Positions 1-64,000 of a DNA stretch of 64,000 bases are shown one piece after another. The position numbers and the translations under genes are program-made. Every line of letters begins with the position of its first letter. The stretch's first letter is position 1. The DNA comes from Cheilinus undulatus (taxonomy: Eukaryota > Chordata > Actinopteri > Labriformes > Labridae): assembly GCF_018320785.1 (NCBI RefSeq), contig NC_054873.1, positions 33,198,196 to 33,262,195 of the forward strand, written 5' to 3'. The notes under the pieces were generated by a model, which did not search any database, was not told the DNA's origin, and saw nothing but the letters and a program-made list of their open reading frames with translations.

Positions 1-154
1 ATCAGAGTAACAGTTCTTCAACTTGAGTACAATAGTCATCTCCTTTACAACCACTGCCCATGCCAAACGCTCAAACTGCTTTCCATATATTCTAAGATCA
101 CTGAATAGTCAAACTTATACTGGTAACTGGCCTGGCAGCCCAACCTCTGTGGTG

Positions 155-332
155 TCAGTCTGGCTGTGAGCTCCCTCTGCAGGTCTGAAGTGTGTGGTGC
201 TGGAGGTGTTTTTGGAGAGCTGCTCTGGCTGTGTGAGGACGAGTCATAGCTGGTCTATCCACAAGTCTGGACTTCTGGAAAGTCTGATGATGTTTGTTGC
301 CAGTTTGTTCACCACACCAGTCCCTCTCTGTA
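155..332 (-). CDS. lrrc56: lrrc56 exon 13, C-terminus and stop
   Basis: Acceptor TCATTCAG at 333-335; TGA stop at 157-155. It encodes residues 588-646, including [13 protein letters not shown], close to the [10 protein letters not shown] block near the human C-terminus. The 3' UTR continues left and no polyadenylation signal is visible before the window edge. Confidence 0.85.
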
Positions 333-3300
333 CTGAATGAGAAAGATAGAGTCTTAATAACTTCCCATGAGATTTAAAAATGTTTAGTCAACAAAAAATA
401 GTGCACTCACAGATCATTTTATTAGGTATACCTTATTAACAAAAATATTTAATCAGTTGACAGAAACAACACATTTAGGCATGTAGACATGGTCAGTGAT
501 TTGCTGATGTACCAGCAGGCATCAGAGTGGTAAAGAATGATTTTGGTGACTCTAAATGTACCATGGTTGTTTGTGCCAGATGGGCTGGTCTGAGTCTTTC
601 ACAAACTGCTGATCCAGTGGGATTTTCACATCCAACCATCTCATGGTTGACAGAGTGTGGTCCAATAAAGTGAAAATATCAAGTTGCAGTTCTCTAAGCT
701 AAATGCCTTGTTGATGTCAGAGGTTGGAGGAGAATGGGTAGAACCTTGAAACAAATGGGTTACAGCACCAAAGGATCACCCAGGGTACCACTCCTGTCAG
801 CTACAAACTGGAAACTGAGGCTACAGCTCAAACAGACTCTAAAATTGGACAATAGAAGATTGCAAAAAAAAAAAAAAAAAAAAAAAAAGCTTGGTCTGAT
901 GAGGCATGCCAGACTGACAACAGCCATGGCCTTTTCAAATCAGCTAAATCAGCTATTCCCAATTCTGATGCTTGGTTTGAACTTCAGCAGATCATCTTGG
1001 CCCTTCCTACATGCCTGAATGCATTGGTTACTGCCATGCCTTATAAAGTGATCAGTGACTGTACATGGTAATGTTTTATTAAAGTTACAGGCAGGAGTTT
1101 AACATTTATCAGTTAAATTCATCATGAAGGATACATTAACAGAATCTGTATGTATGCCATACCTTAAACCTGTGATCCCTTCCCTGAGTGCAGTCATTTG
1201 GGGTGGTTGGGGTTTGTGTGCACTTGAGGGCATTAGCTGAACATCGATCCTGGTCTCCTGCTGGAACCCTTCAGGTGTCAGGTCTGTGTCTCCTGTGGTT
1301 AAATGTGTTCCAGGAGAGCCCCCTCCTCTGTTTAAATGAGATATATTTCCTATATTAGTCTGGCTGAGTCGAAGCCTGCGTGCACGGATCCCTTGTGGTT
1401 TTCTGTTACAGATAGCTGCTGTGGCACAGAGAGGGGGAGACGGGAACAGCGTTGTGTTCAGAGACAGGGACAATCGAGCCATGTTTGGGGATACAGATTC
1501 TCTGTGTTGCAGGTCTGCAAAACAAATAAAATCAGCAGCAAATGTTTAGTAAGCATATATCCTTAGATGCTCTTTTAAAACCACAACATGTTTCTTTCTC
1601 AGTGAATTTTCACCTGGGGAAAGAGACTGGAAAGATGAATCTGGAGAGACATTATTAGTGTCGCCACTGTGTGTCTTTTCCTCATGCCTTTGATCACTGC
1701 TGTCACTCCATTCACCACCAAAGCCTTCTCCTTCATCATCATCTTCACCCTCTTCCTCATCACTGTGATGAATAGCTAGGACCTGTGGCCGTCGTTCTGT
1801 CTCTATAGCCTGAAGACGTCTGAAAAACAACATGAGTTTTAATGCTGTAAAGAGGCTGCTTCTTTCATTTTGAGGCCTATTATCCACAGATATCATAAAG
1901 CACACTTTTCTCCAATGAATACAGAAAGCACCCCCACCTACAACTCTCTGACTGTGCATCTGTGTACCTAAGTTTAAAAGCCCTTGCGACAATTATGTTG
2001 GATTAAGCTTATTTTTGTTGTTCAGATACTATGTAATAAGTCTGTCAAGTAAAACTATCTTTAAAAACATCTAAATATGAGATAAAATAATTACAGTTTT
2101 TCAAGTAATCTATTCAAGTCTAATTTATTAAAACCCAGCACATCTTACTCACAACTAGGGTACTTTAAAAGTATGAAATAATTTAAATAAGTACTGCATT
2201 TATATTTTAAATCATGGTGTTCTCCATTTGATCTCAGAAGTCAGGAATTCTGAGATTCTAATCGGATGTGTCATCTTGAACCCCCACTGAACTCTTAATT
2301 CTGACCAGGACAGTCTGAGGAACGCCAGTGACCCTGAATTTAAAGGGTAGAAGCAGAACATGGTTAACTTGGATGTGATGTCATTCCCTCTGACTTTCGA
2401 TATAAATGGAACAAACTCTGATAACACTAATAAACCGTTTTTAGTAATCTAAAAATGCTTTGTTAATTCAAGGAAGCCTAATTTTATTCAAAACACAATC
2501 CATTTTGGCATCAACATGTTTCAATGAAATTTAATATCTTGTTAACTTTACATCCTCCTGAGACCTAAGTTTTTGTTTAGCATGCATTTTTAGTTTCTCA
2601 ATTATTTGGAAACAGTAGGACCTGATTAGTACAAAAGTCTTTGAGCAGGAAGTGGTTTTTACAAAAATGATGTCTGCATATGAGGACAACAGGCTTATCT
2701 TACCGTACAAAATGTTAAAAATTTTGATTTTTTAAAATTTAAATACATTTTAGTGTGCGTCAGCCAGTTGGTAGGTTGCTGTTTAGTCAGTAAGTAAGGA
2801 ATGGAGTCAGTCTTTCAGTGGCATCGAGTGTGGTCCTTTTTCTGATGATGGACCACAAAAACTTGTTAAGGCCAAGTATGAACAAAATTTCCTCCTAGAA
2901 AATTCCCTTTAAAATAGTGAGAGAATCCCGAAACAAATAAGAATCCCCCTAAACTCCCTAAAATTTGTAAGACTACACCAAAAAATTGTGTGAAAATTAA
3001 AAAATCCCTTAAAATACCGTGAAATGTCCTCATATATTCCCCAAACATTTTAGTATATTTAAAAAAAAAGCCTTAAGATTCATGAACAATTTTACCAAAA
3101 ATTCTATGATAATTACTGAAAATGCCCAAGTAAATTCCCCCCAAATATCTAATCAAATTCAGGAAAAAATACAAATAAATTCACTCTCAAAATCCCCAAA
3201 AATTCCCCCAAAATTCAACGACAATTCAGGAAATATCAAAGGATATTCCCTACTGAAATTTCCAATCAAATTTCCAACAATTTACAAATATGTTCCTCAA

Positions 3301-6300
3301 ATTCCTATGACAGTGCCAAAAAATTTCAAAGCACCCCCAACACACATACACACATGCATAAATCTCTGCAAAATTTCTGTTGATTATGTGTCCAAAATAA
3401 GAAATAAATAGGCCATGTAGTGTAAGAAACTGGTACCTGTTGTGCTGCTCCCTCCAGGTTCTCAACATAGCAAACACATCATCACGCTCCACAACATCTG
3501 GCTCCTCCAGATCATACGTGTGCTCCGGCACATGGATGGGCAGGTTACAAGGGGTGAAAGTAGACTTGGCAGGTGCTGTCTTTGCGACAAAGGAGACAAA
3601 TAATATAGCTTTTCATAGTTGTTAAAACACAAAATACTATTTTCTGTAGTCAATGATTACTTGCTTTGCAATTAGCATGATTTTTGCAAAATGTAAAAAA
3701 AAAAGAAACCTAGTGTAAATACATAATCCAGTTTTTAAACTAAATTAATAAATCCTCTGATTCTTTTAGCAAAATCAAGAAATTGCAAAAAAAGTGTCTT
3801 AGTAATTGTGCAAAATTGTATGGTTAATGAGAGGAGATATGAAAAATGCAATGGCCTAAGAGTTATGTGCATAAGAGTAAGAAGAAAGGAGGGATGGGAG
3901 AATAAAATAAGAAGGATGTAAACTGACTATAACATAGTATTAGAGGTGCACGCATACAGTGAGAGCAGCAGATCCTCTGTCACTGATGCAGTGACTCTTG
4001 CTTATAATTAACTTTTATGAGGACATGACAAACAGCCTCTTAATCCTAATAAGGTTGTCATTCCCCTCACCTGACAATGAAAGCTACTATGTAAAACAGA
4101 CTAAAAGATGATTGATTTGTGTGGTTTTATTCCTAATTACATAAACTGTGATGTGGATTTTCCCTCAAAAACTACATTTTCTCACCTAATTGAATGAATT
4201 TTGCTGTATCTTCTTCCAGCACTCAACACCTACCCTTAATTTTTCTCGCCTTGCTCGAATCGCCTGGACTGGGTTGCCACAGAACAGGATTTTGCCAGCT
4301 CCTTTAAAAAACAACAGATAGTCAAATTTCAGTGACTGACACTGGTTTTGACACAAAATGGTCCCCTTGGTGGCACTGTTGGGTAAAGATCGTAGTGAAA
4401 GGGTGATACTCATTAAGGGGAACTGGAAATAAAACTATCATGTAAAGTTGGAGACAGTTCACATGGGTGAGTGCCTGACCATGCGTGAGGTTGCTGGTCT
4501 CTGCTTCCACTGTTGCTAGATCTGAGTCTGCAGAACTGGGTCTGGATCCAGGAGGAGAGAGAACTCCCAGTTTGTTCGCTGACATGGGTCTGTATCCAGA
4601 GAGAGGTCTGGAGCTGGCTAAGGACCGGGGGCACACACAGGAGAGGCTGGAAGCAGGGTGCCCGGCTGAGCCAGGTCTCCTGTGAGAACCTGCACTGCCT
4701 GCTGTCGCCTCAGCAAAGACAAAAGTCCATTTAAATCAACAGCAATGATCAACTGTGAGGTGATCAATGACTATAAACAGCATCTCTATACACACCGTCA
4801 TCTGCAGCCTGAGGGGAGTTAAAGTCTCTGATGGAGTTTCGGAGAATGGACCACTCTTCTCCCATGGTGCCACAGCAGCTACGCCCCTCCTCCTCCACCC
4901 TGATATTGTCAAGGTAACGCAGCTGAGGGATCAACTCCCTCACCACAGAACGATAACTATAGTCTGCCGTCTGGAGAGAAAGGAGGAAACAAATGACAGG
5001 AGGAGGAATGAATCCAAAGATGTGTCACACCTTACAATAAATGGATATGTTCTGTTTCAGATAATAGAACAGTAATTTGGATGAAATTGACTGTAAAGAT
5101 CAATGCATAGTGTAACATCTTCAACTTCATTTGGGAACCACTGCTCTAAAGAGGATCTTTAGCCGAGATGTAAAAGTGTTTGTTTATGGTGATGTGAGAA
5201 AAACAAACTATTGAAAAGTTAGTGTTTTGTCCTCCTAAAGTTGGAATTTGAGATATGTTGTCTTTTTATATAATCTTTCAACACTGTTTTTTAACTTAAC
5301 CTAAACACAAATGAGAATCCTCACTGGTGAAGCACAGTCCTCCAATTCATCTGACCTCTCACTGTAGCTCACGTTAGTTTAGAACAATGGCTCTTAACAG
5401 GCAGAGCCTCAGGACCCAACATTAACTCCTCGATGTGAAATTGGGACCTGATTTTCAAATACTTTCAACCAATCAGAATCATTCAATGAAAAATAATACT
5501 GTCTGGACCTCAGACAGCAAAAACAACGTGACAAATCAAACAAGACAAGATAACATAAGCATGCTGTAAAACATTTTCTTAGACTTTTTGCCTCAAATTT
5601 TCCTCCAGGTGCAACCCATAGAAAAAGGCTATGTGACCCACTTTTGTGTTTTGACCCACCAGTCAAACCACTGGTTTGGAATACAGTATTTATTCGATTT
5701 ATTTAATTAATTACATTTTGACAAGCAAATTAATCAAAATATCAGGAATACTCATCAATGTAAATCATCCAGTGTTTAAAGGAAAACAAGCGTGCATGCA
5801 ACCAGGCAAAATGTATACAGGTGCAGGACAAGAAAATAATCGACTGCAAAAAAGAGGAGGGTAGGAGGTCTGCACACTGTTCAGTTCCCAATGATGAACT
5901 TTAATAACTTTAATCTACAATAACTTCCTCAGGCAAAGTACTTTAAAGGACAGCAGTAAATAACAAAAACATAAAACAGGCAGGTCATAACTAATAAGTT
6001 ATTTATTTATTTGAATTTATTTAAGAAGGAAAACCTAATTGAAATTAAGAATCCCATTTACAACAGTGTCCTGGAAGTGAAAGGACGATCAATAGAAATA
6101 GAAAACTAAAAATCTACTCAGGATAGGCTCTTCAATCTGTCCTAAGAAGAGATAAAACAAGATCACTGACTGCTAATCTGATCTCCTGGGGCAGATTGTT
6201 CTACAGTTCTGAGGCCCTCACTGCAAACACTCCGTCCCATTTTGTTTTCAGTCTGATGTCAGGAATTACAAAAAGATTGCTGCTCTAAGATCTGAACACT

Positions 6301-9300
6301 TTTTCTTTGGTGGTTATACTCCTTTCTAAGATATTAAAATGTGCATGAAGCACTGAAGATTTAGGCCTGAGCTACATTTACTGCATATATCGTCTCCATA
6401 TCGGTATCAGCTAAAATGAATTTGTAAATATTGGCATATTGGATATCTGCAAAAATATTGCATAATATTGTCCAATATTGTTCAATATTGTGCAGCTAAA
6501 TTACCAAATATGATCTGTAGTCCTAGGGAAGCTACCAGTAAACATAGGCTTGCTGATTGTCTGCAACAAAACACATCAGAGCTAGTCCACCAGTCAAAGC
6601 ACACATAAAAGCTTTCATGTGTTATTTTATAAAAAATGTATAACAGCAAAAACTGATTTTCATCTAATTAATACACAGCAAATGTTCTGCTTATTTCACT
6701 TAAATGGCTCTCATTTGTATACCAAATGAGAAGCTCTGTCTGATCAGCAAAATGGTATGTAGCCTTTATTTTCAAAGGCCAGTCGCAGATTCTATTCCTA
6801 CTCTATTCTATATTCGATATTCTATAGCTTTATTTGGTGTTTAAATATCATCATCTGAAAAGAAAAGCAAGTAAAGGGGAAAAAGAATGGCCCAAATCAT
6901 GATGCACAAGCAGCAGCAAGTGGATAATGGTTCTAAATGTGTCTAAAAGCATCACTTAAAATAGACAGAAATTAAAAATGATGCCTCAGTGTGATCTGTA
7001 GAATCATTAGTGGCACAATTTCTTTTTATGTACTATTATTAACATTAACTAAACCAGGGGGTTTAATGTTAGTTAAAGCCCTCACATGGGCTTTAAGATA
7101 ATGTATACCCCAGTCTTTATTGTGCCTTTGAGAACTTAATTTTAACATCATCATGCTTTGATGTCACATTACTTCTAAAAAAGAATAATAGACATAAAAC
7201 TGTGCAGGTAAATAACTAGAGTAAGTCTAAAAATGGGATTTTGCATTGAGGTCTGGACTTTTATCAGCACAGGGAGAGCGAGAAAGAGGGAGCAGAGAGT
7301 CCTGAGAATCACTAAACCATTTAGCAATCAAATTTGAGCCTGGCACTCCGGCCCCTTCAACAAACCACACAGATGCAATGAATGAAAAAAGAAGTGAAGG
7401 GCTGGCAGAGAGGAAACCAAGGAGAAAAGAGGAGGAGAATGAGGCATGGGTCAGAGGAAGTGAACGGATGTGTGTGATGGAAAGCAAGAGAGCAGGAGGA
7501 GTGATAGTTTGGCAAGAGAGCAAACCCAAGAAGCCCTCAGTCACTACAAAGCACAGGCCTAATGCATATTCAGCTCAGCATCTCCCCTCACTGCCCCAGT
7601 TTCCTAATTAATGCTCTACTGGTGGGTGTAAATAAACACATTCACAGCAGCCCAAAAACTCACAGCACACTGTGTTCTTAATCAGCAAAAGGTGGAAATG
7701 CAGCTTCTTCCCAAGGCTTCACTCAGTGTTATTAGATTAGTCTGTGGCGAGCTGCCGCATTCATCAATTTTCAGAAACTGTAATGTAATAATTAAACATG
7801 ATTTCAATGTCAGGACGCCTCCACAAAAGGAGCCTGTAAGTCGTGTGGTTATGTTTGATTATCCTGAAGCCTCCTGCGCTCCCACTGTGCTATCTGGTGT
7901 GGGGAAGACACAGGATGCAGCGCTGAGATTACACAGACACTTTCATGTCTTAGTTCACGCTAATTACATTACACTCAATATCTGACAGAGCAATGAGGGC
8001 TGACAGCCTGCGAGCACAGGCAGAGATGACTAACTGAATGATACCTTCATCAAAACAGGATGTTGCTTTGACAAAGGGGGTTTTGAAAATGTACAGTTAC
8101 AGGAGCTTTCCAAACTTTCTCAATCTTATATTCAAGTATTAACTGTTCCAGATTTCAATGCCTCAAATTCTTGCATAATATGAAACACTGACTACATCAG
8201 GTTGAAATAATCTGCATCGTTTAGTGAATTCTGCTGTTGTTCTTTAGGTGTGTTGATCTAGATAAGGATAAAATCTATAAAATTGTTCAATAAGCATGTA
8301 AAACACACATCCATTAGGGGTTTTTCTTTCATTGTTAAGAGAGTATCATCTCCTGAATTTTGAATAAACTGCTGATTTTTAACAACAGATTGTCTTAAAC
8401 GCAGGCACAGAAGGATACATGACTTTTGTAGCTAATTTTGGCTCTGCCTGATGTCTCCGATTGCAATATACTCCCTTTGAAAAATGCTTATTTGGCAAAT
8501 ATCTGTGTCTGCAGGATCACAGAGGACAAACAACAAGCCTGACAAGGACAGAGAGCCATGTCAAGCAAAGAGAAATGATAATATTCAGCATTCAAATGGG
8601 ATGTTGCCATACCTTTAGCACAATTAAAGTCAATAAAATATGAAAGATTTAATCAATTTGGCACACAAAAACATGATCTTTTGACAATTTTTGTTCTTTT
8701 TTGGAGTGTATAATTGCATCTCTAAAGCTAAACATGGTTTTTGATTATCTACACCCCTCATTCCAATGAAGTTAGGGTGCTTAAATGTAAACAAAAAAAT
8801 GAATGCAATGACGTGCAACTCTCATAAACCCATATTTCTTCCCCAAAAGAACATAAAAAAGAACAAAAGTTGAAACTGAACTGAAAATTTTACCATTTCA
8901 TGAAAAAAATATTTGCTTATTTAAATTTGATGGCAGCAATGCATCTAAAAAAAGTAGGAATGGGGCAACAAAAGGCTGCAAAAGGAAGTGGTGCTTATGA
9001 AAAACACCTGGAGAAGTATTTTGCTACAAATAAGGTCACATGACAACTGATCAGGACCATGACTGGGTGTGAAAGGAGCATTTTAGAGAGGCAAAATCTC
9101 TCAGAAGTAAAGATGCGCAAAGGTTCATCAATCTGCAAAAAAACAGCATAGAGGACAAAGCTGGAGGTCGGTATAGGATGCTTATGATCTCCGGGCCCTC
9201 AGCTGGCACTGCATCAAAAACAGGCTTGATTCTGTACTGGAAATCACTGTATGGGCTCAGAAACACTTCCAGAAATCATTGTCTGGCAACACAATTCATC

Positions 9301-12300
9301 ATGCCATCCTCAAATGCAAGTAAAAGCTGTAACATGAAAGAAGAAGCCATATGTGAACACCATCCAGAAACATTCCTGTCTTCTCTGGGCCAAAGCTAAT
9401 TTAAAATGGACTAAGAAAAAATGGAAAACTGTTCTGTGGTCAAATGAATCAAAGTTTAAAATTTGTTTTTGGAAACCATAGACACTGTATCCTGCTGACT
9501 TAAGGGGAGAGGAACCATCCAGCTTGCTATCAGCAACCAGTTCAAAATCCTGCATCTCTGATGGTTGCATTAGTGCCTATGGCATGGATAGCTTATACCT
9601 TTAGAAAGGCACTATCCATGCTGAGAAGTATGTAAGGGTTTTAAAACAGCATATGCTGCTACAATATCTCTGTCAGGGAAGGTCTTGCATATTTCAGCAA
9701 GTCAATGCTAAACCACATACCGAATCCATCACAGCATTTTTGGAGTTAGGGTTGTGCTTTATTGGTTCCCAACCTGAAGTGCGGTGCCCCCTCTAGTTTT
9801 ATTTTGACAATAACATAGCTTTTGTGTGAGTTCTAGCATTTCTCATGGTCTTTGATGGACATCTGTGAATGAATTTGAATTTCCTTCAGGGTCAATAAAG
9901 AATTTATTTCTATCAGTGGAGGAGGGCTTCTATGGAACCATGGATCTAATTCAAGTTTCATCTCTTTACTCATGTGGTGACATCTGTATACGAATGACAA
10001 TCATGACATTGCTGATCTTAGCAGACCAAATTCCTACCTGGATGGCAGTGGGGTTAGGGCGCACACACAAAGGGTTTCCCTCTAATGTGAGTCTCTCCAG
10101 TTTACCACACAACCCCAGATACTGAATCTGGACAAGGTCGTCCACACTGTTCCCTTCCAGATCTAACAGCTGCAAATTTTCCAGCATCCCAACTGGACTC
10201 AAGTCTGACACATTGTTATAGGCAGCATACAACTCCTGAAAGACAGAAAGAGAAGGCACACATTAAAAACAAATACAGTGCTGTCCCATTTGTGCCCTTC
10301 CTGATTTCTTTTTCTTTGAGGTATTTGTCACTAAAATGCTTCAGGTCATACAAAATGCAGTGATTTAATGATAATCTTATTCATTAGTGGAAAAAAGCCA
10401 CCCAAACCTTCCTGGGCCTATGTGAAAAAGTAATTGTCCCCTAAACCAAATAACTGATTGTGCCACCCTTTGCGGCAACAACTGCAAACTAGCATTTGTG
10501 TTAACGGTCAGTGAGTCTTTCACATCACTGAGGAGGAATTTTAGCCCACTCTTCTGTGCAGAATCATTTTATTTCAGCCACATTTGAAGGTTTTCAACAT
10601 GAACAGCCTGTTTAAGGTCATGCTGCAACATCTCAATTAGATTTAAGTTTGGACTTTAACAAGGCCACTCCAAAACCTTCATTTTGTTTCATTTTTTAAC
10701 CCATTCAGAGGAGGACTCGCTGTTGTGTAATGTGAATCATTGCCCTGCTGAATAACCATAGTGCGATTGAGCTTGAGGTCACAAACTGATGTTGAACATT
10801 ATTCTTCAGGATTTTCCGGTAAAGAGCAGAATTCATGGTTCCATCAATTACGGCAGGTCTTCCAGGTCCTGAAGTAGCAAAGCGGCCCCACACATCACAC
10901 TGCCTCCACCATGTTTTACTGTTGGTATGATGTTCTTTTGATAAAATGCTGTGTTAGTTTTAAGCCAGATGTAACAAGATGCACACCTTCCTAAAAGTTT
11001 CGCTTTTGTCTCACCAGTCCACAGAATACTTTCCCAAAAGTGTTGGGGCTTATCAAGATTTTTTTGTCAAATGTGAGATGAGCTGGGCCTCGGTGTAACT
11101 CCGTTAGTAGAGCACGCACCTACACGCAGTCATGTAGTCCTCAATGCACTGGTCACGGGATTGATTCCCGGTGTCACCATTGATTTGGTAGATGTCTTCC
11201 CCCCACTCTTTCTCCCCATATTTCCTGTCTCTCTTCAGATGTCCTATAAAACAAAGTAAAAAATGTCCCAAAAATAATGTAAAAAATCTGAATTGAGCTT
11301 GTGTGTCCTTTTAGGTCAGCAGTGGTTTTAGCTTTGGCACTTTTTCTATAGATGCCATTTTAGCCCAGTCTTGTTCTTGTTCTTGTTCTCTAATCATAAA
11401 CACTGACCTTTACTGCAGGTCTTTAAATGTTATTCTGGGTTCTTTTCTTTCTTCCTGTATGAGTGAATAATGCACTCTTAGAGTAATTTTGAAAGTGGCC
11501 ACTTCTGGGAAGGGAAGTTTTCTTGGGAAGTTTTCTCCATTTGTGGACAATGGCTCTCACCATGGTTTGCTGGAGTCCCAACGCCTTAAAAATGGCTTTG
11601 TAACCCTTTCTGGACTGATAGATATCAATAATTTTTCTCTTCTGTTCTTGAATTTCTTAAGCTCGTGGCATGATGTGTTTCTTGTTGATATCTTTTGGCC
11701 TACTTCACCTCGTCAGTCAGATTAAACTTGAGTGATTTTTCGATTCAACAGGTCTGGCAGTAATCGGGCCTGGGTGTGGCTATTAAAATTGAACTCAGCT
11801 TTCTGTAAAATGTGATTAATCACAGTTAATTTATGATTTAACAAGGGTGGGTATTACTTTTCCACATAGGGCCAGGTAAGTTTGGATTTTTTTCCCCTTA
11901 ATAAATAAAATAAACATTAAAAAACTGCACTTCTATTAACTCAGGTTATGTTTGCCTAATGTGATCTGAAACATCTAAGTTTGGCAAATATGGAAAAAGT
12001 AAGAAATCAGAAAGGGGGCAAATATTTTTCACAGCACCGTACAGAATATTACCATCAAAACTACATCACTTACAAGCCTTATGTCTAAGACGCACAAGCC
12101 TTATGTCTAAGACGCACAAGCCTTATGTCTAAGACGTACTTTTAATTGCTTCTGCAAATGAAGGGCTTATTTGCAAGACAGATAACCCTGTTTTTTCGGC
12201 ATGTGGCTTCTACTACAAAACATGAACTTTGACCCAGTTTCCCACAGGCTTTATCAGATTTTGCACCAAAATGGATTTTAGATCAGAAGACATCTCAATT

Positions 12301-15300
12301 GAAAGTGTTCATTTTAACTCTCAGCTCATTATTTACCAGAATGAAGATTACTGTTTTTGCAAATGAACTCGTCAAATGTAAAGTAGACAAAAGTCAAAAT
12401 TAGCAGAATAGAAAACCCCTAACCCACCAAAGCTGGGTACATGAGATTTTATTGTTAATAGGAGTCAGTGCACACTTACAGATTTGTGTCTCCTATTGAC
12501 ATCCAGAGCAATTGCTTTTTATATACATGGCCCTGTCCCTACTTTTTAAGATATGATGCTGCCTTCAAATTAAAACTGGGCTTATATTTTTCAGGAAATT
12601 ACCATATGTCTTAGTTTCATCCAGTGTTTTTAAAATATATATTTTGGGTCTTTTCATGCCTTTATTTTAGAGAGGAGTACAGTGGATAGAGTCAGAAATG
12701 GGCATGAGAGAGTGGGGGAGAAACATGGGGGAAGGGAGCCTCAGGCTGGACATGAACCCAGGGCAGCTTGTGTACATGGGGTGCAACCTTGCTACCAGGC
12801 CATCTGCGCCCCATTGGACAGCTTTTATTTAAATTTTACAGAGCACCCCAACTTTTTGGGGAAGTAAAACCACCTTATGACATGTTTTTTATTCGACAGA
12901 GTCCTCAGTTCGAAACAACAAGTAACACTCTGAGGTGGCCAGAGATAAGCATCTCTACCCGTCACCTTCTTTTTGTTGAGCAACTTCTAGCAGCGGAGTT
13001 TACAAACCGAGTAACAAGCTCCAAACCTGTCAAAGAATGGCACATCCTAAAAGTTTACATAAAATTACAAATAATTGCGCTTGTGTTTCTTCTTTTCCAG
13101 CTGAAAATCTTTGTATGAAAATCTTAACAGCTATCTGCAACCTAATATTCTACCTTGAGGGCGGAGAAAGTGGAAATGCCATCGAAGTCCTGTAGGGAGC
13201 AGCGAAACATCCACAGCACCTGCAGGTGGGAGAGGGTGGTTCCCAGGTCTCTGAGGAGACATAATAGCACAAACTTCATTTGGAGGCAGGGAGGGAGTTA
13301 CACAACACCGTGAATCATGTTAAAAGCTATCCAATCCCCTGGCTGCAGCAGCTAGAGGCTCTTTCTCAGGCCTCTCCTCTGCCGCCCACTTGTCTCTGCA
13401 GCACACCCCTGCTCTGACCCTTCCAGCAGAGTCTCTGTCCGTGTATCTACAGCCCTGTAACACCCTCTACAGCACAGCTCCCACAGCCCTGAGCAGGAAA
13501 TGTTATCAGAGGCAGCGCACGTCCGGCTGGCTCTGCTCTGCTACTCTCAGGGTGGAGCAGGCAGCATCCTATCTTTCTGTGTGTACTCCTTTATCCCCCA
13601 GCTGTAACACTGGGTAACAAATCTTTTCATAAGGAGGGAGTCTGTGTGTCTCATCATGGAGCTTTAACACTTTTCCTCGCTGTAGCTCTGATGAAACAAT
13701 CATGGCTGCAACAAAACTAGTAAAACTTTCAAGGAGAAAATGTGTTTTTCTCTGTTCTGGTTCAAAAATCTGTTGTCAAAACTGATATTCCACAACCTCT
13801 CTGTGTCATATTGTAAAGCAGGTGGGTGAACCTGTTCCTCACATGTTTCTACCTCAGCTCTGAACACCACTTCTGTTGGTTTACAAGCAGCAACATGCAG
13901 CCTCCATTCTGTATCACAAGTCCCTGTTGGAAAACCTTGGCAGAAGCACAGCAGAGAGATACACCTGCGCTGCAACCGCACAACACTTTTCATTAGGTAC
14001 ACATGCCCATGACTTTTGACCTACTATTCTGTTTCAAAGCTCCGTCTTTTTACGGCATCTGTGGACTCTTGTTGAGGAGTGTCTTCAAGCACATAGAACA
14101 AGTGTGAAGCATGACAGAAATCCCTATGAACTCATTGCTGCTCCAGCTCAAATTACAGATCTCTTTAAGGAGAGGTCCTCTTGCTGTGTTTATAACATAA
14201 GCTAAATATAAAATGAGTGAGTGACAAGAAGTGTAAACCAGTCACACCGATTCAGTTTTGTTAAACACTGCGTTTCATTGTCGTTGTCTTGGTCTTTGGG
14301 GAACTGGAGCTTCTTGAGAACCTGAAGTATTCCATTAGGTAATGTGAACATAATATGAGAGGGATTGTGCGTGTGTTCTCCTGGGAACAGGTTTAAACCA
14401 GAAAAATTCAAGAAGATGATGTTGGTGTTATGTAACATCACACTTACCTTACTGACATAATCACGCTGTTGTTCATTTTCAGCTGCACCAGCTTGGGCAA
14501 ATAGGCACCTATAAGATCAGATCAAAAAAGATGCCATTTCTATCACTGTCTAAACACAGGCAGCATTTGTATTCAAAGGTTTGAATTGTTTTATTCCAAA
14601 TCCAGTTCACTGAGGAGCTTAACCTCAGCCAGACAAAAGGAAGTGCATCTTCAGTGGCTGGGCCTGAATCACACATGTACGGACACTGCTCTGTCATGCC
14701 TGTGCTCATTGTGCAATCTAGAATTTTCTAAGAACAAAGGTGAGCACAATGAGTATGTTTCTCCACAATTATCTGCTCAGTCACCTCGAGGTGAGGTTGG
14801 CACACCTGACGGGAAATTTACTGATATGCTTTGTGTGTCATAGTAATTCCTCTTTTCCCCTAGGTTATCAAATCTTGACACTGATTTTCAGTGTAGTCAT
14901 TAAAAGCATCTGCCAGGAGTCATTACTTTATATTTGGTAGTCTTTCTGTTGCATAGTTCAAATGTAAGGGTGAGGCTGGGACAAAATATTGATACGGCAA
15001 TGCATCACCACTATGACTTATGTAATATGACTATTGAATCTCTAATTTTAAATACTGATATGTTATTAAAAATAAAATACACACGTAACAGCTTCCACTC
15101 TTCTTAGAAGGCTTTCTATAAGATTTTGGAGTGTTTCTGTGGGAATTTATGCCCATTCATCTGTAGACTGTAAACATTCATGGCATCAACCTGACGTCAA
15201 GTTCTTCCACACCAAACTCATCAAACCATGTCTTTATAGTCCTCGCTTTGTGCACCGGGGCACAGTCATGTTGGAATAGAAAAGGGACTTCCCCAAACTG

Positions 15301-16786
15301 TTTCAGCAAAGGAAGTATAGCATTGTCCAAAACGTCTTGGTATGCTGAAGCATTAAGATTGTCCTTCACTGGAGATAAGGGGCCTAGCCCAAATCCTGAA
15401 AAACAGCCTCATACCAATATCCCTCCTCCACCACCAGACTTAACAGTCGGCATAATGCAGTCAGACAGGTAGAAGTTCAGAACTCAGCTACGAATTCAGC
15501 AGAGCACTGGCCACTTTTACGCACCATGCACCTTAGCAGTCGTTGACCCTGCTCTGTGATTTTATGTGGTCTTCCACTTTGTGGCCGAGTTGCTGTTGGT
15601 CCTAAATGCTTCCACTTTCTAATAATATCATTTACAGTTGACTGTGGCATATCCAGCAGGGATGAAATTTCCCTAACTGTCTTATTGCAAAGGTGGCATC
15701 CATCAAGGCACCAACACTTGAGCTCTTCGGAAAGATCAATTTTGTATCACAAATGTTTCCAAATGGAGACTGCATGGCTAGGTGCTTGATTATATACATC
15801 CTTGGAACCTGGTCTGATTGAAAAAAAAAAAACCTTGAATGAAATAATTAACAGGGGTGGCCAAACATTTTTGTCCATATAGGGTACACAGGGATCAAAA
15901 CAGATATCCCTGGCATTTGACTTTATGACCTCTTATCGTGGACGTCATAAGAGGGTAATGTGAGCAAGAGTTTAAAGGCTAAAGAAGAGCAAGATAGAAA
16001 AGGAAGACGACGACAGGCTTATGTCGGACACAAACAGCATCATCGGTGGTTGAAAAAAAAGTAGATGTAGTAATGCAAAATGCAAACTTTGCACCTCTGC
16101 CTATAATTTGAAATACCTGATTTTTTTTTGGAGATCTTACCAAAGTTACCCAGTATGATTTCTTGAGTGTCTATGCAGATCTCCAGTGAAGTGACATTAG
16201 AGAGGTCCTGAGTTCCACACAACCACTCCTGTGAAAAACAGAAATGCAGAGCAAACCAGTTTAACTGTACTGACACAATGAACTGTGGTTGTCAATTTAG
16301 TTTTATTTAATATAGATGTATACTTGTGATTTTAATATAGCCAATGTTAATTTTGTCCACTAAAAGTATAACTAAAAATGTTAGCCAACAACCTTTTCAA
16401 TACAGCCAAGAACAGTGATACTTTCATTTAAATCATGCAGACAGGATGGAAAAAGTGGGGTTTAAATCTTTTTTGCATGTCGAAATTTGCAATGTAATAT
16501 TTAGAGCAAATACTGGAGATAAAGCAAGGCTTACAGACCAAAAACTTGAGCCAGAGAAAAAAAAAGAAAGTACAGATTGTAATGGTAGGTCAACTTCATG
16601 CTTTAAATATCAGTGACTTACCAGCTTCTCTGGAGTGAGGTAAACCTCCACCGCTGTTTCAGAGTGCTCACATGGCTTGGTTGCTGGAGTTGGGTTGATG
16701 CTGCCTGATCCACTGAGCTCTGTCACTTGGATCCGTGCTGTACCAGGTCGGACCTCCTGAGGCACAGACCTAAGACAACAACTCAT
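155..16786 (-). CDS. lrrc56: LRRC56, leucine-rich repeat protein (whole gene, 12 coding exons)
   Basis: Joined on the minus strand from coding exons 16786-16622, 16228-16141, 14508-14448, 13250-13154, 10235-10038, 4970-4796, 4689-4480, 4301-4234, 3579-3437, 1819-1614, 1514-1163 and 332-155, giving 1941 nt and 646 residues plus TGA. All junctions are GT-AG and the phases agree. Residues about 75-200 hold five leucine-rich repeats, with [14 protein letters not shown] and [12 protein letters not shown] nearly as in human LRRC56. The family is known from human LRRC56, a ciliary protein linked to dynein-arm transport and mucociliary defects; that role is inferred here. The fish protein is about 100 residues longer than the human one (about 542, recalled), in the low-complexity C-terminal part. 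It lies head to head with hras, as in human. The splice site of exon 8 is ambiguous by 9 nt (4689 or 4698), in frame either way. Confidence 0.9.
401..1062. mobile_element. Non-autonomous DNA transposon in lrrc56 last intron
   Basis: The left end reads as CACTCACAGATCATTTTATT and the right end, inverted, as CAGTCACTGATCACTTTATA, imperfect terminal inverted repeats. The interior (for example catgtagacatggtcagtg) is the common fish element whose ends carry a CTTTATTAGGTA box. An A-run lies at about 865-888. The 94-codon open frame at 734-1018 lies inside and is not a gene. Confidence 0.65.
1163..1514 (-). CDS. lrrc56: lrrc56 exon 12, large C-terminal exon
   Basis: A 352-nt exon encoding residues 471-587. 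It is low in obvious domains, with a basic stretch [13 protein letters not shown]. The donor is GTATGG. The phase of both joins agrees with exons 11 and 13. Confidence 0.78.
1614..1819 (-). CDS. lrrc56: lrrc56 exon 11, acidic tract
   Basis: A 206-nt exon encoding residues 402-470. It holds [20 protein letters not shown] followed by an acidic run ([12 protein letters not shown], about residues 425-436) and a Ser-rich end. Acceptor TTTTTCAG, donor GTGAAA. Confidence 0.78.
2551..3410. mobile_element. AT-rich repeat family A, copy 1
   Basis: Begins cctcctgagacctaag and resembles, in opposite orientation, the element at 26629-28344. The bulk (2880-3330) is a degenerate aaattcccc-type low-complexity stretch. 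The right end is uncertain. It lies in the lrrc56 intron between exons 11 and 10. Confidence 0.45.
3437..3579 (-). CDS. lrrc56: lrrc56 exon 10
   Basis: A 143-nt exon encoding residues 355-401, including [17 protein letters not shown] and [14 protein letters not shown] predicted helical segment ends the exon. Acceptor TCGCAAAG, donor GTACCA. Confidence 0.8.
4234..4301 (-). CDS. lrrc56: lrrc56 exon 9, LCGNP-type motif
   Basis: A 68-nt exon encoding [18 protein letters not shown] (residues 332-354). The LxHG...(L/F)CGNP...R(A/E)RR motif is shared with human LRRC56 and confirms exon order and frame. Confidence 0.85.
4480..4689 (-). CDS. lrrc56: lrrc56 exon 8, Ser/Pro/Arg-rich linker
   Basis: Encodes residues 262-332, a Ser, Pro and Arg-rich region containing [13 protein letters not shown] and [10 protein letters not shown] and ending NLTHG. 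The donor GTCAGG is weak in its flanks. The exact acceptor is either 4689 or 4698 (three extra codons). The two longer open frames over the same bases are shadows. Confidence 0.75.
4796..4970 (-). CDS. lrrc56: lrrc56 exon 7, end of repeat domain
   Basis: Encodes residues 204-261, with [18 protein letters not shown]. This is the usual capping segment after a leucine-rich repeat array and matches human NYRAEVRKLIPQLQVLD. The donor is taken as GTGTGT after 4796, which leaves one base of Gly262. Confidence 0.87.
5385..5673. mobile_element. Short hAT-type element with target duplication
   Basis: Ends resemble the CAGTGGTTCTCAA-type hAT termini (left CAATGGCTCTTAAC, right inverted CAGTGGTTTGAC). 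It is flanked by gtttagaa (5377-5384) and gtttggaa (5674-5681), an 8-bp target duplication with one change. No transposase is present. Confidence 0.65.
5682..7560. repeat. Intron stretch with dispersed repeat fragments
   Basis: About 6000-6350 resembles the 3' part of dispersed repeats also seen near 18840 and 37400 (shared phrases about a lost-gene-like 'ttccacagtcttgg' block). About 6380-6500 holds the tatcggtatcagc / aatttgtaaatatt family that recurs near 22790, 24000, 25060 and 33430. No gene is visible. Confidence 0.4.
7560..7990. other. Unique-looking intron segment, candidate conserved element
   Basis: High-complexity sequence with homeodomain-like cores (taattaa near 7616-7620 and 7791-7795) and no recognised repeat. 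Conservation cannot be judged without other fish genomes. Confidence 0.25.
8740..9742 (+). mobile_element. DDE DNA-transposon relic, no intact ORF
   Basis: Matches, by eye, an abundant fish element with phrases such as ctctcagaagtaaagatg and ttaccatttcatga. Near its right end a frame reads [11 protein letters not shown], a decayed form of the DDE-type FQQDNAKPH motif with the catalytic Asp lost. It lies in the lrrc56 intron before exon 6. Confidence 0.55.
10038..10235 (-). CDS. lrrc56: lrrc56 exon 6, leucine-rich repeats 3-5
   Basis: A 198-nt, phase 0-0 exon encoding 66 residues (138-203). It contains [22 protein letters not shown] and [13 protein letters not shown], three consecutive LxxLxLxxN-type repeats, and is the most conserved part of the gene. 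Acceptor TCTTTCAG, donor GTAGGA. Confidence 0.92.
10274..12042. mobile_element. Tc1/mariner-type element with terminal inverted repeats
   Basis: The left end TACAGTGCTGT and the right end (inverted TACGGTGCTGTGAAAAATAT) form matching termini, each starting at TA, the usual Tc1/mariner target. Sub-terminal sequence (tctgatttctt, then a block about cttcaggtca / gtttcagatca) is also inverted between ends. No intact transposase frame. It carries a nested SINE at 11085-11293. Confidence 0.65.
11085..11293 (+). mobile_element. tRNA-derived SINE, copy 1 (nested)
   Basis: Has a tRNA-like head with A-box-like gttagtagagc and B-box-like gggattgattccc, then a pyrimidine-rich body (ctctttctccccatatttcc) and an A-rich tail. 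Flanked by tgagct at 11079-11084 and 11294-11299. Host transposon sequence resumes after it. Confidence 0.65.
12072..12137 (+). repeat. Three tandem copies of a 22-bp unit
   Basis: The unit acaagccttatgtctaagac plus two bases is repeated three times (12072, 12094, 12116) with only the last unit changed at its end. It abuts the right end of the Tc1/mariner-type element. Confidence 0.85.
12636..12812 (-). mobile_element. tRNA-derived SINE, copy 2
   Basis: The inverse of the same family: read on the minus strand it runs gcgcagatggcctgg, gggttcatgtccagcctgag, then a C/T-rich body and aaataaaggcatgaaaag tail. Confidence 0.6.
13154..13250 (-). CDS. lrrc56: lrrc56 exon 5, leucine-rich repeats 2-3
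   Basis: A 97-nt exon encoding residues 105-137, including [13 protein letters not shown] and [10 protein letters not shown]. Acceptor TCTCCTCAG, donor GTAGAA. It ends in phase 0 exactly where exon 6 begins ELYAAYNN. Confidence 0.88.
14448..14508 (-). CDS. lrrc56: lrrc56 exon 4, first leucine-rich repeat
   Basis: A 61-nt exon encoding [18 protein letters not shown], residues 85-105. It aligns with human HLPNLEQLKLNHSRLGSL. The donor is GTAAGTG. It is too short to be found as an open frame and was found by phase and by similarity. Confidence 0.85.
15085..15886 (-). pseudogene. Tc1-like transposase relic
   Basis: The minus-strand frame 15369-15178 encodes [17 protein letters not shown] and [12 protein letters not shown], the region around the second catalytic Asp of Tc1 transposases. 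A Tc1-type end (ggggtggccaaacattttt, about 15851-15870, then gtccatatagggt) bounds it on the right. The left part is truncated and frames are broken. It lies in an lrrc56 intron. Confidence 0.75.
16141..16228 (-). CDS. lrrc56: lrrc56 exon 3
   Basis: This 88-nt exon encodes residues 56-84 plus one base of Gly85. It carries [16 protein letters not shown], equivalent to the human LQLCVDTRE...NFG segment that leads into the first repeat. Acceptor TTTTCACAG and donor GTAAGA are both good. Confidence 0.85.
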
Positions 16787-16798
16787 CTTCACGGGTAC
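16622..16798 (-). CDS. lrrc56: lrrc56 exon 2, start codon exon
   Basis: The acceptor (TTCCAG) ends at 16799 and the donor is GTAAGT at 16621. The ATG is at 16786-16784, so 16787-16798 is 5' UTR. It encodes residues 1-55, starting [12 protein letters not shown]. The segment [10 protein letters not shown] matches the human N-terminal VRVSELSW region. A GTG two codons upstream is in frame but is not a credible vertebrate start. Confidence 0.85.
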
Positions 16799-17071
16799 CT
16801 GGAATTACATGCAAAATGAAGGATATGAACCAAATTGTTATTTGTTCTCAAACAGCCTCATGCTTTAAAAAAGGAAGCAATAACCCACCAATAAGCGTAT
16901 TTGGTGTTAGGGTTCAACTGGCAGCAACATTGCATTAAGATTTGGAAAGGCATGTTGACAAAAGCTAACACGGGAGGGAAGTATAGCCTACTATCCAACC
17001 ACTTTCAGAAAATGAGACCTTCAGTTATAGATTTATATTAGTCCAACATATTTAAAAGTAAAATAAATTAC

Positions 17072-17280
17072 CTGCTGCAGGAAACTGAAGACCAAAAAAT
17101 AACTCAGAACATTTTTTCCGACTCCTTTTTCCAGGTCTGATCCCGCAAGCAAAAGTTTGCTTGACAACCACAGGCGACTTCCTGGATACAGCACGGAGAG
17201 CCCCGTGGTTTCCTGGGACTTGTAGTTTGAATCATTTAGCCTAAGTGACAGCTCTTTCTCATCACCTCTTATGAGTAACA
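17072..17280 (-). promoter_or_regulatory. lrrc56: lrrc56 5' non-coding exon and promoter
   Basis: A splice donor (CTGCAG then GTAATT) at 17072 joins in principle to the acceptor at 16799. No TATA box is seen. The start of transcription cannot be fixed from sequence, so the right end is approximate. Confidence 0.5.
17209..17226 (-). promoter_or_regulatory. ZNF143/STAF (SBS) motif in lrrc56 promoter
   Basis: On the minus strand the bases read ACTACAAGTCCCAGGAA, a near match to the ACTACAATTCCCAGMA consensus bound by ZNF143/THAP11. Such sites are typical of bidirectional, TATA-less promoters. The site lies within the presumed first exon. Confidence 0.6.
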
Positions 17281-17684
17281 TTTAGTTGAACGTATTTCTG
17301 CAGCTAAATCAGAGATTAATTTGTAAACCTCTGCCTGTTCTACCGTAACTCTCCCACATTAGACTCATGATGCATTCAAATGTTCTTTTAAAGCTCTGTA
17401 TATTTACATAACGTAAATGTTCGAATTCTTTTGTATTTTAGCTTGATGTTTTATATGTATTTGCTCAAAATCCTTTTAGTGATAAATCCTAATCTAAATC
17501 TCCCGACATGTTCTAAAGGGCTAGTTTTTGAAGTAGGGTGGGCATTTGAAAAACAAAAACAAAAAACAAGGCATGTTTCCCAAGGTCAAATCCATGGTTC
17601 AGGCAAAATCTTAAAGTTGAATGCACACAGTCTCTCATTTGATTACCTTTACAGATACTGTCCTTTTTAATTTTAGATTTATGG
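17281..17684. other. lrrc56 upstream flank
   Basis: AT-rich sequence between the presumed lrrc56 start and the Tc1-like element. Together with 20399-20790 it is what is left of the presumed ancestral lrrc56-hras promoter interval. No further element was recognised. Confidence 0.4.
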
Positions 17685-18332
17685 TGCCTATAAAAAGCAT
17701 TCACCCTGTGGATGTTTTACCCTTTTTATTGGTTTTATAAATCAATCATATAGACTGAAAAAGATTGTCCTCCAGGATTTTCCTTTATTTTGAAGCATTC
17801 ATTTCACTCTACCTTTACAAGCATTCCAGAGCTGGCTGCTGAGAAGCACCCCCACAGCATAATGCTGCCACCACCATGCTTCACAGTGGGGATGGTGTGT
17901 TTGTGTTGATGTGCAGTGTGTGGTGTTTGCCAAACTTAGCATCTTGTCTGAAGACCAAAAAGCACCATTTTGATCTCATCAGACCAAAGAACTTTCTTCC
18001 ACTTGACCATGGAGCCTCCCACATACCTTTTGGTGAACTCTAGTCGAGATGTAACCTGAGTTTTCTTCAACAGTGGCTTTCTCTTTGCAGCTCTCCCATG
18101 AAGCTTTGACTGGTGAAGAACCCAGGCAGCAGTTTTATGCAGAGTCTCTCTCATCTCAGCTGCTGAAGCCTGTAACTCCTTCAGACTAGTCAGAGTTGTC
18201 TTGGTGGCCTCTCTCACTCGCCTCCTTCTTGCACAGTCACTCAGTTTTTGAGGACGGCCTGATCTGGGCAGATTTACACATGCGCCATATTCCTTCCATT
18301 TCTTGTCGATAGATTCAACATCAGGGGATGTT

Positions 18333-19895
18333 ATAGTAATAATAATAATAATAAACTTTATTTGTATATCACCTTTAAAAACAGAGGTTTACAAAATGCT
18401 TGGACAATAAGCAGAATCACAATTACGAAGCATCAAACACAAACAGCAAAACATCACAAGAAAGACAAAAGCCCAACAACTGGAGAATCCATGAAAAACT
18501 CAGCCAGCAATGTCACTTCAACATCTTAAAAACTAGCAGAACATTCTAAACACGAAAATGATCTCAAATTAGAAGACATTTTAAAAACCCAGATATGTAA
18601 GATTCCATGATAAAAGTGGATAAAAACCCAGAATAATCTAAACCAATCCAGGCAACACAGGACCCAACTACACACAAGAAACCTAAGGATCAGAAATGTA
18701 TAAGAATTTGAAATATTAGGAAGAGACAGAATGGAATATAAATCAAAACTGTAAATGTGTAGAGGTTAACAAGTCATCATACGAAAATTAAAATTCTAGA
18801 CAGTTAAAGATATTAATCAGAATCATAATGATGATAATAGATAATAATAATAGGGGGTTAAAAGCTCTGTTAGGTAGTTTGGAGCCAGGCCCTTCAGTGC
18901 TTTAAAAGTAATGAGTAAAATCTTAAAATCAATTCTAAAACTTACAGTTACAGTAAACAAGTCTGGAGAAGATGAAGGCATGGAGGATTTTGTTATGGTC
19001 TGACTGGCTAAGTATTGATTTTATTTTGGCGATAGGCTCTGAAACCTTAAAACTCCAGGATTAGAATGATTAACTAAAATTAGATTAGAATAAAATACTG
19101 CCCTTGCATTCTTCCAAATATCTTTAAAAACTTACAAACCTTACTTTTTCCATTTTCTTTCTTTTATTCTACAGTCCCTCTTTAGTTCATTTATGGACTC
19201 TGTCAGCCAGGGCTGGGGTGTACTGTTTGACCTTTTCTCTTTAAAAGGTGCAACAGGGTCCAGGGCAAATTTATAAGTGTGATAAAAAAAAGAGAGACAA
19301 GCTCTTCTGTGTTAAAATTTGGATTAAGGGCAGTTAAAGACGCAAAATCAAAGATCGCCTTAGACTTACCGGCAGACTGAATTAAAAACCCTTCTAAGAA
19401 CAGGTGCATTTTCAGTAAAAGCTGGCTGAGATAAAACCATGTTAAATAAAATCAGTTTGTGGTCTGACAAACAGATATCCTTAGTAAAAAAATCATCAGG
19501 ATTAAGACTAATGTATAAAACCAAATCAAGCTTGTGGCCTTTAGAGTGAGTGGGTTCCTGTATCGCCTGGGTGAGATTAAAAGATTCAAGAGTTTCCATA
19601 AAATCAATGGACAGAGTTTGCGAGGGACAGCATACATGTATATTAAAATCACCCAAAATGAGAATTCTGTCATATTTAGAAATAAAATGGGATAAAAACT
19701 CTGAAAACTCTTGAATAAAAGCATTGTTGGGTTTGGGTAGTCTGTATATCAATATGATTAAAACAGGATCTTTTGATTTGATAATAAAAGTGAGGTGTTC
19801 AAATGACTTAAAACTGTTATTTCAGATGGGGGGACATTTAAAAATGTTCTTATAAATGACAGCATCTGATAGCCTGGGGCTGCTGAAGGTAAGTA
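18333..19895 (-). mobile_element. LINE with endonuclease domain, reverse transcriptase lost
   Basis: The minus-strand frame 19752-19366 encodes YRLPKPNNAFIQEFSEFL, RILILGDFNIHV and GHKLDLVLYISL and ISVCLSDH-like residues, typical of an APE-type endonuclease in fish LINEs. A following frame to about 19203 continues the linker. The reverse transcriptase is absent. The 3' end is an AAATAAAGTTTATT then (ATT)n tail at about 18336-18362. Clade not assigned. Confidence 0.7.
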
Positions 19896-20215
19896 AGTAT
19901 GTTCAGTGTCTTGGAAGTTTTTTTTTGTATTTTACTCCTGCTGTATTTCTTAAATAACCTTTTCTCTGAGTTGCTTGGAGTGTTCATTTGTTTTCATGGT
20001 GCAATGGTAGCCAGGAATACTGACTTACCAGTGACTGAACCAGCCTTTCAGACACATATGTCTTTCCACTACAATCAACTAAGACACATTCACTGCACTC
20101 AGGTGACCCCCATTTCACTAACTGTGAGACTAGTAGCACCAGCTGGCTGGACCTCTGTTAAATTAGGTCAGTCATTTTGAAGAGAGTGAATATTTAGGTA
20201 ATTTTTTACACATAC

Positions 20216-20290
20216 TTTATAGGAATCGGTTTCACGTTGACATTTGGGGGGGGGGGCTTGCATTTTTGGTAAAAAAAAAAAAAAAAAGAA
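20216..20290 (+). repeat. G-run and A-run
   Basis: A run of about ten G near 20247 and about seventeen A near 20272, within the right half of the Tc1-like relic. Confidence 0.7.
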
Positions 20291-20398
20291 AAGATTAAAA
20301 AAAGCTAAATTATAATGACCATGATTGATTTATTTAAAAAAAAAAAACAATAAAAAGGTAAACATTCAAGGTGGTGAATAATTTTATTGACACTGTAT

Positions 20399-20860
20399 CA
20401 CCACAGAATTTTAAGTGCAGTTATATTAATGTATTTATATATCCAAAAATGCTCGCCTTATTTCGATGTATGCGAGAATTTTTGGAAAGTTCCCATATTT
20501 CCTGCAGCCCTTGAATGCATCAGTAACATGCATGGTAACCGGGGCGGATCTATGTTTTATAGAGCTGGGCGTGGGCTCCTCACTCCTCATCCCCTCTGCT
20601 CTCTGTGGAAGCACATTGTTCAACGCGGGCTCGTTTTACCCAGAACCAATGAATGCCTTGGTGCATTTTAGCTCCTGAAAACCAAACACTTTCTCGGAGA
20701 TAACAAGGTACAGATATCTGAGGACGGCGGGAAGCAGACCAAGAACATTTTGTTTCCTCATCATTATCACAGCTGAGAGGCAACAGAGTTGAAAGATTTT
20801 TTTTCTTCTTCTCCTGTAGACGAAACGTCGCTGTTGTCGCTAATTAGACCCCTGCTTGTT
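20399..20860 (+). promoter_or_regulatory. hras: hras promoter and 5' non-coding exon 1
   Basis: A strong splice donor (TTGTT then GTAAGTATG) at 20861 ends a non-coding exon. The start is not fixed; it probably lies within 20700-20830. The region is TATA-less and somewhat richer in CpG than its surroundings. It should splice to the acceptor at 34634, across a 13.8-kb intron. Confidence 0.5.
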
Positions 20861-21904
20861 GTAAGTATGCACTGCACATTCCTGTGTCCGAAATATGTCG
20901 GCACTGACTGTTTTGTCTATTTATACAGCTTTAAGCTTTTTGGAAGCACTGCTGGAGATTGCGGTCTACAGTTGAAACACGTTAGCTAGCTATTACATTT
21001 AAATATAAGCCCTCTTAACTGAATCGACGCGAGCAAGTCCGCCTTCTCTTTTTATATGTATGGCTAGATATGCAGTGAATTTTGTCTACATGTCTTTAAA
21101 ACACAGTATTTGTGTTAGCAGCCTCCCTTGAGTTGGGGTGTTGTTACTTGGTTATGGAGGAATTTTACTGGACTGTTATGAATTTTCCCTTATCTTACAC
21201 TGAAACAGAAACTGAAGGCATTAAATGAATACATCCATAGTGGGGAATTCACGTCCTGACGTTTGCGTTAGTGAGTAAGACAGTCTTGAGTGTGAGCTTG
21301 CTGCTGCCGATAGTGGCCACACAGACGAGTAGGGTGACGCCCCGTCACACTGAGTAAAAACTGAATGTATCACTGCGGAAGTTAGATTCCATTACAAAGC
21401 ATTAAGAAAGCTGACTTTGGATTTATCTGCTCTCTGGAAGCTGCTGTCAAACTGTTGGGCAAGTTTTACTGAGCAAAGATAGCTAAGGCAGCACTTATGT
21501 TAGATTCACTCATAACATGGCTGTAGGGCTGTCAGTAGAAGGGAAACTATTTATCCACTTCGCTTGTCATAAAACCCAGGCTTATACATTTGGATGTGAG
21601 CCTTGGACTGCTAAAAACAAACGATATCAATGTCTTAATGATACCATGGAGGGGTATAGCGTCCAATAATGGACAGTTTTTGTTTTCAATTACCAAACAT
21701 TGCATGCAAACCTTAGACATTGTTTTCAAGCAATGATTTGCCTATAAAATATGCCTACATATCATGTCTAAATATTCACGGTACAAACAATTAAGTTAGT
21801 GGCTGGATCAGCTGAAGACTTTTATTTATTCATCGTTGTCCGTTATACTTTTTCAGTGTACTTTAAGGACTGAAAGTTAACTTGTTGATCCTCAAAGTTT
21901 AAAT

Positions 21905-22400
21905 TCGAGAGGCATCTGGCTGCAGACCTCTATGGTGGGACGTTTTGGGCTCATCTGTTGCAGACCTCTACAATGAGGTAACTTCGACCATGGGGTAGTA
22001 AGTGACATACTAACACTTGTTACGTTTCCTTAGTTTTTGGTGCGTAATTTTTTTGTTTGATCCTTCTCCCACTTACCCTAAACCTAACCTTCAGGGCTCA
22101 AGTGCCTCACCCTAACCCTCTCTGGGTTTTCCTTATTTTGTGTTATTTTAAATTCAGATTTATCCCCCTCAGTAAATTTTCGATTTAAATTTTAAAAAAC
22201 TGCTGTTGTGAAAAATAGCCACTTACTGTAATCTCTGACAGTGAGTGGAAAATGTACATTATTCAGTAAGTCATTCTGGTTCCAGCTTGGGTAATGTACA
22301 TCACTTCCGACCCCACAGTTGAGGTTGCCTCATTGTAGAGGTCTGCAACAGATAATCCCAAAATACCCCACCGCAGAGGTCTGCAGCCAGATCCTCTTGT
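21905..22400. mobile_element. MITE family B, copy 1
   Basis: Both ends carry ggcatctggctgcagacctc or its inverse, with a second inverted box (gttgcagacctctacaatga) just inside; the arms extend about 100 bp. The interior has ccctaaccctctctgggttt. No coding sequence. Sits in hras intron 1. Confidence 0.75.
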
Positions 22401-22734
22401 TAAACTGTGCGTTTTAAGGGTGCAGTGTGTAAAATTGGGAATATTAGAAACATATAATGGCCAGATTCTAAATTGCAATGCTTGCATCTCCAGTGGTGAT
22501 TGTGGCAACAAGTGTTATTCAAAATAATGCAGACCTGTTTTTTGGTCCCTTTTGTAGCACTGTGGAAACAAGCAAAATGCAAAAATCCAAGATGGCTGAC
22601 TCTGTGGAGGGAACTATTTCCAAAGGCTATTGGAAGTTAACAAATATAAAACATTTTTTTATATTTAGGTGATCAAACACTCATTCAGATGGGTCCTAAT
22701 TTCATTTTTACCAAGTCTGTTCAGCTAAATGTTA

Positions 22735-22865
22735 CAAGGCTAAATATTATACACTGCATCTGTAAGGACTGAAGTTTTAGGTCTGAACTACATTTAAATA
22801 ACAGTATCGAGATTGATATCGAATATCTGCAAAAATCCGATATTTTTTGCATCCCTAATAATTTC
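22735..22865. repeat. Dispersed 'tatcgat' repeat fragment
   Basis: Contains ctgaactacatttaaa and gatatcgaatatctgcaaaa, shared with stretches near 6380, 24000, 25060 and 33440. Read as a degraded interspersed repeat of unknown class. Confidence 0.4.
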
Positions 22866-24003
22866 AAGATCACACAGTTCAAAAATTGACATAAATCTAG
22901 AAAAAAATCAAACAACCTAAATACTTCTGGCAATACCCCCAGCAGCATAGATGTATGTCCCAGAAATCAGTGTTGGGGACTTTGTTGTTTTCATTTATCA
23001 AACTTTGAGAGCAAAGTCCTACACACTGTATTTGCACAACTAATGCATTGTGGAGGAATTTGTTTGCAATTTTGACAGATTTGCTCCTCTGTTAGGCGAG
23101 TGTCTTATGAAAAAGAGAGTTTTCTTAAGCTTCTGCACTTTCTGAAACTATGTTCATTTAAATAACATAAGTTTTAAAACTTCTAGCATCAAAATGTATC
23201 AGAGTTATCAAACATCACTATACTGTTTCCCTCAAGAAAAAAATAGCATACATCTTTACATTATTGGCTGTAGGGTACATCATTTAACTAAACTGCTGTT
23301 CATATCTCATCCTTTAATCCAACTCAGTATCATTCCTCCAGTGGACATCAGCACCATGAGTCATATGTAACATGTCATCTACATACCTTTTCCATGATCA
23401 TATAGACTGCTGGAGAACATTGGATGTAGACTGAGTCATATGAGTTTGACATCAGTGTTCAGATAAAGGGCAACAGCTGGAGGTAGGGTAGAGGTGCAGT
23501 GTTAGTCTTTTGTCCTTTTCTGTGGACAGCTGTCGCCTGGGTCGTGCCCATCGCAAGCCAAAAATTAATGTGACTCTTTTGGATAACAAGATATTACAAA
23601 TGACTTTTATTTAATGCTTCTTTAATATGCTGCTTTAATTGGTGCTGTGGAGTGGTTACTTTTGTGTTGTGTAATAGAATATTTAAGGGATGTTTTGATT
23701 ACAAAGGAGCTTTACCACCATAAACTTTGATATATTAGTTCAGATGCATGGATTATGAAAACTTAAGCCATTAACCAATGTGTGAAAGAACAATTTAGCT
23801 GATAGCTGTCAGCAGTTTTTTTCTGTTTTCATCATTTCTTTTGGTGTAACACTCAGGCATTTAACCAAAATCCCACAGATGTCCAGAGGTGGGAACCGGA
23901 AATGGTCAAATGTGAGCTCATGTCTGCATTTTAGGACTCATTCGTGCACCACTCTTTTAGCATACAAAGCCAAACACCGGGATCTGCAGATATGAGTATT
24001 TTT

Positions 24004-24043
24004 GCTGATATGTACAGCTGATATATTGGCTGTACATATCAGC
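24004..24043. repeat. Perfect 15-bp inverted repeat, 10-base loop
   Basis: gctgatatgtacagc at 24004-24018 and its exact inverse at 24029-24043. It falls inside a degraded copy of the tatcagc repeat. Confidence 0.85.
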
Positions 24044-24314
24044 AGCACAAGTCATATATCAGCTTTAAATAACGACTAAATCTATAACTGTACCATCAGG
24101 TATAGGTTGTTGACATGCCACACTGTCTACTGCTTTACTCCTCTTTAAGCTCTTCTTGACTTGGCCTCTCTTTTCACTGGAGACACTTGGTGGTTGTTAC
24201 AATTAATAAATAATAAATGAGGTGTTTGTGTATTATATTGTTATTGGTAAAAGATAAAATGAGTTTGGAAATATCGGCATCTCATCTCATCTCATATATC
24301 AACAAAAATCCTTT

Positions 24315-24482
24315 ATCGTGCATCTCTTATGCCTTTATTCCTAGAGGAGGATGGAATGAGAGAGATGGGGAGAGACATGCAGGAAAGGAGCCACAGGCAG
24401 GACTTAAACCCAGGTCGCCCATGCATATAGGCCGCGCCTTAATCACTCCACTTTGCCATCTTTGCCATCTTTGCCCCAGAGA
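24315..24482 (-). mobile_element. tRNA-derived SINE, copy 3
   Basis: Minus-strand order as in copy 2: gatggcaaagtggagtgatt, gacctgggtttaagtcctgc, C/T-rich body (ctgcatgtctctccccatct), then gaataaaggcataagag tail. Confidence 0.6.
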
Positions 24483-24879
24483 TCATATTGCTCTTAAAAA
24501 ACAACACATATTGATCAAGTATGGAACATTTTGAAAGTATTGTTCAAAATGTACATTTCAGTATTTCACTTTGAAATGAATTTGAAGAAACATTTTTTGT
24601 ATGGTTTTGAAAGTCTTTTTTCATATTTCAGATTTTAAGTTTTAAACACTGGATTTGTTGTTGTTATTTGTTGTGCCAAGTAGATTGTAGGAGTCTGTTA
24701 AATGCCATTCACCATCTCACTGCTAACCTATAGAGTTGTTCCCTTATTCTTTTTGTAAATAACGCCAAAGGTTGCATGTTTGGATTCTCATTTCTTTAGA
24801 GATGATACCATAACACTGATCTTAGCTACCTGATGTTGATCCTTTACAGGTTTACAAGGGATGCATGGTATTACTGCCA

Positions 24880-25120
24880 TGATATCAGTATCAGCAGATA
24901 TTAGCTGTGTTCCTATGTGAGAATAAGTTTGTTGAGTCTAATACGGGACTGACAGATGCCAGCTGAAGTCTTTGTCTTTGTTCATCCTCATTCCTTAAAC
25001 TTTAAAGTGTGTTTTAAGGATTAAGGTATAGGTTTTAACTTCATTTTGGCATTGATATCTGTATCAGCTCAAATGAATTTGGAAATATCAGCATATCAAA
25101 TATCATAAAAAATCCAATAT
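24880..25120. repeat. Dispersed 'tatcgg/tatcag' repeat
   Basis: Two adjacent fragments of the family seen at about 6380 and 22790, including ttggaaatatcagcatatca and gatatctgtatcagctcaaa. Confidence 0.4.
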
Positions 25121-25679
25121 CGTAAGGTTGACTTGCAGCTTAGACTATGTGACCTGCAAATATTTCTGTACAGAGTGTTTTTTTTAGTATGCCCTCACAA
25201 ACTGCAACAGCTGGACAAAATTCATTGATTCCACTTTTTGCTGATGAGTTTGGGGGTGTTTGGTGTCCGATGATAACCCTTATGGCTCCTGTAACTGGCA
25301 GCTCTTTGTGTGTGTGTGGAGGTCAGCTGGGCTTTTCATCTCTGCTGCTGCCTCATCTGTCTCACCCTGCCTGACCAGCTGAAAGGATGACCCAGTGGGG
25401 AAAAGGTCACCCGTACTCCGGTGCCTTTAAGAGCAGCTTGTTTTAGCATGCAAACATTAATATGGACACCTGCAACCAGAAAGTCTTTATCTAGATGTTT
25501 ATGAGGGAGAAAATGTTTGAGGGGGATTTTTTTAATTAACAGATTGTCATTGAGAAAAGTTTAGGTTTCATTCATGAATTTTGGAGTATTTTCTATCATC
25601 CTGCAATGGGAATGAAATAGTGCTTTAAATGGATCTAATATAACACTTATGTGTACTTTGTTTGCTTTCATTTCATTAG

Positions 25680-26340
25680 TCAGAGAGCAGAGCAGTGATT
25701 CCTCAGATGCCGGTCAATGGTGATGTTTGGATGCCGTTTAGAGGGATGATGTCATTGGAGAGCAGTGGGAGGGTGTGTAGGGCTATCAAGGCTCCAGGAT
25801 GGGTCTTGGAGTCTCAGTATTCGACCATGATACCTCCCTGGAGAGGGTCTCCTTACCATCATCTCTCCATTAAAAATCTATTATCTCTGGAGCAGGCTTG
25901 TGGCTCTGCCAGTATGGATCCTTTAACCAATTAGGGGCTTTAATGGAGAGCGGGGTGCATGTTGAGGAAGGTGGCCTTTAATATGGCCTCCATTTTGCAT
26001 TGTGTGATATTGGAGTGCTAAGATATTTTTTTGGGCTGGAATTAAAAAAGGGATGTTTGTTGCCAATAATTATAGAGTGGAGATAGCCAGGATAAAGCAG
26101 AAGAACATTAAGCTTTTTTCATTATTGATTTCTTCATACATTTTTCCGTTTCCAGGTCGACCCCTCCCTCCCTGTGGTTTCTATGCCCTTGGTACACAGT
26201 AAGAGTAGCCCTCTCCCAGCCTAGCCCCCTTCTCCCATCAGCCCTCTTGCTGCTCTCTATACTCACACCCTCCGTAAGCTGCCATGTAAGATTATCCTGG
26301 TCCAGGCGGGGCTCTAGGGTTTCAAAACGAACTGTTAATT
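25680..26340. other. Unique-looking hras intron 1 segment
   Basis: Higher G+C than neighbours and no recognised repeat. Contains gcctttaatatggcctccat. Possibly a conserved regulatory segment; cannot be confirmed by eye. Confidence 0.2.
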
Positions 26341-26464
26341 TCCCAGGCTGGAGGTGGTGAGCTAAAAATAAACTTCAACACAGACATACTGCACTGCTTA
26401 TTTATCAAAAAGGGAGCTGTCATACAATGTTGTTTGGAGATGTTTGAAGGATTAAGTATCTATT

Positions 26465-26600
26465 AGGTATCTTCTGATACTATTCTTTGAGGTGAAGTAT
26501 CTTGCTACACATTTACATGTGCTGTAGGGGCTTGAGATTGAACCCCAGACCTTCTGGTTGAAGACGATCAACTCTACCTACTGAGCCACAGTCATCCATA
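26465..26600 (-). mobile_element. SINE with tRNA-like head
   Basis: On the minus strand: tggctcagtaggtagagttg, then a gaaggtctggggttcaatct B-box region, followed by a non-tRNA tail (cacatgtaaatgtgtagcaa). A real tRNA gene is excluded by the poor arms and the attached tail. Confidence 0.55.
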
Positions 26601-26628
26601 GATGAAAATACAGCCTTAGATAGTGCAT

Positions 26629-28344
26629 TAACCTCCGAAGACCCTGCATGTACATATGAGGACATTACGTTTGGGTAGTAATTTTACTAATTTCAGCTAT
26701 TAGGGTTTTTGAGATAATTGTCTATGATGTCCACAGAAGTTTAAATAATTTCCTTGAAATATTGATAGAATAGACAATGATGTTTTGAGGAATTTTTATG
26801 GAAAATTTAGGGAATTTGTACATTTTGGGGAATTTACATGGATATTTTCAAGTACTCTCATGGAAATATGAGAGAAATATGGGGGATGTGTTTGATCATT
26901 TCCTTGGAAGTTTTGGGGAAAATTTGCTTTGAATTTTTGTAAATTATCATGAATATTTTGGAAATTTGGTTCAATGTTTGGGGGAATTAGTTTGGGCATT
27001 TTAAGGGACATTAAGGGAAATCAGTGTAAATTTTAAAGCGGGGTTGTCCTTTGAATTTCTAAGGAATAATTACAGAAATTTCAGATACATCTTTTGAAAG
27101 TTTGGGTAGTTTTCCAAGAGGATCTGGCTGCAGACCTCTGTAGTTGGGCATTCAGCTGCAGACCTCTACATGGGGCATATTCGACTGGGGAAGTGGTGTA
27201 CATTACCCAAGCCAGAACCAGAATGACGTATTGAATTATGTAAATTTTCCACTCGCTATGAGAGCTAAGTGGCTATTTTTCACAAAAGCAGAATTTCATT
27301 GACTTAAAATGGAAAATTAACTGAGTGGGATACATTTAAATTTAACACACCACAAACTAAGGAAAACCCAACAAGGGTTAGACTTAGGCAGCTGAACCCT
27401 AAAAGCTAGGGTTAGGCCAGGGGGAAGGGGGGTAAATTAGAAACAACACACCATAAGCTAAGGAAAACCCAAAGAGGGTTAGGGTTGGGCAACCAAAACC
27501 TAAAGGTTTTCTGGTAGCCCAATCAAAACCTTCCCCACCCAAAGGGGACGGGAAGGGGATAAAATAAAAAATAGTATTAACTAACTTAAAACCCAACAAG
27601 GGTTAGTACATCGTTTCCTGCCCCACGGTCGAGGTCGCCTCATTGCAGAGGTCTGCAGCAGCTGAGCCTAAAACGAGGTCTGCTGCCAGATAACTCTCGA
27701 ATTTTCACCATTTGCGTGGAATTTTGGGGACTGTATTTTTAAATTTGGGGGAATCTGATGATAAATTTTCAAGGGTATTTGCTTTGAAGTTTTCAGCAAT
27801 TTCCATTCTTTTGTCAGTGTTTAGGTTTGATAGCAGTTAAGTTTTGCTGAAACATTTGGGGACAATTTGAAAAAAGTTTGTGGTACTTTTTCCTGGTAAA
27901 TTTAAAAAATATTTTTTAATTTTTCACAACAATTTTTGGCAGTTTCTTTGAAATTTTAGGGAATTTTGGAATGGAAAATATCGAAGGAATTCAGAAGTTT
28001 TAGTGGAAATTTTGTTTATGCCTAGCTTTAAGAAGTCCATGTGGCCCTTCATCAAAATAACAAGAAAAGTGATTCTCTCCCATACCTCTCTTAATAACTG
28101 ATACTGACTAAAGACCCCAACAACTGGCCAATTGGCTGACACATAGCCAAAACATAAGGTCAAAAACAAATCCAGTGCTGTATTTTCTGCAGAAACGGGA
28201 CCTTTGGCACATTTATAGTTTTATGTCAAAATTAATTCCTGTTGAAGACAAGGCTGAGCTTCTAAAGTGATCAGGTCCTACTTAATAAAAAAGTGGAAGA
28301 AACTAAAAATTAATTCTAAACAAAAGCTCTAGTCTCAGAAGGTT
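26629..28344. mobile_element. AT-rich family A element, copy 2, with nested MITE B
   Basis: Left end ttaacctccgaagaccc and right end (inverted) ttaaccttctgagact form terminal repeats. The interior is gggaattttgg-type AT-rich sequence. The MITE at 27116-27707 lies inside. Opposite in orientation to the copy near 2551. Confidence 0.55.
27116..27707. mobile_element. MITE family B, copy 2 (inverted, nested)
   Basis: Starts aggatctggctgcagacctc and ends with the inverse (gaggtctgctgccagataac). The interior repeats ctaaggaaaacccaa...gggttag about three times (27346-27610). Orientation is opposite to copy 1. Confidence 0.75.
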
Positions 28345-28959
28345 AAAACTGACACTGTTTTATCTTTATATGGCATCACAATCTCCACTAACATGACCAT
28401 TTTCCTGAAACTAGTGCTTTTTGTTGAAAAGGTAGCTTAAAGGAATAGTTACGAACTTTTCAATTGGAGTTGTACTTGTCGGTAAGCTTATTAGCACAGA
28501 AGATGTCAGTCAGTTTGGACTCTGTATGATTTAGAGTGTAGACACAAAAGCTAGGATAAACAGCCAGGCAGACAGGATTCTTTGCTCCAGATAACTTGGC
28601 TTATTATTCAGAAAAACAAGTTAAAAAAAAAAAAAATCAACATTGAGGTCAGTGTACCCTAAAAAATTTAACAGCACTATATTTTTCTGCTAACAGGCCA
28701 GACACAAGAAATGTGTAAATAATAGTAGTTGGAAAAGTGCATTGGTCAGTGTTACTTTGAGGCATATTTGAGGAGTTGGCAATGCTGGTACTGGACGGCT
28801 TTTGTCTTATGATCACGGTATGTTGATACTGAAGCAGGAAGCTTTGCACATCCACCTTTGATAAGCTTATCTGTTCACCTCACTCTGATCTTCATCAAAG
28901 TGATTTATACCGTGCATGGTGGATACTCTGACAGTAATGTAAAATTTAAAATTAAGGAC

Positions 28960-29420
28960 ACTTTTGCAGATGAAAAATGTGAGAAACATTGATACATGTT
29001 CTGATTATTTTGATCTCCGGCAGCAGTGCCCTCATCCCTCCTCTCTGCCTGCTCAAAGAGCAGCTCAGTATGCGCCCCTCCTGACAACAAGTGGCTGGGA
29101 GGAAGCGACAGCATCTCTATCAATGATTAATTTTGCCATTCATCTCCGTATGTATGTGTGGATTATTAATCAGTCGCTGTCATGGCCTAGTTCGAGAGGG
29201 GAGATGGCACGGCAGTCTGTTTTTCTTCCCCCGGTCTCCTGGTAGCGGGCATGGGTGCTTTGAATTTGCATCTCATGCTGTAAATTTTAATCATTTGGCA
29301 GGTGCACACTTGAGATGTGGTTATGTAGAAGCAAGGCAGCAACCAACCATGTCAGAATCTGGAGAGCTGTGGGGGTGTAAGAGAGCCAATCTTATTTTTG
29401 TACGTTTTTATTCATGTGTG
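28960..29420. other. Unique-looking hras intron 1 segment with octamer
   Basis: No repeat recognised. Holds a TGATTAAT homeodomain/PBX-like core at 29124-29131 and an exact ATTTGCAT octamer at 29264-29271. Candidate regulatory element only. Confidence 0.3.
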
Positions 29421-29589
29421 TGTCCTACATTTTCCATCTTTAGTATTTATCAGTTCAATTCTGTGGTCTTTGTTGGCATGGATTTTCAAATACAAAGCCT
29501 AAAAAGCTCAAGTTGGAATTGAAATTATTCACACCTGTTGATCCACACTTTTAATTGAAATTTCAATTTAATGAACGATTATTGTTCCA

Positions 29590-29809
29590 TGATTAGTACT
29601 TATTATAGCTTTGCTGTAGTAAGGAGAGAGAGCACAGTCTAAATTGGACAAATACATTGGCATCTGTCAGTCCCAGAAGAGTTGAAGCTGTTCTAGCTGC
29701 ATAGGGTGGACCGACGTCATATTAGACCCTGTGGATTAAGAATGGGATGTCACTTAAGTTCATATGCGAGTCAAGGCAGGTGAGCGAATACTTTTGGCAA
29801 TATAGTGTA
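29590..29809 (+). mobile_element. Tc1-like 3' end fragment
   Basis: The stretch gggtggaccgacgtcatatt to aatacttttggcaatatagt is the usual 3' flank and terminal repeat of a fish Tc1 element. The transposase part is missing. Confidence 0.65.
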
Positions 29810-29829
29810 TTTCACATTCAGGTGATACA

Positions 29830-30205
29830 TAGTGTTTTTGGAAGGGTAGGACCTTTTGAAGAATCTCAGATGTAGATTGGATGAACTTTCTGTCTTATTC
29901 ATTTTAGGCCAGTCAGAGCATCAAAACATGACAATAATGGGCATGTGCTGCCCTGGTGAGTAAACTTCATAGCGTCGGCATTACAGACAGCCATTATGGT
30001 TGTTGACCATCGGTGGAGCCAGTTGGTGAATCAAACTCTTGATAAAGCTATTGAGGAGATAAGCAAAGCATCTTTTCCACCAAGTAAAGTTTTCAGTGCA
30101 GTTCTTAGCTTCTCTTTAGACGAAGACATGTTCAGTTTGGATCAAACTGCAGCTGTAGCTACATTACTGGCAGCTGTGTTTACAGGCTTGCACTACAAGT
30201 AAACC
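29830..30205 (+). mobile_element. Diverged member of repeat family C
   Basis: The segment gattggatgaactttctgtc and gccagtcagagcatcaaaac matches family C (see 40785-41530). A 68-codon frame starts at 29996 where the other copies also have an ATG. Confidence 0.45.
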
Positions 30206-33173
30206 ATGTCTGTAGCTATGGCCTTGTTACCCTCAAATCAAGCAGATTGGTTTATTCATTCTCTGAACGGGAGCAAATGTATCAGTTTGAAGCTTTGCAA
30301 GATGGATCCACTTGATTACAGTAGAATCTGAATGATCCATCAGCTTTGTACAGTTAAAGTTGACAGTTAACAGTTAAATTGTAAAGCTGTTATATCAAAA
30401 TAAAATAATGATCATCAGGAAATTTAAGATGTAGCTAGTAGTCATTTAATAATTTGACATGCTGTATTTGGTTCTTCCTTTTATTGTAAAGCTTGATAAG
30501 TTTCCAAATAGCCATAATGTGATTTTTATTTCTTGAGCTTTCATCCTCTTGCTACCAGAGGTGTCTCAGCGCCTGTCCTTCCCACACTTGTCCCTCTCCT
30601 CTTCCCACAGCTGCTGTTTATTTGGTTTAAGGAGGCTGTGAGGAGTGAGGCTGGCTATGCAGCTCTGACACGGTCTCTGTACAGCAGCCAGGTCGGCCTG
30701 CACTGTGTACCAGGTTGATTTATATACAGTGAGGGAAAAGGAAGCTAAATGTTTTGCCACAAGATTGAGAAGTCAGGATAATTCCCTTCCTGTTGTGCTT
30801 GAAAATTAAAGCTGGGAGGCTGTTTTTACAAGGAGGCCACTGTTGATACTGGTGATGTTCAGGGCTACCTGTTCCATTAAGGCAAGATACGGCTTACCGG
30901 ATCACGGATGTGTTGTAGGAGCATGTGTGTGTAAGTGTGGGACTAAATGAGAGCCTCTAAATGACTGTGTGGTCAGGTAGCAGGTCTGCTTTTCTGTGAA
31001 TCATTAACCAGTCTCAGTCTTTGCTGATCCCAGTCTGCTCCCATATCAGACACTTTTAGACACAAATAACAGTATTTAAGAGGTGAAGGCTGATTCTGTT
31101 GATGAAATCTCACACCCACAGACAAAAACGGGAGCAGCTACCTTTGACTCCCTGACAGTGAAATGACTTTTTAAGTTTAGCTTTCCTTTCTATTTTGCAT
31201 GGTGTCCAGTTTAGACACTGGTGGCCTGTCCTCTGCTACTTCTCTCTTTTTCTACAAGACAAGTTTCAGATTCACTCCAGCTGTATGTGTGCTCCTCTGG
31301 GAGATAAAGCTCTAAAGACAGGGTGTGTATTCTTCTCCAGCTGGCTGAAGTGTCACTATTTAATTTAGGAGTTTGTGTTACAACCTTATGTATTGAATTT
31401 GATATTATTGATGACCTCAAGGAGGTAAAGCAGCATATGTGACACTGCCAGTGATGTGTTGAGGATGTTAAAACCTTATTTGACTATTTTACAGAGCTCA
31501 GCTACAGAGGAATGAGACAGACTTATGAGGAAGAGAAAATGAAAGCAGTTTTGGGTGTTAAGGTGGTGCAGATGAAGTAAGCTGTGTCTAACAGTGCGTG
31601 AAGCGATTACTGTACGTTTGTGTTGAAAGTGTCTTTTTTTGTCACATCTGTCAGAGAGTGAAACAAACCTGGACGTTAAGAAATCCAGCACCAGTGATTT
31701 TCCTCTGAGCTCTGACAACAGAGCTGACATCACTGATGACATAACTGCACCGCTCATTGTTGTCTGTATGGCGCTGAGCTGAAGTCGTAACCATGGGAGG
31801 CTCCTGTGGTTGCCTTAAGCCTCGGGCACACTGTATTTGTGGTTAGCCATAGGCTTGGTCATACTGGCTTGCTGTAGCTTATAATTGAATTAATCCTCTA
31901 AAACCTCTGTGATATCAGCAGCATGTCTTACTCTCTGACTTATCATGTGCAGTCATGTCTGTGTGATGGATAAGGTCATCTTCAGGTCATAAATCTGGTA
32001 ATTCAGTGAATCTGCAGTTAAAGCTGAGTCACACTTTTTAAGTGTCTGTAATGGAAACGCCCATATGACTACTTTCTCTTCTCAATGACTCAACACAGCT
32101 GGAATTTCACTGACCCGCAGAGTTGAGGGTGGTGGTGGGGATTTCAGGACATCTACTCTGTGTATTACTTTGTCTCGTCTTTGCATTCATTCACTCACAT
32201 GTTTTGTTCCAGCTGACCCAATACTTCTAAATGGAAACAAATATCAAAGAAACCAAGGCATAAAAGATGAAAAGCCTTCTTAAAGTAGAGCTTGTTAAAC
32301 AAAAGCATTGACTTAAACACGTTTAGGCATCTGACCCTCTCTAGAAAGTTGACTTCTAAATGGCATAGTTTAACATGCACATTTGATGAATATCCAGATA
32401 TTTTAATGGGGATGCATCACTACCACTTTTTTCAGACCAAGTGCAAATACCAGTATGAATTCTGAATAATAACATAACAATTCTTAAAGAGTAACTATAA
32501 CCCCAACACTTAAAGGAACATTCATGTGTGTCTTTTAATGAGCAGCAGGTGACCTGAAGGTGCGGCTCTCAGTCATAGTCTGTATAAAACTGATCCCCTT
32601 CGATATTCATGGCACACCTGTCCCCACATACTTGTGTATTTCTGCCTGCTGTTGTGAGAAGATCAAGAGGGGGTTGGTGCAGAAATTTGCTCAACTATCG
32701 CTCATTTTAACCACGTTTTCCATCCGTTTGTCCCGCAGGCTACTGATCCGTGCAAACATCTACTGCGTGATATCCAGGGGACTTTTCTGCATTATAAGTG
32801 TGAGTCTTGTTGCGAGAATTTAATAAATTGTGTGCAATCTTGCACCGAAATTCAGCCCTTCCTTGTTTAAATATCTTGGATATTGGTTCAAATACAACTT
32901 TTGCAGATAAACCAGTCGCATTGGAGAACTCTCTCATGATACTGAGTCAAAGCATCCCAGTACTTATTTGACTCTAGCCCTGACACAGGGAGGAAGAGCA
33001 TGTAGAGACAGAGATGGCATGCAGTGGTGTAAATAAGTTAAATATCATAAGGCTATTTAGTTTGTTTAATAAAAGGACAAGGTATAAACCTGCTCTAAGG
33101 TATCCTTAAATGACTTCAGTTGTGATCTGGTGTTGTGTAGAAAATAAAATAGGATAAAATATACTTGACCTTC

Positions 33174-33192
33174 AAGGGGGGGGGGGGGGGGC
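33174..33192 (+). repeat. Poly-G run
   Basis: About seventeen consecutive G. May form quadruplex structure; length may be an assembly estimate. Confidence 0.8.
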
Positions 33193-34634
33193 AACACTGC
33201 ATGAGTTTTCATTTGAGAAAGTGGTCTGAGGGTTTAGTTACTCTTTTAAGTTATTTTGAAACTTTATTTTAGTTTCATCAAATTTTACACACCTGTCTTC
33301 TTAAAAGTTTAACTGTGTGTTGTTTGCATTATACTGTATTTTGTCATTCTCATTTGTGTTAAATTGTCACCAAATTGTTGACATGGCTCCAACCTGCCTT
33401 GCCACTCAGATAATTAGAGGCTAATATCAGGCTGTAAAATGATATTGAGTACAGCATATGGAATGTTCATAGGTACAAGCACTTAAGCCCGGTATCTGTA
33501 TCAGAATCAGTGCATCCCCTGCATAAATCTTCATTTTTGCCTCCTTTTTTTCCCCTCTGTCTCAGTATTCTGTACTGCCATCTGCTGTTTTACATAAGCT
33601 TTTGAAAAAATTTGTCTCAACTCAGCCATTGTTTCTGATTGTGATCTAAAATTTAGATTTTTCCGTAAGTAATTTTCCCTAAACAGTTGAGTGTAATATG
33701 ATGGTTATAATGTTGCTTTTTTCTACTTACAATCAAGCTCTCCATGTTGGAGAAGCAGCAGTTTAGTGTTTTGTTTTAAAATACATTCCTGGATCATAAT
33801 TTGTTCTGCTTTTTACCTGTGCAAATGATCTCCTTCAGAAATTGATCTCATTCATGTTCCCTCAGGAGACTGACATGTTTCTTTAATAACATGCTTTGAT
33901 TTATAGTCAGGGCAGCCGTGTTGCATCGACAAGACCCGTTAAGTGGGTTCAGTGGGTCCATAGGGGATGACTGCAGACACACCTGGAGTCATAAAATACA
34001 GTTTCAGGCCTCTTGTGTTGTTGCTATGGACCGATCCCTGTGGAAGAAGCAAGGGAAACCAGCATGAAGCAGTTAACATTAGAATAATAGCTTATTATCA
34101 GAAAGATATGGAGAGATATGGCTGCCCCTTTTAACGTATTTTTTGTCATTGCTCAGTGATCAGTGTGAGTGGCACATGTCTTGCTTGGTTCAAAGGTAGG
34201 CATCAGTAACATGAAACCTGAGTGATAGGGGTCAGCCTGCCAGTGTCATGCCCCTTCCCTTTCTCTCCTGCTGCTCTCCCCTCTCATACACACTCTCTGC
34301 TTTTCACACCGAGCACAAGAGGATTGGAACATCGAGTACCTTCAGCACATTTTTCACATTCCCCTTTGAGGGTCTCAACCTCAGCCCCCACTACAAACAC
34401 ACACAGACTCCAAACCACTAATGTTTCTCACCACTGGCCAGTGATGCTAATAACAGTTGGCTTAGTCTAAACCTCTAGTTGTGGAGCACATCACAGCATT
34501 CAAGAGGCAGAGAGCAGCTTGCCAAACCTTAGCCTGTTTCTGTTGTTGTTCTCTCTGTACCTGGTGATGATGAAGCTGCTGAATGTCAGATTATTGACCC
34601 TGCACCTTTTCTCTTCTGCTTTATTTCTCTTCAG

Positions 34635-48240
<13,606 letters not shown>

Positions 48241-48261
48241 ATTCTCTTCTTTCAACTGGTT

Positions 48262-48720
48262 TAACTTTCACAGCATACACCTTTTAAATTTGAGGTTTGC
48301 TGCCATCTAGAGGCCATGGCACCAAATTCTAAATTTCCTCTCTTGAGATGGTTTTCCAGTTCTTCAGCCTGGATTTGCTGCTCTTTTGTGGAACTTGCTG
48401 CCTTCAGTCTGTAACGTAAAAGTGTGATCTGTTTGGTAGAGATCAGGTGGCTGATCAGTTGTTTTGCCTTCAGAAGTTCTTTGGTTGCTCTCTCAGTATG
48501 TTTTGGGTTATCATTCATGTGCACTGCCCAATCAGTTTTGCATTATTTGGCTGAATATGAGCAGAGGATATCTTTCTACATCCATCACCAGTCACATCAT
48601 CAAAAAAAAAAAAAAAAAAACACTAGTGATCCCGTTCTACTGGCATCCATGCATGTGCATGTTCTAACACTTCCTACATCATGTTTGACAGCTGTAGTAT
48701 GCTTTGGGTCAGGGGTCTTT
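48262..48720 (-). pseudogene. DDE transposase relic
   Basis: The minus frame at 48524 encodes NDNPKHTERATKELLKAKQ, a decayed form of the Tc1-type DNDPKHT motif at the second catalytic Asp. The right part (cactagtgatcccgttctac) fits the same fish element. An A-run lies at 48602-48620. Between hras and the UEV gene. Confidence 0.55.
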
Positions 48721-49467
48721 AAATTGTTGGAGACTGAGCCTCCCCTAGGAGAAAATAATGGATTCCATGGAACCCCCCACCTGTAAAGAATAAGATTTTA
48801 AAAATTAAGACAATGTTTTCAAACAGTTATGTCTAATTTTAACATTTTTAAAAGTATATTTTGGTCTGAATATGTCTTCAAACATCCATCTTTTCCAGGC
48901 AATCAGTTATTGGGTATCAGTAATAAACTTCTTGCCAAGACTACCTGATCAGTATGCTGTAAGCCTTTATATAATTAAAACTATAAGTTTGCATCTATGC
49001 ACGTGACGCAGGATTGCATAACTGCAGATCATCCTTCACCTTCAGCCTTTTGATCATTGTCAGTGCCCAAAACCTGCACTTTAGTGTTTACTTCAGTGAC
49101 CAAAATACTTTTTAATTCCTGTCAACAAACATTCCCCTGGTTTGGTCTCTCAACTTCGTGCTTTGTCTTAATGTGACCCCAGGGTTTACACAGCCTTATG
49201 TTGACATTAGCTCAAACATCTTTGCTCATTGAACGCTGTGGCTGTTGAGCATCATCAGGACCAATGCAGGAAAATCCTAACTTTGATAGTTGACTGTATA
49301 GTATAGTCTCTCTAAAGTAACTATGAATCTATCCATTTTGCTCCAAGCACAGCAGAAGTTAGAAAAGAAAATAATTTATTTTTCTGGTTTATGGTTCTGC
49401 ACCTTCCCTGAAGGCCTGTGGAACCCCCCAGAGGAGGCCCACCTCACACTTTGAAAACCACAGCTTT

Positions 49468-49507
49468 GGATCATTAGACCATTACAGCTGTAATGGCCTA
49501 ATGATCC
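49468..49507. repeat. 40-bp near-perfect palindrome
   Basis: ggatcattagaccattacag followed directly by its inverse with one mismatch. No loop. Not part of a recognised element. Confidence 0.85.
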
Positions 49508-50119
49508 TAATGATCTTCATATGTACATTTTAATCAAAGTAACTAAACAGTACTTTTATATGATACAATCCTATTGCAGGTTTTCCACCTTTGTTGTCTA
49601 CACAGGAGCACATAGAGAGAGAATGATTCCACATCACATCCTAAAACAGCTGTTTGACCCAGCAAAAACTGGACTGTTGAAATCCCAGTGTTAAACATTT
49701 CAGAGTTGATTCCAAAGTGTTATTTAAACCCCATTCTGAACTGGTCTCCAGTTTTGAAGTTACATATTTGACAGTGTTGATCCACCAATGTTAGTTCATT
49801 TGGTGTTGCTAGAGGATTTTTGTTGTATTTGATGTAGGAAACATTTGCACCATGAGTGAAGTTATTCACTGAGTTCCTGTCCGTGACTTAGGACACTTAA
49901 GTGTTAAATTCAACTCAGTTTGTGTTTAATTAACACTGTCAACTTTGCTTTGTATTTGACTTTGTTATAGAGGTGTGACTTTACCAAAAACCTGGTTGGA
50001 GATCTATCCTGTTGTTGTTCTTGCCAATAAGAAAGATCATTTTGACTGAACAATTCCTCAGTAGCTACTCAGAACTTATGTAAACTTCTAATTCAATGTT
50101 TTCTACATGACTTGATTTA

Positions 50120-50265
50120 TAGAGCAGTACTTTTACTTTTACTTAAGTCAATTTTAACCAGTGCAGCTTTACTTTTACTTGAGTACAATAGTCATGTACT
50201 TTTCTACCTCTGCAGCTTTATGATCTACTTTTGGATCCCGACCCACCAGTTGAGAACCACTGCTT
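50120..50265. repeat. Dispersed fish repeat, 'acttgagtacaatagtcat'
   Basis: Shares acttgagtacaatagtcat with bases 21-39 of the window. Ends with gacccaccagttgagaacca, a hAT-type end. A fragment of a dispersed element. Confidence 0.5.
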
Positions 50266-52139
50266 ATATTATGAGCTTTTCCTTTCCTCCTTATACTTTC
50301 CTCCCCCTATTTTTCTTGCACTGGTTTATCTTGGTTTCATCTGTTCAAGTAATCTGATTCCAGACCTGGGGAGGCTTTTTTTGGATGTTTTCTTGTAATC
50401 GGGCCTTCCTGTTCTTAAATATTACCAGAGGTTTGTATCTTGCTGTAAAGCCTAAATGCTAAATGAATGCCACATTTTTGTGAAACCCTTTAAATCAAAG
50501 CTTAAAGTCCACTCTTCAGTCAGATCCTCACTGTTTTATTTCAAATCCACTGTTATGGTAAACAGAAGCAAAATCTTATAAATCATCTCACTGTCTAAAC
50601 ACTTACAGACCTGACTGCATGATTACAGAAATAATTAATATTTAACCATGGTTAAAGGGCTATAAACAGGTGACCTCATTCAACTTTCTTGTTGTTTATC
50701 TTCCGTGTTTGCACAGAAGGTTTATCATGTGTGAGATTGTGCAGCTCACACGATGTGGGAAAGTCCACGTGTGATGAAAACTCAAAGGACAGTCATAAAG
50801 TGAGAGTCTTACCGTCTACAACATTGTTTACTGGATGGGTATGATTTCACTGGATGTTGAGTTTCATTCTGGCTATAAAGCATTTTGATGCTTAAGGAGA
50901 AAAGGTGTGTTGAATACTGGCATGATTTTAGAACATATTTGTCTCATTAAAGGACTGATGACTTAATACAGTACAGTAAATGGGTCAGTTAGATGGGTGT
51001 ATTCAGAGAATAGGAAAGAGGAAGTCAAAAAGAAGGAGTGTCAAGGAAGTTTTAGGAAACACCTCAATGAGGCATAACAAGAGAATATTTCTTACTATGT
51101 AAATAAATATTTAAAGCAGAATTTTGGGTTTGCGTCAGTAAGAGTTATACCTCCTATCTCTTTACTCTCATTAAAAGAAGTGTTTTATAATAAAAGTGTA
51201 ATTCTGTTGACTTTTAATGTTCAAACACCTTTTTCACTGAGAATCTTCTCCAAGGAAAATGTCAAAAAAGGTCTCCTTATCTCCTCACCTTCCCCATGGC
51301 AGCATTTACAAGCATGAAAAACAACAATAGAGAGATAATCAGTCATGTTTCTTATGATCTTGTTTGCTTCTGTAGGTCATAAAGAGGCACCAGCGTTCAT
51401 ATCATATCAGACAAGGAAAAACTCCTCACAGGAGCTTTGAGTTTTTAATCAAATAAGAGAATTTATTGATCACCAGTGGGGACATTCTGGGGAAAATTCT
51501 GGAAAAATCTCTGTCAGGAGTGGAGTCTTTGAGACTCTATGGCAGTGATCATCAACTGCAGCCCAATGGTCCATATCAGGCCCCTCACAGCTTCACCTGG
51601 GGCCCCCAAGAGATCATTACATTGAGATCATGTGAGGAGAAGAATAGGTGTTGTTGTTTTAATGGTGTCTTTTGTTTTTAAATCTCTACAGCTATGAAAT
51701 TACTGCAAAAAAGGACTTATACTGACACAATTTGATCAGGAATGGCTTCATACTTCAGCCATTTTCAAAGAAACCCGACCACCAGCCATCATTTAAAAAC
51801 ATAATGCATGATAAACACATATTTAACTGTTCAGTCCTGATAAAATCTGTTTTTCTACACCAACTTTCCATTTCAGGCTCTTGGAGAGAGCAGTTTTTCC
51901 TTCCTAAGAATTAAATACAAAAGACCCGTTTCCTGTATTTGTGTTTCACCAATCATGACACAGCATATGTCAAACCTAGCATTAAAACATGGCAGTCTCA
52001 GAAATATGCACCTAAAATATCTCAGCTGCCACCCTGTGGCCAGCTGTAGTACAGGTTTAGGGTCTGATCTCCCTGTCAAGGCCTGAATAATGCAGAAAAA
52101 AGAAACTACGGTGTAGTTTGTAGGCCATGGTTCTCTGTT

Positions 52140-52545
52140 GGAAAATGGTGGATTGCTCCCTCCAGGTGGGGAGGGTGTTTTCGTCCCAAGTGAAGGAGTT
52201 CAAAGCAGGTGGATTGGTGCAGCATCTGTACTATTGCAGACGCTGTACCCTATCATTGCAGTGAAGAGAGAGCCGAGCCAGAAGGCAAAACTCTCAATTT
52301 AGCGGTCGATCTTAGTTCCAGCCCTCACCTGTGGTTATGAGCTTTGGGTAATGACAAAGAACAAGACCACGAGTTCAAGTGGTCAAAGTGAGATTCCGCT
52401 GGAGGGCGGCTGGGAGATAGAGTGAGAAGCTCAGACATTTGGAGGGAGCTCCAAGTAGAGAGTTTGAGGGGGTTTGGGCATGTGATTAGGATGCCTCCTG
52501 GTCACCTCCCTCTGTAGAGTTCGCCGGGTGTATCCAACTAGAAGT
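52140..52545 (+). pseudogene. LINE reverse-transcriptase C-terminal fragment
   Basis: A broken frame reads LVPALTCGYELWVMTKNKT, the conserved (V/I)xPxLxYGxELWVMT block after the catalytic core of a fish non-LTR element, followed by ggcatgtgattaggatgcct (the WLGHxxRMP region). Stops interrupt it. Clade not assigned. Confidence 0.65.
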
Positions 52546-52924
52546 AGCAAAACACAGATACCATAACAGTCACAGAAATGCATGAAAAAAGGTTTCTGCT
52601 GTGCCTGTTTGTTAATATTAGATTGTCTTTATTCTATTGGCATTTATTATTTTATTTGACTTTTTAAGTTTGTTTAATTTTTGTTACTTCACAAAGCTTA
52701 AACCAGATCTTCTGTTGGAGAATTTGTTAATGTTGTTAATAATAATATAAATTTGTGAAGCATTGAAATGATCAATACTTAGTTACACTGAATGGATCTG
52801 TGAGTACAAGGAAAGAATCAACATTTAATTAGAGAATATGAAATATGAAAATGTGTAGGTATTTACACCAGATGTATTCAAAGATGCTGGTTAAGGCAGA
52901 GATCAAATGATTTCTTCGTTTACA

Positions 52925-52929
52925 CACAT

Positions 52930-52980
<51 letters not shown>
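52925..52980 (+). repeat. (CA)n/(TA)n microsatellite
   Basis: cacacacatacacacacaca followed by about 17 ta repeats. Likely variable in length. Confidence 0.9.
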
Positions 52981-52982
<2 letters not shown>

Positions 52983-53199
52983 ACTGTTCTCGACTCCATC
53001 CACTGATCTATCTCTTTAACGAAGGGGGGGAAAGCCCCAAAATAAATCAGATCAGTACAGTAGTCAAAATGAGTCTTCATTTTAAGTTTTATAATTGCTA
53101 AATAGATGTAGAAAGAGGGAATGTTTTCCCCAAATATCCAAAGCTGAGCCTCTCTTCCTGTCATATTTTCAACAATGATAACAATAATATAAATGGTTT

Positions 53200-53439
53200 A
53201 TTGGGTTATTGATGTCGTCCAGTCTTGTTTGTCTGTGCTTGTAGCCTAGTTTTATGTTGTTTTAGGGCAAATGATTTGCATGAATGGGCAGCTGCTTTCT
53301 GACTGGCTCTCAGGTGTCATAAAACACAGGAGTTTATCCATAAACCCGGGGCAGACAAGAAGCCAAGGGATTGTGAGGCTTAGTGATCGAAGAGATACAC
53401 AGAGAAAGTGCTGTTCTTACTTTCAGATCAAATCTAATC
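53200..53439 (+). promoter_or_regulatory. Presumed promoter of UEV-only gene
   Basis: An octamer-like atttgcat lies at 53274-53281 and a weak TATA-like cataaaac at about 53319. No GC boxes, unlike tsg101. Start of transcription not known. Confidence 0.3.
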
Positions 53440-56400
53440 ATGTCTTACAGTGAGGAAAAGATTAAGAAAATGCTTCCTAAGGTAAGGAGAACTCTTGGGT
53501 GAACTCATAACTGCACTCCTATTTGGATTAGTTTTGATTGTTTGTATTTTGTTTGTTTGTTTGGTGTAAAGACATATCTTAGGAAGCATGTGGCTAATGA
53601 AATTAGTGTTGCAGTGACTCACTTCAAACATCTTGTCCCAGTGATGGACAAATACGGTAAGATAAAACTTACCTGATCTAACACAGTATGTGGAAAATGT
53701 CAACTTGAAATAGTCAAATGGAGCCATTCACTGTTTAATGTTTTACAGTTTACAACGATGGAACCACTAAGGACTTGATGAGTCTGACGGGAACCATTCA
53801 AGTCAAGTATACTGGTAACAATCCCTTTATATTTCACACTGGTTTTAACTGTGAGACCATTTTATCACATGTGTGGAACAATTCAAATCATAAATGTTTA
53901 TAAAAACACACACAGGAGCGGGATACAAAGATGTTCTTTAGGAGGCTAAGTAACATACACAAAGAATAATGCCAAGCTACACCTTTTTTTCCTGCTGTAA
54001 GCTGGAACAAAGTATTTTTTACTGGGGACAGGGCTTAGGTATATGACATGGTGCCACAGACATTAACTTTCAGTCAAGGAAATGCACTGACTGGAAGATC
54101 AACATGAATTCTTAAAGGAAACCACTGATGGTCTCAGGGTTTAGTACAGGTGCACTGATAGTGTAAAGCTGGAGGAAATGTGGGATGACAGGGGATCATC
54201 TGTTTATTTTTGTGACTGTTCAGATTCTGGTGTAAAGATAAAGGCGTAAAGGTAAAGGAGATAAAAATACTCAAAGTCAACCTGTCTTTCAACCACATAT
54301 TATTTTGACTTAGGAAAAGTTTCAAAAAAGTAACAAATAGGACCAAAGATAGACTGTTTCAAACTGATAATTTGGAGCTATTAAGTTTGTCAAGCAATTA
54401 TTGGGTTCTGATGTTGGAATAATTTATTTGTGCTACTTTTTAACCTGTTTCACCACTTTTTACACACATTTTTTACAACTTCTACCTCTTTAAACCCATT
54501 TTTGCTTCTTTTTGCAATTTTTAACCGTTGCGTTGTTGTTGTTTACCCTAGTTTGCCCCTTTTAGCCCATTTTTGTTTCTTTTCACATATTTTTTACTTC
54601 TTCTGTGCCACTTTTAACCCATTTTGCCAGTTTCTTGGACCCTTTCCCCACTTTCATTCCTTTTTTTTGCAGCCTTTTCACCTTTTTTACCTCTTTTTTC
54701 ACTTTCAACCCAAACCGTATTTGCAGCTTTTTCATTGTTTGCCTCGGTGTTTGTCACTTTTAACCCGTTTTCACTGCCTTCTACGCATTTTTCACCACTT
54801 TTTTCACCACTCTTAACCCATATTTGCTACTTTTCACACATTTACAACACTTCTTTATGCTACTTTATATAATTTTTGCACTATTTTGCTGCTTTTATAA
54901 CACATTTTTTGCAGCCTTTTTCCCATGTTTGCCACTTTTTCACCACTTTAATAATTTGTGCCGTTTTCGCCAATTTCTACTTCATTTGGCACTTTAAACC
55001 CATTGTTGCATTATTTTGCCATTTTTATCTCATTTTTGCTGCTTACTGCCCTTGTTTGCCTCTTTTTTGCCACTTTTCACCCATTTTTTGCCACTTTTTA
55101 CCCATTTTAGTCACTTCTTGTGTCAGTTTCTTCTACTTTATTTTCTGGCATCCTGATCTTTGTTTTTGCCTCGTCATGAAGTCTGACCTTACTTTTCTAA
55201 TTGTTTACTTCAGTGTGCCAGCCCACACTGCAAACATTACCAATAAAAAGGGAATGATGTTTTTAGAAAAAGGGTTTGCATGAAAAAGGCCGTACTTTAC
55301 TTCTGCATAAATGAATAAGTGTATTTTTGTACTTTGACAAGAGTGGTTATTATTCAAATTTGAAATAAAATAGTGCTATCACTTTACAGTGGACCATTTT
55401 TGCTGACCACCAAGGGCTGCCAGTTTGGCTGGACCCCAGAAAGCTCTCCTCTTTATCCCCCTTACAGGCTGCCTTATTAGCAAAAAAAAAATACTGAACT
55501 TTTTTCGTCATTAGCCAATGAAATAACACCGATGGTCTCAGAGAAAAATCTGCATAATTTAATGACAGGAATATTGCATATGAGGTTGGATGTACATTTA
55601 CATAGATGGAATCTGACTGTCTGAATACTTGGATGTGTAGCTGTTTGTCAAAATAGATCATCTGATGTTTTCTTATTTCCTTTAGGAAGTTTGAATATAA
55701 TTAAATGAATTAAAATTTGGTCAAATTTGCCACTTTGAATATTTGTAATAATGTGTTGATAAATCACCTTATCCTCTTGTTCTTTCCCAAGACAAGTCCT
55801 ACAACATCCCTGTGTGCCTATGGCTTGAAGAAAGCTATCCCCAGACTCCCCCCATCTGCTACGTCAGACCCACACGGGAGATGATGGTTGTCCGGGGAAA
55901 GTTTGTGTCCACTAATGGGGAAGTGATCCTACCTTACTTGGATGAGTGGAAAAATGTAAAAACTTGAAACTTCATATTGCATTCTTTAACAGAGCTGCAT
56001 GTAAAAGCAGACGTATTTAGATGTTTATATCCAGCTGTGTTCTTTCCTCCACTCAGGGTGAATGTGACCTGGTGAGCCTCCTCCAGGTGATGAGTGTCAT
56101 GTTTGGAGACTTCCCTCCTGTTTGTATGCGGCCCCATCCCGAGCCAGAGCTGTCTTCTTGTAAGTAACACTCCCACAGACAGTAAACCAGCCTGAGTTCA
56201 GTTTCAAAACATGTTGTGCCCTGGAAATGTATTTATCTGACATTCATATCTAGGCCACACCTGATTGAACGTGAATCAAGGTCTAATAGCCTCATAAATC
56301 AAAGGCTGAGGCTGTCTTTCTTCATCATCATGTTTATGAACCTATCGTGATTGACCAACACTCTCACTGACAGAGAAATATATCTTTTAGGTTGGCTGCA

Positions 56401-56512
56401 GTTCCATCAGAAACGAGCACGAGTGCTGTCAAATTCAGATGGAGAAATGTATCTGTGTTTACCCAAAGAAGACGGCCAACCTTTCCAGCAAGAGCATGAA
56501 ACAACCTGTTAG
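53440..56512 (+). CDS. TSG101-like protein, UEV domain only (6 exons)
   Basis: Exons 53440-53481, 53572-53656, 53749-53814, 55792-55955, 56057-56159 and 56391-56512 join in frame to 193 residues plus TAG; all introns are GT-AG. Residues 1-145 align without gaps to the TSG101 UEV domain: YNDGTTKDLMSLTGTIQVKY, SYNIPVCLW, TPPICYVRPT, LPYLDEW, FGDFPPVCMRP. As in other UEVs there is no catalytic Cys (Ile at the position of human Tyr110). Ubiquitin-side Asn45 and peptide-groove Thr58, Tyr63, Tyr68, Asn69, Thr92, Met95 and Val141 are kept, but Phe142 and Ser143 are Cys and Met. The 48-residue tail (CWLQFHQKRARVL) has no coiled coil, proline-rich region or steadiness box, so it cannot enter ESCRT-I like TSG101. 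UEVLD was considered but lacks its dehydrogenase part here. Function unknown. Confidence 0.85.
54430..55140 (+). repeat. Pyrimidine-rich degenerate minisatellite
   Basis: About 700 bases of drifting units such as ttttgccacttttcaccca, in intron 3 of the UEV gene. Long Phe/His/Leu-rich frames over it are artefacts of composition. Confidence 0.75.
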
Positions 56513-57344
56513 TCTTTGGTGAAGTTTTACTATGTATTTTTATAGACTGTGTTTATTTCATGTGTTTTTATGTATGCTGTGTGTCAGATGCTGTCAACTA
56601 ACATGTTTATTCACCATTAATTGCTAATAAGGATGTAAAATACTCAGTGATTTAGACTTTAAGTATCAACTTTGATGTATTTTCTGTTTGATGTATTGCA
56701 TTCATTTTTCTTTATCTTGAATGATTCTTTAAGAACACATAAACTGCTTTGACATTTGAATGCCCTGAATGACTTTCATTTATGACCCTGAATGACTGTA
56801 CAATCATCTCATACAGCAAAGCATTCAAGGTGTTCAGACTCATATAAACCTGTTTTGGCCTTTGACCAGTGAACAGACTGGTTAGCACACACCAGGACAC
56901 ATGAGGGCCTGTAGTGTGTTTGTAGGTATGCAATTTTTACATTTTCAATCAAGGATTGAAATTCCAGCAACAAAAAGTACAGTTTACATCTACTATAAGC
57001 TACGATAGAGAAACTTGTTTCACTTGTTATACTGTTTTTGCTTTGTCTTGAAATTGTTTTCTTCCATAAAAAGCTTCATTTTGTATTTTAGATTGATAAC
57101 CTGGGGAAATTTATATGTAAAAATCGGCTCTTTTTTGTGTGACATAACTATAGTGCCACTAACTCGACAAAAATCAGAGCAGATTTTATTTATTAATTTA
57201 TTTATTTCACAAAATGCATCTGTAAAATTCATGACATATTGATGCCTATAACTCAGCAAAAAAAGTTTCACTTAAAAAAACTGAGAAAAAAAACTTTGAG
57301 GAAAAAAGAAAAAAATATATAATATGAATGCAATACAACTCAGT

Positions 57345-57545
57345 AGTTAAATGCCTGTAGTCCTCGTGGTTTTCTTAATGGTCAGTCTTTTGTGTGTTTC
57401 TGGGCGCAGATGGCCTGGGTTCAGTTCCAGCCTGAGGCTCCTTTCCCTCATGTCTCTGCCCTTCTCTCTCATCCTTGTCTCAGACTTTATCCATTATTCT
57501 CCTGTCAAAGACATATAAAGACCCAAAAATAAATCTTATAATTAA
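57345..57545 (+). mobile_element. tRNA-derived SINE, copy 5
   Basis: gggcgcagatggcctgggtt, cagttccagcctgaggctcc, a C/T-rich body and an A-rich tail with aagacccaaaaataaatc. Between the two tsg101-type genes. Confidence 0.65.
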
Positions 57546-57599
57546 GTCTTTCCTGTGTTACAGAACACATTTTCACTGAATTTTGAAATGCTTTCCTTT

Positions 57600-58250
57600 C
57601 AGACCACTGGTGAGAGAGGAACTGAGGGCAGTCACATCCCCTGGTTTATTTGACCTTTAATTCACCAAGTTGGTCCCATTGAGATCAAAGATCTCTTTAT
57701 CAATGGAGACCTGGCCAAGAATGGCAGCAATACAGTTTCAAAATCAAACACACTCGCACTGGCACAGTTCACAATAAACAACAGGTACAGTAATAATAAA
57801 CACATCATCAACAACAGTGGCATACAGACAATTTGGTTTCAAGAGTTTTCACTAAAGATTTAAAAACATTCAGAGACACCAGGTTCTGCAGTTTAAATTC
57901 AGTCTGCAGTCTTCAGTTTTCAGTCTTTTTTTTGTTGTTGTTGTTTTTGTGTGTGTATGTTTGTTTTGTTTTGTTTTTGTGTTTTTGTTTGTTTCTCTTC
58001 TTGTTTGGGTTGTCTTTATGATGATGGTATATTTCTGTTGTCGTCTGTGTAATTTTTGTTGCTTGGAAAAGAAAAGAAAATATAAAATAAATAAATAAAT
58101 AAATAAATAAAAGAAATCCACAGTTAGTGATAAATCTCAGAACTTCACGATACACTGTCAAGCAAATGAAGACTCTGAGCAGAGGCATTCACGTACAAAA
58201 CATCACCATAGTCAAGAACAGGTTAAAAATATAGACTCAACCAGTCTCTC
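57600..58250. repeat. Dispersed repeat with T/G run and (AAAT)n
   Basis: 57640-57800 (ggtcccattgagatcaaaga) is a dispersed fish repeat. 57925-58010 is a TTTG-rich run; 58084-58111 is (AAAT)n. No gene. Confidence 0.5.
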
Positions 58251-58544
58251 TTTTTATATAAATGTATTTCTACAAGTGCAGTACAGTAAAATATTGTGAA
58301 CATCAGTGTTACCCCCACCAAAAAAACAAGAAACCCCGTTCAGTCGTACCCAATCCAAGATCCATACATCTACCGTAGAAATTGAATATATCAGTAAAAA
58401 TAAATGATATATTACTTGTTCTTCCTTCTTAAAAATTAATACAAAATAAAAACAAAATAACATGTTGATTTGACAGTCATGCAGTACAACCTCTCATTAA
58501 ATAAAATGTATTGACATGTATTGACAGAATGTGCATCATTGGTA

Positions 58545-59960
58545 AATATTTCATCTATCCTGTAGTGTCTTCAGTTCTGCTAGATAGTTAATCAAAGGGC
58601 TCCAAGTAGTCTCAAATGTTCCAGGTGACCCCCTTAGGGTATACTTGATTTTCTCCAGTTTTAAGAAAAGCATGAGGTCATTAAGCCATAGAGATAATTT
58701 GGGGAGAAACGGTGACTTCCACTCCAGTGTTATTCTCCTACGTGCTAATGGAGATGCAAAGGCAATGCTGTCTTTAGTTGTCCTTCTAATTATTTGACAA
58801 CCTGAACATATTACAAAGATGGCTATATCTGCACATGGTGTCAATACTGTGTTTAATGCCTCAGAGAAGTGTTTGAAAATAGCTGTCCATAACCTTGGAG
58901 ACAAGAACAGGACCAAAACATATGTGTCATGTTTGCTGGTGACATGTGACATCTATTACAGGAATCTGTGGTATTTGGGTATATTTTGGAGAGTTTATGG
59001 TTGGTAAAATATATCTGGTGCACAACCTTAAATTGTATCAAGCTTAGCCTGGAACAGGATGTGTTGTCATTAACTCTGGTTAATGCAACTTGCCAGTCAA
59101 CATCCTCTATGACTCTACCAAGTTCTTCTTCCCACTTGTTTTTAATCTTTTCAAGAGAGGTCTCTGTGAGTTGGGAAGTTAAACTATAGATTTTTGAAAT
59201 AAGACCTTTCTGATTCATAGGGATGTCCAAGATTGAGTCAACTACAGAGTTAGGAGGGATGCTGGGGAAGGAGCCATTGTGTAATTTAACAAAGTTGTAA
59301 ACCTGAAAGTATCGGAATAAATGAGATTTCAGTAAGTTTAATTTTACACACAATTCACTAAAACTGGCAAAAACATTGTTGATGTAAAGAATTGGCAGCT
59401 TAGATGTGAGAAGAGCCAAGAGAGAGGTGGAGTGACAGGATTTGGCTTCAAGTTCACACCAATTAAATGCTGGTTCCTGAATCCACAAGCCATTTTGTGT
59501 ATTAGCTGCCCAATACTGTCTTAGATTAGGGATTGACAGTCCACCAACAGATCTGTGTCTCCTTTCAAAACTCTTTTTGTAATCCTGGGGGTCTTACCTT
59601 TTCATACAAAAGAATAAGTTAATGTATGTATTTATTGTAATATAAAAGGAGTTAGGAAGAAGATTGGCAGACATTGGAAAAAGGTATAAAAAGCGTGGGA
59701 GCACGTTCATTTTAATACGATTTATCCCCCAGCTACAATTATTTGTAAATTGTTCCATCTTTCCAGGTCCAATCTGAGCTTGTCGATTAAGGGTGGGAAA
59801 TTGTTCTTATATAGCTCTGCTAGCTGCTGACAAATGTTAACACCTAAATACTTGAAACTATTATTAGACAAATTAAAAGGGAGGAATCTGTCAGGGATCT
59901 CCAGAGCCAGGTATGGCCTACAGGAAAGCATTCACTTTTCGATTAGTTCAGTTTATAACC
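58545..59960 (-). pseudogene. L1/Tx1-like LINE, reverse transcriptase 3' part
   Basis: A minus frame 59488-58853 encodes 211 residues, including QFKVVHQIYFTNHKLSKIYP and CNRCHMSPANMTHMFWSC, the C-terminal Cys/His knuckle of L1-type ORF2. Upstream, 59931-59722 encodes FKYLGVNI...LYKNNFPPLIDKLRLDLERW, the thumb region. The two are in broken register and the 5' two thirds are missing. Lies between the two tsg101-type genes. Confidence 0.8.
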
Positions 59961-60479
59961 TGAGAAAGACCTCAAGACACTGTAAATGCCACAAGGTCAG
60001 TTACTGATTTAAGTAGAGCAGTCATTCTCGAAACTAAAGCTGATCAAGAGCAGAAGACAGACTTATGGTGCTCATAGTGCCATCCTTTGAGAGAGGCACC
60101 CCAGCTGACCCAAACAAGGTCAGTGACCTCCACAAACACATGGCCAAACCTCCAGCACTCTGACTAGCTCTACTCTAGCTAAGCTACTTGGTATAAAGCT
60201 CATTTGTGTAGTTTTGAGAAATAAATATGGTTTATGGGTCCTCCTCTGTTTTATTACAGAGGTGTTGTAGATTTTATCCTCTGATTTAAAAAATCAACCA
60301 CAAACTTAGGACAGCTCGTCTACTGGTGCCCCACCGCACACATGAGGCGCCCTGTTGTTATTTTACCACCCTTATGTCTTTGTCATCTCTTTACACAGAA
60401 TAAAATATTTTTTTCCCCTGTAAATTAATTTAAGTCACACATGGCATTAGAAATACACGCTCAAAAATTCATAAAACTC

Positions 60480-60861
60480 AGTCTCGTGAATCCCGCCCCT
60501 CAATGACGACGACGACCGGAAGTTGTCAGGTAGAATGCCGGAAATTCTAATCCTTGACTATCGAATATTTGGCTTTTGGTCTCTTTAAACAACGACAGAT
60601 CACCTTTCGGTGGATTCCAGTTTTGATTTAAACGGGGGTACCTGTCTTTTCTTTCAAATAGCCTAAAGTTGGGCTTGAAGGTGTCACAGACACCGAGTAT
60701 TGTCTAAACTGTAGTCGGGCCCGAGTCTGGGCTAGCATTAGCCTAGCTATCACAAAGTCCTGCTAGCAAGTTTTAGCTTTTGTCAGGCGTCACTGCAGTT
60801 GGCTTTGAAGTCCGCTGTTTAAACTGCAGCGTATTAGTAAGAACATAAAACAACCAACACC
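60480..60861 (+). promoter_or_regulatory. tsg101: tsg101 promoter and 5' UTR
   Basis: Contains a tcccgcccc GC-box at 60491-60499, an ETS-type accggaagt at 60515-60523 and a second gccggaaat at 60537-60545. CpG-rich for the window. Typical of a broadly expressed TATA-less promoter. The ATG context caacaccATGG is strong. Confidence 0.6.
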
Positions 60862-63800
60862 ATGGCTGTTGTTAACGAAGGTGCCCTGAAGAAAATGCTG
60901 AAGGTAAGCTCACTCCTCGACAGTTTCGGTCATGTTAGCTGTTAGCTAAGGTAGGCGATACCAAACATGACAACACAAGCCAGTTGACATTTCCTGATTT
61001 GAATTTTTGACTAATAAGGGACCATTAATCCTCATTTAAAGCGTAATTTGTTATACTTTGGACGCGAAATTGATACATTTATCTGATATCCCCCATATGT
61101 ATTAAAACCTGGGGTTATGGGAGACAAAGTAGAATTAACACGCTAACTTCAACACGTTACTCTAAGGGTTTCATATCATGTTATATAAATATATGACTAT
61201 TTTACTGTTTGTAACACAAAATTCCCTTTGTACTCGCAAAAGAACTTAGAGCTGACGCTCATTTTTTCAGACTTCTGTGCATTAAAACGCAGTTTACTGG
61301 TGTATGTGTTCATTTGCATATTGTAAACAACGAGCCTCTCCTTGTGAAAACACTTCTTTAGTATTCAAAGATTAAATTTAAGGCGAGGCTCCATACTTGG
61401 TCCTCGGTATAAAAGTATGTTTAATAGGCCTGTCAAATTATTATAATTTTAATTCAGGATTCCCAGTTAACCCTTTACAGGGCACTCATTGAAATAGAAT
61501 ATTATTGGTGGACATCTCAATACTTTTTTGTATAGGGCTGCTACTATATCACAATTTTCCAGTCTAACTAGTACTTATACTTGGTATACCAAGCACATAT
61601 ATGAGTACTTGGTAATACTAACACTGGTGTTAAAATTATTTTGGAAGTTTGTTTTATTTTTATAGATGTTATTCATCCCTGCTCTAGACAATATATCAGT
61701 GCATTGTTGTCATTATCCTCTACGTTTTCATCCTCAGTTGATGTTAAAATATCAACAAACTGCAGACATTGCTCCAGCTTTGACTATATACTCACATACC
61801 GATTACAGTTTTTACGGTGTTTGATGAGTATGAGTACTTAAGAAATTCTTAATGATTATGGTTTAAAAACCTATTAAGTGTATGCGTATTGAGATAGAAA
61901 TAATGGAAAATTAAGACATATGGAGTCTAATAACTTTTTACTTTCACATTCAGAAGTTATTTAAATAAAAAAAAAAATCATTTTACAAGACATGGTGAGG
62001 TTGTCTTTAGATTTTTAGGCAAGACATACTGTATAAGTAACGGTGGTACCACCCATTTCATCTTAGTATTCCAACTGGATGCTTATAGTAAATACAAATA
62101 TGGTATAACTTTTTAGCAGTGATTAGGCTCACAATAAAAATAAACACTGATTTATGCCATTAAAGTATAATAAATCTATTACACTCTTGTAAACCTGACT
62201 AAAATCACATTTCAATATTCATACAACCTAGTTTCTTTCATTATTCAATCAGAGAAAGTAAAAAACATGACAAACTAAACCATGAAAAACTCAATTAACA
62301 TATTGTTGAGAGAAAAAAAAAAGACAAATGTCTAAATTAATTTCAACATTAAAAAGAGAAACTGATACAAACCACACACATAGTAAAACTGTTAATAGGT
62401 TTAAAACTGAACAAAAATCACCTGTTTTGCTATTTATATCTTGGAAATTTTTATAAATTAGTACAGTTTACCACTAGAGCACTCTTTATTTTTTACAAAC
62501 CTTTGGCAACATTTGACTACACTATAGAGTACTATTCTCTTACATTATAATGGGTTATTCATCAATAAAATAGTATGGCTTTCTTGATGAGCTGGCCATA
62601 AGTTTAAATAAAGACACAGTTTCACACCCTTAAACAGGCCTATGTCCAATGACTCCTCCATTTTTCACGCTAAAATTTCAGTTACTGCTTGAAATCCTAT
62701 GCCAAACAAAATCTTGCACATTTAGAGTAATTACTACTATTCACCTCTATAATGTGTGAATTAATCGACGTATCATTGTTGGTTATGATTTTAGTGGCAT
62801 TTTTTTAGTACCAAAAGAGACAAGGAACTGAATTTTTCCAGTTGTGGAGGAAACAGGAAGTCAGTGACGCTCTCTGCCACTGCTGATTGGTCAGATGCTG
62901 TGATGTCCCTTTCCATGATGTTGACTGATCTCCACTGATTTCACAAGTATCACAAAGAGTTGGGGGAGGCCACATAGGAAATGGACTTTATGATTCCTTG
63001 CCCCATAAAGGGTTAATAAAGATTATTTGCACCTTTTTGTCACATTAAAAAAAAAAACAACAATTTTGCATGTAGAACTGTTTTTGTTTTTATTTTGGAT
63101 TTTTGAGCGGTCTTAAACTAAAGGTTATTGACTTCCTGTTTTGCTACAGACCTACTTTTATTAAAATACAGATTTAAAGTTACATCAAATATTGTTTTAT
63201 GAACTTAACCAAAGAAAAGAGAACTTGTTATGGATTGAAAGGGAACTTGTTTTGAATTAAAACAGAAATAAGGGAACATTAAATGGTGACATGCAGGGAC
63301 AGATGGCTTTTGACTTGTACACTCGAATGTCGGTGAGTATTTTTTTTAAAGAGAAATGAGACATTGGGGGCAGTGATGTACTTATTTAATGCCACTGTGA
63401 CTGCAGGGAGGCGCTGCAGTTGTATAACCAAAGATGAATTGAATAATTTAGCAAGTCATTTATTAAAATCTTAAAAAATGCACCAATTATCAGCCTTAAT
63501 TAATTGCCATTAATGTTGGGCCCTAGTATTTAAACAGACGATACAAGTGTCTAAGATTGTTTTGAACATTTTATTTTCATGCTCCTGATCTTTTGTTCCC
63601 TGCTCTTTTCTTATTATTCAGCAATACAAATACAGAGACCTGACTGTCCGTGAGATAACCAATGTCATCTCCCAGTACAAGGATCTGAAGCCAGTTATGG
63701 ATGCTTACGGTAAACTTAACTTATCAAACTCAGATCTTATTTTTGTCTTAATTATATGTAGTTGTTTTATTTTGTTAGAAGATAGAATATATGGAAATGC

Positions 63801-64000
63801 TGTTTGACATTGGATCTTTTTTGTATTTCAGTATTTAATGATGGCTCCACAAGGGACCTGATGAGCCTGACAGGAACCGTGCCAGTGAGCTACAGAGGTA
63901 AATTAAGTTTAGTTTGCTTTCTGAGAATACAGCTGGTCCCTAAAACATTTATTATCACATTTGGAATCAGGAAACTGGACAATAAATCTCAGCTTCTGTG
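60862..64000 (+). CDS. tsg101: TSG101, ESCRT-I subunit, 5' part (first three exons)
   Basis: Exons 60862-60903 (MAVVNEGALKKMLK), 63622-63709 (QYKYRDLTVREITNVISQYK onward) and 63832-63897 (VFNDGSTRDLMSLTGTVPVS, YR) encode residues 1-64 plus one base; the gene continues past the right edge. The N-terminus is nearly the vertebrate TSG101 UEV domain, which binds PTAP motifs and ubiquitin for endosomal sorting (family knowledge). Exon sizes 42, 88 and 66 compare with 42, 85 and 66 in the upstream gene. Which fish paralogue (a or b) is not decided. Confidence 0.93.
60904..63621 (+). other. tsg101 intron 1
   Basis: AT-rich, 2.7 kb. Short repeats such as tacttggtataccaagcac near 61578 occur, but no gene or clear mobile element was recognised. 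Confidence 0.5.

Follow-up and report, generated by a model that had tools for sequence, protein, structure and literature searches.

Through its UEV domain TSG101 binds cargo or viral late domains and so connects them to the rest of ESCRT-I. The locus described here, in the fish Cheilinus undulatus, raises the question of where a gene that encodes a TSG101-type UEV domain and a short tail, and lies next to tsg101, came from and what it might do. We analysed a 64,000-nucleotide stretch of DNA (C9:33198196-33262195, hereafter the window; positions are window positions unless prefixed by a contig) and searched the 1.17-Gb C. undulatus assembly. On our best reading, which rests on comparison of genomic DNA and predicted protein, the gene would be a tandem, intron-containing tsg101 paralogue that retains the UEV module alone.

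The gene model and the predicted protein

The UEV-only gene lies at 53440-56512 on the plus strand; its six exons, separated by five introns that are all GT-AG, join into 582 nt encoding 193 amino acids and a stop. Exon 1 (53440-53481) starts with the ATG at 53440, holds 14 codons and ends in phase 0; exon 2 (53572-53656) has 85 nt; exon 3 (53749-53814; 66 nt) carries most of the segment equivalent to V43-Y63 of TSG101, including the equivalents of N45 and D46; exon 4 (55792-55955; 164 nt) encodes the core of the UEV domain, with the equivalents of Y68, N69, T92 and M95; exon 5 (56057-56159) completes the domain and ends in phase 1; and exon 6 (56391-56512), preceded by a short polypyrimidine tract, carries a private C-terminal tail and the TAG stop. 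The ATG has an A at −3, and the 20 codons before it contain no in-frame ATG and no in-frame stop either; because of the latter, we assigned the start from the gap-free alignment with TSG101, in which it falls on Met1. The first AATAAA 3′ of the stop (57528-57533, plus strand) is a candidate polyadenylation signal by pattern only, and would give a 3′ UTR of about 1 kb. The octamer ATTTGCAT and a TATA-like CATAAAA, at 53274 and 53318, lie 44 bases apart and 120-170 bases 5′ of the ATG; this may be chance.

The neighbouring tsg101 encodes 390 amino acids from an ATG at 60862, on the same strand and 4,349 bases past the stop of the UEV-only gene; its exons 1-3 lie at 60862-60903, 63622-63709 and 63832-63897 (plus strand), and exons 4-10 lie beyond the window end. 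A preliminary description had proposed six well-spliced exons giving an unbroken 193-residue protein, in tandem with tsg101, in the same direction and 4.3 kb upstream of it; both the arrangement and the model, with all splice sites GT-AG and the frame intact, are borne out here. The two genes differ at their starts: the observed/expected CpG ratio is 0.26 at the start of the UEV-only gene and 0.80 at that of tsg101, compared to 0.28 for the window. This lack of CpG richness, unlike tsg101, suggests that expression of the UEV-only gene may be restricted rather than housekeeping.

The arrangement is also what one would expect if the UEV-only exons served as a spare 5′ module: transcripts from their promoter would splice exon 5 to tsg101 exon 6 and yield a full-length TSG101 whose UEV head is the alternative one, and UEV-only exon 6, with its own stop, would be one of two 3′ ends. 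The genes are in tandem on the same strand, the end of UEV-only exon 5 and the entry of tsg101 exon 6 are both phase 1, and 9.3 kb separates exon 5 (56159) from tsg101 exon 6 (65415, beyond the window end). However, the UEV-only model has a tail exon and stop of its own, tsg101 likewise a CpG-rich start, and we consider such splicing very unlikely.

Several other features were noticed in the window. Between the UEV-only gene and tsg101, a long open frame (58856-59593, minus strand) looks like a LINE remnant (zf-RVT, E 0.0033, below cut-off). Further left lie a Tc1/Tc3-type transposase fragment (17939-18388, minus strand; PF01498, E 1.1e-8), a LINE-type endonuclease fragment (19369-19821, minus strand; PF14529, E 8e-6, just under cut-off) and a leucine-rich-repeat exon (9969-10262, minus strand; PF12799, E 3.2e-7), which probably belongs to a minus-strand LRR gene at the left end.

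The sole Pfam match above cut-off in the UEV-only protein is UEV (PF05743; residues 23-141, E 1.8e-38, 131.5 bits vs. a cut-off of 27); UQ_con stays under its cut-off (E 0.0073). The best PDB match, 1kpp, a structure of the human TSG101 UEV, aligns without a gap over residues 1-145 (E 3.9e-47). PDB matches with E up to 0.001 comprise nine distinct sequences, seven of them TSG101 UEV chains and two Vps23/STP22 (E ~1e-8). Position 110, presumably the vestigial catalytic site (Y110 in TSG101), is isoleucine, so the protein has no catalytic cysteine. The protein had been described as the TSG101 UEV domain plus a short tail, and the gap-free alignment over 145 residues together with the PF05743 match agrees with that.

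The Vps23_core, or steadiness box, is the part of TSG101 that serves ESCRT-I assembly. The Pfam search of the 193-aa protein did not find it, and in the genome it has at least one match (all seven candidates scored), located in tsg101. With tblastn, no TSG101 C-terminal exons were detected between 56160 and 60861 or elsewhere in the window; as a positive control, the C-terminal search recovered tsg101's own exons in locus L004. The tblastn result and the lone Vps23_core found, that in tsg101, rule out hidden stalk and steadiness-box exons between both genes. Downstream exons that would restore a longer protein, one of the possibilities named against the original model, were thus looked for between the UEV-only gene and tsg101 and not found, and the placement of the gene outside ESCRT-I is supported so far as the TSG101 assembly core is absent.

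The tail of 40 amino acids, put forward in the preliminary description as lineage-specific, is dissimilar to TSG101; it has no Pfam match and just one PDB match, at E 1.6. Exon 6 has another open frame besides that of the tail; because of this, the open tail frame alone is no evidence. The joining of exon 6 to the UEV exons by splicing is a prediction. Two sources of the tail exon were considered and rejected: a dispersed repeat, since a second copy of exon 6 was not found in the genome, and tsg101 or uevld sequence, since the tail matched nothing in L004 and L005 and had one match in L006 at E 7.9.

Origin of the gene and its relation to uevld

The whole-genome UEV search identified at least three loci (all ten candidates scored): the UEV-only gene, tsg101 and C9:34011035. 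The last is uevld, about 0.76 Mb from the UEV-only gene, with UEV exons 2-5 (no exon 1 was recognised) followed by LDH-like exons on the same strand. For one uevld LDH exon (58 aa), the human UEVLD LDH domain (2i6t) ranks first of 43 PDB sequences (E 7.5e-12). The sole SPT2 match found (C9:34002678, E 6.3e-5), likely SPTY2D1, lies 8 kb upstream of uevld on the same strand. An LDH gene that we take by its sequence to be ldha follows downstream of tsg101, on the other strand. The human gene order is presumably SPTY2D1-UEVLD-TSG101-LDHA; here SPT2-uevld (C9:34.00-34.01 Mb) and UEV-only-tsg101-ldha (C9:33.25-33.27 Mb; loci L004, L005, L017 and L019 in all) lie about 0.75 Mb apart. Judged against that order, these positions indicate that the block is split here, the UEV-only gene belonging to the part with tsg101 and ldha. 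On another contig, L007 (C8:17051525-17051953) matches Ldh_1_N over positions 2-141 of 141 (E 1.7e-45) within a single 391-aa open frame; this near-full-length match, vs. exon-sized matches in the other eight cases, may be an intronless copy or foreign DNA.

The presumed human order, in which UEVLD directly precedes TSG101 on one strand, is mirrored by the position of the UEV-only gene, which could accordingly be read as a truncated or displaced uevld copy minus the LDH part; its exon 2 has the length of that of uevld (85 nt), and a quartet tree does not reject its grouping with uevld (p-AU 0.495). Nevertheless, a uevld that has LDH exons as well as UEV exons 2-5 lies 8 kb from the sole SPT2 match found, on the same strand, and the UEV-only protein is closer to TSG101 than to uevld. 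Over 131 aligned amino acids it shares 70 identities with TSG101 of its own genome, 67 with human TSG101 and 48 with uevld, and TSG101 of the same genome shares 57 with uevld and 113 with human TSG101. We regard an origin as a uevld copy as highly improbable. A mis-reading of uevld itself is disfavoured, since uevld with its LDH exons sits elsewhere on the same chromosome; this separate gene implies that the UEV-only gene is not uevld. Pfam found no LDH/MDH domain in the 193-aa protein, and four LDH exons used as tblastn queries reached a best E of 0.08 between the UEV-only gene and tsg101 and of 0.2 across the window.

Exons 2-4 have 85, 66 and 164 nt in the UEV-only gene, 88, 66 and 164 nt in tsg101 and 85, 66 and 164 nt in uevld; phase 1 is common to the three genes at the end of exon 5. 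These common internal exon lengths and phases argue for duplication at the DNA level and against a retrocopy. UEVLD has been proposed to stem from duplicated TSG101 exons joined to a new 3′ partner (extract of PMC2926785). At E < 0.01, the DNA of the UEV-only gene resembles that of tsg101 in one stretch at exon 3, which starts 10 bases inside intron 2, and in another in exon 4; as the similarity is limited to these stretches, we infer that the duplication is old. Exon 2 of C. undulatus tsg101 opens with one additional codon. Neither the UEV-only gene nor uevld nor human TSG101 has it, which hints faintly that the duplication may predate this insertion.

The tree of TSG101 and UEVLD UEV domains suggested in the preliminary description was built with four taxa; it rejects none of three topologies (p-AU 0.645, 0.227 and 0.495) so that a ray-finned duplication followed by a fast branch is not separable from an older one lost in mammals. 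The branch of the UEV-only gene in this tree has 0.76 substitutions per site, vs. 0.05 for tsg101. No relative turned up in viral or prokaryote contigs, as expected, Rfam gave no match at the gathering threshold, and a literature search under likely names found no UEV-only fish TSG101 paralogue in the titles and abstract starts of the matches listed.

Selective constraint and retention of contact residues

Differences between the UEV-only gene and tsg101 at codon positions 1, 2 and 3 number 41, 37 and 80 of 131. By the Nei-Gojobori method (NG86), dN is 0.388 and dS is saturated; the dN/dS check proposed at the outset therefore gives no usable ratio, although dN and the simulation below point to long-run constraint. 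When we simulated neutral drift in 5000 copies at the observed third-position divergence, the 131-codon frame was still open in 16, and identity averaged 13% with a maximum of 21%, vs. 53% observed. An open frame together with an identity beyond the simulated range rejects neutral drift over the whole branch. This points to selection on the UEV-only gene over most of its life, which says nothing of the present day.

The gene could be a fading duplicate, under strong constraint earlier, relaxed now and with little or no expression. The long branch (0.76 vs. 0.05 for tsg101), the poor match of residues 15-36 to human TSG101 (5 of 22 identical), the start without CpG richness and the short polypyrimidine tract before exon 6 all fit such a history, whereas the frame and all splice sites are intact and neutral drift at such synonymous divergence would have wrecked the frame. 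We consider fading unlikely.

Whether retention has favoured the binding surfaces was assessed on a largely provisional list of 26 contact sites (13 on the PTAP side and 13 on the ubiquitin side), most of them ascribed to structures of 2002 and 2004, with the 113 sites identical in both TSG101s as the baseline. The UEV-only protein keeps 63 of these 113 sites but 21 of the 26 contact sites (hypergeometric P 0.0028): 11 of 13 in the PTAP groove (P 0.023; list partly provisional) and 10 of 13 on the ubiquitin side (P 0.089, not significant alone; list mostly provisional). In uevld, 14 of 26 contact sites and 54 of 113 TSG101-identical sites are kept. Our comparison shows that, as judged from the aligned proteins, the listed PTAP-groove and ubiquitin-contact residues have been preferentially retained; contact sites may be retained for the fold, not for binding.

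M95 and N45 are both retained in the UEV-only protein, and uevld has serine at N45. These are the positions of the PTAP-binding (M95) and ubiquitin-binding (N45) mutants of TSG101 in passages of two reports (PMC7073217, PMC10231130), in the first of which alanine mutants of M95 and N45 impair PTAP and ubiquitin binding, respectively. Four of the six PTAP pocket residues named in an extract of another report (Y63, Y68, I70, M95, F142 and S143; PMC3217271) are kept, with F142 replaced by C and S143 by M. On the ubiquitin side, the changes are F44 to Y, S48 to T and F88 to Y.

Retained surfaces could also serve a partner other than ESCRT-I ligands, with the free UEV pairing with a ubiquitin-conjugating enzyme or chaperoning E3 ligases. 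In the hairpin V43-S48, 4 of 6 residues are retained. UBE2V1/2 pair with UBE2N and TSG101 is reported as an E3 ligase chaperone in part of PMC12513931, and the TSG101 UEV contacts a HECT domain according to passages of PMC9944984. The sequence is nevertheless TSG101-type (UEV E 1.8e-38; UQ_con E 0.0073, below cut-off), and retention on the PTAP side is no poorer than on the ubiquitin side (11 of 13 vs. 10 of 13), so that a role as an E2 or E3 partner seems decidedly unlikely.

A putative free UEV and its counterparts

The original interpretation, that a free UEV could compete with TSG101 for PTAP or ubiquitin ligands, is supported in part, by an intact tandem UEV-only gene without the ESCRT-I core and by 21 of 26 retained contact residues. 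We tentatively favour, at somewhat less than even confidence, the idea that the UEV-only protein acts as a free UEV outside ESCRT-I and as a natural decoy or tuner of ESCRT-I recruitment. Such a protein would bind P(T/S)AP motifs (e.g. those of HRS, LRSAM1 and viral late domains) and ubiquitin, would be unable to join the other ESCRT-I subunits, and would thereby limit the recruitment of ESCRT-I, in the manner of the artificial fragment TSG-5′; restricted expression would spare the housekeeping functions of ESCRT. TSG-5′ comprises TSG101 residues 10-240 and, when overexpressed, blocks HIV-1 budding (extract of PMC10807055). The likeness to TSG-5′ and the fact that no ESCRT-I assembly part was found both favour the decoy or tuner reading. 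Against it stand the changes at F142 and S143 of the PTAP pocket, the size of TSG-5′, which exceeds that of a UEV domain, and the long branch (0.76 vs. 0.05), which fits relaxed constraint too. Moreover, knockout cells grow again when given TSG101 that carries M95A or N45A (part of PMC7073217), so a block of those sites may be of no consequence to a cell. It is improbable, if conceivable, that selection has kept the gene to inhibit, upon induction or in certain tissues, the budding of viruses with P(T/S)AP late domains, as a natural TSG-5′ and the ESCRT-I counterpart of retroCHMP3.

A natural gene for the binding half alone would separate the functions of TSG101 without any engineering, and one could then ask directly by experiment whether animals rely on free UEVs to adjust endosomal sorting or to block virus exit. 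Beside UEVLD, it would be a further case in which the TSG101 UEV exons were duplicated together and acquired a new 3′ end.

Compared to TSG101 itself, the UEV-only protein is alike in its gap-free alignment over residues 1-145, its exon architecture, its M95 and N45 and its lack of a cysteine at the vestigial site, but it has no proline-rich region, coiled coil or steadiness box, carries a private 40-aa tail and sits on a longer branch. UBE2V1 and UBE2V2 are likewise UEV-only proteins, but they belong to a UEV subfamily different from the TSG101 type and have UBE2N as partner. retroCHMP3 is a truncated ESCRT-III retrocopy whose activity as a budding inhibitor was reportedly tested by Rheinemann in 2021; the likeness lies in the idea alone, a truncated ESCRT paralogue as budding inhibitor, whereas the UEV-only gene is an intron-bearing ESCRT-I paralogue. 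UEVLD (UEV3) shares a TSG101-type UEV, equal lengths of exons 2-4 and an origin proposed, in the extract of PMC2926785, from duplicated TSG101 exons; the UEV-only protein differs in having no LDH domain, in its separate locus and in keeping N45, which is serine in uevld. TSG-5′, as far as the extract of PMC10807055 describes it, is likewise a UEV-bearing piece of TSG101 without the ESCRT-I core, but it is an overexpressed construct of residues 10-240, whereas the gene described here is a germline gene, known from sequence, that ends soon after the UEV domain.
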